64,000 nt of DNA, taken from Fidelibacterota bacterium (GTDB lineage: Bacteria; Fidelibacterota; Marinisomatia; SCGC-AAA003-L08; TS1B11). Every line of letters starts with the position of its first letter. The stretch's first letter is position 1. Both the position numbers and the translations under genes were made by a program. The stretch spans positions 282,654-346,653 of the forward strand of contig SCKJ01000003.1 of assembly GCA_004124875.1 (NCBI GenBank). The letters run 5' to 3'. Below are positions 1 to 64,000 of the stretch, one piece after another. The notes beneath the pieces were generated by a model that was not told the origin of the DNA, did not search any database, and worked only from the letters and a program-made list of their open reading frames with translations.

Positions 1-2
1 TG

Positions 3-113
3 GCGAACCATGCCGACTTCGGTTTTAAGGGGGTGCTGCCCAAGCCGTTCAGGCCGGAGGACTTGAGCGCCGTGCTGAAGAACGTTACCGCTGATGGCAA
101 GATGCAAAAGTAG
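3..113 (+). CDS. C-terminal end of a response-regulator receiver domain (5' partial)
   Basis: Only the last 36 codons lie in the window, closing with TAG at 111-113. The peptide GVLPKPFRPEDLSAVLK carries the Lys-Pro-Phe turn that follows beta strand 5 in CheY-like receiver domains, where the Lys contacts the phosphorylated aspartate, and then helix 5. The chain ends about 20 residues after that turn, so this is a stand-alone receiver or the receiver closing a hybrid histidine kinase. The upstream part that would decide between these is outside the window. A hairpin terminator lies 134 bases downstream. Confidence 0.8.
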   Translation, partial: ANHADFGFKGVLPKPFRPEDLSAVLKNVTADGKMQK

Positions 114-246
114 GGCAGGCTGCGTCCGGTCCCCTTGCTAGCGGCTGACGAAGATTCCCAACAACTTGCGGGCGGAATATGGCTTGGCCCATCTATGCTG
201 AGACTGCGCCGGACCGGCCGTGATTTCAGATACATCCATCGCGTAG

Positions 247-271
247 TCCCGCATTTTTGCGGGAGTTTTTT
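247..271 (+). terminator. Rho-independent terminator
   Basis: A 7-bp perfect stem (TCCCGCA / TGCGGGA) with a TTTT loop is followed by G and six T residues. It lies after the receiver-domain gene and before the epimerase gene, so the two are separate transcription units. Confidence 0.85.
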
Positions 272-341
272 CGGATTCCCCCGAGGGAGGCGCAGTAACT
301 TCGCGGCCACGGCGCCAAGCATAAAAAAATTGAAAAGATAG

Positions 342-1301
342 ATGAAAATTTTGATCGTTGGAGGAGCAGGTTACATCGGCTCCAAATTGATCCCTCAGCT
401 ACTCAACCGGGGGTACGAGGTTGATGTAGTCGATCTATTGTGGTTCGGCAACTACCTGCCTGAAGCGGCGCCGGTAAAGCAGATCGATGTATTTGACCTC
501 CGGGAGGATGACCTCAAGGGCTATGAACAGGTGATTTTTCTAGCCGGTTTATCGAACGATCCCATGGCAGAATTTTCGCCGGGCATGAATTTCATCTGCA
601 ATGCTGCCGGTCCGGCCTATTTGGGCTATCTGTCGAAACGTGCCGGAGTGAAGCGCTACATCTTCGCTGGCTCATGCAGCGTTTACGGCTACACGGTGGA
701 CGAGCTCTATTCGGAAGAGTCGCCTGTCCATTCCGACTATCCTTACGGCATATCCAAACTCCAGGGCGAACAGGCCAGTATGCAGCTGCGCAGTGACGAT
801 TTTTCCGTCATCACGTTCCGCCAGGGGACAGTTAGCGGGTACAGTCCCCGTATGCGTCTGGATCTGGTGGTCAATACCATGTTCAAGACGGCCGTTCAAA
901 GCGGAAAAATCACCGTTAACAATCCGGCCATTTGGCGGCCCATTCTCAGTATTGAGGATGCGGCCAACGCTTATATCCGGGCCATTGAAGCGAGTTATGA
1001 GATTTCGGGGACATTCAACATCTCATCGGGAAACTATACGGTGGGCGAGATCAGCGACATTGTGAAAGCGACCGTTGAAAAGCAGATGGAGACGCACATT
1101 GAGGTGGAGATAAACCACATTTCGGACTACCGCAATTACAAAGTCACCCATGACAAGGCGGTAAAAATCCTCAGCTTCAAGCCGAAGCACGATGTGGAGT
1201 CGATTGTGCAGGACCTCATCTCCAACCGGGAGCGGTTTGCTGATTTTGACAACGAGAATTATTACAATATCAAGACATTCCGGAAACTGAAACTGGCCTG
1301 A
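342..1301 (+). CDS. NAD(P)-dependent epimerase/dehydratase (extended SDR family)
   Basis: 319 residues, a normal length for nucleotide-sugar epimerases/dehydratases. The N-terminal Rossmann nucleotide-binding motif GGAGYIG is at residues 7-13. The catalytic Tyr135-x3-Lys139 (YPYGISK) follows an SCSVYG segment that supplies the active-site Ser/Thr. The family acts on NDP-sugars, often for O-antigen or polysaccharide synthesis; the substrate cannot be told from sequence alone. No neighbouring sugar gene supports a pathway, since the gene stands alone between a terminator and a 590-base gap. The ATG at 342 begins with the usual beta strand MKILIVGG, so the start is secure. It ends with TGA, one of several genes here showing that UGA normally terminates. 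Confidence 0.88.
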   Translation: MKILIVGGAGYIGSKLIPQLLNRGYEVDVVDLLWFGNYLPEAAPVKQIDVFDLREDDLKGYEQVIFLAGLSNDPMAEFSPGMNFICNAAGPAYLGYLSKRAGVKRYIFAGSCSVYGYTVDELYSEESPVHSDYPYGISKLQGEQASMQLRSDDFSVITFRQGTVSGYSPRMRLDLVVNTMFKTAVQSGKITVNNPAIWRPILSIEDAANAYIRAIEASYEISGTFNISSGNYTVGEISDIVKATVEKQMETHIEVEINHISDYRNYKVTHDKAVKILSFKPKHDVESIVQDLISNRERFADFDNENYYNIKTFRKLKLA

Positions 1302-1890
1302 TGGATGTCCCGGGCGCGGAAATCACCCGTGCACCGGCTATATTTTGCCAGGGAATGCCCTGCATCCCTGATCGAAATCCGACCTGCGGTTGTCGAATGA
1401 TGCCGGCAGAAAATTTCGTTTGGATGCCCCGGATTTCAACGCCATCAACAAGTGACGATGAGGCGGACCTCCCGGAGCTGCTGAACTACCCGCATTCTGA
1501 TCTAGATTTTTAATCCTTATAAACCTATATAGAATAACATTTTAGAGTGCTTATACATTTTCTTGGCGTCGTGATTTGGAGATTCCAGAAGCGCTCCCGA
1601 CCTTCTCATGCTGCCGGCGAGACTGATGCCATTCTACGTTGAAAAAGACCGGCCAACCGCAAACTTTTATCGGAAAGCGTGATCTAGCCGACTTCTGCTG
1701 CTGTTCTGCGGCTTTCTGATGGGGCAGAAAATCTGCCAATCCCCTTCGCTAGGACACGCAATTATATCTCAAGAGCATCCTCATTTTGCCGATACGGATG
1801 AAGTGGGTGCGCTCCCCCCGCGGACGAAAATTCCACTTGGTCCATCGATTCCCGAAAATATCATGGAAGAGCGCATCCAATCGTTGGTAG
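1302..1890. other. Intergenic stretch without a supported gene
   Basis: About 590 bases between the epimerase and the large secreted protein. Short open frames on both strands have compositions unlike proteins and no recognisable motif. The stretch around 1510-1550 is AT-rich (TATATAGAATAAC) and could hold a promoter for the downstream gene, but I see no clear -35/-10 pair. Confidence 0.5.
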
Positions 1891-4800
1891 ATGAAGATGC
1901 GCGATACTGTCAATATTACCCTCTCCAGACTGTGCCTCGGTGCCGTGCTGTTGGCATGCCCTGCGTTGATTTTAGCCCAGGCTGTTACATTTAGTGCTGC
2001 CACAGGAGCCGCAGCAGAATCCATCTCATTTGTTGCCGTCAAGATTACGGCCTCTGGCTACGCAGCCGAGTTTCCGGTAACGGTCGACCACGTCGTTAAT
2101 GCCGGTGGCACGGCTACCGGCGGAGGCGTCGATTTTACTTTCACCGAAGGGACGCTCACCTTCAACGCCAATGAGACCCAGACCATACTGCTCGAAATTG
2201 TGGACGATAGTGACGTGGAGTCATCGGAAACGATCATCCTTGAACTGACCAATCTCAGCAGTGGCAGTTTGGCGCCGAATTCGACCCATACCTACACCAT
2301 TATCGATGACGACGGTGTCGCGCCCGTGCTGGATAGCGTGCTTGCGGTGCCCGCCCAGATTCCGGCCGATGCCCAAATCGACTTTCGCGGTACTCGTAAT
2401 TTTTACCAAACGATTCAGATTAAGCTTAAGGACGATGGGGGCTCCGGCTGGGCCAATAACGACAATTTCACCATTTCCATGCCGTCGCAAATCACCATTC
2501 CTGATCTCAATGGTGATGCTTCGTTTATCGACGAAGTGTCCCTCAGCATGACCCAGCTCACAGTCCCTTCGAGTGAGCCCTCGATCACAGGCGCCACGGC
2601 AAGCACCATCACGGTAGAGTTTAATAAGGGTGCGCGCCTACGGGCAGACGATCTCATCACGGTCATTTTTCCCATCGTGGTGGAGATCGACCCCACAGAG
2701 AGGGAAGTGGTCTATACCGTCACGATGCCGGCATCGGCAGAAGCCAACAACACGATCGTGGCCAGCGTATCATTGGTCGACTTCCTGGTCCTGGTAGATT
2801 TCGACGACGCCAACTACGATGACGGCCTGAAGCAGAGCGGCACTCTGGGTGACGCTTATCCCTCGGCAGCGGCAAACGTTTTCACGGCCTTGCCCGATCT
2901 GCTTAAAGAAGAGGATTCGAGGAACAAGGACCTGTTTATCAACGGGGCCAATGACTGGGACGGGGTGACTCTCGATGGCATCGAGGATGGCACGGAAGTG
3001 ACCTACACCCTGTGGGCTTCACAGACCAGGCGGCTGCGCAAAGTGACAGGAGGAGTAGCCGAGCCGGTGTTTAACCTGTCGAAAGTTCCCCTCACGGCGA
3101 ATGAAGGCGGGGTCCTCAATACCCAGATAGACATATCGGTTCTTGAAGAAGGTTATTGGTTCTTCTATCTCACCTCAAACCTGACAAATGCATGGGCGCT
3201 GGGGGAAAGCGACACGGTGGAGGTGCGCCACTGGCCGACGTTTTCGGCAGATGATGCCGCCGGAGGCTTTGATTATGACGTTGATGGCGTCTACGAATCG
3301 GGCGCGGGGGCCGACGATGATATTGCAACCGTGGTGCTCGAGTCAGGTGGGACGCTGGGCAAAGATGGCAATCTGGCAACCGGAGGAAACAATCTCGGAT
3401 CGCTCGATTTCTTCTGGAACTTTGATGATCTGGATGACGATGCCGAAATATATATTTTCAGCTCAACGCAGGATGGCTTGACGGCCGACAGCCTCACCAT
3501 CGCAGGGAGCGAGCCAGATGAAACCGTCAGCGGCATTGGGTCTGCAAGCACGGCCCTCGGGTCAGCGATCTCCGAGGCTTCATCAACTCAGTTCCTGACC
3601 TGGGATATTTACGAGGATGCGGACACCTTTGATCCAGCCGGAGTCTTCCACATCTACTACGTTGTTAATGATGGGAAAAATCAGCAGGTGTATCAACTGG
3701 CCACCAACGCCGGCGCTGCCAAAACCGTCGAGGTAAAGCATTATCCATTTTTCAAATTTGATGATGTTGTGCCCACCGACGACCTGCCGATTGATACGCA
3801 GACCGATGATTATTACGTCATCAGCTGGGCTGAAGATCTGGACAATGATTTGGATGCGGACGGCAATGCAGTCATTTCTTTCTACTACACCGCCAGTTCT
3901 CTCGAAGCTATTCTCGATGCCATTGGAGCCGGTTCAGAGGTAACCGACGCCTCAATTCTCACCGACCCAAACTGGACCGGCAGCGTAACCCTCATCGGCT
4001 CCACCACCGAGGACCCCGATTCGAAAACGGACAATCGCTTCACCTGGAATATCGGCACTGCCGGACTTACCGCTGCAACCAACTATAACATCATCGCCCA
4101 TTTACAGGAGGGCAGCGACCACCTGTTCGTGCAGTATACCTCCGCCTTAGGCCCGGTCCAGCACAATGCCCCCATTTTGGTTGACCGGGATTTTGTCATA
4201 TCCCACTCACCTTACTTTACTCCAGATTTGCCTGTGGCGGGGGAAATGATCACTGTATCCGGGGCGGATGATATCCGCTTCAGCTGGACGGCGTACGATA
4301 GAGATGACGCGTCCGGCAACATCGTCCATATCTTCGCGGTGCCTGCGGGGACAGATGTACAGGCGGTGGCAGGTGGCGCCACGTGGACGGACGTTAACGG
4401 GGTCGATCCGGCAGGCTGGTATTGGATTACCAGCACAACGGGTGAGAACAGCCTGGGGGCCTCAACCGGACCATCAACGGAAAGCCTGCAATATGTGGCC
4501 GACATCGGAGCCCTTGATACAGACATGAGTGGGGCAGCCCTGACGCCAAACGGCATCTTTGACGTCTATTATTTCGCCAGTTGGGACGGCACCATGAATG
4601 GTGAATCGTACGACGCCGCAGCCGGCGTCATCCGTTTTTCAGGCTCCACCACGGCAGCGACGAGCTTTAGAATATCGCCAAACAGAGCGGTGATGAGCAA
4701 AGGCGATACGCTCAGTCTTGATGTGTACGTTTTGAGCGCCAGCGCTCTTAATACATCTTTGCTATCTATCAGTCTCTCTATCCCGAAGAGCAATTTCAGT

Positions 4801-6366
4801 GTCATTGATTTCAGTAGCGCACCATTCACGAATGAAATCGTGAATTTCAGTGGCACTGAATTGCTCAATCGGGGTGTGGAAACCGATGACCACTGGGAAA
4901 TCTCCTTGGCCGAGGCAGACAATTCTCCCTCCGCAAGCCTGGACGCCGCCGGGGGGCTACAGGTGGCCTCCTTCAAGATTGTGGCCACGGCAGATTTGAC
5001 GGGCGCCGACTACATCAGCTCTGTCATCCAGTTTCTGGATGAGCCCGGCGCCAAGACATCTATTATTGACGAAAATGGTCAAGAAGAAATCCTGACGTTG
5101 CCCGCTGACGCAGTTGAAATTCTGCTGGCCCCAGCGGGTAATATTTCTGGAAAAATCGAGCTCGAACTCATTGACGAATCGGGCCGGACCGTGGATGTCC
5201 ACCTGTCCAACCGCGGCTCCTTTATCCCCATCACCGATTCACTCTATCTGGCAACCAACGGTGGCGCCAACTCCGATGGCAGTGTAACGGTGACCCTCGG
5301 TGTCGATGGGGATTACACATTAGCGTTGGTCCCCAGAGGGGTATATGATCTGTTCCTCCGGCGATCCGGCTACCTTGACCGGCAGCGAACCTCGTTGAGT
5401 GTGCAGCCGGTCTCAACGACCACCCTCAACTTTACCGGCGACAGCTTGATGATTGTAGGCGATATCGCCGGTTATGATGATGATAACGATGCGTCAACAT
5501 TCAGCATTGGCGATAACCAGATCGATGCCAGTGACGTCACGGCCATATCCAACGCCTACAACTCCGTGGATGGTGACGCCAACTGGAATCCCGCGGCTGA
5601 CCTTGATCTTGACGGCATTGTCAGTCTGGTGGACTACCAGGTTACGGTCGCCAACACAAATCAAAACGGCGACGGATTGGTCTACAAGCAGGTCCCCGTC
5701 GTCCAGCAGATGCCCGCTGCTCGAATCGTCCTCATAGCAGAAAACGACGGCTTTGAGACTTACGCACTGGTGGTTACGGGGGTTGCAGGCATCAAAGGTT
5801 ATGATGTTGCGCTGCCCGCGGCGGTTTCGACGGCGGCCATATCCATTAAAAGCGGTCTGTCGGAGTATGGCAGGATCAAGCAGTTCACTTTCATCGATGG
5901 TGGCCTGAGCCACCGGGTGAGCGCCTTGGTCGGGCGTCATAGTTTGGCGGATGGGCCGCAGATCACACTGCTTACGCTGACGGTGCCAGCCGGTTTTGCC
6001 ATCAACGATCTGCGCTTTGATCACATCTCGATTGTCGATGGCAGGGGCCGCTACCTGTTCCTGCAGGCTGCCTCGCCGCCGGTCCCGGTAGCCTATGCCC
6101 TGCACCAGAACTACCCGAATCCGTTCAATCCAGCCACAACGCTGAGGTTTGAGCTGCCTGCGCCGGGAGATATTCAGCTGATCATCTTCAATTTGCTGGG
6201 GGCAGAGGTAGCGACCCTGGTGGACGGTTTTATTGAGGCGGGCAGCCACAGTGTTAACTGGGCCGGCCGTGATGCGACAGGGAGGGTGGTCCCTGCAGGC
6301 ATATACTTTGCCCGGCTGGTAACGCCGAGTTTTACCAAATCCATCAAAATGATCCTGCTGAAATAG
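1891..6366 (+). CDS. Large secreted multi-domain protein with Calx-beta, cohesin-like, dockerin-like and type IX sorting domains
   Basis: 1491 residues. A signal peptide (hydrophobic about 12-29, ending ALILAQ) is followed by a Calx-beta domain at about 31-141, with the typical acidic close DVESSETIILEL...IIDDDG. The middle holds at least three modules of about 150-170 residues, starting near 443, 616 and 771. Each begins with an aromatic His/Ser-x-Pro-x-Phe signature and an Asp-rich turn, so they look like tandem duplicates. A cohesin-like beta-sandwich lies near 920-1066, and a dockerin-like pair of Asp-rich loops near 1188-1263 (DLDLDGIVSLVDYQ). The last 90 residues are the sorting domain (QNYPNPFNPATTLRFELP ... 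SIKMILLK). These features point to a protein exported by type IX secretion and attached to the surface. Cohesin plus dockerin elements on one chain could allow self-association, which is inference. Substrate or ligand unknown. Confidence 0.85.
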   Translation: MKMRDTVNITLSRLCLGAVLLACPALILAQAVTFSAATGAAAESISFVAVKITASGYAAEFPVTVDHVVNAGGTATGGGVDFTFTEGTLTFNANETQTILLEIVDDSDVESSETIILELTNLSSGSLAPNSTHTYTIIDDDGVAPVLDSVLAVPAQIPADAQIDFRGTRNFYQTIQIKLKDDGGSGWANNDNFTISMPSQITIPDLNGDASFIDEVSLSMTQLTVPSSEPSITGATASTITVEFNKGARLRADDLITVIFPIVVEIDPTEREVVYTVTMPASAEANNTIVASVSLVDFLVLVDFDDANYDDGLKQSGTLGDAYPSAAANVFTALPDLLKEEDSRNKDLFINGANDWDGVTLDGIEDGTEVTYTLWASQTRRLRKVTGGVAEPVFNLSKVPLTANEGGVLNTQIDISVLEEGYWFFYLTSNLTNAWALGESDTVEVRHWPTFSADDAAGGFDYDVDGVYESGAGADDDIATVVLESGGTLGKDGNLATGGNNLGSLDFFWNFDDLDDDAEIYIFSSTQDGLTADSLTIAGSEPDETVSGIGSASTALGSAISEASSTQFLTWDIYEDADTFDPAGVFHIYYVVNDGKNQQVYQLATNAGAAKTVEVKHYPFFKFDDVVPTDDLPIDTQTDDYYVISWAEDLDNDLDADGNAVISFYYTASSLEAILDAIGAGSEVTDASILTDPNWTGSVTLIGSTTEDPDSKTDNRFTWNIGTAGLTAATNYNIIAHLQEGSDHLFVQYTSALGPVQHNAPILVDRDFVISHSPYFTPDLPVAGEMITVSGADDIRFSWTAYDRDDASGNIVHIFAVPAGTDVQAVAGGATWTDVNGVDPAGWYWITSTTGENSLGASTGPSTESLQYVADIGALDTDMSGAALTPNGIFDVYYFASWDGTMNGESYDAAAGVIRFSGSTTAATSFRISPNRAVMSKGDTLSLDVYVLSASALNTSLLSISLSIPKSNFSVIDFSSAPFTNEIVNFSGTELLNRGVETDDHWEISLAEADNSPSASLDAAGGLQVASFKIVATADLTGADYISSVIQFLDEPGAKTSIIDENGQEEILTLPADAVEILLAPAGNISGKIELELIDESGRTVDVHLSNRGSFIPITDSLYLATNGGANSDGSVTVTLGVDGDYTLALVPRGVYDLFLRRSGYLDRQRTSLSVQPVSTTTLNFTGDSLMIVGDIAGYDDDNDASTFSIGDNQIDASDVTAISNAYNSVDGDANWNPAADLDLDGIVSLVDYQVTVANTNQNGDGLVYKQVPVVQQMPAARIVLIAENDGFETYALVVTGVAGIKGYDVALPAAVSTAAISIKSGLSEYGRIKQFTFIDGGLSHRVSALVGRHSLADGPQITLLTLTVPAGFAINDLRFDHISIVDGRGRYLFLQAASPPVPVAYALHQNYPNPFNPATTLRFELPAPGDIQLIIFNLLGAEVATLVDGFIEAGSHSVNWAGRDATGRVVPAGIYFARLVTPSFTKSIKMILLK

Positions 6367-6388
6367 ATACTGCGTCATCCCGAGTCCG

Positions 6389-6428
6389 CCGGTCATGCTT
6401 AGGCTCTCGAAGCATAGCGGAGCGAAGG
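6389..6428 (+). repeat. 40-base dispersed repeat, copy 1
   Basis: Matches 45093-45132 at 37 of 40 positions (core GGCTCTCGAAGCAT). Both copies begin 16-22 bases after the stop codon of a sorting-domain protein gene and in the same orientation. It resembles the short GTCATxCTGAG-type intergenic repeats found in several bacterial phyla. A role in transcript ends is possible but not shown. Confidence 0.75.
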
Positions 6429-6610
6429 AAAATCCTCCTGAGGCAGGGCAGATTGGACCTCCACACGGGTGGCCCTGCGGCTTAAAATCGGGGAGTTCAA
6501 TGGGCGCCATTGACGGCGGGGCAAGCCATAAACGCGGACCGGTTTACTCATTATCAATAACTGTAAATGCTGCACAGACTGGTGTACCAGATTAGAAAAA
6601 AGGCAAGACA

Positions 6611-7126
6611 ATGAAGCGATCCCTTATATTTATGTTGATGGTTTTCTTTGCAGTGGGCTTGGCGAGTTGCTCTGGCGATGCCGGCAAGGCTGTCGGCCAG
6701 GTGAACGTGAGCGTCATGTTCATGAATAACTATGCGGCGGTCGACGATAACGCCACTATGGTGATGGTCTACGCCTGGGACCGAGCCGGCTGGAACGATG
6801 GCAATCCGGGCGCGCCCGCCAGCGCCTCAAATGACGGCATGTTCATGGATATTATGCTCTCCTCATCAGCAGGAGATATATTGCCCAACAAGACCCACAA
6901 TCTGGCGCTTAAGGCTTTGCCTGAGGGTGACTATTATATTGGCGTTTTCGAGAGCAGCCACATGAACTACTCTGCTCAGACGGCGACGCTGATTGGCTAC
7001 TACAACGCGAACAATCCCAATACGATGAAGACCATGCAGGCTTCAGAGGCCACGCCCGTGTCCATTACGTCTGCCAAGCCGGTGGAGCTCAAGACCATGA
7101 TGGTGATGCCCAAGCTGGAGATGTAG
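6611..7126 (+). CDS. Putative lipoprotein, Met-rich, function unknown
   Basis: 171 residues. The N-terminus has a basic start, a hydrophobic run and the lipobox LASC, so the acylated Cys would be residue 20. The mature part is short and probably all beta, with many Met residues (MFMNNY, MVMVYAW, MFMDIML, KTMMVMPKLEM). I do not recognise a family. Met clusters can bind copper or silver, and copper/mercury genes follow at 7-27 kb, but a metal role is only a guess. The ATG at 6611 follows AAAAAGGCAAGACA, which contains a weak ribosome site. Confidence 0.7.
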   Translation: MKRSLIFMLMVFFAVGLASCSGDAGKAVGQVNVSVMFMNNYAAVDDNATMVMVYAWDRAGWNDGNPGAPASASNDGMFMDIMLSSSAGDILPNKTHNLALKALPEGDYYIGVFESSHMNYSAQTATLIGYYNANNPNTMKTMQASEATPVSITSAKPVELKTMMVMPKLEM

Positions 7127-7147
7127 TAAACGGGGCAGCCCGCGCGG

Positions 7148-7430
7148 TTAATGGAAGTGAAGGGTCGACTGTAGCGCATCCAGTAGATGCTGGTGATTGA
7201 TGGGCTTGACGACGTAGGCCGCCGGGCCGGTCCCCAGAGCCCTGTTGTAGGTCGCCTCGTCGGTGTGGGAGGTCAAAAATACAACCGGCAGATGCCGCCG
7301 CGCGCTCATCTGATTGGCGATTTATATGCCGTCCAGATCACCTTTCAGGGTGATGTCCAGCAGTACGACGTCCGGTGAAAGTTCCTCCCCGAGGTGCAGG
7401 GCCTGCAGACCATTGTCTGCGATAAGGCGC
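7148..7430 (-). pseudogene. Decayed response-regulator receiver domain
   Basis: Reading leftwards from about 7430, the frame gives a receiver domain: the phospho-acceptor segment SPDVVLLDITLKGDLDGI, then a TAA, then PVVFLTSHTDEATYNRALG and AAYVVKPINHQHLLDALQ to a stop at 7148-7150. The acceptor Asp, the Thr/Ser switch region and the Lys-Pro pair are all present. An in-frame stop interrupts the chain after the fourth quarter of helix alpha3 and no initiating N-terminus is left. A broken gene is the simplest reading. Programmed readthrough of TAA is unlikely. Confidence 0.75.
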
Positions 7431-7498
7431 TTTAGAGGCCGGTCAGTGACGCGATGATGCTTTAGCCAGCCCGCTCCTAATGCTCGTGGTCCGAATGG

Positions 7499-8029
7499 TC
7501 AATGGTCCGCCGCTTTTTCCTGCCCGTCCATCTCCGCGGGACTGTCGCCCTCCATGTCGCCTGTTTGCGTCTGGTAGGTGCCCCCTAACCCGTAGCCGAA
7601 TACGAGCAGAGCGCCCCGGTCAGCGCCTATGACCAGAATAATAGCCGCCGAAAACAAGAGCGTCATACGGACGGCTTTGGTGCTCCAATGAGAGACCCAA
7701 GCGGGCGCGCCATCCCGGCGCATGAAAAAGTTCAGCGCGGCCAATGTGCTGATCAGACCGGTATACCAATACATGAGATTCCGATGTGTATGGACCAGAT
7801 CATGCCCCGGCGCATCGTGTCCGAGCGCATTTGAAGCCATAAGTCCGGTCGCTGCCGTGACCAAAGCCGCGATGGCCGCGAGGTAGATCATGGTTGCCGC
7901 CGTGTCCATCACGCCCGATTTTCCCGTATAAAAACTATAAAACATAAGGGGAATGGCAGACAGGGTCAGGGCAATGGGGAAATGCACGAACAGGGGATGT
8001 ATGTTGAGCGCGGCATCAAGTCCGGGCAT
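7499..8029 (-). CDS. DUF2231-type integral membrane protein
   Basis: 176 residues with four predicted membrane segments. The N-terminal HPLFVHFPIALTLSAIPL matches the conserved His-Pro-x3-His-Phe-Pro start of DUF2231 proteins, a family of small membrane proteins often found near cytochromes or metal-handling genes and thought to bind heme or metal through these His residues. The C-terminal tail is polar and acidic. It is the last gene of the left-running mer-like operon, about 100 bases after the barrel gene, so it is probably co-expressed with the metal-response genes. Confidence 0.75.
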   Translation of the reverse strand: MPGLDAALNIHPLFVHFPIALTLSAIPLMFYSFYTGKSGVMDTAATMIYLAAIAALVTAATGLMASNALGHDAPGHDLVHTHRNLMYWYTGLISTLAALNFFMRRDGAPAWVSHWSTKAVRMTLLFSAAIILVIGADRGALLVFGYGLGGTYQTQTGDMEGDSPAEMDGQEKAADH

Positions 8030-8132
8030 AGGCTCTCCTTCGCAGATAACGGTTGTGGCGCCAAGCCGAAGTTTACGGTCAGACCCGATTCAATATGATG
8101 TGCAAATTCCGTTCCGGCGCGACGGCCTGGTC

Positions 8133-9098
8133 TCAAGGTTTAATATAGCGGAAACTTATTTCCAGTCCCGAGGAAGTTATTTGACTTTCATTGGCTGCCA
8201 CCAACAGGGGCGTATGCAATCGCACAACGCCCGATAACCTTTCAAAAAGTTCGACCTCAAATCCTGCGCTTCCATCCAGGAAAAATCCGCCGGAGTTGCG
8301 AGCTTTCTTACCTTCCCAGTAATCGGCCCCTTCCCAGCGGAAGCGCAGCCTCAGGTAGGGAAAGCCGCGCCATACGCGGTAGGATTGTCCAATGGCATGC
8401 AGATCGAACCCTGCTTTATGGCCGGGTTGAAACCCGATATCGCTGGTGAGCCATCGTGGCGAGAACAGGCTCGTCAGTCCCATCACCCAGGGAAATTCGG
8501 ATCTGCGCCACCACTGGCCGGTGAAGGTGACCTGCATCGTACCCGCTCCCAAGGCGAAGTGACGGTGATCCACCGAGTCTGCGTTGGCGTCGAAGGGATT
8601 CAGGGCGTAACTGGGAGCCGTCGGTAGCGATGCGCCTAAGCCGAGGAAAATCCGATCACCGGGCCCGAAGGTCAGGTTCGATACAGTGTACTGCACGCCT
8701 ATCTTAAAATCTTGAAATCCCTCAAGAGTCTCCCTGCGGTGATGGGTGTCTTCTGTCTCTACCGACTGGGACCAGCGTATGATGGGCAGGCTCGCCACGA
8801 GGTTGATTCGCGAGGTAATCCCGACCAGACCAAACAGATTCGTCTGGTGCGTGATGACGCTTCCGAAGTGCTCGGTGTCTCCCTCAACCTCATTCATAAC
8901 CGGCGAAAACCGGTTGTATCCGTAAGAGGCGCCGGCCAACAGGCCGCCTTTGCTCAGTCCGATACCTTCCATGGCGCTTCCGACCGGAAGCGTGGGGTTG
9001 CTTCAGAGCGGTCACTGGCCCCAGAGCGGGCTCCAGCCGAGCAACAGACCGGCCAACAGGATCAGCGAGCGAAGTCGAATGAACACCTGCGCCATCAT
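8133..9098 (-). CDS. Outer-membrane beta-barrel protein with two in-frame UGA codons, predicted selenoprotein (UxxU)
   Basis: Read through two TGA codons (9012-9014 and 9003-9005) the chain is 321 residues. A signal peptide (hydrophobic 12-26, ending SPLWGQ) is followed by U29-P-L-U32-S-N-P-T-L-P, then a barrel with alternating aromatic strands ending in EISFRYIKP, with a terminal-strand pattern though without the usual final Phe. Without recoding, the signal peptide and the barrel would be separate fragments in the same frame with no shift between them. Outer-membrane proteins of this kind in related bacteria often carry a CxxC at the start of the mature chain, the positions taken here by UGA. 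A perfect hairpin with loop GGTC begins 10 bases after the second UGA. The start ATGATG overlaps the stop of the CopZ-like gene, showing translational coupling. Probable role: metal binding or passage at the outer membrane in the mer-like operon (inference). The alternative is a double nonsense pseudogene. Confidence 0.75.
8975..8992 (-). promoter_or_regulatory. SECIS-like hairpin after the UxxU codons
   Basis: On the minus strand, CGCTTCC-GGTC-GGAAGCG forms a perfect 7-bp stem with loop GGUC. The first loop G is 18 nt after the second UGA and 27 nt after the first, both inside the 16-37 nt window used by bacterial SECIS elements, whose loop begins with G or GG followed by U as in fdhF. One hairpin could serve both codons. 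The stem lies within the coding sequence, as bacterial SECIS elements do. Confidence 0.72.
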
Positions 9099-9580
9099 CC
9101 TGCAGGGAGCAAACCCTGTTCCACACAGGCCTTGGCGAACATGATTTCCTTCGCTACCGTGCCCAGGCAACAGCCACCGCTCGGATTGGTCACCTCGCAG
9201 CGACATTCCCCAGCCCTCACGCGTTCCGTGATCACTTTTTGGATGTCCGTGTCGCCTGTGCGGCGAATATCATCTCGCACATCTTTGCGGTCATAGCCGA
9301 AACAGTAGCAGAGCGGGATGGGGTCATCGGTCTCCTTGATCCCCACGCGCACAGTCAGCAGGTCCTTGGTGATCAGGTGATCGCCCAATGCGGACACATA
9401 GACTGTATCGCAATCCGGGGCATCGCAGAAAAAATAGGGTTGAGCGGTCAGCTGCGCCTTGATTTCAGGCTTGACCAGGCATTCGACGGTCTGCCTGCCG
9501 ACAGGCTTCGTCACCTGAAGATTCATCGGACATATGGGAATGTCCCCAACATGGGGTACAATGCAACAAGCTTCAGACAT
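9095..9580 (-). CDS. CopZ N-terminal-like zinc/[2Fe-2S] protein
   Basis: 161 residues, rich in Cys. The order of motifs matches the N-terminal domain of Archaeoglobus CopZ: an early Cys pair (CCIVP, ICP), FFCDAPDCDTVYV, the strand TVRVGIKETDDPIPLCYCFGY, and the close CEVTNPSGGCCLG. That domain binds one zinc and one [2Fe-2S] cluster and is thought to reduce or deliver copper. There is no C-terminal HMA domain here, but a separate HMA protein is encoded just upstream (stop to start gap about 20 bases), so the two may work as a split CopZ. The stop codon overlaps the start of the downstream barrel gene. Cytoplasmic; no signal peptide. Confidence 0.8.
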   Translation of the reverse strand: MSEACCIVPHVGDIPICPMNLQVTKPVGRQTVECLVKPEIKAQLTAQPYFFCDAPDCDTVYVSALGDHLITKDLLTVRVGIKETDDPIPLCYCFGYDRKDVRDDIRRTGDTDIQKVITERVRAGECRCEVTNPSGGCCLGTVAKEIMFAKACVEQGLLPAG

Positions 9581-9600
9581 AGCATTCTCCTCTTCTCCAG

Positions 9601-10179
9601 CTAAAGTACCTGGAAGGTTTTGATGTCAACGAGATACGGGTGACGATCAGTGTGTCCCAAGGGGGGCGCTTCGGATGCTTGGCCTGTGATAAAGACCTCC
9701 TGCCCGGACGCTTTCGCCGAGGCCATAAGTCGCTTGAGCTGGCGATTTTCTTTCAGCACATAGATCGTCGTAACCTTTTTTCCCGCTTGGTTTGTTGAGT
9801 TGATTGATAAGGCTTGCACACCGTTCCAATCAATCAGTTTTCCCGCCAGGGCCACATGGACCCCGCGTGGTGTGAAGCCTCCCGCAATGACCGCTTCCTT
9901 TACTTCGTCAATCTCGATATGCCGGCCCTTACTTGGAATAAGCTCCACGATCCCTTCCTCAAGGTTAATGATGGAATGCTGCACGGCGGGGATCTCTTTA
10001 ATTCGCTTTTCCAAACTGTAGGCGCAGAATGGGCAGGTCAATCCATCAACCCGAACGGTCAATTTGGGGTTCACTCCAGCCTTCCCTGCCGTTTGCGCAG
10101 CCACAATAATGGGTGAAAGCAGCACAGCGCCCAAGATGACGGTTGCTGTCAGAACTGCTCCAGGGTTATTGATTTTCAT
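9601..10179 (-). CDS. Exported heavy-metal-associated (HMA) domain protein
   Basis: 192 residues. A signal peptide or anchor (hydrophobic about 9-28, ending IIVAAQ) is followed by an HMA domain with the metal site GLTCPFCAYSLEKRI near residues 46-60, the usual GMTCxxC place. The second half (about 105-192) is a small beta domain with a KVTTIYVLKEN strand that I do not recognise. MerP-like proteins are periplasmic HMA carriers that hand mercury to MerT. The position in an operon headed by a mercury-type MerR supports such a role, but copper is equally possible given the CopZ-like gene that follows. Confidence 0.8.
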   Translation of the reverse strand: MKINNPGAVLTATVILGAVLLSPIIVAAQTAGKAGVNPKLTVRVDGLTCPFCAYSLEKRIKEIPAVQHSIINLEEGIVELIPSKGRHIEIDEVKEAVIAGGFTPRGVHVALAGKLIDWNGVQALSINSTNQAGKKVTTIYVLKENRQLKRLMASAKASGQEVFITGQASEAPPLGHTDRHPYLVDIKTFQVL

Positions 10180-10221
10180 AGTGACTATCCTTTTTTCAGT
10201 TTTCTATTGTTTCTGTCATTG

Positions 10222-10260
10222 TTGTGCAATCGGCGGCTGTAAGCGCCGCTTTATGCACAA
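10222..10260. promoter_or_regulatory. Imperfect stem-loop between the MerT-like and HMA genes
   Basis: An outer 7-bp inverted repeat (TTGTGCA / TGCACAA) encloses an inner GC-rich stem (CGGCG / CGCCG) with an 8-base loop and an asymmetric internal loop. No T tract follows on the minus strand, so it is not a classical terminator. It may act as an RNA-processing or stability element inside the operon, or as a protein-binding dyad. The surrounding 260 bases (10180-10444) hold no gene I can support. Confidence 0.5.
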
Positions 10261-10444
10261 TTCTTATTATCTCTCGCCAGGCGGTCCCGGATTAGGGATT
10301 GGGAATGGCTTGGCCACCCAGGCAGCCGATAGTCCGCCCGGTGCAATCATCAGCATCCCCATCCTGAAGCCCCAGCCAATGAACTAACATCCTGCTCGGG
10401 CGCAGCGCCGCCTACCCGTTTGTGCCATTTCATAGGGTTAGTTC

Positions 10445-10756
10445 TTAAAAACGCGCCCACAGCCATACCCGTGGTGTCCAGAAGCCAACGACGATGACCG
10501 TAGCACCCCAGGTCATCCAGTGCGTCCACCGTAGGCCTTCGTGCCTTACATAGATCAACCAGAACGCCCGCCCGAGAAAAGCGGCACTGAGGGGCAAAAA
10601 GAACCACGTTAGTTTCGTAAGCCAAACCTGTGAAAACATAACGCCCGTCAGGGAGAGGAACGACAGGGAAGCGGGCACGATACAACACCAGGGAACAGAT
10701 CCCATGATAGCGGTCGTGATAGCGCCAATACTATGTTTTGTGGTCAAATTCTCCAT
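10445..10756 (-). CDS. Small membrane protein, MerT-like
   Basis: 103 residues with three predicted membrane helices. The first helix is entered by SVPWCCIVPASLSFLSL, a vicinal Cys pair with a nearby Pro as in MerT, where such a pair in helix 1 receives Hg(II) from MerP. The second Cys pair of classical MerT is absent. It lies in the mer-like operon between the two export/outer-membrane genes. The ion could also be another soft metal. The call rests on the Cys pair, size and context rather than on strong family motifs. Confidence 0.6.
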   Translation of the reverse strand: MENLTTKHSIGAITTAIMGSVPWCCIVPASLSFLSLTGVMFSQVWLTKLTWFFLPLSAAFLGRAFWLIYVRHEGLRWTHWMTWGATVIVVGFWTPRVWLWARF

Positions 10757-10854
10757 GCTTATATCCTTATCTTTTCTATTTGTTGTTCACCATTGATCGG
10801 AATTGGTATTCTCGTGTCTTTGATAGCACCCATTCATTGGTGTAGAAAAGGAGC

Positions 10855-11787
10855 CTAAAAGATCAGCCATCGCAGACCAAAAGTGTACGAATAGTCGAGT
10901 CCAAGTTGCTCACCATTGAAATATTGGTAGAGGGGCAGTTGTAAGGAGGCTTCCAACAGAAACGTTCGTGAGAAGACAAATTGGACGCCTGGAGAAAGTA
11001 CGAGGATCTTCTTCCCTGTATTTGGCTGCTCCAATCCCTCCTTGCGATCTTTCCCACTAAACTCCGATAGCAACTCCACAAATATGGATGAATAAGGAGA
11101 TGGATAGGTCTTGTACACCTTGGGAAAAATTCTATAGCCCATGGCGAGGTTCGCGGACCAGACATCACCGAACTGGTAGCCTTCTGCTTGGGAATTCTTG
11201 CGGTAACTTCCTTCTACGTTGAGACCGATGCGATTTCGAACATAAGTGACAATAGGCCCGCCCAACACATCGAAAGAGCCAGAGCCAAGCTGTAAGGGAC
11301 GCGGCAATGGCCCCATCTCATCACTGGCGTCAGCCTTTCCCGTGGGTAGTTTGATGCCCCCCAGAAACGTTATGCGGAGCGTCGCTCGTCTTGTGTCCCT
11401 TTGATAGAACTGATATTTACCCAAGAGCTTCAAATCTCCCCATCCAGAAGCATCTCTGGATACGCGATTTCCGTTCTTGGTCAGTTCCATTCCTTTAGAC
11501 AGGTAGGGCACGGCCGCAATGACCACCAGCTTATTTGGAATAACCTCAAAAGGTATCATCACGGGGAAAGCAAAGGCGCTCGCCGCACGCTCACTGCTGT
11601 TGGAGACCACGCGGGCACCGGAGAACAGGGTCGTTTTCTGCATGGCTTTACCGAATGTGCGAATGGCTGACCCGTTCAATCCCGTCACGAAAGCGGTATT
11701 GGTGTTAATGGGCGGTCCTTGGGCAACCGCAACCACTATCGAGAACAGAACGGTTGTCGTGAGCTTGGGGATAAATCCTCTTTGCAT
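10855..11787 (-). CDS. Outer-membrane transporter-like beta-barrel
   Basis: 310 residues. A signal peptide (ending VVAVAQG) precedes a barrel of alternating strands with the motifs RITFLGGIKLPTGK, GSGSFDVLGGPIVTY and SYTFGLRWLIF at the C-terminus, where the final Phe fits the insertion signal of outer-membrane barrels. These motifs are typical of the transporter/phenol-degradation-like barrels often found beside mer and cop genes. It follows the MerP-like gene by about 65 bases, in the same operon. The function is probably passage or release of metals or small molecules across the outer membrane; this is inferred from context. Confidence 0.75.
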   Translation of the reverse strand: MQRGFIPKLTTTVLFSIVVAVAQGPPINTNTAFVTGLNGSAIRTFGKAMQKTTLFSGARVVSNSSERAASAFAFPVMIPFEVIPNKLVVIAAVPYLSKGMELTKNGNRVSRDASGWGDLKLLGKYQFYQRDTRRATLRITFLGGIKLPTGKADASDEMGPLPRPLQLGSGSFDVLGGPIVTYVRNRIGLNVEGSYRKNSQAEGYQFGDVWSANLAMGYRIFPKVYKTYPSPYSSIFVELLSEFSGKDRKEGLEQPNTGKKILVLSPGVQFVFSRTFLLEASLQLPLYQYFNGEQLGLDYSYTFGLRWLIF

Positions 11788-11853
11788 TCTATGATCCCTC
11801 CATTAGTTTGAAAATCAATACAATTAATAACGTAGGAGAATGACGCTCATTGC

Positions 11854-12096
11854 TCATAATCCAACAGATATTGAATTAGATTGACCTATGAGAGAAATTT
11901 TATAATTCTTAACTTTCATGATTGTTTTAATCAATTCCTCTTGATTTTCTCCGGCTTCATCCTGTATGGTCACCATTTCATTTTCCAAATCAACGTCTAC
12001 ATCTTTAACCGATGCTATTTTATAGAGGGCTTTTTGCACCCCTACCACGCAACTATTGCAGCACATTCCGACGACTTTTAGTCTCGTTTTTGCCAT
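11854..12096 (-). CDS. MerP/CopZ-like HMA-domain protein
   Basis: 80 residues from the ATG at 12096, chosen because CAGGAGGATTCAAAC precedes it; an upstream in-frame ATG lacks a ribosome site. The chain is one HMA domain: VVGMCCNSCVVGVQKAL is the metal loop, with an extra Cys between the usual two (C-C-N-S-C), and VDLENEMVTIQDE matches strands 2-3. There is no signal peptide, so it is a cytoplasmic carrier, unlike classical MerP. It sits directly after the MerT-like gene and presumably passes the metal on to the operon's reductase or efflux partner. Confidence 0.82.
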   Translation of the reverse strand: MAKTRLKVVGMCCNSCVVGVQKALYKIASVKDVDVDLENEMVTIQDEAGENQEELIKTIMKVKNYKISLIGQSNSISVGL

Positions 12097-12131
12097 GTTT
12101 GAATCCTCCTGATAATTTTTCATGTTATTTA

Positions 12132-12509
12132 CTATGCCTCGAGCAAACGCAGAATCGGCACAATAGCGTAGGAAAAAAATGCGCCAATGCCATAGATTCC
12201 CACAGAGCTCCAGAACATTGACTTTGTAAAGCGACCCGCAACTTCACAGCCCTTTCCTCCGGTGATGGAACAAGCTAGTTTGCCCTGCGGACGAAGGGTC
12301 AGGAATCCACTAAAAATTATCAGGGAACCTGCCACAAGAAATATCCACCCCTTGTAATGGGATACAGTGATCAACCAGGGGAAAGTGGTAATCAGGGTCC
12401 CCACGGCAGCCCCCCCGGCCACAGCCGCCAGAGCCGCTGGCAACGCGCAGCAAAGCAGCGTACCCGTTGACGTGAATACCGATAGAAAATTGACAAATTG
12501 CGATTTCAT
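12132..12509 (-). CDS. MerT-like mercuric transport membrane protein
   Basis: 125 residues with four hydrophobic segments. The first helix holds GTLLCCALPAALAAVAGG: the vicinal Cys pair followed by Ala-Leu-Pro is the MerT hallmark. A second Cys pair (LACSITGGKGCEV) lies in the loop between later helices, as in MerT where it lies on the cytoplasmic side. It is the first gene after merR and begins 59 bases beyond that gene's end, and an HMA protein follows it. Role: uptake of Hg(II) or a similar soft metal across the inner membrane. Confidence 0.78.
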   Translation of the reverse strand: MKSQFVNFLSVFTSTGTLLCCALPAALAAVAGGAAVGTLITTFPWLITVSHYKGWIFLVAGSLIIFSGFLTLRPQGKLACSITGGKGCEVAGRFTKSMFWSSVGIYGIGAFFSYAIVPILRLLEA

Positions 12510-12567
12510 GAAAGCCAGACTCCTTAGATTTCTACTTGCTCAAAATGCTGCGAATACATCCGCCGCA

Positions 12568-12978
12568 TTACCATGTCCTGTCGCCACCCAGCGCCTGCAG
12601 GATAGGACAATCGCCTACGGGACCCCGGCCGCTACACGAGGCCGCCAACTGGTTTAGGGCTTTCTTGATCCTCTTAAGAGATCGCAACTTTTCCTCAATA
12701 TCCATGATCTTAAGATCCGTACGATTCTTAACGACAGCGCAGGGTGTCTCCGGGTCCACTCGCAAGTTGAGGAGCTCCTGAATCTCCTTAAGGGTGAAGC
12801 CCAGCTCTTGCGCTCGCTTGACAAACTGGATGCGCGCGACCGCATCGTCCGGATATTGACGGTAACCGGACTCACGCCGGGGCGGTTCAGGGATAATCCC
12901 CCGTCGTTCATAGTAACGAATCGTTTCAACATTTACGTTCGCTCTCTTGGCTAATTGGCCTGTGGTCAAGCTTGTCAT
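12568..12978 (-). CDS. merR: Mercury-type MerR transcriptional regulator (copy 1)
   Basis: 136 residues from the ATG at 12978, which follows GGAGGTTAAAT. The N-terminal winged helix-turn-helix (TGQLAKRANVNVETIRYYER) and the wing (RESGYRQY) are canonical. The three metal-binding cysteines lie in C-x34-C-x8-C spacing (TPCAVVK ... AASCSGRGPVGDC), exactly the Cys82/Cys117/Cys126 spacing of Tn501 MerR, so a mercury-type trigonal site is expected. It is the first gene of the operon it should control; its own promoter carries the typical 19-bp spacer. Confidence 0.92.
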   Translation of the reverse strand: MTSLTTGQLAKRANVNVETIRYYERRGIIPEPPRRESGYRQYPDDAVARIQFVKRAQELGFTLKEIQELLNLRVDPETPCAVVKNRTDLKIMDIEEKLRSLKRIKKALNQLAASCSGRGPVGDCPILQALGGDRTW

Positions 12979-12996
12979 ATTTAACCTCCAGACGGA

Positions 12997-13027
12997 GTTT
13001 ACGCCCTGTACCATAGTACGAAGTCAA
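12997..13027 (-). promoter_or_regulatory. MerR-type promoter/operator of the first mer-like operon
   Basis: On the minus strand, -35 TTGACT (13022-13027) and -10 GTAAAC (12997-13002) are separated by 19 bp, the overlong spacer that MerR proteins untwist. The spacer holds the dyad GTAC-CATA-GTAC (13008-13019). The merR start codon lies 18 bases beyond the -10. Agreement with the Tn501 mer promoter (TTGACT, 19-bp spacer, GTAC dyad) is close; the -10 is weak. Confidence 0.82.
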
Positions 13028-13196
13028 GGTGTCTTACTGAAATAGAATGTTATTGTCGTACTTGCGACAGATCAGGAGGCTTGCACAGGGCGTCCCACAT
13101 AATCGCTAGGTAGAGCGCCCATTTATCTGGGATTTCCCTTCACTGTCATTCCTGAAATCAATTCAGGGGCGGCATTTTGAGCGTCCGAGCTAAATT

Positions 13197-13313
13197 TCAT
13201 TCCCATCCCCGATGCGGGTTACTTCTCACGGCAGAGCCCGAGGACAGAGCAAGAATTCTGTCGGGATGTGGTGCCGCATTTGCTTCAGGTATTTCGCAAC
13301 AAGAATTAGACAT
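13197..13313 (-). CDS. Short Cys-containing ORF, probably truncated
   Basis: 38 codons starting MSNSCCEIPEANAAPHP, preceded by a strong TAGGAGGAGATATC ribosome site. It is the last position of the merR2 operon, 55 bases after the membrane-protein gene. A Cys pair at the very N-terminus is usual in small metal-handling proteins. From about residue 18 the sequence looks like intergenic filler (in the DNA, 13060-13260, pieces such as GAATGACAGTGAAGGG resemble dispersed repeats), so the original gene may have been cut off by an insertion. No function assigned. Confidence 0.4.
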   Translation of the reverse strand: MSNSCCEIPEANAAPHPDRILALSSGSAVRSNPHRGWE

Positions 13314-13368
13314 GATATCTCCTCCTATGTGATAGGATGAGATCATCGCGAAGCTTTGAACCGCATGC

Positions 13369-14103
13369 TTATGAACCCGGTCCTTTTAAGAATTTCAGCA
13401 AACCACCCTGATCCTCAGGCTGCAACCAGAGATGGCTCAGGAGGCCCAGCACAATGCCGAAGGCGATGTGTGCCGTCAGGGTCAGCAAAAAGAATTGCGG
13501 CCAGGCGAAATTAGTCCCAAATGGGCCGACGATGGGTGTCATAGGGGGGCCGGTCATCATGCCCAGTTCCACAACGAGCAGCCAGAGAACGGCCCACGCG
13601 ACGGAGCGCTGATAGGATGCTTGCCGTCCCCACATGAAGGTGAACAACAGGCCGAAGTTGGCTCCATTGAGGAAATGGACCATGTAGCCCACCGGGTAAT
13701 AGACGGCGAACGACCGGCTGCCCGTGGCCGCTTTACCGAACATGGCCGGAGTATCACCGGGGAGCCAGCCGTTGATCACCCCCATTTCCCGGAAATAATC
13801 GAGGGCCACGGTGGCCAGCATGCCTGCGCCCATGCCAATCACAATGCGCCTGAACAGGTCAGGATAATTTCTGCGGCTATACAGTATGAGTCCCACAAGA
13901 ATGAGGAGGGCAGGGACATAGACCAGCGGGATGTACAGCTTTGCGAATTCGTGGGCCCCCATGATCATCTTGGGGCCCATGGCAATCTCCTGATAATACT
14001 GGGAATAGCCGAAGGAGAGCGTTATCAGTTGAATAGGCACCGCGCCTCCTGTAAACAGCGCTAGCAGGATCAGGAAAGCCCTGCGCTTATCGGTGATCTT
14101 CAT
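13369..14103 (-). CDS. Multi-pass membrane protein of unknown function
   Basis: 244 residues with about six to seven hydrophobic helices. His, Glu and Met residues sit within or beside helices (MIMGAHEFAKLYIPL, GYMVHFLNGANFGLLF, LTAHIAFGIVLGLLSHLW), which could bind metal or heme. I do not recognise a family. It starts 10 bases after the DUF302 gene ends, so it is co-transcribed with that gene and the selenocysteine reductase under the second MerR. Confidence 0.65.
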   Translation of the reverse strand: MKITDKRRAFLILLALFTGGAVPIQLITLSFGYSQYYQEIAMGPKMIMGAHEFAKLYIPLVYVPALLILVGLILYSRRNYPDLFRRIVIGMGAGMLATVALDYFREMGVINGWLPGDTPAMFGKAATGSRSFAVYYPVGYMVHFLNGANFGLLFTFMWGRQASYQRSVAWAVLWLLVVELGMMTGPPMTPIVGPFGTNFAWPQFFLLTLTAHIAFGIVLGLLSHLWLQPEDQGGLLKFLKGPGS

Positions 14104-14113
14104 ATTGTGAGCC

Positions 14114-14602
14114 CTACTTTCTTACCGCAACAGCGATAGTCGCAAGAATTTCATCCAACTCGTCGCCGATAGCGCTCAAGCCTTCATATTTGCCCAGCAG
14201 ATAAGAAGGTTTAATGTACTTGACCACCACTTTGCCATCAGGCCGTTCCATGACCGCTATTTTCAGCGGCGGTTCAATGGCGCCCATGGGATTAGCCTGC
14301 ATAATCTTTTTCATGTAGCGCGGGTGGAAAAACAGCAGCTGTTTCATGCCCTGCACCTGCATGTTCACCATTTTCAGCATTTGCTGGGCGTTGATCACCT
14401 TAAGCACCATCAGATTCTGCTCTTCAATGGCGACAGTCAGCAGTTCCACGGTGTCATTGAAGTCATAGGCAGAGGCCACCATGGCCTGGGAATCGGGCAG
14501 TTTCATCTTTTGCCCCGGCTGTGAGTCTTGTGCCATAACCCCGACGATCATCATCTGCATGACCCCGAGCAGCACCGCTGCTTTAATTTGTTCAGATTTC
14601 AT
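14114..14602 (-). CDS. Exported DUF302 domain protein
   Basis: 162 residues. A signal peptide ends near GVMAQ (residue 25). The rest matches the DUF302 pattern: SAYDFNDTVELLTVAIEEQNLMV, VINAQQM, then QLLFFHPRYMKKIMQANPMGAIEPPLKIAVME and VVVKYIKPSYLL. DUF302 proteins are small periplasmic or cytoplasmic domains often fused or linked to metal and redox genes; their biochemistry is largely unknown. The Met content is unusually high (about 18 Met). It lies between the reductase and the membrane protein in the second mer-like operon. Confidence 0.85.
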   Translation of the reverse strand: MKSEQIKAAVLLGVMQMMIVGVMAQDSQPGQKMKLPDSQAMVASAYDFNDTVELLTVAIEEQNLMVLKVINAQQMLKMVNMQVQGMKQLLFFHPRYMKKIMQANPMGAIEPPLKIAVMERPDGKVVVKYIKPSYLLGKYEGLSAIGDELDEILATIAVAVRK

Positions 14603-14658
14603 TTTGATGCTCTCCTTTGTATTCTAACTGGACGTCACAAATATCGGCACATGCGAGT

Positions 14659-16032
14659 TCATCGGGCGGCTTTGGCAGCACCCTTTACTACCTCGCTTAA
14701 AGTGGGGTGCACGTGAATGGTCTTGGTCAGCCTGTCCAGTTTGCCATAATCGTGCATTGCAATGGCGACCTCGTTGATTAAAATATCTGCATGGGGGCCA
14801 AGAATGTGTCCGCCCAATATTTCATTGGTTTTGGCATCCACCACAATTTTAACCACGCCCTCGGTCTCGCCAATGGCCAGGGGACGTCCATAGCCGGCGA
14901 ACTGCTCCACGCCCACCTTGACCTCATGTCCTGCCTTAATGGCCTGTCGCTCCGTGAGGCCTACTGAGGCCAATGCCGGCTCAGTAAACACCGCTCGCGG
15001 CACGACGCGATAGTCCACCGCTTTGCCACTCCCCTTGATGGCATTCAAGGCTGCGATGGGCGCGTCATAAATGGCCCTGTGGGTAAATAGGGCGCCACCG
15101 TTGGCATCTCCAAGCGACCAAATGTTGTCAGCGGAGGTCTGTAGTTGCGCATTGGAAGTGAGAAATTGGCCCGTCATATCAATTCCAGCTGCGGCCAATC
15201 CCAATCCGTCAACCCGTGCCGTACGGCCGACGGCAAGAAGGATGACTTCCGCCTCAAATCGCTGTGGCTTGCCGTCCACGTCGGCCAGGACGAAGCGCTG
15301 ACCATTCTCTCTGCCGGCGCTCACGACCGTGGCAGAAGTGTGTAAGTCGATGCCTTCGTTTACCAACAGATTGCCTAAATATTCCGACAACTCAGGCTCT
15401 TCAGATCGCATGACCCGGGGCGCCCTGCCCAGCAACGTGACCTTCGTGCCAAAGCGAGAGTACATCTGCGCGAACTCGACACCGACGAAACCGCCACCAA
15501 TGATAATCATCGACTTGGGAACAGACGTTAGATGCAAGGCCTCATTGTTGGTGATATATCCGGCCTCATCGAGGCCCGGGATCGGGGGCTTCACTACAAC
15601 AGATCCAATGGCCAGGATGCTTTTATCCGCCTGCAGCGCTTTTCCGTCGACTTGAATATCGACAGGAGAGGTGAATTCAGCCCTGCCTGTTATGAAGTCG
15701 ACATTTTTGTAGCTCTTGATATTTTTATGAATGCCCGCTATGATACCATCCACGATGGCGTTTTTCCGCTTTACCGCAACGCCAAGATCGAAGTTAATAG
15801 GCTGGGTTTGGTCGATATTTACACCGAACTCGGCGGCCCTATTCTGCACCAGATTCATCACCTCTGAAGACCTTAACAAGGTCTTTGTGGGCTCGCAGCC
15901 CTCGTTGACTCACGTGCCGCCAACTTCGTGCATTTCAATGAGGGCCACATTTGCGCCCAAACGAGCCGCCATGAATGCAGCCGGGAGGCCGCCCTGGCCG
16001 GCGCCAATGACCGCTAGATCATAATTCTTCAT
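14659..16032 (-). CDS. MerA/dihydrolipoyl-dehydrogenase family flavoprotein with active-site UGA, predicted selenoprotein
   Basis: 457 residues when the TGA at 15910-15912 is read as codon 41. The N-terminal FAD motif GAGQGG is at 10-15. The redox site reads GGT-U41-VNEGC46-EPTKTL, where the family has GGTCVNxGC; U replaces the first (interchange) cysteine that reacts with substrate, and Cys46, next to FAD, is kept. The NAD(P) motif GGGFVGVEFAQMYSRFG and the dimer-interface HPTLSEVVKGAA follow. The C-terminal vicinal Cys pair of classical MerA is absent, and so is the NmerA HMA domain. The frame is continuous across the TGA and a perfect hairpin follows at the proper distance. Start: the ATG at 16032 begins the Rossmann strand MKNYDLAVIGAG and overlaps a 35-codon ORF. 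Likely role: NAD(P)H-dependent reduction of Hg(II) or another thiophilic substrate, using a selenol for higher affinity (inference). Confidence 0.85.
15867..15885 (-). promoter_or_regulatory. SECIS-like hairpin in the reductase gene
   Basis: On the minus strand, AAGACCTT-GTT-AAGGTCTT is a perfect 8-bp stem with loop GUU. The loop G is 33 nt after the UGA at 15910-15912, inside the 16-37 nt range reported for bacterial SECIS elements. The loop starts with G followed by U as required, although it lacks the GG of some elements. It encodes residues just after the Sec site, so it is subject to both protein and RNA constraint. Confidence 0.68.
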
Positions 16033-16126
16033 GAGCGGAAATGCGCTGCTCAGTTTCCCTGAGATGGATGAATTCATCGGGGAACGCTGCCAGATACTCT
16101 TTAACCCGTTTTTCATCTATTGCCAT
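16019..16126 (-). CDS. 35-residue ORF overlapping the selenocysteine reductase start
   Basis: Begins ATG at 16126 after GGGAGCAGAGC and reads MAIDEKRVKEYLAAFPDEF then ends RISAHEEL with TGA at 16019-16021, overlapping the reductase start by 14 bases in another frame. The composition is protein-like and acidic, probably one or two helices. It may be a real small protein or a translational coupler that loads ribosomes for the reductase, which has no ribosome site of its own. No family recognised. Confidence 0.5.
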   Translation of the reverse strand: MAIDEKRVKEYLAAFPDEFIHLRETEQRISAHEEL

Positions 16127-16176
16127 GCTCTGCTCCCGGTATCATTTTTAGTGTGTTTGACCCTGGCCAGTGAAGC

Positions 16177-16590
16177 CTACGCCTCACCTACGGTCTCCAG
16201 TGCCTCCAAAATGGGGCATTCGCTTGTCGGGCCCAACCCGCGGCACGCCGCAGACAGATTGATCAAGGCCTGTTCAATTTTCTGCAAGGATCGGACTTTC
16301 TCCCTGACAGATGAAATTTTTGTGTCAGTGCGCAATTTTACATCGGCACAGGTGGTGTGGGGGTCGACCCGCAGCGTTAGCAGATCAGATATCTCGGCCA
16401 GCGAAAAGCCCAGCTCCTTGCCGTGACGAATGAAGACCAGGCGACCCACCGCATTATCGTTATATTGACGATACCCCGAAGCCCGGCGCTCCGGCTCCGG
16501 CAAAAGTCCCTTACGCTCGTAAAAGCGGATGGTCTCGATACTGACTTGCGTCCGCTTCGCCAACCGGCCTATTGAAAAGGTTCCGCTCAT
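16177..16590 (-). CDS. merR: Mercury-type MerR transcriptional regulator (copy 2)
   Basis: 137 residues; the start follows CAGGAGGATCATGAT. Helix-turn-helix IGRLAKRTQVSIETIRFYER and wing RASGYRQY are canonical. The cysteines are again in C-x34-C-x8-C spacing (TTCADVK ... SAACRGLGPTSEC), matching the Tn501 MerR mercury site. About half its residues match copy 1, so the two are paralogues rather than a recent duplication. It leads the operon carrying the predicted Sec reductase, DUF302 and a membrane protein. Confidence 0.92.
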   Translation of the reverse strand: MSGTFSIGRLAKRTQVSIETIRFYERKGLLPEPERRASGYRQYNDNAVGRLVFIRHGKELGFSLAEISDLLTLRVDPHTTCADVKLRTDTKISSVREKVRSLQKIEQALINLSAACRGLGPTSECPILEALETVGEA

Positions 16591-16609
16591 ATCATGATCC
16601 TCCTGCCGA

Positions 16610-16640
16610 ATATATAGTCTGGACTATGGTACAGAGTCAA
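16610..16640 (-). promoter_or_regulatory. MerR-type promoter/operator of the second mer-like operon
   Basis: Minus strand: -35 TTGACT (16635-16640), a 19-bp spacer with an imperfect dyad (TCTGTAC ... GTCCAGA) and -10 ATATAT (16610-16615). It begins 20 bases upstream of the merR2 start. The -35 and spacer length are identical to those of the first mer-like operon, so the two MerR proteins may cross-regulate. Confidence 0.82.
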
Positions 16641-16850
16641 GGGTTTTCGGAGATTTTAATAACTAAACGGCAGGATGACCGGGCGGTTTGTTCAGCAGAC
16701 CTTGATTCTTTTCCGAGACAGGTAAATAAACCGTATTTTCTAACATCTTAAAATATCAGGGATGATATTTGAACGGTGGAACGTCTAATCCATAGAATCT
16801 GGCGTGGATATCCAAAGTAGACACCTTATTAAGTCGATCTGATCTGTCAA

Positions 16851-17432
16851 ATGAACAGATTTACCCAAGCCGGGCTCATAACTGCATGCCAAAATGGCGA
16901 TGAAAGAGGCTTTGAGGAGCTGTTCCAGCAGTATCACGAGCGGGTCTACAGGGTTGGCCTACGTTATACAGGGAATATTCAGGAGGCCGAAGATGTTACT
17001 CAGGATGTATTTGTGAAAGTTTTTAAAGAGATTATTCGCTTTAAAGGATACTCGAATTTTTATACTTGGCTATACCGCATCACGGTCAATATTTGCCGGG
17101 ATAAAGAACGATGGCAGAGCCGTAGATATTTGCTGGATAAGTCCATCAACGGGGGGTGGCGATCCGGAGACGGGATTGAAAAAGAGACTTTAGAGATGCA
17201 ATGGCAAACAGAAACGCAAAAGATGCTTCAAAACGCGCTGCACCAGCTGAGTCCGAAATTGAGGACCGTGATTATCCTGAAACACATCGAGGAATTATCG
17301 CTTGTGGAAATTTCACAGGTCCTGGACTGTTCACAAGGGACTGTCAGTTCCCGCTTGAACAGGGGCCGCGCCCGCCTCAGAGATATCCTTGGCAAAATGG
17401 GTTTGGATCGAACCTACCTGCAGGGAGCCTAG
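16851..17432 (+). CDS. ECF-type RNA polymerase sigma factor
   Basis: 193 residues. Region 2 (FEELFQQYHERVYRVGLRY, EDVTQDVFVKVF, FYTWLYRITVNICRD) and region 4 (LSPKLRTVIILKHIEELS, SQGTVSSRLNRGRARL) are both complete, without the extra domains of primary sigma factors. The next gene starts one base after its stop and encodes a zinc-finger anti-sigma, so this is a classical ECF pair. It directs RNA polymerase to a small regulon, probably including the genes that follow. Its position just upstream of the mer-like promoters, in the opposite direction, suggests an envelope or metal stress signal (inference). Confidence 0.92.
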   Translation: MNRFTQAGLITACQNGDERGFEELFQQYHERVYRVGLRYTGNIQEAEDVTQDVFVKVFKEIIRFKGYSNFYTWLYRITVNICRDKERWQSRRYLLDKSINGGWRSGDGIEKETLEMQWQTETQKMLQNALHQLSPKLRTVIILKHIEELSLVEISQVLDCSQGTVSSRLNRGRARLRDILGKMGLDRTYLQGA

Positions 17433-17433
17433 C

Positions 17434-18300
17434 ATGATGCATTATCGGACACGCCGACATTTTTCTGCCTATCTTGACAGTGACCTTGACGAAGCGACGG
17501 CCAGCAAAGTACTTGATCACCTGAGCAGCTGTATTTCCTGCGAGGCGGCGTTTAAAAAAATAAGTGAGGGAGCACGACTCGCCTCACAATTTGAGCAGTC
17601 AGCTCCTCCCGATGCGGCACAACTATGGGCTAAGATTGGCCAGCGAAGGGAGCTGGAGGCTCAGAATCGATGGGGCCGTAACCTGGGCAGGCAAGTTGCA
17701 GGCATTGCTCAATGGGCGGGATCACTGGCGCCAACTATCCGCAAACCTGCGATGATCGGAGCATTCGCTTTTCTACTCATTGCAAATCTGGTGGTGAGTT
17801 TTAAAATTCTGACCCCCACGCAAACTCATTTAGCGGAAAGGGTGAGCCGCTACGACTTGGATTATGGCCTGTACCTTGATGCGATGGCACGAGATGGCGA
17901 TCCCAAAGAGTTTGATAACCTCTACCAAAGTGAGCCTGTAGAATACCAGGCGGCGAGCGCTGCAATATCCTTTGAACTTGCATCCTACATCCGGCTGGCG
18001 AAAGACTATCAGATTTTCGATGCAAAATTATTAAAAACATCCTGTTGCTACTCAGTCCAGTGCAAAATATCGAGCGGCGCTGGTGAGATCGTTCTGTTTC
18101 AACAAGAGCAGGATCACCCGTTTTCATTTGGTCGGTACCAGTTGGAACGGACCCTCATTGACGGGCACTGGTTCCATGTCACTCAAGCCGGTAAATATCA
18201 AGTGGCCAGCTGGGTCACCCGGACCAGCAAGATTGTCTTTGTGGGGGAACAACTTTTTGATGAGTTGCCAAATTTGATCCGCTTGATTGGAACGTCATAA
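17434..18300 (+). CDS. Zinc-finger transmembrane anti-sigma factor
   Basis: 288 residues from ATG 17434. The N-terminal zf-HC2 motif is at about 8-36: HFSAYLDSDLD ... VLDHLSSCISCEAAF, giving His-x3-Cys-x2-Cys. This domain binds the ECF factor. A membrane helix (MIGAFAFLLIANLVVSF) is near 108-124, followed by a periplasmic domain of about 160 residues that may sense the signal. That domain has two adjacent Cys (LLKTSCCYSVQCKIS), which could be a thiol or metal sensor. It is adjacent to the sigma gene and translationally coupled. Confidence 0.88.
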   Translation: MMHYRTRRHFSAYLDSDLDEATASKVLDHLSSCISCEAAFKKISEGARLASQFEQSAPPDAAQLWAKIGQRRELEAQNRWGRNLGRQVAGIAQWAGSLAPTIRKPAMIGAFAFLLIANLVVSFKILTPTQTHLAERVSRYDLDYGLYLDAMARDGDPKEFDNLYQSEPVEYQAASAAISFELASYIRLAKDYQIFDAKLLKTSCCYSVQCKISSGAGEIVLFQQEQDHPFSFGRYQLERTLIDGHWFHVTQAGKYQVASWVTRTSKIVFVGEQLFDELPNLIRLIGTS

Positions 18301-18361
18301 ATATTTTATGAAGTGAACCCTGTCTCTCACTGAACCAAAGACAGAGGGAAGGAGGACCTAT

Positions 18362-18508
18362 ATGTTGAAGAGAAAAGTCGTCACGTTGATCTCTATGGCT
18401 ATTCTCACATTGGGAAGCTTTGCCTTCGCAATGAGCCCGGAGTCTGTCGAATATGAATACTCTCAATGTAGTACAGGCAGTAGCTGCTGCACGAACCGCA
18501 CTAGCTGA
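18362..18508 (+). CDS. 48-residue secreted Cys peptide downstream of the ECF pair
   Basis: Starts after a strong GGGAAGGAGGACCTAT ribosome site. The signal peptide (MLKRKVVTLISMAILTLGS, cleavage after AFA) leaves a mature peptide of about 25 residues: an acidic front, then SQCSTGSSCCTNRTS with three Cys. The stop is TGA-TAA. It follows the anti-sigma gene by 61 bases in the same direction. The Cys cluster could bind a metal or act as the signal sensed by the anti-sigma. No family recognised; I infer that it is expressed because of the ribosome site and the clear export signal. Confidence 0.65.
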   Translation: MLKRKVVTLISMAILTLGSFAFAMSPESVEYEYSQCSTGSSCCTNRTS

Positions 18509-18660
18509 TAAAACCGGTTGATGTCGTGCACGAATAGTAAACCAACAACCTAAGGATCTGTCAGGTATTTGGGTAGCAGGGTTTCGCTTCATAAATTATA
18601 GCGGAGTGTTGGGCATAAAAAATCGCTTTGTCTTATAAGGGAATCGTAAAAAGGAATATC

Positions 18661-19182
18661 TTGCTGCCGCTAAAACAACTATTCAAGAAGCATTGGTATT
18701 GGCTCGCGATGTCACTGATGGGAGTGACTCTGGTGATAAATCTTCTCGGTGGCTTCCAACGCGTGGCCGGATGGCTAGCCGAAAATATTGCAGCTGAAAA
18801 TGGCCCTCAAGACGACCAATGGCAAGCATGGCTGGACCGTAACTCGCTGCTCTTCAAACCTTTGTCATCAGGCGCCAAAATCGGAATAACCCTATCCCAA
18901 GAAAATTCCGATGGCGTGATCATTACCAAGACAGACAAGGGACTGATTGCCTTCAGCACTCGCCATATGAAGCGGGAACTGCCCGGCGTGATAATGGTCC
19001 TGGACAGCTTGGGCACAGTAGAACTGCTCCAGTCTCACATGAATTCCTTAAAAAGCATCTACTTCATATCCAACCAGGCCCGTCTCGGCAGGATACAAGC
19101 CTTTCGCATGCATGACATGGAACAGTTGAGAAAACATGGCTACCTGGCGTTTTTGAACACTATTGGCTTGAGTGCGAATTAA
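18661..19182 (+). CDS. Membrane-anchored protein of unknown function
   Basis: 173 residues from a TTG start at 18661, chosen because AAAAAGGAATATC precedes it; an earlier TTG at 18628 is possible but has no ribosome site. One N-terminal membrane helix (WYWLAMSLMGVTLVINLL) is followed by a soluble domain of about 140 residues with strands such as SDGVIITKTDKGLIAFST and ELPGVIMVLDSLGTVELL. No family recognised. It is the last gene of the sigma/anti-sigma cluster. Confidence 0.6.
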   Translation: MLPLKQLFKKHWYWLAMSLMGVTLVINLLGGFQRVAGWLAENIAAENGPQDDQWQAWLDRNSLLFKPLSSGAKIGITLSQENSDGVIITKTDKGLIAFSTRHMKRELPGVIMVLDSLGTVELLQSHMNSLKSIYFISNQARLGRIQAFRMHDMEQLRKHGYLAFLNTIGLSAN

Positions 19183-19389
19183 CGGCGGTTAGCCGGCATT
19201 ACAGGCACAGATAGCAATGCCATCGGGCCGCGGCCATCGATTAAGGTATTCGTGTCCGGGTATAGGCTAACAGCCGTTCCACTGCCCGGATCAGCTGCAA
19301 CACAATGAGCACGGGCATCAGCCCGGTGTACTCCACCTGGGGCGCCCATTCGCAACGCATATTACCGACCATTGATACAAATCAATAAC

Positions 19390-19612
19390 TTCCGCAGAGG
19401 AACATATTTTTGCAGGGCATCGGGCGGGAGAAAATTTTGACGCCGGAATGCAGTACCAATATCAGCGCTACGGCGGCGATCTGGAACCGCTGTTTGGCAG
19501 GGACGAGCACAGATTTCAAATCGCCTTGGTCTACTCCGTCGATGAGCTCTGGAACTCCAAATTTGACGACCGGGAGTCGCTGCTCAATCTTGAGCACGGC
19601 TACATGCCTTAG
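19390..19612 (+). pseudogene. Relic of the C-terminus of an outer-membrane protein
   Basis: The frame ending with TAG at 19610-19612 reads FDAGMQYQYQRYGGDLEPLF then HRFQIALVYSVDELWNS and LLNLEHGYMP, an aromatic alternating pattern like the last strands of a barrel protein. Upstream the frame soon meets stops and no start exists. The 19183-19390 stretch around it shows no gene. A decayed outer-membrane gene is the simplest explanation. Confidence 0.4.
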
Positions 19613-19642
19613 AGATGACAGGGAGTTAAATGGGATCGGCGC

Positions 19643-20224
19643 TTAACGCCTGCTGTAGCGGCCCATTATCTGCGCCTGCCCGAGCACATGGCCTTCCATG
19701 GCCTGCTCCACATCTTTTTTGGCCGCCGTCGAGTCGAGGGTCAATGCGCTATCAAGGGCATAAAGCTTGAAGTAGTACCGATGGGTCCCTGCAGGGGGGC
19801 ACGGTCCGCCGTAGCCCGTTTTCCCCCAGCTGTTGGTCCCCTCCACGCTGCCTTGGCCGCTGACCTCCTGACGCTTGGCGTCCTCCGGCAGTCCCGCTAC
19901 CGCCGCGGGAATATTGAACATCACCCAATGGTCCCAGGTCCCCCCCGGGGCGTCAGGATCGTCGCAGATCAGGATCAGGGTCCGGGTACCCGCCGGCAGG
20001 CCGGACCAGGCAAGCTCCGGTGAGATGTCGTCGCCATCGCAGGTAAAACGGGCGGGGATGTTCCCGCCCTCGGTGAAAGCGTTGGAGGTTATCTGCATGG
20101 TTGTGTCTCCCGGCGCAGGGAGAGACGCCGACAATGCCGGCGCCCATCCCGCTGCCAATATGAACATTGAGAGGGGTCTCATCGGTCTAACATAGGGGCG
20201 ATTCGCCTGCGCTGCAAGCATCAT
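19643..20224 (-). CDS. YbhB/YbcL family (PEBP-like) exported protein
   Basis: 193 residues. A long N-terminal region ends in a signal-type segment (FILAAGWAPALSAS). The PEBP-like core follows: FTCDGDDISPELAWSG, LILICDDPDAPGGTWDHWV, NSWGKTGYGGPCPPAGTHRYYFKLYALD. These are the anion-binding pocket motifs (DPDAP, GxxGP). The bacterial family is of uncertain function. The start ATG overlaps the cusA stop (ATGATG), so it is the last gene of the efflux operon. Confidence 0.85.
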   Translation of the reverse strand: MMLAAQANRPYVRPMRPLSMFILAAGWAPALSASLPAPGDTTMQITSNAFTEGGNIPARFTCDGDDISPELAWSGLPAGTRTLILICDDPDAPGGTWDHWVMFNIPAAVAGLPEDAKRQEVSGQGSVEGTNSWGKTGYGGPCPPAGTHRYYFKLYALDSALTLDSTAAKKDVEQAMEGHVLGQAQIMGRYSRR

Positions 20225-23200
20225 TCCCTTACATCCGCGGGCTCAACAGCCGATCCCCCTGCCCCCGGTCCCACTATCGAATATGACCGCCAGATGTAGT
20301 AGATGGTGGGGATGACCAGCAGCGTCAGCACCGTCGATGTCACCATGCCACCGACCATGGGAGCAGCGATGCGTTTCATCACTTGGGAGCCTGTCCCAGT
20401 GCCCCACAGAATCGGCAACAGGCCGGCCATAATGGCCGTTACGGTCATCATTTTGGGTCTTACCCGGTCCACGGCGCCGGCCATGATGGCATCGTATAAG
20501 TCTTTCGGCGAGGTCATCTGGCCCGCTGCCACACGCTCTTTGTAGGCATGGTCCAGATAGATCAGCATGATGATGCCGGTCTCGGCCGCGACGCCTGCCA
20601 GGGCGATAAATCCGACCCCCATGGCGATGCTCATGTTGTACCCCAGCAGGTAGGTAAACCATAGCCCGCCGACCAGCGCGAAAGGCAGTGACAACATGAC
20701 GATAATGCTTTCAGTGATATTCTTGAAATTCATATAGAGCAGCAGGAATATGATCAGCAGCGTGATTGGGACCACGATCTTCAGGCGTTTGTTGGCCCGC
20801 TCCATATATTCAAACTGTCCACTCCAGACAATGGAGTACCCTTCCGGCACTCGCAGCTCCTCGGCCAAAGCTGCCTGTGCCCGCTTGACATAAGTGCCCA
20901 CATCAATGCCGGTGATGTCCACGTAGATCCAGGCCGTTCTGCTGGCGTTTTCGCTTTTGATAACGGTAGCGCCCTTCCTTATGACGATTTTGGCGACTTG
21001 GCTCATGGGAACGTGCGCGCCGGTTGGCGTGGGGATAATGACCCGCCCGAGTTGGGTGATATTATCGCGCAGTTCGCGTCCATAGCGGACGTTGATGGGG
21101 TACCGCTCCTGGCCCTCCACCGTGTAGCTGACGTTCATGCCCCCGATGGCAGATTGAATGACATCCTGAATGTCTCCCACAGTGAGTCCGTAGCGGGCGG
21201 CCTCGTCCCTGTTGATCTCAAAGTCGAGGAAATTTCCGCCGGTCACTTTGTCGGCAAATGCGCTCAATGTTCCCGGCAGCTTCTGCACGATGGCCTGGAC
21301 CTCCGCGCCCATCGCATTCAGGGTATCCAGATTTGACCCCATGAGCTTGATGCCAACCGGTGTTTTGATGCCTGTGCTCAGCATGTCGATGCGGGTTTTA
21401 ATCGGCATCGTCCAGGCGTTGGTCAGACCGGGAAACTGAATGGAACTGTTCAATTCGCTAATCAGCTCATCCATTTTAACGGACCGATTTTCCGGCCAGA
21501 TTGCCACAAAAATGGAACGCATGAACTGTGGTGCCGGCAGGTCCGAATGCCATCGGTCGATGCGCTTCCGCTTCGGCCAATCTTCAACCGGCTTCAGAGT
21601 GATGGTGGTTTCGATCATGCTCAACGGCGCCGGATCGGTGGCCGTCTCAGCGCGCCCAATTTTTCCGAATACGCGTTCGACTTCCGGAAAGGTCTTGATG
21701 ATTTTGTCGGTCTGCTGAAGGATTTCGCGAGCCTTGGTGATAGAAAGCCCGGGATCGGTCGTCGGCATGTAGAGCAGATCGCCCTCGTTCAGTGGAGGCA
21801 TAAATTCCGATCCGAGGTTTTTAAGCGGTATAACGGTTAAGCCGAGCACGGCGCCGGTGATGACCAGAGTGGCTTTCCGGTAGCGCAATACCCAGCGTAT
21901 GAGCGGTCGGTAAACGCGGATCAGGAACCGGTTGACAGGGTTTCTGGCCTCAGGCAGAATTTTCCCCTTGATCAGATAACCCATTAAAACCGGCACGATG
22001 GTAATGGCCAGAATGGCCGAGGCCCCCATGGCATAGGTCTTGGTAAAGGCCAGCGGTTTAAACATGCGGCCTTCCTGTGCCTCCAAGGTGAAGACAGGCA
22101 GAAATGAGAATGTGATGATGAGCAGGGAGTAAAACAACGCCGGGCCGACCTCTTTCGAGGCTTCGGCGATGAGTTGCCAGTGATCCACCTTGTCGCCGCG
22201 ACGCTCAATATGCTTATGGACATTTTCGATCATGACAATGGCAGCGTCGATCATTGCGCCAATGGCAATGGCAATACCGCCCAGCGACATGATGTTGGCG
22301 TTCAGGCCCTGGTAGCGCATGATCAGGAATGCGATCAGTATACCTACGGGAAGGGTGAAGATGGCCACCAGGGCGCTTCTGAAGTGGAGCAGAAATATGA
22401 TGCAGACCAGCGCTACGACAGCACTTTCCTCGAGGAGTTTCTCCTTCAAATTATCGACGGCCCGTTCGATGAGCAGCGAGCGGTCGTAGACCGGATTGAT
22501 GCTGACTCCCTCAGGCAGACCGGCCCTTAAATCATCCAGCTTTTGCTTTACCTTACGAATGACTTCGAGGGCATTTTCGCCGTAGCGCATTATGACGATG
22601 CCACCGACGACTTCGCCTTCGCCATCGCGCTCCACCAGACCCCTGCGGAGTTCCGGGCCCAAATGGATATGGGCGACGTTGCGCAACAGGATCGGCGTCC
22701 CATTTCCATCCACACCCAGAGGCACTTTCTTCAGATCGTCAATAGATTTGATATACCCAAGGCCCCTGACCATAAACTCCGTTTCGGCCATCTCGATGAG
22801 GCGGCCGCCCACATCATTGTTGCTGCGCTTGATGGCTAGCGTGACTTTGTTCAGCGGTATGTTGTAGGCCAGCAGCTTGACGGGGTCAACTTCCACCTGG
22901 TACTGCTTGACAAATCCGCCAATGCTGGCGACTTCGGCGACACCTTTGACGCTCATCAACGGAAAGCGGAGATACCAGTCCTGGATGGAGCGCAGCTGTT
23001 GCAAATCGTGCCGGTCGCTTTCAACGGTATACTCATAGACCCAGCCGACACCGGTGGCGTCCGGTCCCAGCTGCGGCGTCACCCCCTGCGGCAACCGGCT
23101 GGCGACGAAGTTGAGATATTCCAGGACCCTGCTGCGGGCCCAATACATATCGGTGCCATCTTCAAAAATGATATAGACGAATGAAAGGCCAAAGAAGGAG

Positions 23201-23454
23201 TATCCCCGCACAGTCCTGGCAAACGGCACCGACAGCATGGCGGTGGTGAGGGGATAGGTTACCTGATCCTCTACGACTTGAGGGGCCTGCCCCGGATATT
23301 CCGTGAGAATGATGACCTGCACATCACTCAGGTCAGGGATAGCATCCAGCGGGGTTGTCAGCAGCGCGAAGAATCCGCCGAGTATGACAATCACCGTGGC
23401 CAGGATCACTATAAACCTGTTGTTGATGGACCAATCGATAATTTTCTCTATCAT
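20221..23454 (-). CDS. cusA: CusA/CzcA family heavy-metal efflux RND transporter
   Basis: 1077 residues, the usual length. The TM1 start (MIEKIIDWSINNRFIV), the periplasmic porter motif YPGQAPQVVEDQVTYPL and the TM4 proton-relay segment GAMIDAAIVMIENVHKHIE are canonical for the heavy-metal branch. The conserved segments AETATDPAPLSMIETTITL and WTMPIKTRIDMLSTGIKTP occur, with Met residues that line the metal path in CusA. In the CusA segment LYMPSTLPGMS this protein has LYMPTTDPGLS, so one Met of the path may be missing and the metal could be silver, copper or another ion. It works as a trimer in the inner membrane, with the adaptor and TolC genes beside it. Confidence 0.92.
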   Translation of the reverse strand: MIEKIIDWSINNRFIVILATVIVILGGFFALLTTPLDAIPDLSDVQVIILTEYPGQAPQVVEDQVTYPLTTAMLSVPFARTVRGYSFFGLSFVYIIFEDGTDMYWARSRVLEYLNFVASRLPQGVTPQLGPDATGVGWVYEYTVESDRHDLQQLRSIQDWYLRFPLMSVKGVAEVASIGGFVKQYQVEVDPVKLLAYNIPLNKVTLAIKRSNNDVGGRLIEMAETEFMVRGLGYIKSIDDLKKVPLGVDGNGTPILLRNVAHIHLGPELRRGLVERDGEGEVVGGIVIMRYGENALEVIRKVKQKLDDLRAGLPEGVSINPVYDRSLLIERAVDNLKEKLLEESAVVALVCIIFLLHFRSALVAIFTLPVGILIAFLIMRYQGLNANIMSLGGIAIAIGAMIDAAIVMIENVHKHIERRGDKVDHWQLIAEASKEVGPALFYSLLIITFSFLPVFTLEAQEGRMFKPLAFTKTYAMGASAILAITIVPVLMGYLIKGKILPEARNPVNRFLIRVYRPLIRWVLRYRKATLVITGAVLGLTVIPLKNLGSEFMPPLNEGDLLYMPTTDPGLSITKAREILQQTDKIIKTFPEVERVFGKIGRAETATDPAPLSMIETTITLKPVEDWPKRKRIDRWHSDLPAPQFMRSIFVAIWPENRSVKMDELISELNSSIQFPGLTNAWTMPIKTRIDMLSTGIKTPVGIKLMGSNLDTLNAMGAEVQAIVQKLPGTLSAFADKVTGGNFLDFEINRDEAARYGLTVGDIQDVIQSAIGGMNVSYTVEGQERYPINVRYGRELRDNITQLGRVIIPTPTGAHVPMSQVAKIVIRKGATVIKSENASRTAWIYVDITGIDVGTYVKRAQAALAEELRVPEGYSIVWSGQFEYMERANKRLKIVVPITLLIIFLLLYMNFKNITESIIVMLSLPFALVGGLWFTYLLGYNMSIAMGVGFIALAGVAAETGIIMLIYLDHAYKERVAAGQMTSPKDLYDAIMAGAVDRVRPKMMTVTAIMAGLLPILWGTGTGSQVMKRIAAPMVGGMVTSTVLTLLVIPTIYYIWRSYSIVGPGAGGSAVEPADVRE

Positions 23455-24989
23455 GGCCCAGCTCCGTCATGGTTCATCCCTGGCTCCATCGCACCGTTGG
23501 GCACGGGATGCTCCATTTCATCGCCATCCGGATGGACATGATCTTCATTCGCGTCCATCTGCAGCTGCAGTTTGGTGCTCTGTGCAGCGGCTCGGCCGGC
23601 CAGCATTTTTGCTATGGTTTCCTGGAGTCTGCTCTCCGAATCGATGAGGAACTGCCCTGAGGCTACGACCTGTTCGCCCTCGCTGAGGCCCTCCAGTATC
23701 TGGTAATACCCATCACTGCTTTCGATGCCGATAGTCACGTCCCGGGGAGCGAAGCGGCCCTCTCCCAGGGAGACGATGACCAGATTGCGTTCGCCGGAGA
23801 ACAGCACCGCTTCACTGGGCACCGCAATGGCGTCGTATACCGGGGCAGTCTGCAGCCGCACAATGGCGTACATGCCGGGCTTCAGATTTAATCCGGGATT
23901 GTCAAATACCAGCCTGACTTTAATCGTCCGGGTCTTTTCCTCAAGATAGGGGTAGATGTACTGCACCTTGCCGGTATACGTTCTACCCGGCTCATACGAT
24001 AACGTCACGATCGCTGTCTGGCCGGTTTTCACCCAGGGCACTTCATACTCATAGATGTCGGCGTAGACCCAAATCGTGGACAGATCAACGATGGTATACA
24101 GGCTCATCCCCGATTTGACTTCCATGCCGTCAAGCGCATGCTTTTTGGTGACGACACCCTTGAAGGGAGAATGGATGGTCAGCGTTTTTTTGACCATGCC
24201 CGAAGTCGCAAGCTGCCTGATCTGCTTCTCCGAGACATCAAAATAGCTTAAGCGCCGGCGCGCGGAGGCGAGGATGCTCTCCAAATTCGCCTTGGTATTG
24301 CCGGATGCTGCAGCTCCGAGTCTGCCCAGCGCCTGGTAGGCATCGAGATACTCCTCCTGCGCCGTGACCAGTTGAGGGGAGTAGATTTCCAGCAGAGACT
24401 CGCCTTTGGCCACCTCCTGACCCGTTGTATTGACGAAGGTTTTCTCAATCCAGCCTGAAAATTTGGTATGGACATGGCCGACGCGGGACTCGTCAAAGGC
24501 GATGCGGCCGACAGTCCTGATCTCCTGGGTCAAATCCCTACGGACGACAGGCGCGAACCGGATGCCCATATTCTGCTGCACCACGGGATTTATTCTCACG
24601 GTGGCGCCGAACGCTTCCTCGCCTTCATAAACCGGCACCAGGTCCATCCCCATCGGTGATTTTCCCGGCTGCGGGGATATATAGGTGGGATCCATGGGGG
24701 CCCGGTAATAGAGTATTCTCTTTTCACCGCCCACCTGTGCTGCAACGGCAGCCACAACCGGCTGGTTCAAGGGGACCAGGTCCATCCCGCAGATGGGGCA
24801 ATTCCCAGGTCCCTCATGGATAACATTCGGATGCATACCGCAGGTGTAAAGCATAACCACCTCTTCGGTGTCCATATCGTTATTCTTGGCGGCGCCGGAG
24901 TTTCCGCCACAGCCCGAAGCCAGCAGGATCATCAGCATTAAGCCGATGCCGATAAGGGGTCTGCTTGTCATTATGTGCTTAGTTTTCAT
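23451..24989 (-). CDS. cusB: CusB-type RND periplasmic adaptor with two heavy-metal-binding modules
   Basis: 512 residues. It is a lipoprotein: the lipobox LASGC puts Cys27 as the acylated residue. Residues about 48-74 form a heavy-metal-binding domain (YTCGMHP ... CPICGMDLVPL). A second, partly altered copy follows (RAPMDPTYIS ... SPMGMDLVP), which has lost the cysteines. Then come the adaptor lipoyl/hairpin and beta-barrel segments (IHSPFKGVVTKKHALDGMEVK). The Met-rich sites capture Cu(I)/Ag(I). Its stop overlaps the cusA start by 4 bases, and it overlaps the TolC gene end by 11 bases. Confidence 0.92.
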   Translation of the reverse strand: MKTKHIMTSRPLIGIGLMLMILLASGCGGNSGAAKNNDMDTEEVVMLYTCGMHPNVIHEGPGNCPICGMDLVPLNQPVVAAVAAQVGGEKRILYYRAPMDPTYISPQPGKSPMGMDLVPVYEGEEAFGATVRINPVVQQNMGIRFAPVVRRDLTQEIRTVGRIAFDESRVGHVHTKFSGWIEKTFVNTTGQEVAKGESLLEIYSPQLVTAQEEYLDAYQALGRLGAAASGNTKANLESILASARRRLSYFDVSEKQIRQLATSGMVKKTLTIHSPFKGVVTKKHALDGMEVKSGMSLYTIVDLSTIWVYADIYEYEVPWVKTGQTAIVTLSYEPGRTYTGKVQYIYPYLEEKTRTIKVRLVFDNPGLNLKPGMYAIVRLQTAPVYDAIAVPSEAVLFSGERNLVIVSLGEGRFAPRDVTIGIESSDGYYQILEGLSEGEQVVASGQFLIDSESRLQETIAKMLAGRAAAQSTKLQLQMDANEDHVHPDGDEMEHPVPNGAMEPGMNHDGAGP

Positions 24990-26346
24990 TTTTCAAGTCC
25001 TCTTCATACTGGGTCGCACCCGTGGCTTTCAACAATTTTGCGCTGACGATGCGTCGCCGTGCTTCGACAGATTCAAATTCCAATCGTACTCTGACGACCA
25101 TCCGCTGGGAATCGAGCACATCTAAAAAACTGATCTTCCCTGTCTCATAGGCGGAAAAGGCCGAAGCGAGCATCTGCTCAGACTCCCCTATGAGCTGGCC
25201 GCCGTAAATCAAATATGTCTCTTCGATTTCATGCAGCGCGTGCAGCGTCGACCGCACTCCGTTCTCAAGCCGGTTCCACGTTTCCTGCGCCAGCTCATCT
25301 TTGGAGGCAACCATCAGTTCAGCCGATTGAACCCTGGCCCTGTTTTTGCCAAACCACAGGGGGATGTTCAGCCCGACCTTAACTCCCATCGCGTCTTTGC
25401 CCAGTGCGGGGGCTGTCCCGGCACCATCCGGGCCGATGAAGGAATAAGTCACTCCCGCCAGCAGGTCGGGGTAGTTTTTGCGCCGGGCCAGCTCATGCTG
25501 CAGGGAGGCGATCTCAAGTTCCAGCAGCGATTTCCGGTATCCGGGATTGAGTTCGCGCGCCTGGGCCAGCCAGAAATCGACTGCCTCAGTGGGCGGCATC
25601 GGTGTCCTTTGTGCGGCGAACAGCTGCGCCTCGAACTTGCCGTCAAAAAGCGCCACCAGATCATTGTTGCGGGATTGCAAATCGCTCTGCAGCGAATTGA
25701 TTTTGCTTTCGATCAGAGATATTTCGATCTGGAGTTTCAGAATAGGATGCTGCGTGATGCCGCCGCCGGTGGAATATTGGGCCAGCGCATTTGACCTGAA
25801 GGAATTCAACTCTTCCCGGTAGCTTTTCAAAATTTGCAGTGAACGCTCCAGCCTGAGATAATCTTCCCATGCAGTGCGCATTTGCCAAACCACCTCAACC
25901 TGAGAATGGCGCAGATTGAGCGCGGCGATAGCGGCTTGCTCCTCCGCGATTTGGCGTTGGCGGCGCAATTTGCCCCAGAGCGGAATTTTCTGCCCCAGCA
26001 TGATCTGTAGCTCCGTGGGGCCGTTGCGCGTCTCGATGGGCTGCACAAAACCGACCCCTTCAATCATGGGGTCGGGGAGCTTTCCCTTCGCGCGGATAGA
26101 TGCCGTCGCAGCCTGATAGGCCTTCTCGGCCGCCTGCACCTGCTTATTGTTTGCCAGCAGCAGTTGAATCGGCGTGGAGAGGGGCGAGAGACTTTCGCCG
26201 GCGGAGCGATTGGCCCTGGTGGATCGACCCGGCTGCGCGGACAGCGAGCCAGCCAGGAAAACGAGCCAGGCCAGCAATGTTGATCCGTCCGGCAGCTGCC
26301 GGACCAGCGCTACCGGATGTCGCCCGCAAAAGTTGAAATATTTCAT
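24979..26346 (-). CDS. TolC-family outer-membrane efflux protein
   Basis: 455 residues with a signal peptide (LLAWLVFLAGSLSAQ). The two repeated outer-membrane-efflux halves are visible (helical coiled segments such as ALNLRHSQVEVVWQMRTAWEDY and ASLQHELARRKNYPDLLAGV). This is the exit channel for the CusBA pump. The gene is followed directly by the overlapping cusB, and preceded by a small secreted Cys-rich protein. Confidence 0.9.
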   Translation of the reverse strand: MKYFNFCGRHPVALVRQLPDGSTLLAWLVFLAGSLSAQPGRSTRANRSAGESLSPLSTPIQLLLANNKQVQAAEKAYQAATASIRAKGKLPDPMIEGVGFVQPIETRNGPTELQIMLGQKIPLWGKLRRQRQIAEEQAAIAALNLRHSQVEVVWQMRTAWEDYLRLERSLQILKSYREELNSFRSNALAQYSTGGGITQHPILKLQIEISLIESKINSLQSDLQSRNNDLVALFDGKFEAQLFAAQRTPMPPTEAVDFWLAQARELNPGYRKSLLELEIASLQHELARRKNYPDLLAGVTYSFIGPDGAGTAPALGKDAMGVKVGLNIPLWFGKNRARVQSAELMVASKDELAQETWNRLENGVRSTLHALHEIEETYLIYGGQLIGESEQMLASAFSAYETGKISFLDVLDSQRMVVRVRLEFESVEARRRIVSAKLLKATGATQYEEDLKNEN

Positions 26347-26434
26347 AATACCTCATCAAAAATCGTTAAATAGCACGAACAGGGGTACTGAGCAGATGGC
26401 ACTCAGACCCGGTGTGGATAATGGTGAGGCCGGT

Positions 26435-26773
26435 CTAGACTAAAAGCGGGATATTGAGAGGCGCGCAGAGCCCGGGGGGCGCCTGCTTACCTGGAGGCAG
26501 ATTGAGGTCGCGAGCAACCAGCACATGGCCGGGGGCGGCAACTGCCTCCGTGAGGACGAGCGATTGACCCGGTGACTTTCGCAAAGCAGGGGACTGCTGC
26601 TGTTGGTAGCAGGCAGCCTCGAGGGATGGACAGCCTTGATCGGCATCCATGGGGCAGGCATTTTCCTGCACAGTACAGCAGGAATGCTCGCAATCAGGCG
26701 TACTGCCGGACAGCAACGGGGCGGCCAAAACGGCCAACGAAAGGAGCAGGGTCATAGTGCTGCGATTCTTCAT
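26435..26773 (-). CDS. Small secreted Cys-rich protein at the head of the efflux operon
   Basis: 112 residues. The signal peptide (LLLSLAVLAAPLLSGS) is followed by a Cys cluster: DCEHSCCTVQENACPMDADQGC plus one more Cys (AAC), seven in about 35 residues. The tail is Pro-rich. It lies 88 bases upstream of the TolC gene on the same strand and is probably the first gene of the cus operon. A periplasmic metal-binding (buffer) role is inferred from the Cys pattern and context. I do not recognise a family. Confidence 0.65.
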   Translation of the reverse strand: MKNRSTMTLLLSLAVLAAPLLSGSTPDCEHSCCTVQENACPMDADQGCPSLEAACYQQQQSPALRKSPGQSLVLTEAVAAPGHVLVARDLNLPPGKQAPPGLCAPLNIPLLV

Positions 26774-26948
26774 AACTACATCGGAAAGTTAGTGATAGAG
26801 AGAATTTGGTTGCAATATAAATTGAACATGGAGTTCTATCATCGCAATCATAGCTGCCCCAAGGGGGGAGTATGCCTGAGTCCGCACATAGTCCTTGGGC
26901 CAACTGTGTCCCCCATCGCACGCAAATGATCCCGGTTGCATCAGCTCT

Positions 26949-27149
26949 GGATTATATCTACCTTGCAGTTTATAACCTGCTGGGGCAAGAGATACTATCA
27001 CTGGTGAACGATTGGGTGGACAGGGGCCGACATGCGCAGCCACGTGGCACGGACGCGACCAGGCGGGGCGGCCAGTGGCATCGGGTATCTACTTTGCCGT
27101 GTTCCAAACCAAGGGTCATATCAGCGCGCAGAAAATGCTCCTGCTGAAG
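26949..27149 (+). pseudogene. Relic of a type IX secretion C-terminal sorting domain
   Basis: The peptide DYIYLAVYNLLGQEILSLV is followed, after a one-base frame change near 27010, by TWHGRDQAGRPVASGIYFAV and SAQKMLLLK. These are the middle and end of the sorting domain present in full in three genes of this window. The NYPNPFNP start is gone, and the stop codon expected after LLLK has become TAT. The protein it belonged to is lost. It lies in the gap between the cus operon and the aromatic operon. Confidence 0.8.
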
Positions 27150-27202
27150 TATCTAATCAACCTTCCGTCGATTGGGCGTCCGGTGCTTCAGCCGCGGCAA
27201 GT

Positions 27203-27637
27203 TCATCCCGGCAGTTCCTGCTTCACCTTCAGCAGCGCCTCAACATAGCCCTGCTTCCCCAGTCCGGTGATCTGCGCGACGCAGACATCCTTGATGACCG
27301 ACTGCTGCCGGAACGGTTCACGCGAGGAAATATCCGACAGATGCACTTCCGCCACCGGGTAGTCAACGGCGGCAATGGCATCACGAATGGCGTAACTGTA
27401 GTGCGTCAAGGCTCCGGCATTGATGACGGCCCCGTCAATCTGCCCGCGCCTGTCATGTAGAAAATCGATAATGGCGCCTTCATGGTTGCTCTGGAAAAAA
27501 GTCAACTCATCCTCTGCGAAGGCCGACTGCCCGGCGATCCAGCCATTGATATCATCCAGTGATTCCGTGCCGTATATCTCCGGCTCCCGCTGGCCCAGCA
27601 GGTTCAGGTTGGGGCCGTTCACTATCGCCAATTTCAT
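27203..27637 (-). CDS. aroQ: 3-dehydroquinate dehydratase, type II
   Basis: 144 residues, usual length. Motifs: NGPNLNLLGQREPEIYG with the catalytic Tyr at the lid, INAGALTHYSYAIRDAI with the Asn substrate site, and EVHLSDISSREPFRQQSV with the catalytic His. It catalyses 3-dehydroquinate to 3-dehydroshikimate in the shikimate pathway; the type II enzyme is a dodecamer in the cytoplasm. It is the last gene of the aromatic supraoperon; its start overlaps the aroB stop by 4 bases. No terminator stands out after it. Confidence 0.95.
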   Translation of the reverse strand: MKLAIVNGPNLNLLGQREPEIYGTESLDDINGWIAGQSAFAEDELTFFQSNHEGAIIDFLHDRRGQIDGAVINAGALTHYSYAIRDAIAAVDYPVAEVHLSDISSREPFRQQSVIKDVCVAQITGLGKQGYVEALLKVKQELPG

Positions 27638-28749
27638 GGGAACCTCCGCTGCAGCCGGTCAATGGCCGCGCTCAGGGTGTCAGGTTGAACGGCGCCGCTG
27701 ATGACCGGCGCGCCGATCTGCTTGAGCAGCACCCAGTGGAGCGTCCCCTGCAGCCGCTTTTTGTCTCTGGCGATGGTGGCAGCCAGCTGCTCGGGGTCCA
27801 GTGAACCTATCCCTGGTGGCTTAAGCTGTGCCACCATGGCCTCAATTCTTGCCACCGAATCAAAGGGGAGACCAGCAATCTCCGCACTGAGATAGGCCGC
27901 CCCCACCATGCCCAAAGCAACGGCTTCACCGTGCAGCAGTTTGCCGTAGCCCGCCACGGCCTCAATGGCGTGGCCGAGGGTGTGCCCGAAGTTGAGCAGG
28001 CGCCGCCCGGCAGTGGTAGAGCGGTTTGTCTCCCGCTCATCAGCGGAAACGATATCGGCCTTCAATCGGCAAGCCGTCGCGATGAGTGACCCTGCCGGCC
28101 CATCATCCAGCGGCTCCTTAAAATCGGCGAGCGAGGCCAGCAACAGATCGAGATAATCGGGATCGGCAATGAGCCCCATCTTCAGCATCTCCGCCAGACC
28201 GGCCCGCATCTGCCTGGCCGGGAGCGTGCGCAGGAAGCCGGGATCGATGAGCACCGCCAACGGCTGGTGAAAGGCGCCGATGAGGTTTTTGCCCAGCGGG
28301 TGGTTGACACCGGTCTTCCCGCCAACCGATGCATCGACCATGGCCAGCAGCGTCGTCGGTATCTGGATGAAACCGATCCCCCGCAAGTAGGTCGCGGCCA
28401 CGAAGCCGGTCAGGTCGCCCACCACGCCGCCGCCTAGGGAGACGAGGGTCGATTGCCGGTCAAAGCCTGCCTCAATCAGCGTGGTGTAGAGGGATGCCGC
28501 GGTCTCCAACGTTTTGAACGGCTCCCCATCGGGAATCACCGCCAGGGTGACATCGTAGCCTGCGCCGGTCATGGCCGACTGCAACGCTGCGCCGTGGAGA
28601 TCAAATATGGGTTGGGTGGTCACGATGCCCAACTTTGAGCCGGCCGGTAATTTTTCCAGATGCTCAGGCAGCCGGTGCGCCAGTCCCGGCTCGATATGGA
28701 CAACGTACGACGCCGATGCAGCGTTGACTTCTATGGTGATGGCGGTCAT
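27634..28749 (-). CDS. aroB: 3-dehydroquinate synthase
   Basis: 371 residues. The NAD-binding and substrate segments GGGVVGDLTGFVAATYLRG, PTTLLAMVDASVGGKTGVN and the Zn-binding NFGHTLGHAIE are all present. It converts DAHP to 3-dehydroquinate. The N-terminal 20 residues are somewhat divergent but do not affect catalytic motifs. It overlaps aroK by 4 bases. Confidence 0.95.
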   Translation of the reverse strand: MTAITIEVNAASASYVVHIEPGLAHRLPEHLEKLPAGSKLGIVTTQPIFDLHGAALQSAMTGAGYDVTLAVIPDGEPFKTLETAASLYTTLIEAGFDRQSTLVSLGGGVVGDLTGFVAATYLRGIGFIQIPTTLLAMVDASVGGKTGVNHPLGKNLIGAFHQPLAVLIDPGFLRTLPARQMRAGLAEMLKMGLIADPDYLDLLLASLADFKEPLDDGPAGSLIATACRLKADIVSADERETNRSTTAGRRLLNFGHTLGHAIEAVAGYGKLLHGEAVALGMVGAAYLSAEIAGLPFDSVARIEAMVAQLKPPGIGSLDPEQLAATIARDKKRLQGTLHWVLLKQIGAPVISGAVQPDTLSAAIDRLQRRFP

Positions 28750-29267
28750 GGGGAGTCACCCTTGATCTTTGATACCATCATCTCCACTATTTCCGCAGGC
28801 GACAGAGCGTCAACGTCCACAATCCACCGGGCGGCGATTTCATAGTAGGGTCGCCGTTGGTCCAGCAGTTGCCGTAATTGATCCGGCATCAATCCGTCTG
28901 CCGCCAGGAGCGGCCGCGTCCCGCCCCCTTGCAACCGTGCCTCCAGCGTGGCGATGGTGGCCCGCAAATAGATAGTGGCCTGTCTGCCCAGGATCGTACG
29001 GCAGACCGGCTGGGCGAGAATCCCGCCCCCACAGGCGATGACATTCTCGCCGAGAATTTGAGGCAACAAATTGCGCTCCAGCTCCCGGAAATAGGACTCA
29101 CCAGACCCTTTAAATATCTCGTTAATGGACCTGCCCTCCCCGGTTTCTATGCGGCTGTCCATGTCAATGAAAGGCCGCCCCAGCTGCTCCGCCAGCAGCG
29201 GCCCCACTGTCGATTTTCCGGCGCCCATCATGCCGATGAGGCAGATGCTGTTGGGTGGCATCTTCAC
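28746..29267 (-). CDS. aroK: Shikimate kinase
   Basis: 173 residues. Walker A GMMGAGKSTVG near 12-22, the shikimate-binding DMDSRIE and GESYFRELE, and CGGGIL are canonical. It phosphorylates shikimate at O3. It starts directly after the stop of aroC. Confidence 0.94.
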   Translation of the reverse strand: MKMPPNSICLIGMMGAGKSTVGPLLAEQLGRPFIDMDSRIETGEGRSINEIFKGSGESYFRELERNLLPQILGENVIACGGGILAQPVCRTILGRQATIYLRATIATLEARLQGGGTRPLLAADGLMPDQLRQLLDQRRPYYEIAARWIVDVDALSPAEIVEMMVSKIKGDSP

Positions 29268-30425
29268 TCAGTACTGTGCCGAGGCGGCCATATGCGCCTT
29301 GACCTGATCGAGAGAGTCGCCGCCAAATTTTTCCAGCAGCGCGTCGGCGATGACCAGACAGACCATGCTTTCACCAATGACGGCAGCAGCGGGGACGACG
29401 CATGAATCGGTCCGCTCCTTATGGGCCAGCCCCGGTTCCCCCGTCGCAATGTCCACAGACCTCAGCGGTTTGCGCAGGGTGGGAATCGGCTTCATGGCGG
29501 CCCGCACGATCACCGGCTGGGCATTGCTCATGCCGCCCTCAATCCCGCCGACATGGTTGCTGGCCCGAGTGACGCCCTCCCCGTCATCGGTTGGCACGAT
29601 CTCATCGTGGAAAGCGCTGCCTTCGCGCCGGGTGCCTGCGAAACCGATGCCCATTTCTACCCCTTCAATCCCATTGATCGACATCACCGCTGCGCTCAAG
29701 CGGGCCTTCAGTTTCAAATCCCACTGCATGGGCGAGCCCAGACCGTAAGGGAGGCCCGCCGCCACAACTTCAAATGTGCCACCCAGACTGTCGCCGTCTT
29801 CCATGGCCTGCGTGATGGCGGCCACCATGGCCGAGGAGGCGGCCTCATCAATGCAGCGCACAGGGGAGGCGTCGGCAACTTCGTTCATTTTGACCGGGTC
29901 CATCTCAGGCGTCGCCGTATCGACAATCTCGTGAATCGAAGTCACCCGGCTGCCCACTGTAATGCCCAGCTCCAGCAGCAGCTTCCGGGCGAGAGCTCCC
30001 AACGCCACCCGCATGGCGGTCTCCCGCGCGCTGGAACGCTCCAGCACATTGCGGATATCCGTCTGCCCATATTTTTTGATCCCCGCGAGGTCGGCGTGGC
30101 CCGGCCGTGGCAAGGTGACCGGCGGCGGCGGATCATCTACCGGTGATGATGACATTTTAGACTGCCAGTTAACCCAATCCTTATTGGGGATAATCAGGCC
30201 GACGGGCGAGCCGAGCGTCAGGCCGTGCCGCACACCGCCATAGATTTCTGCCCGGTCACGTTCAATGGCCATGCGCTTGCCCCGGCCATGCCCCTGTTGC
30301 CGGCGGCGCAGATCGGTGGCGATTTCATCTTCGGAAATGGGGACACCGGCGGGCAGTCCGTCCATAATGCCCAGCAGCCCCTTGCCGTGGGACTCACCGG
30401 AGGTCAGCCATCGCAAATAGCGCAT
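29268..30425 (-). CDS. aroC: Chorismate synthase
   Basis: 385 residues. Signature segments: SGESHGKGLLGIMDGLPAG, RPGHADLAGIKKYG with RSSARETAMRVALG, and the FMN-binding end DSCVVPAAAVIGE. It is the reduced-FMN-dependent enzyme that makes chorismate from EPSP. It begins 35 bases after aroA ends, the widest gap in this part of the operon, with an AAGGACTGAGTTT site before the ATG. Confidence 0.95.
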   Translation of the reverse strand: MRYLRWLTSGESHGKGLLGIMDGLPAGVPISEDEIATDLRRRQQGHGRGKRMAIERDRAEIYGGVRHGLTLGSPVGLIIPNKDWVNWQSKMSSSPVDDPPPPVTLPRPGHADLAGIKKYGQTDIRNVLERSSARETAMRVALGALARKLLLELGITVGSRVTSIHEIVDTATPEMDPVKMNEVADASPVRCIDEAASSAMVAAITQAMEDGDSLGGTFEVVAAGLPYGLGSPMQWDLKLKARLSAAVMSINGIEGVEMGIGFAGTRREGSAFHDEIVPTDDGEGVTRASNHVGGIEGGMSNAQPVIVRAAMKPIPTLRKPLRSVDIATGEPGLAHKERTDSCVVPAAAVIGESMVCLVIADALLEKFGGDSLDQVKAHMAASAQY

Positions 30426-30460
30426 AAACTCAGTCCTTTACGGTTGCTCGGAATAGTGGG

Positions 30461-31705
30461 TCATGCGGCCGCCACCTGATCAAACAGCTTCTGGCAGCCG
30501 GGGAATGAGATGTCCATGCAGAGCTCATCATCGAGGATCAGGCCGCCGGGCACAATATAGCTGGCCATAGCGAAGGCCATGGCAATGCGGTGATCACCGT
30601 GAGTCCGAATGGTGGCCGCGTGCAGGGGGGTCGGCCCCGAAACGGTCAGCCCGTCATCGTGCTCCTGCACCCGAGCGCCCACCGCTGTCAGATTCTCCAC
30701 CATGACGGCAATGCGGTCGCTCTCCTTGCTGCGGAGCTCCCTTGCGCCCCGGATAATAGTGACCCCCTCCGCTTGCGTAGCCAATATGGCGAGCAGGGGA
30801 ATTTCATCAATGAGGGCGGGAATCTCTTCAGCCCGCATAATGGTGGCCTTGAGCCGGCCAGGGGCAACCGTCAAGGCGCCAACGTTTTCCAGCAAGGTCC
30901 GCCCCTCAATATTCATGCTGATTTTGGCCCCCATCCTTCTCATTACTCTAACGCTGCCAAGCCGTAGTGGATTGAGCAGAAGCCCGCTGAAAGACAGGCT
31001 CTTTTTCAGGAGCAGGGCCTGCGCGGCGAGAAACGCGGCCGATGATGGATCACCTGGAACGGTGATGTCAAAGGGGGCGATTTTCTGGATTCCGGCGCCG
31101 ATGGTGATGGCGCCAGCGTCCGATTGAATGTCCACACCCAGATCAGACAGCATGCGCTCGGTATGGTCGCGGGTTGGCAACGCCTCGCGAACGGTCACCG
31201 GCTCGGGGTTGCCCAATGCGGCCAGCAGGATGGCAGATTTCACCTGTGAGGAGGCCACCGGGGGAGTATAATCGAGCGCCTGCAGTCTGCCCGGCGAGAG
31301 CGTCATCGGCAGCGTGCCGCCGTTGCGCAGTTCGACTCCGATCCCCATCTGCCGCAGTGGCTCGGCGATGCGCGCCATGGGACGGCGGGACAATGAAGCG
31401 TCGCCGGTAATCTCGCAGCCGATGCCCAGGCCCGGCAACAGCCCGGCGAGGAGTCGCGCCGTTGTCCCTGAATTGCCGGCATCAAGCGGGTGCCCGGGTG
31501 GGCGAAATCGTTCCCGGCCGCCGGTCACCTGCACTGCCGGGGCGACCGTCTCAAAGGCAATGCCGCAGTCCGCCAGACAGTGCCGGGTGGAGGCCACATC
31601 TACCCCACTGGAGAGATTGGCAATCGTGCTGGTCCCTTCCGCCAGGGCGGCCAGCATCAACGCCCGGTGGGAAATCGACTTATCGCCCGGCAGGGAAATG
31701 TCCAC
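30461..31705 (-). CDS. aroA: EPSP synthase (3-phosphoshikimate 1-carboxyvinyltransferase)
   Basis: 414 residues. N-terminal GDKSISHRALMLAALAEGTS, LDAGNSGTTARLLAGLLPG, and the C-terminal RAKESDR-like LRSKESDRIAVM and GDHRIAMAFAMA are present. The segment near the glyphosate site (LDAGNSGTTARL) has the class II-like Ala/Ser arrangement only partly, so I do not assign a class. The one-base overlap with the aroF stop indicates coupled translation. Confidence 0.95.
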   Translation of the reverse strand: MDISLPGDKSISHRALMLAALAEGTSTIANLSSGVDVASTRHCLADCGIAFETVAPAVQVTGGRERFRPPGHPLDAGNSGTTARLLAGLLPGLGIGCEITGDASLSRRPMARIAEPLRQMGIGVELRNGGTLPMTLSPGRLQALDYTPPVASSQVKSAILLAALGNPEPVTVREALPTRDHTERMLSDLGVDIQSDAGAITIGAGIQKIAPFDITVPGDPSSAAFLAAQALLLKKSLSFSGLLLNPLRLGSVRVMRRMGAKISMNIEGRTLLENVGALTVAPGRLKATIMRAEEIPALIDEIPLLAILATQAEGVTIIRGARELRSKESDRIAVMVENLTAVGARVQEHDDGLTVSGPTPLHAATIRTHGDHRIAMAFAMASYIVPGGLILDDELCMDISFPGCQKLFDQVAAA

Positions 31706-32751
31706 TACGAACCCACTTCGGCGGCGTACCGGTTGGGTTTCAAGTCTCGATCCAGGGCCTCGGCCAGCCGATCCAGGCGCTGCATCAGCGCCTTGAAATC
31801 GTCGGGCGGCAGGGCTTGGGGACCGTCCACCAGAGCATGTTCAGGATCATCATGCACATCCACCAGGAGCGCGTCGGCGCCTACGGCGATACCGGCCAGG
31901 CCCAGGGGGATCACGCTGTGGCGGTTGCCGCTGGCGTGGCTGGGATCAATCACCACAGGCAGATGGCTCACTTTTTTCAGGGCCGGGACAAAGCTTACAT
32001 CCAGCGTGTTCCGGGCATGGCTGGAGAAGGTCCGCACGCCCCGCTCGCAGATGACAACATCGCGGGTGCCGTGGGACATGAGATATTCCGCCGACATGAG
32101 GGTTTCGGTCAGCGTAGCGCTCATGCCGCGCTTGAGCAGTACCGGCTTGCCGATTTCGCCTACGATTTTCAGCAGCTCGAAATTCTGCATATTCCGGGTG
32201 CCGATCTGCAGCATGTCGGCATAATGGGCCACCAGCTTGGCGTCCACGGGTGAGACCACCTCGGTAACGATGGGCAGCCCGGTCTCCTCCCGCGCGACCG
32301 CCAGAATTTCCAGGCCCTTTTCTCCAAGCCCCTGGAAAGCGTACGGTGACGTCCGCGGCTTGAACGCGCCTCCGCGCAATATATGCGCCCCGGCCTCGGC
32401 AACCTTGTGAGCGATGCGCAAGGTCTGCTCCTTACTCTCTACCGCGCAGGGACCCGCCATCATGACGACATCCCCACCGCCGATACGGACGCTGCCCACT
32501 GTTACAATAGTGTCCTCGGGCTGGGTCTCGCGGCTGGCCAGTTTGTACGGCTTGGTCACCAGAATAACCTGCTGGACGCCCGGCAGACTTTCGAGATGCA
32601 CGCGGTCATCCGCGTCGCGATTTCCCGTTACGCCGATGGCCAGACGTGTCGTGCCCGGTATGGCGTGCGGCTGGTAACCGAGCTCTTTGATACGATTATT
32701 CACGTGTTCAATCTGCCCGCTTGTGGCCTGGGCATCCATAATGATCAGCAT
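31705..32751 (-). CDS. aroF: DAHP synthase, AroF/KDO8P-like (type I-beta) with N-terminal ferredoxin-like domain
   Basis: 348 residues. The first 75 residues are a ferredoxin-like (regulatory) domain. The catalytic barrel carries GPCAVESKEQT, GGAFKPRTSPYAFQGLG, KRGMSATL and DPSHASGNRHSV. It condenses PEP with erythrose 4-phosphate, the first committed step. The N-terminal domain is where Phe or Tyr feedback inhibition acts in characterised relatives. The stop overlaps the aroA start by one base. Confidence 0.93.
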   Translation of the reverse strand: MLIIMDAQATSGQIEHVNNRIKELGYQPHAIPGTTRLAIGVTGNRDADDRVHLESLPGVQQVILVTKPYKLASRETQPEDTIVTVGSVRIGGGDVVMMAGPCAVESKEQTLRIAHKVAEAGAHILRGGAFKPRTSPYAFQGLGEKGLEILAVAREETGLPIVTEVVSPVDAKLVAHYADMLQIGTRNMQNFELLKIVGEIGKPVLLKRGMSATLTETLMSAEYLMSHGTRDVVICERGVRTFSSHARNTLDVSFVPALKKVSHLPVVIDPSHASGNRHSVIPLGLAGIAVGADALLVDVHDDPEHALVDGPQALPPDDFKALMQRLDRLAEALDRDLKPNRYAAEVGS

Positions 32752-33510
32752 TTAATTCCTTTCAGCAATGGTTTCGCAAATTTTTCCAGCGGCATTCATC
32801 AACTGGTCGATAACGGCCGCCGTGTAGGGATTGAAGCGCTGAAGATCGCGGAACAGGGCCATGCTGTCGTGGCAGGTCTGTTCCACAACCATCTGCAAAT
32901 CGCGGAATCCTTCCGTGTCGATGGGCGTGGGTTCGATGCCCACATCCTCCAGTATCCGCCCGATAAAATGGGTAATGCCCTGGGTGCGGGCGGCGAGCCG
33001 GTCGTGTTCCTCGGGGGTCATTTCCTGCATATTAAGGCCCTTGTGGCGGAAGTATTCCAGCCAGCCCTGATAGATATCATCATCGGCGTTCACCGGATGG
33101 ATGACCATAGGCAGGTTTTCCCAGGAGTCGCGGCTGGAGTCGGGTCCGAACAAGGGATGGGTGGCGATGGCATGGACCCCCTCGGGCAGGTGCTCCTGCA
33201 TGACCAGGGCGGGGTAGACCTTTACGGAGCAGACATCCAGCACGGTGGTACCCGTTCTCAGGCGGGGCGCCAGATCGGCAATGACTTCCTTGAAATCCCG
33301 GATGGGCACCGCGACAAAGATGGCCTGAGCCCGAATGATTTCCTCCCTGCTGACAAACTGGAGCCCTGCAGAATCACCATCAGGCGGCATCTTTTTGACC
33401 TTATCGTGGATGATCAGATCAAAGTCCGGCCGGAGCATGCGCGCCAGGATTTTTCCGAACCGTCCGTAACCGATGATGCCGACGGTCATCCTGTCCGTCA
33501 CTGTTCCCAT
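32752..33510 (-). CDS. tyrA: Prephenate dehydrogenase family protein
   Basis: 252 residues. Rossmann motif GIIGYGRFGKILARM at about 11-25, then SVKVYPALVMQEHLPEG and the catalytic-His segment ATHPLFGPDSS (HPxxGP). The C-terminal helical domain keeps DLQMVVEQTCHD. It converts prephenate to 4-hydroxyphenylpyruvate for tyrosine; preference for NAD or NADP and for arogenate cannot be told. There is no chorismate mutase or ACT domain; the mutase is encoded separately at the operon head. Its start overlaps pheA by 13 bases; an ATG at codon 8 is also possible. Confidence 0.88.
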   Translation of the reverse strand: MGTVTDRMTVGIIGYGRFGKILARMLRPDFDLIIHDKVKKMPPDGDSAGLQFVSREEIIRAQAIFVAVPIRDFKEVIADLAPRLRTGTTVLDVCSVKVYPALVMQEHLPEGVHAIATHPLFGPDSSRDSWENLPMVIHPVNADDDIYQGWLEYFRHKGLNMQEMTPEEHDRLAARTQGITHFIGRILEDVGIEPTPIDTEGFRDLQMVVEQTCHDSMALFRDLQRFNPYTAAVIDQLMNAAGKICETIAERN

Positions 33511-34082
33511 TTTCCAACTCCCAGGAATAGCGTGAGATTATTCTTCAGATCCTGGATATTCCCCTCCAGTATCTGCAATTGATAGATGTCGGCACAGCGC
33601 CGGCTGCCGATGACGGCGGACCCCGCAGGTAGTTTCCCCTCGGCCAGATGTTGTGCCGCTAAAGCCGTGTCCTCCGCTTCTACAATGGGCCGTCCCCAGA
33701 AATGCTCCGCGAGGTAGTTCCGGCACTGGCGGATCGCCTGCTGATGGGAGTGAATCTCGGTCACGTCCCCGAGATGCGCGTCGGGCCGGGCCAGCAGACA
33801 TTGCTCCACGTGGATGTGAAACATTTCTACGATATGGCAGCGGTAGCCGGCCAGCGCCTCGACGGTTTCGATGACCACCCCGCCCTGGGCATTTTCAATG
33901 GCGAGAATTCCAAACATGGCCGTGTCATCATCTAAAGACTTGAACACGTTTTCCGAGGTCACCCGGTAGAGCCACTGCGGGCCTTCAAGGTCATGACGCC
34001 GGCAAAATTCTTCGGCCGCCTCTTCACAAAAACTGCCCTCTATGCCTTGGATAGCGACCACAGTGGTTTCCGGTTTACTCAT
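33498..34082 (-). CDS. pheA: Prephenate dehydratase catalytic domain without ACT domain
   Basis: 194 residues, only the catalytic part. Family landmarks are present in order: IEGSFCEEAAEEF, IENAQGGVVIETV, SHQQAIRQCRNYL, EAEDTALAAQHL, SAVIGSRRCADIY and NNLTLFLGV. The usual Thr-Arg-Phe near the end is Thr-Leu-Phe here, so the Thr is kept and the Arg is not. The ACT regulatory domain is missing, so phenylalanine feedback through it is absent and control may rest on the attenuator instead (inference). It overlaps trpA by 8 bases. Confidence 0.82.
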   Translation of the reverse strand: MSKPETTVVAIQGIEGSFCEEAAEEFCRRHDLEGPQWLYRVTSENVFKSLDDDTAMFGILAIENAQGGVVIETVEALAGYRCHIVEMFHIHVEQCLLARPDAHLGDVTEIHSHQQAIRQCRNYLAEHFWGRPIVEAEDTALAAQHLAEGKLPAGSAVIGSRRCADIYQLQILEGNIQDLKNNLTLFLGVGKWEQ

Positions 34083-34863
34083 GAATTCCCGCCCCCATGG
34101 CCGCTACCAACGAGCGGATATACCGCTCTGCTTCCGCTGCCGGATCGGGGGCGGCCGAGATGCGCTCCAGCAAGGCGCTGCCGACAACCAGCCCGTCCGC
34201 ATGGGGCGCCAGCCGGGCGATGTCGCTGGTGGTTTTTATGCCGAACCCCACCATGAAGGGTGTGGCGGTGGCCTGGCGAATTTTTTGTAGATAGCGTACC
34301 AAGGCCGTCTCTCCATCAGGCCCGGTACCGGTGACACCCAGATGGGATACGGCATACAGCAGGTCCCCGGCCTGCTGGCCGAGGTAGGTTATCCGCTCTG
34401 GCGCCGATACGGGCGTGACCATATGTATCGCGCTGAGGCCCGCTTCCTTTGCGTCATCGTAAAACTTGCGATCCTCCTCCGGTGGCAGGTCGGGAATAAT
34501 GAGTCCGTTGACGCCCGCCTCTGCGGCCTCCTGGAGAAACCTGTTCGGACCCATTTTCAGGATAGGGTTAATATAGCCCATCAGAACGATGGGTATGGCG
34601 GTCCTGGCCCGGAGCTCGCGCACCGCGGAAAAAATCCAGGGGAGGTTGACTCCGTTGGCGATTGCGGCCTGGCTTGACCGCTGTATCACCGGGCCGTCCG
34701 CCAGTGGGTCCGAGAACGGCATGCCCAGCTCAACCATGGCCGCGCCACCGGCTTCGGCTGCCAGGACCAGCTCCACGGTTGAGCTCTTATGGGGATAGCC
34801 GGCAGTCAGGAACGGCACCAGCTTGGGACCGGGTTGACGAAAAAGATCGGCGATGGCAGTCAT
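34075..34863 (-). CDS. trpA: Tryptophan synthase alpha chain
   Basis: 262 residues. Catalytic-loop motif [18 protein letters not shown] (Glu and Asp catalytic residues), [11 protein letters not shown] and [12 protein letters not shown] are canonical; [13 protein letters not shown] binds the phosphate. It cleaves indole-3-glycerol phosphate and passes indole to TrpB. Overlaps trpB by 4 bases. Confidence 0.95.
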
Positions 34864-36071
34864 AGTTTCGGCTCCCCACGCAGGTCGGCCACCGCCTGAA
34901 CATCTTTATCGCCCCGGCCTGACAGGCAGACGATAACGGACTCGCCCGGGGACAGATTGAGCAGGCCCCCTTGCAAGGCGGCCAGGGCGTGGGCCGACTC
35001 CAGAGCGGGAATAATGCCCTCCAGCTCCGTCAGCCATTTGAAAGCGTCCAGCGCCTGGGCATCGGTGACGCTGAGGTAAGTGACCCGCCCCAGGTCCTTC
35101 AGCAGGCTGTGCTCGGGACCCACGCCGGGATAGTCCAGCCCCGCGCTGATGGAGTGCGGCAGGGACACTTGGCCGTCAACCGTCTGCAGCAGGTAGCTGG
35201 AGGAGCCGTGCAATACGCCTGGCGAACCCGCCGTCAGCGTGGCGGCGTGCTGATCGGTCTCCAGCCCCAGACCGGCCGCCTCGACGCCTGTCATGCGCAA
35301 ATCATCATCCATAAAGGGGGTGAACAGCCCTATGGCATTGCTGCCGCCGCCGACGCAGGCCAGCAGCATGTCGGGCAGACCGCCTACCTGATCCTGGAAC
35401 TGCCGACGCGCCTCCTGGCCGATGACCGCTTGGAAGTCCCTCACCAGCATGGGGTAGGGATGGGGGCCGACCACCGATCCGATGAGGTAGTGCGTCGTCT
35501 CAACCGTTGCGACCCAATCCCGGATCGCCTCGGAGGTAGCATCTTTGAGGGTGCGTGTGCCGGAACTGACAGGCTTCACGGCAGCGCCCAGCAGCTCCAT
35601 GCGGAAGACGTTCAACCGCTGGCGGGCCATATCCTCCTCACCCATGTAGACGACGCACTCCAGCCCCAATTTGGCGGCTACCGAAGCCGTCGCGACCCCA
35701 TGCTGGCCGGCCCCGGTCTCGGCGATGATACGCCCCTTGCCCATCCGTCTGGCGAGCAGCGCCTGTCCGAGGGCGTTATTGATTTTGTGCGCCCCGGTAT
35801 GGGCGAGGTCTTCCCGCTTCAGGTAGACGGCAGCACCTGTGGCACGGCTCAGGTTTCCGGCATGATAAAGCGGCGTCGGGCGTCCGGCATAATCCCGGGA
35901 CAGAGCCTCCAACTCCGCCATGAAGGTGACGTCGTCCCGCGCGGCTGAGTAGGCCAGCTCCAATTCCGCCAGGGCCGGGAGGAGTGATTCGGGGACGTAC
36001 TTGCCCCCGTAAGGGCCAAATCGCCCACGCTCGTCCGGATAACGGTAGGGCGCGTTATTTTTCGAAGACAT
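34860..36071 (-). CDS. trpB: Tryptophan synthase beta chain
   Basis: 403 residues from the ATG at 36071 ([16 protein letters not shown]); a longer start at 36107 would run deep into trpF and adds residues not seen in the family. PLP lysine segment [34 protein letters not shown] and [10 protein letters not shown] are present, as are the C-terminal SGRGDKDV residues. It joins indole and serine. The start overlaps the trpF end by 17 bases. Confidence 0.94.
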
Positions 36072-36711
36072 GGCGGTCAGTCCCCTGAGTGTTGCGCAGG
36101 TTTGCAAACAGTTGCTTCAGCAAGGCCGCGCTTTTAATCCCCGGCGCTGTCTCGACGCCGCTGTTCACGTCAACGGCGTCCGGCTGGGCAGTATCGATGG
36201 CCACCAAAACATTTTCGGGCCCCAACCCTCCCGCCAGCATCATGGGCTGGCTGCGCTCCAGCCGTTTCACGATTTGCCAGTCGAATGTTTTCCCGGTGCC
36301 GCCAAACTGGCCGTCGGCTTTGGAATCGAGCAGCACAGGGTGGGGCGCATAGGCCAGCAGCGAGCGGCCATCGAAGTTATCACCCACATGGACGGTTTTG
36401 ATCACCGGCAGTCCCAGCTGCCGTACCATCTCCGGCGACTCACTGCCGCTGAGTTGCACCATATCCAGTCTGGCGATACCGGCAATTTCGAGGATATGCC
36501 CGGCGCTGGCATTGACAAAAACACCCACCTTGATGATCGAGTCGGGCAGCTGCGCACCGATCTTTGCCGCCGCGCGCGGATCAATGGCCCGGGGGCTGGT
36601 TGGGTAAAAGATGAAGCCCACCGCAGCTGCCCCCAACTGTGCTGCCAGCAGGCCATCGCCTGGCCGGGTGATGCCACATATTTTCACCGGAATCATGCTA
36701 AGCGCCACCAT
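36055..36711 (-). CDS. trpF: Phosphoribosylanthranilate isomerase
   Basis: 218 residues, TIM barrel. [12 protein letters not shown] with the catalytic Cys at the start, [13 protein letters not shown], and [11 protein letters not shown] and DVNSGVE at the end are canonical. An alternative start five codons on (MIPVKICGI) is closer to family length. It overlaps trpC and trpB. Confidence 0.93.
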
Positions 36712-37480
36712 TTGCGGCAGCCAGAAACTGTTTCAGCCGGGGTCCGGGCGATCCGCTGGTCACGAGCGCCGTACCGATGAGCGCGGCCTGGAATCCGGCC
36801 TGGGAGACCGCAGCTGCCTCCTCAGGGGCAGTGATGCCCGATTCGGCCACATGCAGGCCCGCTTCAGGCAGCAGGTGACGGCGGGTCAGCATCCCGGCCA
36901 GATCGAGATCCATGGTCACAAGGTCCCGGGCGTTGATGCCTGAAATGGGGGGGCGCAGCGCCTGAATTTTGGCCAGGGCGGCATCGCTGTAACCCTCCAC
37001 CAGGGCCTGCATGCCCAGTTTTTCGCACAGCTCGCACAGGCGTCCAAGGTCGCTCATTTCCAGCACATCGGCGATGAGGAGCATAGCGTCCGCCCCCCCG
37101 TGAGAACTTTCATACACTTGATAGCTGTCGATGATAAAATCTTTCCTGAGCACCGGCAGGCTCACCGCATCACGCACCGTCCGCAAGTCATCCAGGCTGC
37201 CGCCGAAGTATTTCTCATCGGTCAGGACCGAGATGGCGGCTGCGCCGGATGCCTCGTAGGTCCGCGCCAATTCCGCCGGATTCAGATCGGGGGAGAGGTC
37301 CCCGCCGGAAGGGGACCGCCGCTTGACTTCGGCGATGATCTGGAGTCCCGGCGCACTGAGGGCGGCATGGAAATCGCGAACTTCAAGGGAACGAGGCGCA
37401 AAAGATTCAAGCGGCCTGGCCTGTCTGGCCCGGTCAACCTCGCTCCGCTTGTGCTCGATAATCTGCTCCAGAATAGTCAT
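36698..37480 (-). CDS. trpC: Indole-3-glycerol-phosphate synthase
   Basis: 260 residues. EVKRRSPSGGDLSPD with the catalytic Lys, VLRKDFIIDSYQVYES, NARDLVTMDLDL and AESGITAPEEA are the expected barrel motifs. One base separates it from trpD. Separate trpC and trpF genes are used here rather than the fused form of enterobacteria. Confidence 0.95.
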   Translation of the reverse strand: MTILEQIIEHKRSEVDRARQARPLESFAPRSLEVRDFHAALSAPGLQIIAEVKRRSPSGGDLSPDLNPAELARTYEASGAAAISVLTDEKYFGGSLDDLRTVRDAVSLPVLRKDFIIDSYQVYESSHGGADAMLLIADVLEMSDLGRLCELCEKLGMQALVEGYSDAALAKIQALRPPISGINARDLVTMDLDLAGMLTRRHLLPEAGLHVAESGITAPEEAAAVSQAGFQAALIGTALVTSGSPGPRLKQFLAAANGGA

Positions 37481-37481
37481 G

Positions 37482-38477
37482 TCAACGCGCCATCATGGCC
37501 TTGAGCACTGCCTCGGCCCGGCCGCTGTCGATGGACTGCTCCGCCAGGGCGCGCCCCTCCGATAGTGAGCCGGTTTTGCCCGCTACAAGCAGTCCTGCGG
37601 CCGCATTGAGCACCACAATATCGCGCGGCGCCCCTGGCTCCTTCCGGAGAATGGTCATAATCATGCGCGCGTTTTCATCCGGCCCGCCCCCTTTCAGGTC
37701 GTCTGGCGAGGCCAACGGGAGGCCCACGTCATCGGGATGCAGGCCAAAGGCGGCAATGGCACCGTCAGTTAAATGAGCGCCAGTGGTCCTGGCCGTGGTG
37801 GTCAGCTCATCCATGCCGTCCTCACCATGCACCAGCAGCACGTTTTCCGAACCGAGTTGCATGAGCACGTTGGCGAGCGTCGGCGCAAGAGAGCCATCGA
37901 AGAGGCCGATGACCTGCCGCTTCACTCCAGCCGGATTACAGAGGGGTCCCAGAATATTGAAGATGGTGCGGATGGCGAGTCCCGTGCGGGCGGGCATGAC
38001 GTGCTTCATGGCGGGGTGAAAGTTGGGCGCGAACATGAAGCCCAACCCCGCTGTCTCGATGCTCCTGCTGATGTCATCCGCCGACCCGCCTGTATCGATA
38101 CCGAGCGCTGAAAGCACATCCGCGGACCCCGACGCGCTGCTGATGGCCCGGTTGCCGTGCTTGGCCACCGGCACACCTGCGCCAGCGACCACGAAGGCGG
38201 CCGCCGTGGAAATGTTAAAGGTCCCTTTGGCGTCGCCGCCGGTGCCGCACATGTCGATGGCGTCAACATCCAGGGGCACCTTTACCATGTGGTCGCGCAT
38301 GGCCTGGGCAAATCCGGTGATTTCCTGCGCCGACTCCCCTTTGCCGCGCAGAGCCACCAGCAGCCCGGCAATCTGGACATCGCTGGCCTCACCTGACATG
38401 ATTTTGTCCATGGCCCCGTAGGCTTCATCGCGGGTGAGGTCTTCTCCTGCCAATACCTTTTCAAGCGCCTGTTTCAT
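37482..38477 (-). CDS. trpD: Anthranilate phosphoribosyltransferase
   Basis: 331 residues. The phosphoribosyl motif DMCGTGGDAKGTFNISTAAAF and KHGNRAISSASGSADVL are complete. It transfers the phosphoribosyl group from PRPP to anthranilate. It begins inside the trpG stop (ATGA overlap) and is a separate protein from TrpG. Confidence 0.95.
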   Translation of the reverse strand: MKQALEKVLAGEDLTRDEAYGAMDKIMSGEASDVQIAGLLVALRGKGESAQEITGFAQAMRDHMVKVPLDVDAIDMCGTGGDAKGTFNISTAAAFVVAGAGVPVAKHGNRAISSASGSADVLSALGIDTGGSADDISRSIETAGLGFMFAPNFHPAMKHVMPARTGLAIRTIFNILGPLCNPAGVKRQVIGLFDGSLAPTLANVLMQLGSENVLLVHGEDGMDELTTTARTTGAHLTDGAIAAFGLHPDDVGLPLASPDDLKGGGPDENARMIMTILRKEPGAPRDIVVLNAAAGLLVAGKTGSLSEGRALAEQSIDSGRAEAVLKAMMAR

Positions 38478-39043
38478 GCCGATATCTCCAGAAAGTTGCG
38501 GATGAGTTGGTGGCCGTGCTCAGAAATGACCGACTCCGGGTGAAACTGGACGCCCATTACCGGGTCGATTTTATGGGCGATGCCCATGATGAGGCCCGCC
38601 CCCGTTGTGGCTGTCACGGTGAGGCTGCCGGGCAGAGATTTGCTGTCGGCGATGAGCGAGTGATAGCGGGTCGCCTCGAAGGGGGAGGGGATGGACGAAA
38701 AGAGCGGGCTGCCGTTATGCTCGATGGTGGACCGCTTGCCATGCACGATCTCCGGGGCGGCGACGATTTGCCCGCCATAAGCGCTGACGATGGCCTGGTG
38801 CCCCAGGCAGATGCCGAGAATCGGTGTTGCCGGGCCCAGCGCCTGGATGAGGTCGACGCACAGACCGGCATCTTCGGGCCGCCCCGGGCCGGGTGAGATC
38901 ACGATGCGGTCAGGTCCCATGCTGCGGATATCATCGACTGATAGCTTGTCGTTGCGGACGACCTTGACGTCGGGATCGATCTCGCCGATGTACTGCACCA
39001 GATTGTAGGTAAAGGAGTCATAATTGTCCAGGACCAGAATCAT
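38474..39043 (-). CDS. trpG: Anthranilate synthase component II (glutamine amidotransferase)
   Basis: 189 residues. Triad residues: Cys in ILGICLGHQAIV, His and Glu in FHPESVISEHG; the oxyanion motif SPGPGRPED is present. It supplies ammonia to TrpE. Overlaps trpE by 4 bases. A dual function in folate synthesis (PabA) is common for such proteins and cannot be excluded. Confidence 0.95.
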   Translation of the reverse strand: MILVLDNYDSFTYNLVQYIGEIDPDVKVVRNDKLSVDDIRSMGPDRIVISPGPGRPEDAGLCVDLIQALGPATPILGICLGHQAIVSAYGGQIVAAPEIVHGKRSTIEHNGSPLFSSIPSPFEATRYHSLIADSKSLPGSLTVTATTGAGLIMGIAHKIDPVMGVQFHPESVISEHGHQLIRNFLEISA

Positions 39044-40506
39044 TTCAGCCCCCTTTCGGCCAGATCGACCGCGCTCATAATGGCCTCGGCCTTGTCCAGC
39101 GTCTCCTCGAATTCCCGGTCCGGATCGGAGTCCGCCACGATGCCGGCGCCACTCTGAAAACTGACCATACCGTCCTTCATGACCAGGGTACGGATGGCAA
39201 TGCAGGTGTTCAGGTTGCCGTGAAAATCGCGGTAGCCTACGGCGCCGGCATAGATGCCCCTGCGAGTTGGCTCCAGCTCGTATATGATTTCCATGGCCCT
39301 GATTTTGGGCGCGCCGGAGACCGTCCCGGCCGGGAAACCGGCGAACAGGGCTTCGAGGTCGTCAACATCGGGGCGCAGACGCCCGCGGACATCGCTGACG
39401 ATATGCATCACATGAGAGTACTGTTCGACCACCATGAATTCGGTGAGGTTGACGGACCCGAACTCGCTCACTTTGCCAACGTCATTGCGGCCCAGGTCGA
39501 CCAGCATGACATGCTCGGCGCGCTCCTTTTCATCGGCCAGCAGCTCTTCGGCGAGCCGGACGTCCTCCTGGCGGTTTTTACCCCTGCGGCGGGTGCCCGC
39601 GATGGGACGAACCTCGACTTCGCCGTGGTCCACTTTTACCAGTATCTCCGGTGAAGCGCCGATAATGGCGAAATCGGGAAATTCAAGCAGGAACATATAG
39701 GGAGAGGGGTTGATGTTGCGCAGGGCGCGGTAGAGGGTCAGTGGGCTAACCTGCGTGGTGCGCTCAAAGCGTTGACTCAGCACCACCTGGTAAACGTCGC
39801 CGGCCCGGATATAATCTTTACTTTTTTCTACGGCGGCGCGGAAACTCTCCGGGGTAAAGTTGCTGGTCATATGTCCGGCGGCCACGGGGGCGGTGGGCGT
39901 TTGGTAATCGATGTCGATGTGCAGCAGCTCGCCCAGTGCGTCTACCTTGGCCAGGGCCGCCTCATACTGGGGCCGCAGTGGCTCGCCTGGCTGCAAAAGG
40001 GGCGTATGGCAGATGATGATCTCCTGCTTCAGGTGGTCGAAAACCATCATGGTATCAATGAGCATGAACAGGGCGTCGGGGAGATCATCGTCTCCAGCCC
40101 CGTGGACAGGGACATCCTCCAGCCACTGGATCGTCTCATAGCCGAAGTAGCCGATCAGCCCGGCGGTGAACGGGGGCAGATCGTCCCTCTGTGGCAGCTG
40201 ATAGGCCGATCCCAGCTCGCGCAGAGCGTCCAGATACGGCGCGTCAACGACAGACTCCATGCCGTCCTGAACCAGAACGGTCCGGCCCTTTTCATGCCGC
40301 AACAGTTGCCGTGGATTGATGCCGATGGTGGAGTATCGGGCGACCTGCTGGCCCCCTTCGACCGATTCGAGCAACAGGGCGGGGAGATTTGCCTGGCTCA
40401 GCCGCATGTACGCCGACACGGGAGTGAGTAGATCGGCAAGCACCTTCCGGTATACGGTAACCGCGGAGGCATTGCTGGCGTGTGTTTCAAATGTTGCGTA
40501 ATTCAT
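39040..40506 (-). CDS. trpE: Anthranilate synthase component I
   Basis: 488 residues from the ATG at 40506 (MNYATFETHAS). A longer frame to 40632 exists but runs through the attenuator, so I reject it. The Trp-feedback motif is present (ALLLESVEGG, the LLES element), as are SPYMFLLEFPDFAIIGASPE, GTRRRGKNRQED and the catalytic DEKERAEHVMLVDLGRNDVG. It makes anthranilate from chorismate together with TrpG. It is the first structural gene after the leader attenuator. Confidence 0.95.
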   Translation of the reverse strand: MNYATFETHASNASAVTVYRKVLADLLTPVSAYMRLSQANLPALLLESVEGGQQVARYSTIGINPRQLLRHEKGRTVLVQDGMESVVDAPYLDALRELGSAYQLPQRDDLPPFTAGLIGYFGYETIQWLEDVPVHGAGDDDLPDALFMLIDTMMVFDHLKQEIIICHTPLLQPGEPLRPQYEAALAKVDALGELLHIDIDYQTPTAPVAAGHMTSNFTPESFRAAVEKSKDYIRAGDVYQVVLSQRFERTTQVSPLTLYRALRNINPSPYMFLLEFPDFAIIGASPEILVKVDHGEVEVRPIAGTRRRGKNRQEDVRLAEELLADEKERAEHVMLVDLGRNDVGKVSEFGSVNLTEFMVVEQYSHVMHIVSDVRGRLRPDVDDLEALFAGFPAGTVSGAPKIRAMEIIYELEPTRRGIYAGAVGYRDFHGNLNTCIAIRTLVMKDGMVSFQSGAGIVADSDPDREFEETLDKAEAIMSAVDLAERGLK

Positions 40507-40528
40507 AAGGCCTAATCTTGGTGGCAGC

Positions 40529-40560
40529 AAAAAAAAACCCTGCCGGATCGTGACAGGGTT
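40529..40560 (-). terminator. Attenuator terminator before trpE
   Basis: On the minus strand, AACCCTG-11 nt-CAGGGTT (7-bp perfect stem) is followed by nine T residues. It lies 30 bases after the leader-peptide stop codon and 23 bases before the trpE ATG. It has the form of an intrinsic terminator used as an attenuator. Confidence 0.93.
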
Positions 40561-40633
40561 GAGATGAACTGCTTCCAGAAATGGTGTATCTAAATGAGAT
40601 GCACCGCTCTCAACCCGGTGGGGGTAAACCACC
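40556..40633 (-). promoter_or_regulatory. Antiterminator and pause hairpin of the aromatic-operon attenuator
   Basis: Region 1 GGTGG (plus-strand 40629-40633) is part of the two Trp codons of the leader and pairs with CCACC (40617-40621). Region 2 GGGTTGAGA (40608-40616) is perfectly complementary over 9 bases to TCTCAACCC (40556-40564), which includes the 5' arm of the terminator stem. Pairing 2:3 would thus prevent the terminator. Stalling of a ribosome at the leader codons would free region 2. This is the classical trp layout, seen directly in the sequence. Confidence 0.88.
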
Positions 40634-40673
40634 AGTAATAGCTAAAATAGTTCGTCGTGTAAGTTTGTTTCAT
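40590..40673 (-). CDS. trpL: Aromatic leader peptide with Tyr, Phe and Trp codons
   Basis: 27 codons. Residues 1-16 read MKQTYTTNYFSYYWWF, then TPTGLRAVHLI and TAG at 40590-40592. Tyr is at 5, 9, 12 and 13, Phe at 10 and 16, and tandem Trp at 14-15: eight of the first sixteen codons are aromatic. The Trp codons lie in region 1 of the attenuator, so stalling there or a few codons earlier (Tyr/Phe) should favour the antiterminator. The ribosome site is weak (GGGAAACTGAG some 13 bases before the ATG). Downstream lie all genes for Trp, Phe and Tyr. The peptide itself probably has no function beyond control. Confidence 0.9.
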   Translation of the reverse strand: MKQTYTTNYFSYYWWFTPTGLRAVHLI

Positions 40674-40777
40674 CGGTTTTTACTCAGTTTCCCGGCGCCC
40701 TTGATCACGCGGAGAAATTAGAGGGTTGGCGGCGGAAATCCAAGGATGTAAAAAAGCGGGCGCATAAACTCAGGGAA

Positions 40778-41077
40778 TCAGTCGTGATGCTGAGCCGACT
40801 CCTCCTGGATATCCCTCGATATCCGAATGATGATAGCGGCCAACTCCTCAACGTGCCACGGCGCCAGCAGGCCTTGCGTCCGCTCTTTGAGGCGTTCCCG
40901 GACTTGCGCTTCACGCACCGGGTCGGCAATGGCCTGTCCACTGGATGCCTTCACGCGGCCAACCTTTTTGACGATGGCCATGCGCTCGGAAAGCAGGGTA
41001 AACAGCCGTTCGTCCAGTGCGTCAATTTGCTGGCGGTAACCGGCCAGCAGGGCCGCAGGCGTCTGAATTGCGTTCAT
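40778..41077 (-). CDS. Chorismate mutase (AroQ class)
   Basis: 99 residues, a single helical chorismate-mutase domain: YRQQIDALDERLFTLLSERM with Arg at the start of helix 1 and Lys/Arg of VKKVGRVKA, then VREAQVRERLKER and IIIRISRDIQEE. It converts chorismate to prephenate for PheA and TyrA, which lack mutase domains. It is upstream of the attenuator, so it is expressed even when the rest of the operon is terminated. No fusion or regulatory domain. Confidence 0.9.
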   Translation of the reverse strand: MNAIQTPAALLAGYRQQIDALDERLFTLLSERMAIVKKVGRVKASSGQAIADPVREAQVRERLKERTQGLLAPWHVEELAAIIIRISRDIQEESAQHHD

Positions 41078-41420
41078 GGTGGAAGTTAGGGAAGAGAGGG
41101 CGCGCTTGGCAGGGTCCAGTGATCAGTCGTCAGCAGCCAGTAACCTGAAACTTGTAACCGGTTTGCAGCAGCAGTGGCGGGCAGAAGATAAGGTGCGAAG
41201 TGCGAGGTGTGCGGATAGAGGTTGGAGGGGCGGAGTTCCCACTGCCAACCGCCAGTTTGCTGCCAGGGAAGCAGGGAATAAGCGTGGTGATAGCTGGGAG
41301 GTTAAAACTCCAAATGAAAAGTTGGAGTGATGAACTTTAGTTTCCTATTCACCCGGGATTGACGGGATGTCTGCAAGTCTGCAGGCAAGGGATTAGTTTC
41401 CGACCGGGATGTGCCTGTCA
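41078..41420. other. Intergenic stretch upstream of the aromatic operon
   Basis: 343 bases with no convincing gene; a plus-strand open frame of 84 codons lacks protein-like composition. It must contain the promoter of the chorismate-mutase/aromatic transcript, but I cannot point to clear -35/-10 elements. Repeated GTGCGAAGTGCGAGGTGTGC-like simple sequence occurs near 41190-41215. Confidence 0.5.
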
Positions 41421-42224
41421 TTATTTGGCAAAGAAGACCAATGGTTCGATATTTTTTTTCTTTTTCTTGCGGTCCTTTTTATAGGTGCCCCATTTATACT
41501 TCTCGGTCTTGATATATAGTAGTTTAACCGATCCATCCGGCGAGAATTTCAGCACGCCTGTCTTTTGGATTTTGCTGAAGTGCTCCAACAGTACTGTGGC
41601 CCGCTTGCCCGCGGCCGGTTTTCTGCCGGTGAAGTGCTCCTTGGTAAGCTTCAGTGTATCCTGCCAACTTGCTTCAGTGACTCCCAAATAGCTGAATTCA
41701 ATATAGATAATGTCCTCGGCCGGATTCGAACCCACGACATTGGCGATCACGTCTTGAGTTGCAAAATCATAGTTGAGGATCTTTGCCTTAAGACCGTTGA
41801 AATAGAGTCTCCTTTCGATTGAAAGATCAGGATTGCTCAGGTTCTCAACAATATCAGGCCAGATCACCAGAGCGTTAGCCAGCACGGTTTGAGGCCCATC
41901 CTTGGTTGTGATGACCAAGGTAGGACCGTCCTTCATTTTTGCCTTTCCGCTACGGACCTCGCCCTTGATGCCACGACCGGATTTCCACAGGGCTACCTGC
42001 GTGTCGCGAACCTCCAGGATCCGCCGCTTACTATCGATCGGCAGTTCGAGATTGACTGTGCCTCCCGGATTTGTGATGCCAACTTCAGCTCCATCGAAAT
42101 AGATTGGTGTCGGTGGTAATCCGGCTGGGAAATCGGGAGTTGTCTTGACTTTTATCAGGGTGCCCTGTGATAAGACCGCCGCCAACGGTAGCAGGATTAC
42201 CAATGAGATTGCCCGCACATTCAT
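41421..42224 (-). CDS. Exported protein of unknown function
   Basis: 267 residues. A signal peptide (LVILLPLAAVLSQ) is followed by a beta segment with PEGA-like features (IYFDGAEVGITNPGGTVNLELPI), then WPDIVENLSNPDLSIERRLYF and ADNNPAED-type strands. The C-terminal end is Lys-rich (KDRKKKKKN). No family recognised with certainty. It stands alone between the aromatic operon and the integrase relic. Confidence 0.6.
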   Translation of the reverse strand: MNVRAISLVILLPLAAVLSQGTLIKVKTTPDFPAGLPPTPIYFDGAEVGITNPGGTVNLELPIDSKRRILEVRDTQVALWKSGRGIKGEVRSGKAKMKDGPTLVITTKDGPQTVLANALVIWPDIVENLSNPDLSIERRLYFNGLKAKILNYDFATQDVIANVVGSNPAEDIIYIEFSYLGVTEASWQDTLKLTKEHFTGRKPAAGKRATVLLEHFSKIQKTGVLKFSPDGSVKLLYIKTEKYKWGTYKKDRKKKKKNIEPLVFFAK

Positions 42225-42437
42225 GATTAAATCCTTTCAGCTCTCTAAAGGGCGTTGCGTGAAGAGATTCCGTCAAATTTAGAAATAATCAATGTCAACA
42301 AGTGAATATTTGCTCCAGCCAGGATGAATTCCGATTCGAGACTCTCCCGGCAATATGGGCAATAACCGGTAACTGAACTGGAATTAACTGAGAAAATCGA
42401 ACGGCTGACCGGATAACTTTACCTGGTAAAGGGGGAT

Positions 42438-42868
42438 GGAATCCTGCCCAGGTTATTCACCGCTGAGGAACTGGCAGGCACAGGCGTGCGCTGCTCCGAG
42501 CTGTTCAACTGTGAGCTGCAGGATGGCTATTTACACTTGCATCAGGCCAAGGGCGGGCGGTACCGATTGTTAGCGCTGCCCCCAGCTTTTGTGGAGGATT
42601 ATCTGCTTGTCGCAGAGCACCTTGCCGGCCCAATACCCTCACCCAGACCTTTGCAAAGACTGTGAGGAAAGCGGGAATAGGACCAAAGGACGGGTCACGG
42701 CGAAGTCGGAGTCACACCTTTGCGCTGCAGGAGTAAATCCGGACGGGCGATATCTACTTCGCCAATCAGGTGCTCGGTCACTCCCACGTGACCATGGCAG
42801 AGTGCTATCTGAAGCTCCCCCTCGATTATCTCCAGCAGGTATTCGGATATACGAATTCACCCTACCTT
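42438..42868 (+). pseudogene. Decayed tyrosine recombinase (Xer/integrase family)
   Basis: Frame pieces give ILPRLFTAEELAGTGVRCSE and QAKGGRYRLLALPP, then a one-base frame change near 42650, then TVRKAGIGPKDGSRRSRHTF, a TAA, and QVLGHSHVTMAECYLKLP. These are the Arg-x-Glu-Leu box, the Lys beta-hairpin, His-x2-Arg-like His-Thr-Phe, and the LGH...Tyr box with the nucleophile Tyr. Sequence between EEL and GTG is missing (deletion). The gene cannot make an intact enzyme. It marks former integration near here. Confidence 0.85.
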
Positions 42869-42982
42869 GCCAATCAGCGCCAGGCCGACCATGAGGCCCC
42901 CACATCTCCACTTGATATGGCGCCCAATTAATTGGAAATTCCCGGCACCACCGTTCCATAACTTAATTCAGGAGACGTCGTT

Positions 42983-45076
42983 ATGTGCGTCCGTGCTGAC
43001 TATAAAGCCGAGCCAACATGCCGGCTGCACCTTAAGGCCGATCCCCCGCGCCATTCCGGTTATCGATCGGCGCCCGCCGCTGTCCTATCCCTTGCCCTGA
43101 CGATGTTGGCATTTCTGTCGGCCCAGACACCGACGCTCCAATTTTCCACTATGACAGTCCAAGTAGGCAATGGCCCCCGTTCGGCAATCCTTGTGGACCT
43201 CAATCGCGACGGCCACCGTGACCTGGCCGTGGCAAATATTAACGGATCCACTATTTCGCTGCTGTTTGGGGATGGCTCAGGGGCCTTCACGCTCCAGGAT
43301 TCGCTCCCCACTCTCCACAAAGGGCCACACGCCATAGCCGCAGGAGACTTCAATGAGGATGGTATCGTGGATGCCGTGACTGCCAACAGGGATGCCCACA
43401 CGGTGGCCTTGTTCCTGGGAGACGGCGAGGGCGGATATCTTGCGCCCACTTTCTTTGAGGTGGGACTGGGGCCGCGCTGGATAGCCGTTGCCGATTTCGA
43501 TGATGATGGACATGCCGACTTGGCGGTTACAAATCGGGAGGACAATACCGTATCCATTCTGCTGGGTGATGGCAACGGTAGTTTTGCCGATTCAGGCAGC
43601 GTTTACTCCGGAGATGGGCCCGTGCCGATCGTAGCTGCTGATTTCAACGGCGACGGCTATATCGACCTGGCGGTTGGCAACGACAAAAGTGACTCCCTGG
43701 TGGTGCTGGCCGGGGACGGAACCGGCAGCTTCGCCTTCTCATGGGGAGTCCCCGTGGGAGAATCACCGAAAGACATCGCAGTGGGTGACCTGAACCAGGA
43801 CGGATTGTCTGATATAGCGGTCGCGAGCTTATTGGCGGGAACGGTCACTGTCCTGTTTACGGATGGCCAGGGCGGCTTTACGGTATCCACCTACCCTGCT
43901 GGAGCGGGATTATTTGCGGTCGTGATCCAGGATTTTGACGGTGACGGAAAATTGGATATGGCAGTAGCCGATGGTGTGGATCACATGGTGGCGGTGTTGC
44001 TCGCTGATGGCCTGGGTGGTTTCGCTCAGGCGCAAACCTTCGCAACGGGCGTGGCCCCGCATGCCTTGCTGTCAGGCGATTTCAATCGTGATGGCCGGCC
44101 GGATTTGGCCGTGCCCAACACCGGTGACAACACGGTTACGATCCTCATCAACGAGACGCCACCCCAGGCAGCTGTGCGCGAGGTGGCGGTCATTCAGAAA
44201 CTGTATTCTGATTTCTTTCCGGACCCGATTATATCATTCGCTGGTCAACCTTTGCGGCTCTTTATCACCACGAATGCGGGTGAACATGTCAATACATTGC
44301 GCATACATCCGTTCATTAACGAAACTGACTTCTTGCGCGAAGGCAAGATCCTGACGGTGGAGCTTACGCCCCCAGAAACAGGCGTCTTTCAATTTCTTAA
44401 TCTCGGTCATGGATTTACGGGCGACATCATCATCGTGGCGGATTCACTCGCAGTGGATCAAACAATAAGAGATAGCAGCCAGCAGAGCGTTTCACTGATT
44501 CACAGCAATGCTGAATCGACAATATATCCGCCCACTATCCGCGTGCTGAAAGATATTCCGCTGACCATTTACAATATCAGCCTGGATGACGACCATTGGG
44601 TCAGCATCGAGCCGTGGGTCATGGCTCCGGCAGACACATCAGCCGGCAATGTGCGCCCAGGCGCAGTTACGACTTTCGAATTTACCCCCACTGATACCGG
44701 GCGCTTCGTCATCAAACATACCGTGCACGGCTTCACCGGGACGCTCATCGTTGAGGGTCCGAGCACAGTAGGGGTCGCAGAACAGGGTCAGTTGCCGGTG
44801 GGATATGCTTTCTCACAAAATTATCCCAACCCCTTCAACCCTGTTACGACTCTGCAATATGAACTGCCCCGGAGCGCGGACGTTCTCCTTGTGGTCTACG
44901 ATGTGCAGGGCCGTGAGGTGACGCGTCTGGTGGACCGGCGCATGGGGCCGGGATACCACAAAACCGTGTGGAACGGGCGCACCGCAAAAGATCGATCCTT
45001 GCCCAGCGGCGTCTACATCGCCCGGCTGGTGACACCGGATTACAGTCAGTCGATCAAGATGGTTTTGCTGAAGTAA
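42983..45076 (+). CDS. Secreted VCBS/FG-GAP repeat protein with two cupredoxin-like domains and a type IX sorting domain
   Basis: 697 residues. The start follows GGAGACGTCGTT. A signal-type segment (LALTMLAFLSAQ) is near 36-47. Seven to eight FG-GAP/VCBS units follow (RSAILVDLNRDGHRDLAVAN and similar, Asp-rich Ca loops), forming a beta-propeller up to about residue 390. Two repeats of about 95 residues then resemble cupredoxins: NAGEHVNTLRIHPF ... LNLGHGFTGDIIIV, and DDHWVSIEPW ... IKHTVHGFTGTLIVEG. Each keeps His-Gly-Phe-Thr-Gly but lacks the usual Cys ligand, so classical type 1 copper is doubtful. The sorting domain (SQNYPNPFNPVTTLQYELP ... SIKMVLLK) ends the chain. Probably an extracellular Ca- or metal-binding protein. 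Confidence 0.85.
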   Translation: MCVRADYKAEPTCRLHLKADPPRHSGYRSAPAAVLSLALTMLAFLSAQTPTLQFSTMTVQVGNGPRSAILVDLNRDGHRDLAVANINGSTISLLFGDGSGAFTLQDSLPTLHKGPHAIAAGDFNEDGIVDAVTANRDAHTVALFLGDGEGGYLAPTFFEVGLGPRWIAVADFDDDGHADLAVTNREDNTVSILLGDGNGSFADSGSVYSGDGPVPIVAADFNGDGYIDLAVGNDKSDSLVVLAGDGTGSFAFSWGVPVGESPKDIAVGDLNQDGLSDIAVASLLAGTVTVLFTDGQGGFTVSTYPAGAGLFAVVIQDFDGDGKLDMAVADGVDHMVAVLLADGLGGFAQAQTFATGVAPHALLSGDFNRDGRPDLAVPNTGDNTVTILINETPPQAAVREVAVIQKLYSDFFPDPIISFAGQPLRLFITTNAGEHVNTLRIHPFINETDFLREGKILTVELTPPETGVFQFLNLGHGFTGDIIIVADSLAVDQTIRDSSQQSVSLIHSNAESTIYPPTIRVLKDIPLTIYNISLDDDHWVSIEPWVMAPADTSAGNVRPGAVTTFEFTPTDTGRFVIKHTVHGFTGTLIVEGPSTVGVAEQGQLPVGYAFSQNYPNPFNPVTTLQYELPRSADVLLVVYDVQGREVTRLVDRRMGPGYHKTVWNGRTAKDRSLPSGVYIARLVTPDYSQSIKMVLLK

Positions 45077-45092
45077 AATCATCCTGCGTCCT

Positions 45093-45132
45093 CCGGTCAT
45101 GCTGAGGCTCTCGAAGCATGGCGGATCGAAGG
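45093..45132 (+). repeat. 40-base dispersed repeat, copy 2
   Basis: 37 of 40 bases match 6389-6428. Like the first copy, it begins 16 bases after the stop codon of a sorting-domain gene and in the same orientation. Confidence 0.75.
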
Positions 45133-45161
45133 GATACCCCTGAGTCTCAACGGTGATTCAT

Positions 45162-45563
45162 TCAGTCCACTTGGAGCGACCGGCGCGACGCGGTCTCAAC
45201 CTTGATAATAGCCTCGAACGTTCTGTGCATGACCTCATTTTGCAGCCTGAGGCTCTCTTCACCCATCTGGCGAATATCCCTTTGGGCGACGTATCCCAGC
45301 GAAACCGCCGCGATGGCGGCAACCACTGCAGCTATGGACAGTGATATGGAAACGAGAAATCCGACCAGTCCCACTGTAGAAAATTGCACAGTTTCAGACT
45401 GGGCCATGTTTTGTATAAGCATACTCAGGATACCGCCTGCCACAAACGCAAGCAAGACCAGTGTGGTTCTTAAATACCCAAAGCCACTACCCATACTTGA
45501 GACCTTCATGGCGCCATTGTTACTTTGACGTCCGCTCTTTTTAGGTTCCAGGATGTCTGACAT
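45162..45563 (-). CDS. Small membrane protein with C-terminal amphipathic helix, function unknown
   Basis: 133 residues. The ATG at 45563 is chosen because AAAGGAG lies six bases before it. Two membrane helices (LVLLAFVAGGILSMLIQ and LVGFLVSISLSIAAVVAAIAA) are joined by a short polar loop. The C-terminal 45 residues (QRDIRQMGEESLRLQNEVM) form a charged helix, possibly a coiled coil. No family recognised. Confidence 0.55.
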   Translation of the reverse strand: MSDILEPKKSGRQSNNGAMKVSSMGSGFGYLRTTLVLLAFVAGGILSMLIQNMAQSETVQFSTVGLVGFLVSISLSIAAVVAAIAAVSLGYVAQRDIRQMGEESLRLQNEVMHRTFEAIIKVETASRRSLQVD

Positions 45564-45845
45564 AATCATCTCCTTTTTCGTTCAACAGATAAACACGAAA
45601 CAAGGGTCGTTTGGCAGCGTATTGTTTGACCGCGAATTGGGCCGGGCGCAACTAAATAACCGGACAATATAAGCCGTATAGCCGCTCCAGCAAATGATGG
45701 AAGTCACACATATCGAATTTTTTAAGTCCCACCTGCGATGGATTCCGCCATGATGCTCACTCGCATTTTTCCCATATGGCTGGCGGACAACTTCCCTGAG
45801 CCGGCGGCCCGGCTGAGCGATCATTTAAAGTTGTAAATTCGGGCC

Positions 45846-46178
45846 ATGGCGGAACCCTACCTGAAGGAACTGCGGTCCATCGTTCAGCGGGTAGCAGCGC
45901 TACAAGATGAGGCCGACGGCATTGCGTGTAAGCATTTTTTCAGTGGCGCGGCGGCCTATGTGGACGGTCATATTTTTATGTCGCTAACGCCCGTTGGGCT
46001 GGCCCTCAAGCTCACGCAAGAAGCCCGTGACGCCCTGCTAGCCAAAGGTGCGAAGCCCCTCCAATATTTCCCCAAAGCGCCGGTGAAAAAGGACTACATC
46101 GTGCTGCCCATCCAACTCAGGAATGATAAATACTTAAGCGATTGGATATTGCGTAGCATCGAATTTGTAAGGGACTGA
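45846..46178 (+). CDS. TfoX N-terminal-domain-like protein
   Basis: 110 residues. The pattern KHFFSGAAAYVDGHIFMSLT, GLALKLTQEARDALLAKGA and PLQYFPKAPVKKDYIVLP follows TfoX N-terminal domains (MFGG..iyvdGk.fa...d..lylK), although the MFGG is replaced by FFSG. The domain has no proven biochemical role alone. It is not linked to an operon; the preceding 280 bases show no gene. Confidence 0.65.
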   Translation: MAEPYLKELRSIVQRVAALQDEADGIACKHFFSGAAAYVDGHIFMSLTPVGLALKLTQEARDALLAKGAKPLQYFPKAPVKKDYIVLPIQLRNDKYLSDWILRSIEFVRD

Positions 46179-46199
46179 CGCTACGTAGCGGATTTTTCG

Positions 46200-47036
46200 C
46201 TAGGAAATTTGAGTCTCAGCGCCTGCTACCCGGCTTGCCAGCTTCCCCCGCCAGTCCAAAATTCCCAGCCCGGACAACAGGGCCAGGTTGGGGAACAGCA
46301 GCGGCGCCATGAGCGGCGGCCCTTCGATCACCTTTTGCAGCCAGTCTTGTGACGCCCCGTCCAAGGTCACCCGCAAGTGGAGCAGGACCCCTGCCATGCC
46401 GATGAGCGCCTGGAGGGCGAGGACCCATAAGCAGGCATTTAAGAAGGCCGGGGTCGCCGGGCGGAAGAAAGCCATCATCAAAAAGCCCAGCGCATAGGCC
46501 GACGCCACCACCGGCACCCACTCCACGGCATAGAAAAAGCCATTTTGGGCATGGTCGGCGAGTGCCAGCACGAATACGCCAACGAAGCCGCCCAGTCCCA
46601 TCAGCAGTACCCACTGGCTCCACTCGATGGATTCGTCGGGCACCATGCGATTGAGCAGCAGCAGAAAGCCGAGGCCGGTGTATGCCAGGGGGGCGGCAAA
46701 AGGCGCGGCGTAGACCAGGCTGTGGAGGGTATAGTGCTCGAAAAACTGGCTCCCCAGGTGGAAGATCATGCCGAGGATACCGAGCACGATGGCCCCCCAG
46801 CCAATGGCGAGTCCCACGGGCCGTGACTGGCCCTCACTGGCACGCCTGCGATAGTGCTCCCAGCCAAGGCTGACCGGCGCAGCGACAGAAAATATCACCG
46901 GCAGCCATTCAGCGGGTTCCCTGAAATGATTGATGGCATGGGCCAGGTAAACGTCCAGCGCCAGAAACGCCAGGTTGGCCATGATGAACAGCTCGAGGAT
47001 GAACCAGCGCCTGGCCGGCCAGATATGCCGCCACAT
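46200..47036 (-). CDS. Multi-pass membrane partner of the octaheme cytochrome
   Basis: 278 residues with seven to eight hydrophobic helices. His residues lie at helix ends (YLAHAINHF, MIFHLGSQFFEHYTLHSLVY, LALADHAQNGFFYAVEW), which could bind heme b or quinone. I do not recognise the family with confidence. It begins 3 bases after the octaheme cytochrome gene ends, so the two are a unit. It probably anchors the cytochrome to the quinone pool, as NrfD/NrfH-like proteins do for other multihemes (inference). Confidence 0.6.
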   Translation of the reverse strand: MWRHIWPARRWFILELFIMANLAFLALDVYLAHAINHFREPAEWLPVIFSVAAPVSLGWEHYRRRASEGQSRPVGLAIGWGAIVLGILGMIFHLGSQFFEHYTLHSLVYAAPFAAPLAYTGLGFLLLLNRMVPDESIEWSQWVLLMGLGGFVGVFVLALADHAQNGFFYAVEWVPVVASAYALGFLMMAFFRPATPAFLNACLWVLALQALIGMAGVLLHLRVTLDGASQDWLQKVIEGPPLMAPLLFPNLALLSGLGILDWRGKLASRVAGAETQIS

Positions 47037-47039
47037 GTC

Positions 47040-48269
47040 TCAGTGGTCCCTTCTGCGCAGCTCCGCGGCCAGCTCCTTCATCTCCGTCATCACCAGCAGC
47101 AGCTCGTAATTACCGTGCCACTGGACAAAATCAGCGCCGCCCATGAAGGCGCCGTGCTTGGCGGTCCGGCCGTAGTAGTGCCACAGATCGAACACCAAAA
47201 ACTCCATGGTCTCATCGAAGGGTTCGGGCGTCAGGAGACCTTCCCGACGGAGAGCGGCCACCAGATCGAGGCCCGCCTGCACTTTTTTGTTGGTGGAGGC
47301 CACCACCACTTCCGCCTCCCTATAGTATGTCTCGAATGTCGATCTGGCGTGGCACTTGGCGCACACTTCCTGCATCTGGATCTGTCCCTGCAGGTAGCCG
47401 GCCCGCTGCTTCGAAATGGGGGCGAACAGGAACCATGAGAGGCGCTCGGTCACATCATGGCTAACTTTCAGGCCGTCTAATCCGCTCATGTGGCAGGTGG
47501 CGCAGGTGGGCACCGGCATGTCGCGGGTCGTCAACCTTTTGGGGGCGGCCGCCATGTTCATGGTTCCCTTTTGCATGCCGAATAGCACGCCATGCTTCGA
47601 CTCGGTGTAGATTTCAAACTGGGCATGGTCAGGACCCATGTGGCACTGGCCGCAGGTCTGCGGCTCTCTGGCCAGGGCGACTGAGGCGAAGTGCCGGGTG
47701 TGACAATCGGTGCAGCTACCGATTGAGCCATCGCTGTTGGGCCGGCCCACGGCATGGCATTTAAAACAGCCACTTTCCAGCGCGCCGGCGCCTTCAAGCA
47801 TGGCCAGAGCATTGGGCGGCCTCAAAATTGCACCGGGATGGTAGCGCTCTGCGGCTGCGATCTGCTCCGTGCTGAAATCTGCTGCGCCCATGACGGCGGC
47901 CCAAGCCGGGGCAGCATGCCGGCTGCGGGCAAACTGGTCGTACTCGGTCTGATGGCATTGGGCGCAGTTGAGGGCCGTCAGCGCTGTGGCGATAATCTGG
48001 CCGTGGTGGTCTGAGCCGGGCTGGTTCTCAACGCTACGGTGGCAGTCGTAGCAGGTGACGCCCACCTGTGCATGGCGGCTCATGGAGAACTGATGGACGA
48101 CAGCAGCCGTCTCCTGGATGTGGCACTGGGCGCACTTGCCGGTGGCACGGATGTACTCAGGACCCGGTTGGGCGGTCTCGACATCGGGCCGGGCGAAATT
48201 GATCAGCATCGCCGCGAAGATGAATGCCGAGCCCAATAAGACGGCATTAAATACGGATTTGAATGTCAT
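47040..48269 (-). CDS. Octaheme c-type cytochrome of the hydroxylamine oxidoreductase (HAO) family
   Basis: 409 residues. The N-terminal membrane anchor or signal (VLLGSAFIFAAMLINF) is at about 8-25. There are eight CxxCH heme motifs starting at residues 46, 73, 102, 168, 186, 206, 256 and 303. The spacing and the C-terminal segments DLWHYYGRTAKHGAFMGG and ADFVQWHGNYELL match the HAO family. The last segments contain several Tyr, one of which could correspond to the cross-linking Tyr of true HAO; the exact residue is uncertain. Members either oxidise hydroxylamine or reduce nitrite/hydroxylamine. The direction here cannot be told. It pairs with the downstream membrane protein gene. Confidence 0.85.
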   Translation of the reverse strand: MTFKSVFNAVLLGSAFIFAAMLINFARPDVETAQPGPEYIRATGKCAQCHIQETAAVVHQFSMSRHAQVGVTCYDCHRSVENQPGSDHHGQIIATALTALNCAQCHQTEYDQFARSRHAAPAWAAVMGAADFSTEQIAAAERYHPGAILRPPNALAMLEGAGALESGCFKCHAVGRPNSDGSIGSCTDCHTRHFASVALAREPQTCGQCHMGPDHAQFEIYTESKHGVLFGMQKGTMNMAAAPKRLTTRDMPVPTCATCHMSGLDGLKVSHDVTERLSWFLFAPISKQRAGYLQGQIQMQEVCAKCHARSTFETYYREAEVVVASTNKKVQAGLDLVAALRREGLLTPEPFDETMEFLVFDLWHYYGRTAKHGAFMGGADFVQWHGNYELLLVMTEMKELAAELRRRDH

Positions 48270-48712
48270 GGCTGGGGCCTTCCCGCTGCGGGGAAGTTAC
48301 AATGCGGGGACGGTTGACGGAAGCTGCCGGGAAAGGGTGACGGGCATCGTAGTGGAGTTTTCAAAATCCGGGTTGCCACTCCCCTAATTTTAGTCAGGGT
48401 CAAATGATCCTGAGGCAGGAGTACAATCTACCAGCTGGCGGACAGCGAAGGAGTCAGAGAGAGGGGACTGGAAAAGTCAGAAGCATTTGACGGAGATATT
48501 CAACGAAGGACCCGGAGGGAGTTTTCCTCTCAAAAGATGATCACCTATTATTTTTCTGCGTGATGCAGCACACGTCCCTGGCAGCTGTGTCGCCGTAAAT
48601 TCGCATTAAATGGCGGGGACGGGGACTAAACCCTTCCGCTCGATCCCCCTTATCATTGTGCTTAGTGGATTATTGGAAACTAGACCTAAATTTAGAGTAG
48701 GAAATCAGATTG
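48270..48712. other. Intergenic stretch between the cytochrome and lipoprotein genes
   Basis: About 440 bases separate divergent genes. I see no protein-like open frame or RNA structure. Promoters for both genes must lie here; no confident elements can be named. Confidence 0.45.
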
Positions 48713-49531
48713 ATGAAAATAACTGGCAAAATAGTCACCTTGGGGTTATTGGCCCTGCTGATCGCCGGCCTTGGTGCCTGCGACTCAATATCCAGCGACG
48801 ATGTGGGCACTCTATCCGTGTCACTGACCGATGCGCCATTTCCGACAGATCTGGTGGCGGAGGCCAACGTTACCGTCACCAAGTTAGAGGTGCGGGAAGC
48901 CGGCGGCACGGGCGGATCACCTTTCATTATACTGACTGAAACGGTGCAGTCCTACAACTTGCTGGATTTACGTAACGGCGTGACTGCCGCACTGGCGAGC
49001 CTCGATGTGCCAGTCGGGAGTTATGACCTCCTGCGCATCTATATCTCCGAAGGCAGCGTGGTGATGAAAGCCGGCCCCACCTACAACCTCACCGTTCCCA
49101 GCGGAGCGCAGACCGGACTGAAACTGTTTATAAGTCCGGCCATTGATGTGACCGGTGGCCTCACTTCCGACCTGATTCTCGATCTTGATGTGGAGCAGTC
49201 GTTTATATCCCAGGGGCAAGGTGACGGCATCACTGGCTTTCTCTTTAAGCCGGTGATTCGCGTGGCCAACGCTTCGACTGTGGGAAGTCTGGCCGGCAGC
49301 ACCACCGATACGTCTGCCATCGCCATTGCCGATGCCCGTATCTGGGTGGCGCAGGATTCAGTGGTTGCCAATTCGTACAGTGACGCCAACGGCAATTATG
49401 CCATATTAGGTCTGCCGTCAGGAACATACACCGCCAGTGCTTCTGCAACAGGGTACGACACGGTTGTGGTGTCCATTGACATCGGGGCAGGCAGCCAGAC
49501 AACGGCCAGTTTCGAATTAACAGCGCAGTAA
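48713..49531 (+). CDS. DUF4382 lipoprotein with carboxypeptidase-regulatory-like C-terminal domain
   Basis: 272 residues from ATG 48713 (AGGAAATCAGATTG precedes). Lipobox AGLGAC puts the lipid Cys near 24. DUF4382 (LSVSLTDAPFPTDLVAEANV, then VPVGSYDLLRIYI, GLKLFI) covers about 34-180. The C-terminal 85 residues are a beta-sandwich of the carboxypeptidase-regulatory-like type (ARIWVAQDSVVANSYSDANG, YAILGLPSGTYTASASATGY). Outer-surface lipoproteins of this type are common in FCB bacteria and may bind glycans; the ligand is unknown. Confidence 0.83.
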   Translation: MKITGKIVTLGLLALLIAGLGACDSISSDDVGTLSVSLTDAPFPTDLVAEANVTVTKLEVREAGGTGGSPFIILTETVQSYNLLDLRNGVTAALASLDVPVGSYDLLRIYISEGSVVMKAGPTYNLTVPSGAQTGLKLFISPAIDVTGGLTSDLILDLDVEQSFISQGQGDGITGFLFKPVIRVANASTVGSLAGSTTDTSAIAIADARIWVAQDSVVANSYSDANGNYAILGLPSGTYTASASATGYDTVVVSIDIGAGSQTTASFELTAQ

Positions 49532-49583
49532 ACGGGTACAGCCTGATTAAGGCGTTTGACAGCAGGATATAGGCAGCTTATCC

Positions 49584-50849
49584 CTATCCGGCAAAAAAGG
49601 CCTTCACCGTCTCCAGCAGTTTTTCCAGTTCCGGCGCTCCATGCGCGCCGGAGATGAACGCGGCCTCATACTGCGACGGCGGCAGATAGATGCCAATGTC
49701 CAGGGCGAAGTTGAAGAAACTGGAAAACTGTGCCATGTCGCAGGCGGCCACATCCGCGTAACCGGCAACGGGCCGGGCCGTCATAAAAAGGGTGAACATG
49801 GAGCCGGCGCGATTGATTGTTATGGGCAAGTTTAAGGCTTTGAGTTCTGTCTCAAAGTCGGCCCCCAACGTCTCCAGGTGGGTATACAGCGACTCGTCGC
49901 ACAGCTCCAGCGTCGCAATACCGGCAGCCATGGCCAGAGGATTACCGGACAATGTCCCTGCCTGATAGACTGGCCCCAGGGGAGCTATCATTTCCATGAT
50001 CTCCCGCCGCCCGCCGTAAGCCCCTACGGGCAGGCCGCCTCCGATGATCTTGCCGAATGTTGACAGGTCCGGCTCGAGGCCATAGAGACCCTGGGCGCCT
50101 GCAGGGTGAACACGGAAGCCGGTCATGACCTCATCAAATATAAGGAGCGCCCCCATCCTCTCGCAGATCGCCTGAAGCCCTTCCAGGAATGCTTTTTCCC
50201 CAGGAATGCAGCCCATATTCCCGGCAATGGGCTCTATGATAACAGCGGCGATGTCCTCGGGAAATAGCGCGAATTGCGCCTCTATGCTATGAAGATCGTT
50301 GAAGGTTGCCACCAGCGTTTGGTTGGCGATGGCTTCCGGCACGCCCTGGCTGTCAGGCACGCCCAAGGTCAGCGCCCCCGACCCCGCCTTGATCAGAAAG
50401 CTGTCCCCGTGGCCGTGGTAGCACCCTTCAAATTTGATGATCTTGCTGCGGCCGGTATAGCCCCGCGCGAGGCGCACGGCGCTCATGGTCGCCTCGGTGC
50501 CACTGTTCACCATGCGCACCAGATCGATGGAAGGGACGCGATCAATGACCATCCGGGCCAACCGGCTTTCCGCCTCCGAGGGGGTGCCAAACGAGGTGCC
50601 CTTGCTGAGCGCCTGCTCAATGGCCTCCACGACTCGGGGGTGCGCGTGGCCCACAATCATCGGTCCCCATGAACCGACGAAATCGACATAGACATTGCCA
50701 TCGACATCGGTGAGCGTCGCCCCGGCGGCGCTGGCCATGAAAACAGGCTCACCTCCGACGGACTTGAACGCCCGTACCGGCGAATTCACGCCGCCGGGAA
50801 TGAGCGCCCTGGCCTCTTCAAACAGGCGCTGGCTTTTCGCCCGGATCAT
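49584..50849 (-). CDS. hemL: Glutamate-1-semialdehyde 2,1-aminomutase
   Basis: 421 residues. The PLP lysine is in [29 protein letters not shown] and [18 protein letters not shown] are also present. It converts GSA to 5-aminolevulinate, step 2 of the C5 route. It is the last gene of the heme operon and starts directly at the hemB stop codon. Confidence 0.95.
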
Positions 50850-51854
50850 CTATGGGGTCTGCGGCTGGCGCTGTAAATACTCCGCCATCTCACGCGCGAA
50901 ATAAGTGATAACGGCATCGGCGCCGGCGCGAAAAATGGCCGTGACGCTTTCCACCATAATGTTCTCGTTATCAAGCCACCCCTTTTCGGCTGCGGCTTTG
51001 ATCATCGCATATTCACCGCTCACCTGATAGGCCAAGATGGGCAGGGGGTATTCACGCTTGAGATCCGATATAATATCGAGGTACATGCCGGCCGGTTTTA
51101 CCATCAGCATATCGGCCCCTTCGTCCATATCCAAATCGGCCTCGAGCATCGCTTCAGCGCGGTTGCGGAAATCCATCTGGTAGGTCTTGCGGTCGCCAAA
51201 CGAAGGGGTTATATCTGCCGCATCCCGGAAAGGACCATAGAGCGCTGATGCATATTTCACGGCATAACTGAGGATCGCCACCTCCTGAAAACCGGCCTCA
51301 TCCAGAGCGTCCCGGATGGCGCCCACCTGGCCGTCCATCATCCCCGAAGGCGCCACCGTATGAACCCCTGCCTCGGCAAGCGATACTGCCTGGCGGCCCA
51401 GATTGACCAGGGTCGCGTCGTTATCAACGTCATCATCCGTCACGACCCCGCAGTGACCGTGGTCGGTATACTCACAGAAACAGAGATCGGCAATGAGCTG
51501 CGCATCAGGGATTTGTCCGGCGAGAAGGCGCAATGCCTGTTGAATGACACCATCATCCTGCCACGCGGCGCTGCCCTCGGCATCTTTATATTCAGGAATG
51601 CCGAACAGCAGGAAACTGCTTAAGCCGAGCTCCTGGCATTGGGCAACCTCCTTCGCCGCTTCGTCCATGGAAAATTGGTAGACCCCCGGCATGGAGGGGA
51701 TTTCCAGCCGCTTGTTTTCACCGGGAATGATGAACAGGGGCGCGATGAACTGCCCGACGCCAAAGTGGGTTTCTGCCACCATATCGCGAACGGCCTGAGA
51801 GCGGCGATTGCGCCGGGGACGACCGGTGGGCAGTGGAGGTGCGTACTGAGTCAT
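50850..51854 (-). CDS. hemB: Porphobilinogen synthase (delta-aminolevulinate dehydratase)
   Basis: 334 residues. The Cys-rich zinc site is DLCFCEYTDHGHCG. The two Schiff-base lysines lie in SYAVKYASALYGPFRDA and MVKPAGMYLDII. It joins two 5-aminolevulinates into porphobilinogen. A 27-base gap follows hemY, with TTGACCCTCAAATG before the start region. Confidence 0.95.
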   Translation of the reverse strand: MTQYAPPLPTGRPRRNRRSQAVRDMVAETHFGVGQFIAPLFIIPGENKRLEIPSMPGVYQFSMDEAAKEVAQCQELGLSSFLLFGIPEYKDAEGSAAWQDDGVIQQALRLLAGQIPDAQLIADLCFCEYTDHGHCGVVTDDDVDNDATLVNLGRQAVSLAEAGVHTVAPSGMMDGQVGAIRDALDEAGFQEVAILSYAVKYASALYGPFRDAADITPSFGDRKTYQMDFRNRAEAMLEADLDMDEGADMLMVKPAGMYLDIISDLKREYPLPILAYQVSGEYAMIKAAAEKGWLDNENIMVESVTAIFRAGADAVITYFAREMAEYLQRQPQTP

Positions 51855-51881
51855 GTTAATTTCTCATATTTCATTTGAGGG

Positions 51882-53225
51882 TCAAGCATCCATTTTGGGA
51901 AGCAGCCGCTCTACGGCGTCAAGGCCCGATTCAAAGGCGTGTCCCACCGAGATGCCATTCCGGTAGTTCCCTGCCAGGACAAAGTTGTGCTGCTGCGCCT
52001 CGAAATCGTCCATCCGCTTAACGGCAGCAGGATGACCCATATCGTACTGCGGGATAGCATGGGTCCAGCGATGCGCACGGGAAAAGAGTGGCGGCATGCC
52101 CTCCTCGATTATCATCAGGCCGGCAACCTCGGCCTGGGCTATTTCAATCAGTTCCGCAAGCGTCTTATCTGTGGTCCATCTGTTCCTGGCGCCCCCCATG
52201 AAAATGGTAAACAGGTGCTGATCTTCCGGCGCACGGTCCGGGAAAAGGGAACTATCGAACAGCAGGCCCAATATTTTGCGATTTTCCACGGCAGGTATAA
52301 GCATCCCAAAGCCATCCGTGCGAGCCTTGACGGCGCTCTTGGGATAGGCCAGATGCACCACTGTGACGGAGCAATATTCCGGACCATTCTGAGGAAACAG
52401 GTCGCCGTTAAGAGCGGCCCATTTAAAGGCCGGCAGGGTGGAGATTACGGCATCATAGGCTTCGCCGTTAACGCTCCACCGGTCGCCTTTTTTCTGAATT
52501 TCCTCTACGGGGCTGTTTAACAGCAACTGGCCGCCGAGCCGCTCTGCCAGGGCGGCGGTTATTTGTGAAAGTCCCTGCCGGAAGGAGTACATATTGCGGC
52601 GGCGCTTTTCCCTGGGTTGTCCTGCCGGTCTATTTTTTCGGGCTGAGAGCATCCGCTTGACGGCCCCTTTGATGAGACTCCCCCCATCTCTCTCGAACCC
52701 TTTGAATATCGGGAATGCCGATGCCACCGACAGTTTGTCCGGGTCGCCGGCGTAGACACCTGAGATGAAGGGATCGATGAGTCGCGTGACGATCTCCGGA
52801 CCCACGCGCCGGGTAAAGAATGCCGCCACACTTTCATCGTCCGGATGAGGCGCAACAAAGGGCTCCTTGAGCAGGCGCAGCTTCGCCCGCGCTGATAGCA
52901 GCGGCGTTGACAGCAGGCGGCCCGGCCCCATGGGCAGCGGCACAGGGCGGCCGTCCAGGCAGATGAACCGGTTGCGGCCCTCGTCACCGGCCTCAATATA
53001 ACTGTCCATCAAGCCGAGCCCGGGCAGGGCATCCATGAGGGCATTATAGCTGGGCATAATGGCATGCGGCCCCGATTCGAGCAGATATCCGTCCACCCGG
53101 TCAGTCTTGATTTTGCCCCCGGCCCGGCCCGACGATTCGTAAACCACGACCTCGTGGCTGAGGTTTTGCAGTTTCCATCCGGCCGCCAAACCGGAAATTC
53201 CTGCGCCGAGCACAGCCACTTTCAT
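51882..53225 (-). CDS. hemY: Protoporphyrinogen oxidase, oxygen-dependent (HemY) type
   Basis: 447 residues from the ATG at 53225, which overlaps the hemH stop (ATGA). FAD motif VAVLGAGISGLAAGWKLQ and SGRAGGKIKTDRVDGYLLESGPHAIM are typical of HemY/PPOX. The C-terminal VLAGNYRNGISVGHAFESGL completes the FAD site. It oxidises protoporphyrinogen IX (or coproporphyrinogen III in Gram-positive forms) with O2. Here it follows an O2-independent HemN, so it most likely acts on protoporphyrinogen. Confidence 0.9.
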   Translation of the reverse strand: MKVAVLGAGISGLAAGWKLQNLSHEVVVYESSGRAGGKIKTDRVDGYLLESGPHAIMPSYNALMDALPGLGLMDSYIEAGDEGRNRFICLDGRPVPLPMGPGRLLSTPLLSARAKLRLLKEPFVAPHPDDESVAAFFTRRVGPEIVTRLIDPFISGVYAGDPDKLSVASAFPIFKGFERDGGSLIKGAVKRMLSARKNRPAGQPREKRRRNMYSFRQGLSQITAALAERLGGQLLLNSPVEEIQKKGDRWSVNGEAYDAVISTLPAFKWAALNGDLFPQNGPEYCSVTVVHLAYPKSAVKARTDGFGMLIPAVENRKILGLLFDSSLFPDRAPEDQHLFTIFMGGARNRWTTDKTLAELIEIAQAEVAGLMIIEEGMPPLFSRAHRWTHAIPQYDMGHPAAVKRMDDFEAQQHNFVLAGNYRNGISVGHAFESGLDAVERLLPKMDA

Positions 53226-54169
53226 GCGGCGTACATCTCGGGATTTTGGCATATATCCGCCAGGGCGGCAATGAACCGCGGATGGGTTCCCACAGCCGGC
53301 ACCCGGCGAAAATCGGTGATGCCGGCGCCGGCGGCAATCCCGGCCATGAGAATATCAAGCTCGTGGAGCGTCTCCACATGTTCGGAAACGAAAGCGATAG
53401 GCACGACTGCGAGCCGCCGCTTCCCGGCCCGGCCCAAGGCCGCGATGGCCTCTTCCGTCGCCGGACCAATCCATTTTACAGGCCCCACTTTGCTTTGATA
53501 AGCAAGGGAGTGGTCGTTGGAAAAGCCCGCCATGACCGCCCGGACAGTGCCCTCAATTTGCGCCTGATAGACATCGCCCTTTCTGATATAACTTTCGGGC
53601 AGCCCATGCGCGCTGAACAGGATGTGGCAATCGGCTCCGCCCGGTTTTTCCCTCAGCGCCTGATCAATGGTGCCCTGGACTGCGGCGATGTAATCTTTGT
53701 GGTCATGGTACCCTCCAATCAGGATCGCCCGGTCGTCGAAAGCCCCGTTCCGCTGCCATTCCAGATGGCAACTGCCTGTCGTGGCCACGCTATATTGCGG
53801 GAACAGGGGCAAAACGATCACTTGATGCCACTCATCCGTTGGCTGCAGCAACTCAGCCTGGAGAGTCGCAATCATCGGCGGACTAAAGCGCATAGCCACA
53901 TGCACGGCATAGTGATCACCCAGCGCCAACTGTAACGCTTTCGCCTGGGCCCTGGTTTCGGACAGGATGGGTGATCCACCGCCAATTTCCCGGTATAGCG
54001 ATTGGGAGAATTTTTTTCTGCGCCGGGCCGCAAATTTGCCCAAAGTTCTGGAGCCAAATTTTCCCCAGGGAAATGATATGACGTCAGCGAACAGGTTGGC
54101 CAGGAAAGGCTCGACATCATCGAGAGTCGCAGGCCCTCCCAGGTTAATAAGGATAACGGCCTGTCTCAT
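53222..54169 (-). CDS. hemH: Ferrochelatase
   Basis: 315 residues. N-terminal VILINLGGPATLDDVEPFL; the catalytic-His segment HILFSAHGLPESYI and the acidic metal-path segment SEHVETLHELDI are conserved. It inserts Fe2+ into protoporphyrin IX at the membrane face. Overlaps hemN by 4 bases. Confidence 0.94.
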   Translation of the reverse strand: MRQAVILINLGGPATLDDVEPFLANLFADVISFPWGKFGSRTLGKFAARRRKKFSQSLYREIGGGSPILSETRAQAKALQLALGDHYAVHVAMRFSPPMIATLQAELLQPTDEWHQVIVLPLFPQYSVATTGSCHLEWQRNGAFDDRAILIGGYHDHKDYIAAVQGTIDQALREKPGGADCHILFSAHGLPESYIRKGDVYQAQIEGTVRAVMAGFSNDHSLAYQSKVGPVKWIGPATEEAIAALGRAGKRRLAVVPIAFVSEHVETLHELDILMAGIAAGAGITDFRRVPAVGTHPRFIAALADICQNPEMYAA

Positions 54170-55554
54170 ACCGTTTTGGAATATCGCTGACGGGTGTCGC
54201 TGCCTTGCTGCTGTTTTCCGGGCAGGTAGGCATCAAAAACCATGGCAATGTTGCGAATGAACATGCGCCCATTTTCATTGATGACGATTTTGTCGCCCTG
54301 GTCTACCAGCAGGCCGTCTTCGGCAAAAGGTTCCAGTTCGGCAAGGGAGCCCGCAAATTTCTCCCGGAAATTGATGCCGAACTCAGCAGATATATTCACC
54401 AGATCGATCTCCAAGTGGCACATGATGTCCTGGATGAGGCGACTGCGCAGATGGTCATCTTCCGTCAGCCGGATACCACGCTCGATGGGCAGCCGCCCGG
54501 CATCGACCATTTTGCGGTACTCACTGATCAGTTTGGCATTCTGCACAAAGTAGTTATAGGTCTGGCTTATGCTGGTGACCCCCATGCTGTACATGTCCAA
54601 TCCTGCGCGGGTACTGTAACCCTGAAAATTTCTGTGCAGTCCCCGCTCATTGAGCGCCAGCGAGAGTTCATCATCCGGCTTGGCATAATGGTCCATGCCG
54701 ATGAATGTCATCCCTCCCGTTGTAGTGAGATACTCAATGATCTGGGCGTGCATCTGCAATTTCAATTCCGGGCCGGGCAGGGTTGCTTCATCTATGAGCG
54801 TCTGATGCTTTTTGAGCCACGGCACATGCGCATAGTTATAAACCGCGAGCCGGCTCGGATCGAGCTGCAGCACCTGTTCGAGCGATTGAGCAAAACTGTC
54901 GACCGTTTGAAAGGGGAGCCCGTAAATAAGGTCGAGGTTAATATGCGTGATGCCATTGCTGCGCAGCATGCCCAGCACTTCTTCAGTGAGTTCATAAGAT
55001 TGAAGCCGGTTAACGGCTTCCTGAACCTCAAGATTAAAATCCTGCACTCCGCAGCTTGCCCGGTTGAATCCTGATTCGGCCAGTGCTACGGCCCTGTCAA
55101 GCGACATTTCATCAGGATCAATTTCGACGGAAATTTCCGCATCGTCAGCAAATGTGAAGCGGCTATGGATATGCTCCATAAGGTCCCGAATTTCGTCCGC
55201 CGTCAAATAGGTTGGCGTCCCCCCGCCCCAGTGGAGCTGTCCGACTTTCCGGTCTGAGCTCAATCGCGATGAGACAAGATCGATCTCCTTTTTCAGGGTG
55301 ACCAGATATTCCTCGATCTGCTCGCGGCGACTCGTTATAATCACATTGCAGGCGCAGAAATAGCAGAGCGTTTTGCAAAAAGGGAGATGAAAATAGAGCG
55401 AAATTTCATCCGTCACCGGTGTGCCGGGATCGCTCAGCTCCGCCTCATAATGGGCAGGATCAATATCCTCACTAAAATGGGGCGCCGTCGGGTAACTGGT
55501 ATAGCGCGGGCCAGGTCTCGAATACTTCTTGGCCAGCTCCAAATCTATTTTCAT
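54166..55554 (-). CDS. hemN: Oxygen-independent coproporphyrinogen III dehydrogenase
   Basis: 462 residues, radical SAM. The cluster motif is CKTLCYFCACN (Cx3Cx2C plus the extra Cys of HemN); YSRPGPRYTSYPTAPHF at the start and GGGTPTYL are canonical. The extra Cys and full length favour HemN over HemW. It decarboxylates coproporphyrinogen III without O2. Overlaps hemE by 4 bases. Confidence 0.93.
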   Translation of the reverse strand: MKIDLELAKKYSRPGPRYTSYPTAPHFSEDIDPAHYEAELSDPGTPVTDEISLYFHLPFCKTLCYFCACNVIITSRREQIEEYLVTLKKEIDLVSSRLSSDRKVGQLHWGGGTPTYLTADEIRDLMEHIHSRFTFADDAEISVEIDPDEMSLDRAVALAESGFNRASCGVQDFNLEVQEAVNRLQSYELTEEVLGMLRSNGITHINLDLIYGLPFQTVDSFAQSLEQVLQLDPSRLAVYNYAHVPWLKKHQTLIDEATLPGPELKLQMHAQIIEYLTTTGGMTFIGMDHYAKPDDELSLALNERGLHRNFQGYSTRAGLDMYSMGVTSISQTYNYFVQNAKLISEYRKMVDAGRLPIERGIRLTEDDHLRSRLIQDIMCHLEIDLVNISAEFGINFREKFAGSLAELEPFAEDGLLVDQGDKIVINENGRMFIRNIAMVFDAYLPGKQQQGSDTRQRYSKTV

Positions 55555-56591
55555 GTCGTTTCCTTAAATGTATGTTCGTGTACCGCCGCTACCAGCGCCT
55601 TCATATGATCCGGGGGGACATCGGGCGTGATGCCGTGTCCCAGATTAAAGATGTGACCGGGCTGTGAGCCGTGACTGTCCAGAACGGCACGGGCCTCTGT
55701 CCGGATCGTCTGCATGTCAGTTATTAAAATGGCGGGATCGAGATTGCCCTGCAAGACAAAATCTTGACCAAACTTCTCACGATAGAAGCCAAGCGATTGA
55801 GACCCATCGACGCCGAGGATCTTAAACTGGTCGACCTCCTCTTTAGTGAGCCATTGGCTGGCCCCCTTGGGAAAAAAAATGACCGGGCCGGGCTCCAATT
55901 CAACGGCGATGCGTTTGAGGTACGGCAGAGCGGCCCGGCGGAAATCGGCCTCATTAAGCATGCCCGCCCAGGAATCAAACAGCTGCACGGCGTCCGCTCC
56001 ATTTGCCAGCTGCGCTTGGAGATGATCGATAACGCCATCGGTGATGCGGTCCATTATTTTGCCGAATAGAGCCGGATCGCTGTCCAGGAGTACGCGAATG
56101 GCGGAAAACCCGCCTTTGGAATTGCCCCCTTCGATGGCGTAGGAGGCCAATGTCCACGGTGCGCCGGCAAATCCCAGCAGGGCCACCTCCGGCGGCAGCT
56201 CCTTGCGCAGGATCGATAGTGTCTCATAGACATAGCCGAGGGAATCGGTGACCGGCTCATGGGACAGCGACTCAAAATCTTCCGCAGTCCTGATGGATCG
56301 CGCCAGCACCGGCCCTTTGTCCTCCACTATCTCGTAAGAGACGCCAAGCGCTGCGAGCAAGACGAGGATATCCGAAAATATGATGGCCGCATCCAGTCCA
56401 TACCGGCGCATGGGCTGCAGGGTTACTTCAACGGCCAGCGCGGGCGTTTCCACCATTTCCTTGAAGGCATGCCGCTTGCGCAGCGCCCGGTACTCCGGCA
56501 GGTACCTGCCCGCCTGCCGCATCACCCAGATGGGACGGCGCGGAGTCGGCCTCAGGGCCAGTGTATCCATGAATAAATTTCCCGTGCTCAC
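55551..56591 (-). CDS. hemE: Uroporphyrinogen decarboxylase
   Basis: 346 residues. The signature RPIWVMRQAGRYLPEYR with its substrate-binding Arg and GFAGAPWTLASYAIEGG are present. It removes four carboxyls from uroporphyrinogen III. Overlaps hemD by 4 bases. Confidence 0.95.
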   Translation of the reverse strand: MSTGNLFMDTLALRPTPRRPIWVMRQAGRYLPEYRALRKRHAFKEMVETPALAVEVTLQPMRRYGLDAAIIFSDILVLLAALGVSYEIVEDKGPVLARSIRTAEDFESLSHEPVTDSLGYVYETLSILRKELPPEVALLGFAGAPWTLASYAIEGGNSKGGFSAIRVLLDSDPALFGKIMDRITDGVIDHLQAQLANGADAVQLFDSWAGMLNEADFRRAALPYLKRIAVELEPGPVIFFPKGASQWLTKEEVDQFKILGVDGSQSLGFYREKFGQDFVLQGNLDPAILITDMQTIRTEARAVLDSHGSQPGHIFNLGHGITPDVPPDHMKALVAAVHEHTFKETT

Positions 56592-57292
56592 GCGATCGCC
56601 CCGTATCTGTCCAGCAATTCTGCGACTAGGAGCTCGGCATCTCCGCTGCCGGTAAACTCAACGTCCAGGCCTGAGGCGGCACAGGCCTGCATGGTGACCG
56701 GCCCTATGGCGGCAATGCGTGGGGCCGGTGAAATGGCCCCCGACAGCTCCTGCCAGACGGCGGCGGCCGAGGGAGAGCCCAAAACGACGATGTCCGGTTG
56801 ATCGCCGTGCTCCAACTGGCGCCTGATTTTATCAATGCCGCGTGGCCGGGTCTCATAAACCACGGGACTGAAGTGCCTGATTTCCGCTGATCGAAAATAT
56901 TTAAGGAGGGTGTCCCCACCAAGTTTGCCACGCGGGTAGATCAGAGGTTGCCTGGGCGGCGCGGCCTCAAGCAGATCGATCATTCCCTGGGCATCATGCT
57001 GCGGCGGAACGCGCACATTCTCGCACCCCATTTCGCCGAGCGCACGAGCGGTGGCGGGTCCCACGGCAACCATCGGTGTGGCAGCCAGGGCGACGGCAAA
57101 AGGTCTTAACGCCGGCACCGCATTCGTGCTGGTAACGACAACCGATTCTGCCTCCTCAATATTCCCTGGGTTGATCTGATGGGCCAGCTGGGAGATTTCG
57201 ATAAAGGGAATGTGCAGCCAATTCAATTGATTTAAATGAGCGCCGGGCGGGCTAACCAGGCTCCACAGAATCGTAGGTTGCTGATCGTGCAT
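56588..57292 (-). CDS. hemD: Uroporphyrinogen-III synthase
   Basis: 234 residues. Family members are poorly conserved. SVVVTSTNAVPAL, VGPATARALGEMG and PLIYPRGKLGGDTL and a closing IAAIGPVTMQACAASGLDVE match the two-lobe fold. It cyclises hydroxymethylbilane. The position between hemC and hemE adds support. Eight bases separate it from hemC. Confidence 0.88.
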   Translation of the reverse strand: MHDQQPTILWSLVSPPGAHLNQLNWLHIPFIEISQLAHQINPGNIEEAESVVVTSTNAVPALRPFAVALAATPMVAVGPATARALGEMGCENVRVPPQHDAQGMIDLLEAAPPRQPLIYPRGKLGGDTLLKYFRSAEIRHFSPVVYETRPRGIDKIRRQLEHGDQPDIVVLGSPSAAAVWQELSGAISPAPRIAAIGPVTMQACAASGLDVEFTGSGDAELLVAELLDRYGAIA

Positions 57293-57300
57293 ACCGCGAA

Positions 57301-58182
57301 TTATAATTTGAATTGGCCTGCGATACCGGCAGCCACGGCCGCTGGAGGTTGATCCGCCACGATCGACTCATGGACGATTTGTGTTGCCTCTGAGTCTTCA
57401 GGGAAATAGCCGGCCCAAACGGACATTTCGCCATTTTCAGGGTAGGCATGGACACCCAGCGGCACCGAGCAGCCACCCTCCAGAACGGCAGTGATTTGCC
57501 GCTCAATATCGACAGCGGCCCGGGTAGGCCCATCATCCAGCTTAGCCAGCGCCTCGACGATCTCCGGTCTCGATTCCAGACATTCGACAGCAACTGCCCC
57601 TTGCCCGGCGGCTGGAATCATATCCTCAATGGACATCAGGACAACATTTTGGTCCCTGATCTCAAGGCGGTCAATGGCTGCGGCCGCCACCACCAGCGCA
57701 TCCGCTCCCTGCTCCGGGACCTTGCGTATTCTGGTCTGGATGTTGCCGCGGACATGCTCGATTTTGCAGCCGGGGTACAACATGGCCAACTGACGCTGCC
57801 GCCGGATGGAGCCCGTGAGGAAAAAGGGTTGCCTGGGCAAGTCCTCCAATGAATGGTGCCTGGGGTTGAGCAGCAGCGCATCTTCCGCCCGCCCTCTGGG
57901 AAGCACTGCGCCCAGGCAAAAGGGGGGCAAGGTGCGCACGGCCATATCCTTCAGACTGTGCACCGCTATGTCGATCTCACCGTCCACCAGTGCCTGTTCC
58001 AACTCTTTCGTGAAATATCCCGTGGTTGGCAGGCTGGACAGTGGCGTGGTGGGGTCTTTGTCACCCAAAGTCTTGATCACGCAGATGTCGATGGGCATAA
58101 CGGGGAAGCGTTGGCGAAGCGCCTGCTTGACGGTTTCAGCCTGCCACAGGGCCAGGGGCGACCCTCGGGTGCCAAGCCTCAT
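57301..58182 (-). CDS. hemC: Hydroxymethylbilane synthase (porphobilinogen deaminase)
   Basis: 293 residues from the ATG at 58182 (MRLGTRGSPLALWQAETV), chosen because an earlier frame start at 58257 would run into hemA. HSLKDMAVRTLPPF, GSIRRQRQLA and the cofactor-Cys region (EGGCSVPLGVHAYPENG) are present. It polymerises four porphobilinogens. It lies 13 bases after hemA. Confidence 0.94.
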   Translation of the reverse strand: MRLGTRGSPLALWQAETVKQALRQRFPVMPIDICVIKTLGDKDPTTPLSSLPTTGYFTKELEQALVDGEIDIAVHSLKDMAVRTLPPFCLGAVLPRGRAEDALLLNPRHHSLEDLPRQPFFLTGSIRRQRQLAMLYPGCKIEHVRGNIQTRIRKVPEQGADALVVAAAAIDRLEIRDQNVVLMSIEDMIPAAGQGAVAVECLESRPEIVEALAKLDDGPTRAAVDIERQITAVLEGGCSVPLGVHAYPENGEMSVWAGYFPEDSEATQIVHESIVADQPPAAVAAGIAGQFKL

Positions 58183-58195
58183 TTTGAGATCGGGA

Positions 58196-59431
58196 TCAGT
58201 TGAGGGAGGCGTCAAGATATTCCTCCATGGCCAGAGTGCTCTTCTCTGCCTGGCCACAAAGAATCTCGATCGGCATAACAGCCAACCTTTTCACAAGCCG
58301 CTGTGACAGCTGCTCCAGCACCGGCAGCAGGGCGGGATCCATATCCTCAACGGCCCGTGCCAGCTCCTCCTGCCTGATAAGTTCATACTCTTCCCGCAGC
58401 TGCACGATGGACGGCGAGGCCATGTCGAGAATTTGCCGGTACTGGAAGGCCAGCATTTCTTCGGAGATAATGGCTTCGGCTTGTGGGACCTCGCCGGTTC
58501 TGGCCACCATCGATTTATCGAGATGGTTCTGAATGGTGTCGATGTCCACTCGAACGACATTTTTGCGCTCATGGACAGCCGCGCCAATATTGGCCGGCAC
58601 TGACAGGTCGAGGAACAACTGCTTGGCATCGCTATCGGGCACCATATTCTCATCAATGAGAATCTTGCCCGCGGCGGTGCAGGTGATAATGATGTCGTGT
58701 TTGTCAATTTCGCCCGGCAGCTCGGTGAGGGGCATATAATGACCGTTGATCAACTCAGCGTAGGCCCTGCCCGTCGACTCCGTGCGATTCATCACCGTCA
58801 ACCGATTGAGCCCTTTGCTCATGAGATTGTAGACCACATCGCGTCCCATATCGCCGGTGCCGACCACCAGGGCCGAACAGTCGCGGAGCGTCCCGAAGTA
58901 CTCTTTTGCCATGAGCAGGGCCGTGTAGGCCACCGATGCTGCGCCGTTGGAAATACCCGTTTCCGCGCGAACCCTTTTGCCCGCCTTGAAGGAGCCCTGG
59001 CAAAGTTTGGAGAGTAGCGGAGAGAGCTGCCCCGCGTCGGTGCTCCTGCGGATGGACTCCTTAATCTGGCTGGCAATCTGGATATCGCCCATGACCATCG
59101 AGTCGAGACCAGAGGTGAGCCTGAACAGGTGCCGAACCACTTGCCATCCATCCAGGGCCACAAAGTGATCGCTTATTGTGCCGCTACCGGTCTGGAAATA
59201 ATCCGTGAGAATCTGAAGCGCCAAAGCCTGGCTGCCCCCGTCGAAGATGACTTCAGTCCGGTTGCAGGTGGAGATGACAAGGATGCCCTGAAACTTTCCG
59301 GAAGCGCTGAAGCTCGACAGCAGCTCGCCATGCTCTTCATCGCCGAGCGCATACTGGCCACGCACCTGCTGGCTCTGGCCGTGATGGCTGACTCCGAGAA
59401 AGTGCAGCGACGCGAGAAGTGATTTATTCAT
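58196..59431 (-). CDS. hemA: Glutamyl-tRNA reductase
   Basis: 411 residues from the ATG at 59431 (MNKSLLASLHFLGVSH), with GGTGAG before it. The catalytic Cys is in VISTCNRTEVIF. The Rossmann NADPH motif LVVGTGDMGRDVVYN and the SxVMGDIQIASQIKES segment are conserved. It is the first step of the C5 route and the first gene of the heme operon, where heme-dependent control usually acts. A possible -10 (TATATA near 59487-59492) lies about 55 bases upstream; I see no clear -35. Confidence 0.94.
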   Translation of the reverse strand: MNKSLLASLHFLGVSHHGQSQQVRGQYALGDEEHGELLSSFSASGKFQGILVISTCNRTEVIFDGGSQALALQILTDYFQTGSGTISDHFVALDGWQVVRHLFRLTSGLDSMVMGDIQIASQIKESIRRSTDAGQLSPLLSKLCQGSFKAGKRVRAETGISNGAASVAYTALLMAKEYFGTLRDCSALVVGTGDMGRDVVYNLMSKGLNRLTVMNRTESTGRAYAELINGHYMPLTELPGEIDKHDIIITCTAAGKILIDENMVPDSDAKQLFLDLSVPANIGAAVHERKNVVRVDIDTIQNHLDKSMVARTGEVPQAEAIISEEMLAFQYRQILDMASPSIVQLREEYELIRQEELARAVEDMDPALLPVLEQLSQRLVKRLAVMPIEILCGQAEKSTLAMEEYLDASLN

Positions 59432-59652
59432 GTACTCACCGGGATTAGGCAATCATGGGTCATCTGTTAATCTGGACGGGAATATATATAGCCTATGTGA
59501 AGCCTGCATGAACGGAACCTGAAATCTGAGAGAAATAATGGACGCCATTGCAGGAGACTCCCGATAGCTGAGTATGGAAAATTGACGATTGAAAATTGAA
59601 AATTAATAACTGATTTCCGTTCATCACCCATCGCTCGCTGCTCACCGTATGA

Positions 59653-60267
59653 TTACGGGCCTTGCCAACTGCTCTGCATGGCAATTGCGGTGCGGCCCGG
59701 ATAACTGAAGCTGAGTCCAGCGGCCTGCACGTCGAAGGTCTTACTTGAAAAGTGATCCTCGCGCTTGGCGATCATCCCGTCCGGCAATAATATACTGGCC
59801 CGGTGCTATATCCCCGTCACCGGATTGAGAATAGGATCGAACGCCACTTCGATCACCTCCCCGACGCGGAAGTGACTGTGCTTGCCGTCGAATTTAAATT
59901 CGAGCGGCGCCGTAAGCACTTCGAGTCCGTTCGTTATGGTGGACATGAAGATACCCATGGGCCCGCCGGCCTTGCCGGTGGCAATCGCTTCCAGCGCCTC
60001 ACGCTTGGCCCCCTCCGCCCGCTCGTCGAGATAGATGACTCCTCGCCCGTTTTGCTCATGCAAGGGGCCGGGCCATAGCGCCCCCAGCGCCCACCCCAGG
60101 CCATCGAGCGATTCGTCGCCGTAGTTGCCATCGACAACGCGATATGCCAGGGCAGCCTCGCATGTGCCATAGGTTGGCGGCGACTCGAACGTGCAAGGGC
60201 AGCCCCAGTTGCAATTGCAGGCCATCAAATGCTCGATATTGAGTTTCCACTCGACAGGTTTCCCCAT
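59653..60267 (-). pseudogene. DUF1326 protein gene interrupted by an in-frame TAG
   Basis: The first 153 codons read as DUF1326, with the Cys cluster ACNCNWGCPCTFESPPTYGTC at 16-36. At 59806-59808 a TAG stops it inside the conserved NPVTG motif; the same frame then continues HRASILLPDGMIAKREDHF ... GLSFSYPGRTAIAMQSSWQG to TAA at 59653-59655, the normal C-terminus. So a single nonsense change truncates the gene. The Cys cluster is intact, and a shortened protein may still be made. TAG is not expected to be recoded here. DUF1326 genes are commonly paired with DUF2182 as found next door. Confidence 0.8.
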
Positions 60268-60282
60268 TTCACCTACCTCCCG

Positions 60283-61008
60283 TTATTTGACCAACATGTT
60301 CCAATCGACTGCCATGCCTGCGCCGATTATGATGAGCGCCACTCCTGACAGCAAAGCAACGCGTTCGCCCCACGGCGAGACATTCTCGAAAAAAATCAGC
60401 AGGGCAATCAGGCCCATCCATACCGGGTCCATCATGCCCAGCGCTATCATGGCCAGCATCAATCCCCAGCAGCAGCCCATGCAGTAAAAGCCGTGATGCG
60501 CGCCCATCCGGAGGGCGCCCCGCAGGCCGTCGTGCCAATGAGCCATGAAAAACTGGATTGGCGCGCGGCAGTGGCCCAAGCAGAGCGCCTTCCACCGGGT
60601 CAGCTGATATGCGCCCGCGACGATCAGGGCGCTACCGACGATGGGTTGGCCCCACCCGCCCATGGTCACATTCGTGACAGTGTTCAACAGGGCGACACCG
60701 GCCCCAGCCAACGCCCACGCTCCAAGGTAACCGGCCACAAACAGTGCTGTCGGCGCCGGGCGGTATCCGAACTGCGTTCTGGACGGCGCGACAGTCGCGA
60801 ACAACCAGACGGCCGGCATCACCGAGGGCAGCATCATGGCCGCCATCATCACGGTCCAGACCCCTATGAAGCCCAAAAACCCCAGGGCCATTCCATCCGC
60901 CATACGCAGGCTGGCGATCCATGCGCCGGCCGATGCGATCAACAGACTGCCGCCGAGCATTATTTTCAGGCGGATTGGGATGATCGCCGGGCGCGTCAAG
61001 TTATTCAC
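60283..61008 (-). CDS. DUF2182 membrane protein (predicted metal-binding)
   Basis: 241 residues with six or seven membrane helices. GVWTVMMAAMMLPSVMPAV, TRWKALCLGHCRAPIQFF and RMGAHHGFYCMGCCWGLML are the family hallmarks, with Cys/His/Met likely to bind metal. It pairs with the DUF1326 gene, 15 bases further on, as in many genomes. Function unknown; metal transport has been proposed from the motifs. Confidence 0.85.
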   Translation of the reverse strand: MNNLTRPAIIPIRLKIMLGGSLLIASAGAWIASLRMADGMALGFLGFIGVWTVMMAAMMLPSVMPAVWLFATVAPSRTQFGYRPAPTALFVAGYLGAWALAGAGVALLNTVTNVTMGGWGQPIVGSALIVAGAYQLTRWKALCLGHCRAPIQFFMAHWHDGLRGALRMGAHHGFYCMGCCWGLMLAMIALGMMDPVWMGLIALLIFFENVSPWGERVALLSGVALIIIGAGMAVDWNMLVK

Positions 61009-61014
61009 GCGGCA

Positions 61015-61166
61015 CTATGCCCACACTGAGGCGAAACCTGGCTTGAACGGGCCATCAATTAGCTTCACGATGACGAAGGCGATGCCGCCGTAGAAGGCCG
61101 CCACCCGGAAGAGCGCCGGCGGCGGAGCTCGGCGATGAAGGCGGATAGTCTGGACTGTTCTGGCAT
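61015..61166 (-). pseudogene. Relic of a protein N-terminus with a single membrane helix
   Basis: Starts MPEQSRLSAFIAELRRRR; after a one-base frame change the sequence reads FRVAAFYGGIAFVIVKLIDG and ends with TAG at 61015-61017. This resembles the short Arg-rich start and first helix of adenylate-cyclase/TPR-type proteins (ELKRRxVFRVAxxYxxxA). The rest of that protein is absent. Confidence 0.5.
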
Positions 61167-61172
61167 CGTGGC

Positions 61173-61930
61173 GTGATGAGTTACCGAGAGAATGTAAGGG
61201 ATATTTGGAGGGATAGCAAAGGGCGGGCAGGTTATAAAAAATATCGGCCGATGGCAGTCAAACCGATGTTAGCGATCTACACCCGGCAGCACTGCTCCAA
61301 TTCCAGGACATTCACTGAATATCTTGCCTCGGATGGGCATGCAATGGACATTTTATCCGGCACTACACAGACCCAGGGTTCCAGCGGCCGGGACTCCTGC
61401 GCCAGAAAACCGCCGGGTATTCCGCCGGAAGGGACTGTTGTGCGGCCCGTCACCCAAAATCTCCGTAAAGAGATAGATGCATTCAAACCTATTTTGAATA
61501 ATATTCCGGTGGGACTTGTTTGCCTGGGCGAGGAATCGGTACCTTGGTGCATGCTCAGACGTAAATCCAAAGTCAGATTTCTCGCAATTCTGCTCATGCT
61601 GCCGCAGCCTGTGCGGAGAAGGATGCCTGGGTCTCGATCGACCTCATCCAATGCCTCGGCAATGCCTGGGAACTGGATTGGATCCAGGCACATCCTGATG
61701 AGACTTATCCGGTCTCGGAAAATAGCCGCATCGCCATATTTAAAGCCTACTTCGCTGATCTCGATCTCCGGATGACGACGGTGGAGATCGGCGTCACTGA
61801 TGATCTTGCCGAGGCGGCTTGCGATGCCTGCAGCTGCCTGACGGGGAAGCGGTACTACGCCTCAGTAGATGAGGGCGATATCGAAGCGCTCATTAAACCC
61901 GGATTCACCGAGGCATCAGGGCCTCCCTGA
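61173..61930 (+). pseudogene. Frame-disrupted gene of unknown function with a thioredoxin-like start
   Basis: From about 61260 one frame reads VKPMLAIYTRQHCSNSRTFT, like a glutaredoxin-fold start. It continues to about 61580, where the good coding sequence moves to another frame: KDAWVSIDLIQCLGNAWELD, FKAYFADLDLRMTTVEIG and AACDACSCLTGKRYYASVDE, ending with TGA at 61928-61930. No single frame covers both halves, so a frameshift is likely. The C-terminal half has a Cys cluster (C-x2-C-x-C). No family identified. It is divergent from the DUF2182/DUF1326 pair. Confidence 0.4.
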
Positions 61931-62088
61931 CCGCCAGCGGTACCAGCCGTGTGTGTTCTCACCAGGGTCGGGTTACCCCCAAATAATGACATTTAGGTTC
62001 TCCTGAATTTTTTCCGGCGCGCCGTGATATTATATTAATCTCATATGACGAGAATGTGTCGTCAATGAATACAGTGAAAAAAGGTATC

Positions 62089-63360
62089 ATGATCAAATTT
62101 TTTCGTCTCTGGTTTGTCGCACTATTGCCCTTCGCTTCAAATGCGCAGGTAGAGAGCCTGACGGTAATGACATACAACATGCTCAATTTCCCCAGCAACA
62201 GCAGCGCTCGGACAGAGCACTTTAAAAACGTGCTGCAAGAGATTCAGCCGGATATTTTTGTGGCGCAGGAAATCGAATCGGAGCTGGGTGTAAATATTAT
62301 TTTGAGCAATATTCTGCACGCCTTTTCACTGGAATACGAGGCCGGGGATTTTGTCCAGGTAGCCTCTCTGAATAATGCGGTCTTCTATAGGCGGGATCGA
62401 GTCACACTGGAGTCGACCCTCTCCCTCAGCACAGACCTGCGCGAGATTAATGGCTATGAATTTTCAATCGATAACCATGCAGATTCGACATTTAGATGGA
62501 CCCTCTTCGCAACCCATCTAAAGGCATCTATCGGTTCTAAATTTGCCCGGCGCCGGTGGACAGAGGTGGCTCGTCTCCGGGCCTATATTGTCGGCCAGGA
62601 CTCAACCTATCATTATGGGTTTGCCGGAGATTTCAATTTTTACGATGCCGCCGAGCCCGGCTATACTTTGCTGATGGACAGCATGTCGGTCGAATTAATC
62701 GATCCCCTCAATGCCCGCGGAGATTGGCATGACAATTCGGCCTATGCAGGCGTGCATACGCAATCGCCATGTGTCGATCAAACAGGTTGTGTTGGAGCAA
62801 ATGGCGGCCTGGATGACCGCTTCGATTTTATTCTGCTGTCGCATCAGATGTTTGGCTCCGGATACCCGCTGACCTATGTAGCAGGATCATACGAAGCGTT
62901 TGGAAATGATGGGCAGCATTTCAACAAGAACATCAACGACGCTCCAGTGAATGAAGGCATACCAAACGGTATGGCGAATGCTCTGTTTGGCGCGTCCGAT
63001 CATTTGCCGGTCATCCTGCGGCTGTCCTATCCCGCCGTAAGTGCCACAGTGGACATTTTGGCCGATGCGCAGGTGTTGCCGGGCCAGCCACAGCTGCTGA
63101 GTAACTACCCGAACCCGTTCAATCCGTATACTTATGTTCGATTTGAAATCCTGAAATCCACTCCCATGACGCTGACGGTTTACAACTTGCTGGGACAGGA
63201 GATGGCCCGCCTTCACGAAGGCTCGATCAATGGCGGCTTTCATGAAATTATCTGGAACGGCAGAGATGGGGCAGGTCAATCGGTCGCTTCCGGTTTATAT
63301 ATAGCAGTGCTTGTTTTGCCCAATGTCACCCAAACCATCAAGATGGTATTACTCAAATAA
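62089..63360 (+). CDS. Secreted endonuclease/exonuclease/phosphatase-family protein with type IX sorting domain
   Basis: 423 residues from the ATG at 62089 (AAAAAAGGTATC precedes). A signal peptide ends near FASNAQ. The EEP fold shows VMTYNMLNFPSN with the catalytic Asn, FVAQEIESE with the Mg-binding Glu, FATHLKA, FAGDFNFYDAAEPG and the close GASDHLPVILRL with catalytic Asp-His. The C-terminal sorting domain is LSNYPNPFNPYTYVRFEI ... TIKMVLLK. An extracellular nuclease or phosphoesterase for nutrient gain from DNA is the most likely role. Only a short stretch between the fold and the sorting domain is non-conserved. Confidence 0.88.
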   Translation: MIKFFRLWFVALLPFASNAQVESLTVMTYNMLNFPSNSSARTEHFKNVLQEIQPDIFVAQEIESELGVNIILSNILHAFSLEYEAGDFVQVASLNNAVFYRRDRVTLESTLSLSTDLREINGYEFSIDNHADSTFRWTLFATHLKASIGSKFARRRWTEVARLRAYIVGQDSTYHYGFAGDFNFYDAAEPGYTLLMDSMSVELIDPLNARGDWHDNSAYAGVHTQSPCVDQTGCVGANGGLDDRFDFILLSHQMFGSGYPLTYVAGSYEAFGNDGQHFNKNINDAPVNEGIPNGMANALFGASDHLPVILRLSYPAVSATVDILADAQVLPGQPQLLSNYPNPFNPYTYVRFEILKSTPMTLTVYNLLGQEMARLHEGSINGGFHEIIWNGRDGAGQSVASGLYIAVLVLPNVTQTIKMVLLK

Positions 63361-63585
63361 GCTTGCGCTGAGCCTGCCCATGGAACGGGTCGCTCACAGT
63401 GGTCACTTCCAGCGGTTCCCCGTCGGCATGGCTCGGCAGGACAGTGGGCAGATGTGGCGGTTCGAGTGGCGGCGGCGTGCGCGGAGCGGATGTGGGGGCT
63501 CTCTGCGGCGGCGTTCGCGGCGGCGCTGGAGGGTCTCTAATCAAGTGCACACCGCGCTGCTTCCCGTTTGGAAATCGATTCTTGC

Positions 63586-63990
63586 TCAGCTCGAGAGCGT
63601 GCTGTCCCCGGATTGCCTGTACGTCAACGCGCCACTGGGACAATGTTCGACAGTGCTTATGACGGCTTCGGCGGTTGCGCCATCCGCACTTATCCAAGGT
63701 CGATTCCGCAAATTAAATACCTTGGGAAGACGGGTCAGACATACCGCCGAATGGGTGCAGACCACTGGATCGAACAGCACGATGACGTGTGTCCCACGAT
63801 ATTCCTTGGGACCACGGCGCTTCCCCGGCCGGCCAGTATTCTCCTTCTCCGAATAAACGCCTGTCAGTATGCCGGATCGCCTCTGCACTTCAAATACAGT
63901 GATAACCACTGAGACAACGCCGAAAAGAACGGCCAGCCCAATCGGGTGTAAAGACCCTGCCATTAAAAGCGGGGGGGTGATAGTTGCCAA
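63586..63990 (-). CDS. YjdI-type divergent 4Fe-4S mono-cluster protein (start unclear)
   Basis: The C-terminal 75 residues match the Fer4_19/YjdI domain: KEYRGTHVIVLFDPVVC, THSAVCLTRLPKVFNL, RPWISADGATAEAVISTVEH and CPSGALTYRQ. The four-Cys pattern is incomplete in the usual sense (C, C, C visible). The upstream 55 residues include a hydrophobic segment (GLAVLFGVVSVVITVFEV) and have no ATG start; the frame stays open to the window edge, so the 5' end may be missing or lie near 63830. Downstream, in another frame, a Pro-rich stretch then DGEPLEVTT resembles the front of a CDGSH tail, suggesting a frameshift. Confidence 0.6.
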   Translation of the reverse strand: MATITPPLLMAGSLHPIGLAVLFGVVSVVITVFEVQRRSGILTGVYSEKENTGRPGKRRGPKEYRGTHVIVLFDPVVCTHSAVCLTRLPKVFNLRNRPWISADGATAEAVISTVEHCPSGALTYRQSGDSTLSS

Positions 63991-64000
63991 GGCAATTCCA

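Follow-up and report, generated by a model that had tools for sequence, protein, structure and literature searches.

The window (the whole stretch of DNA analyzed, 64,000 nucleotides) carries on its minus strand, at positions 8133 to 9098, a coding sequence for a putative outer-membrane barrel of 321 amino acids plus stop, provided that UGA is read as selenocysteine (Sec) at amino acids 29 and 32. Translation with the standard code gave only three stops, at codon 29, codon 32, and the end of the gene. With UGA read as Sec, the product is MMAQVFIRLRSLILLAGLLLGWSPLWGQ-U-PL-U-SNPTLPVGSAMEG..., i.e., a signal peptide, a U-x-x-U motif, and a barrel. In its immediate context the motif reads GQ-U-P-L-U-S-NPTLPVG and lies between the signal peptide and the predicted 12-strand barrel. 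A preliminary description of this DNA had noted two in-frame TGA codons at this point in the layout U-P-L-U, and they are present as described, on the minus strand. Translation of the plus strand over the same positions did not yield the gene.

The first UGA is located at positions 9012 to 9014 and the second at 9003 to 9005, 9 nt apart, and the terminator of the gene is itself TGA. The signal peptide (amino acids 1 to 27; positions 9018 to 9098, minus strand) was assigned from the sequence and appears as a hydrophobic helix at residues 2 to 25 in the AlphaFold2 model. Cleavage is inferred to take place before Gln28, which is invariant among homologues, and would give a mature protein that starts with Q-U-P-L-U. 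A putative SECIS hairpin with a 7-bp stem follows at 8975 to 8992 (minus strand), with the tetraloop GGUC at 8985 to 8982.

The surrounding genes are on the same strand. Directly upstream of the barrel gene, at 9095 to 9580, is a gene for a [2Fe-2S] metallochaperone resembling the N-terminal domain of CopZ (PF18423; NF047645 above cut-off). Its stop overlaps the ATG of the barrel gene (ATGA), as it does in several homologous loci, which suggests translational coupling. Beyond it are genes for a secreted MerP/CopZ-like HMA protein with a CPFC motif (9601 to 10179; PF00403), a small MerT-like membrane protein with PWCC (10445 to 10756; weak match to NF033560, E 0.0015), a second barrel (Phenol_MetA_deg) without N-terminal Cys or Sec (10855 to 11787; PF13557), a cytosolic HMA metallochaperone with GMCCNSC (11854 to 12123; PF00403), a MerR-family regulator (12568 to 13014; best NCBIfam match TIGR02051 MerR, 143.7 bits, cut-off 150.85), a flavoprotein resembling lipoamide dehydrogenase and MerA (14659 to 16116; TIGR01350 above cut-off), and a second MerR-family metal regulator (16177 to 16590). 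A CusCBA-like RND efflux set is found at 20221 to 26346, also on the minus strand; on inspection, its CusB-like protein starts with a heavy-metal-binding region, CGMHP...CPICGM.

The flavoprotein gene also has an in-frame UGA (15912 to 15910), which would put Sec in place of the first Cys in the redox CxxxxC (GGT-U-VNEGC) and is followed by an 8-bp hairpin with the loop GUU. The same UGA is retained in four to five other genomes belonging to this family, which bears out the earlier suggestion of a second, independent UGA candidate in the island. A conserved-UGA scan across loci was too noisy when conducted blind, because TGA is conserved in the alternative frames of conserved genes as well, and only the flavoprotein UGA was retained from it.

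Conservation of the two UGA codons

When 245 genomes from the phylum ("Candidatus Neomarinimicrobiota") were searched, a homologue of the barrel was detected in 80; about one-third of the species sequenced in this phylum carry the double-Sec barrel. Both TGA codons were at the same two positions in 75 of these 80 genomes, one of which (G106) was counted across a frameshift. In two others one TGA was combined with one TGT (Cys), giving UALC (genome G102, locus L053) and CSLU (G060, L066), and in the remaining three the match was partial and ended short of the UxxU motif. Among nearly uniform TGA codons, TGT replaces the first in L066 and the second in L053 and L155. The family motif, GQ-U-[PA]-[LM]-U-x-N-P-[ST]-[LM]-P-V-G, has few deviations. 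Neither TAA nor TAG was found at either UGA position in any homologue read, and there was no further TGA in the barrel body in the 85 homologous loci read. In one locus (L083 of G105) the barrel body contains an early TAA, to be explained either by a disrupted gene or by an error in sequencing.

In order to search beyond the phylum, a degenerate motif pattern that permits Sec, Cys, or Trp codons was scanned against 84,980 species genomes. The scan yielded 61 stretches, in which all readable motifs were TGA plus TGA except for one that was TGA plus TGT. Most matches were labelled "Ca. Neomarinimicrobiota" or Marinimicrobia; the few exceptions were labelled Methylococcales, Flammeovirgaceae, Bacteroidetes, Rhodobiaceae, or FCB group. 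These off-phylum labels likely reflect misbinned or misnamed metagenome-assembled genomes, an inference based on how close the sequences are to the others. No match was found in the plasmid sequences searched. None of the readable motifs in the 84,980 genomes represented a Cys-plus-Cys (CxxC) copy of the family, and selenoprotein searches based on Cys pairs would therefore tend to miss it.

Retention of both TGAs in 75 of 80 genomes is far beyond chance, in agreement with the earlier argument that chance nonsense mutations were unlikely. The UxxU motif had also been thought to mirror a CxxC in related outer-membrane proteins. Cys does occur at each of the two sites within the family (UALC and CSLU), and a tandem sister subfamily has CALU, CSTU, and CAMC, but no CxxC copy of the exact family was found in the 84,980 species genomes.

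A SECIS hairpin in range of both UGA codons

The hairpin in the window, CGCUUCC-GGUC-GGAAGCG, has 7 bp and a predicted stability of -11.5 kcal/mol. Its loop starts 17 nt after the second UGA and 26 nt after the first; the preliminary description gave the same stem and loop with distances of 18 and 27 nt, a difference in counting. Bacterial SECIS elements are expected to have a loop of 3 to 9 nt of the form N1-G[G/U]...N2, with a G among its first two nucleotides and N1 paired with N2, at a distance of 16 to 37 nt from the UGA, and a minimum free energy (MFE) of at most -7.5 kcal/mol (PMC13188914). The hairpin conforms to this rule in loop, N1:N2 pair, spacing, and MFE, as had been claimed for both UGAs. 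Because 17 and 26 nt are both within the published range, a single hairpin can be reached from both codons, and we infer that it serves both. A search of the window against Rfam at the gathering cut-off returned no RNA family.

Support for the hairpin came from covariation, independent changes, and a synonymous-recoding test in a set of 62 distinct sequences. The loop was GGUC in 46, AGUU in 12, and AGGU in 4. The N1:N2 pair, formed by positions 29 and 32 (the third bases of Pro and Val codons), was GC in 46 and AU in 16 and hence 100% paired, with at least 5 independent double switches. Positions 26:35 (Leu3:Gly3) were paired in 95% of the sequences with six pair types, compared to 44% when shuffled, and positions 23:38 in 89% compared to 49%. 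When the register was shifted by one, pairing fell from 0.87 to 0.44. On the protein tree, the minimum number of state changes was 5 for 29:32, 17 for 26:35, and 20 for 23:38. In all 62 sequences the hairpin was more stable than the mean of its synonymous recodings (mean z, -2.15). The MFE limit of -7.5 kcal/mol was passed by 43 of the 62 in a 27-nt window and by 47 in a 36-nt window; the 19 hairpins that were weaker than this in the 27-nt window count against the assignment.

Sec decoding in the genome and phylum

The assembly from which the window was taken (3.02 Mb; 94% complete) contains selA (496 bits) adjoining selB (316 bits), selD (369 bits; contig C12, 165488 to 166420; L249), and a tRNA-Sec that has the anticodon UCA and scores above the Rfam cut-off. 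The selD gene has an in-frame UGA of its own (GSG-U-ACK), after which there is a hairpin with the loop GUU. The presence of all four components supports Sec decoding in this organism independently of the barrel. Two outcomes that would have been fatal to the proposal, a strain without Sec genes and a gene not translated past its first UGA, were not encountered, the latter as far as sequence can test.

Across the phylum, selA was above cut-off in 70 of the 80 genomes with the barrel versus 105 of the 165 without it (Fisher P = 8e-5). This co-occurrence is supportive only, because the genomes are not independent. The 10 barrel genomes in which selA was not found, a point against the proposal, are all metagenome-assembled genomes that are 58 to 89% complete. 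Two families with no strong selA match among those listed (f13 and f23) are also without the barrel.

A protein-coding gene with two UGAs and a covarying SECIS element in a Sec-decoding lineage points to a selenoprotein family, and on this comparative evidence, without protein-level or expression data, Sec at both UGAs is predicted with near certainty. None of the matches in Pfam, NCBIfam, or PDB sequence names such a family, and no published description of it was found in the literature searched. It would thus be a new selenoprotein family with two Sec residues in an abundant marine phylum, previously unannotated, the genes for which are likely misannotated as truncated or missing.

Fold and relation to known proteins

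An AlphaFold2 run on 42 homologues gave a model with a pLDDT of 89.5 and 12 strands, the first of which starts at residue 53. The model is uncertain at residues 21 to 40 (pLDDT, 56 to 59), the stretch that holds U29 and U32. The best Foldseek matches in the PDB were FapF (E 2e-11) and the COG4313 channel 4rl8 (E 8e-10; TM, 0.61/0.71), and a PDB search by sequence returned nothing meaningful. The window protein has no match to PF13557 above cut-off, and only 4 of the 42 members match it weakly (E down to 7e-5). Thus, the protein is best regarded as a fold relative of COG4313/PF13557 and not as a filed member; PF13557 misses most members of the family. The characterized channels of this group (Pput2725 of Pseudomonas putida, 4rl8; FapF, 5o65/5o67) have the same signal peptide, 12-strand barrel, and extra N-terminal segment before strand 1. 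However, Sec has not been reported for the solved members, and their genomic neighborhoods differ. That the protein is a 12-strand channel of the COG4313/FapF fold, with two Sec residues at its mature N terminus as Q-U-x-x-U, is the core of the explanation that we favor and is considered highly probable.

The 4rl8 structure has the segment that precedes strand 1 folded into the lumen from the periplasmic side (PMC4493636), and the FapF pore is gated by a plug at the N terminus (PMC5557850). By analogy, Q-U-P-L-U probably occupies the lumen or the periplasmic mouth, although confidence is limited because the model is unsure in this region. The earlier placement of the selenoprotein barrel at the cell surface was too strong, since the COG4313 topology directs the N terminus toward the periplasm or the barrel lumen. 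His77, His119, His120, His178, and His180 are near-invariant in homologues. They are inferred to be in loops that a COG4313/FapF-type topology would place outside, and they could be further ligands.

Both UxxU selenoproteins and one Sec-containing outer-membrane barrel of another type are already known from reviews. The latter, the MtrB/PioB barrel (GSU2204 family, NF041027), is likewise predicted to contain Sec (PMC9312934, PMC13188914), but it belongs to a different, CXXCH-containing family of the MtrB type with a single Sec, and its profile matched none of the 42 members. A selenoprotein barrel is therefore rare, as first supposed, but not unprecedented. Two Sec residues in UxxU spacing are also found in NF041115, which is listed as a metal-binding (seleno)protein and was earlier called a putative mercuric reductase, and in the Prx-like and FmdB UxxU proteins. 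These are small soluble HMA, Prx-like, or regulatory proteins and not barrels, and no sequence relation between them and the barrel was found.

Sister barrels with N-terminal Cys or Sec

Several genomes encode related barrels with Cys, Sec, or both at the equivalent site. A second barrel with QCALUNAPPPPVGG adjoins the double-Sec gene in G070 and G071, a relative with QCSTU is present in G030, and in G062 the tandem copy has QCAMCNSPPPPAGG, in which the pair is a full CxxC (CAMC). The motifs of these four sister barrels (L250 to L253) are CALU, CALU, CAMC, and CSTU, respectively, and those of G070, G071, and G062 are directly beside a UxxU gene. A further sister family, VSURRPxLPGGS, has a single conserved UGA and is found in about a dozen genomes (loci L189 to L200). 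Its members adjoin a beta-propeller-like lipoprotein gene and, in some loci, also a gene for a TlpA-like protein. More distant barrels have CSCGGAP or CC directly after the signal peptide; they adjoin a gene for DUF3179, a family listed with Sec members, and one is on contig C7 of the window's genome. The motifs of the sister and distant barrels indicate that, throughout the barrel superfamily, the site immediately following the signal peptide is one for Cys or Sec.

Soft-metal context, proposed function, and alternatives

Within 76 loci, the genes near the barrel included ArsR-type regulators (15), CopZ-N-like proteins (13), MerT-HMA proteins (10), HMA lipoproteins (7), and flavoproteins (7), and at least one such metal-gene neighbor was present in 25 of the 76. 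The remaining loci, mostly from small pelagic genomes with shorter flanks, had none of these metal genes in reach. With so many pelagic genomes lacking metal genes beside the barrel, a role in metal handling may not be general. A gene for a small HMA lipoprotein ending in CCKVPG is found just downstream of the barrel in seven loci that are otherwise poor in metal genes.

When the island in the window was compared to mer operons, MerT/HMA-like proteins were present and MerR was just below its cut-off, while the flavoprotein scored above cut-off as lipoamide dehydrogenase and below it as MerA. Two Sec-containing heavy-metal transport families are known, a MerT/CopZ fusion (NF045683) and the Csac_0668 CopZ-N family (NF045877), and the neighbors of the barrel in the window are Cys relatives of these. 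In those families Sec is in the MerT/CopZ proteins, whereas in the window's island it is in the barrel and the flavoprotein.

A mechanism that would accommodate these features is as follows. SelA, SelB, SelD, and tRNA-Sec would insert Sec at both UGAs under the direction of one downstream SECIS hairpin, and signal-peptide cleavage would leave Q-U-x-x-U inside the barrel lumen or at its periplasmic mouth, where the N terminus lies in the COG4313 crystal structure. The UxxU motif might act both as a soft-metal ligand and as a redox pair, in the form of two selenolates or, if oxidized, a diselenide, and could capture or gate the passage of a thiophilic metal such as Hg(II), Cu(I), or similar. Partners of the barrel may be other products of the island, namely, the CopZ-N-like metallochaperone, the Sec flavoprotein, and the HMA/MerT-like proteins. 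Soft-metal binding at the lumen as the main role is an inference that we advance only tentatively. More speculative still is a general form of the model, in which channels throughout the phylum are gated by a lumen-facing N-terminal Sec pair, through metal binding or redox chemistry, one SECIS element controls insertion of both Sec residues, and the double-Sec barrel is the extreme form of a superfamily with CxC, CC, xSU, CxxU, and UxxU. Placement of Sec in an outer-membrane channel makes metal capture or channel gating testable.

The pair might instead function primarily as a redox switch, with a diselenide/diselenol transition opening and closing the N-terminal plug of a small-molecule channel without direct metal binding. 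The two-residue spacing is typical of redox pairs, Sec-containing sister barrels adjoin TlpA-like thioredoxins, and the plug of FapF-type barrels does gate the pore (PMC5557850). However, annotated neighbors in the double-Sec loci are most often metal chaperones and metal regulators rather than thioredoxins, and the near-invariant His residues also suggest metal ligands. A primarily redox role is considered somewhat less likely than soft-metal binding.

It is also conceivable, but improbable, that efficient decoding is confined to the second UGA, 17 nt from the loop, and that the first receives Sec poorly or by another route, so that the mature protein is mixed. Equal efficiency at 17 and 26 nt from one hairpin can be inferred to be unlikely even though both distances are permitted, yet the first UGA is conserved as strictly as the second, and UALC retains the first UGA with Cys at the second position. 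With two UGAs 9 nt apart and one hairpin reaching both, the gene offers a natural system for studying how one SECIS element serves two UGAs.

That the UGAs are genuine stops or nonsense mutations, in a decaying gene or one rescued by downstream reinitiation, is how an annotation pipeline unaware of Sec would call them, and there is an ATG at codon 43 in the window. This reading was rejected as extremely improbable: relatives have no start codon at codon 43 (e.g., ATEGIGL), the same two UGAs are kept phylum-wide and never as TAA or TAG ahead of an open barrel frame, the Q-U-x-x-U-x-NP motif is conserved with Sec/Cys exchange, and the wobble positions covary in the hairpin. Reassignment or misreading of UGA as Trp, Gly, or Cys, which occurs in some lineages, can be dismissed here because the barrel gene ends with UGA and none of 85 barrel bodies contains one, tRNA-Sec and selA, selB, and selD are present, and the SECIS element covaries.
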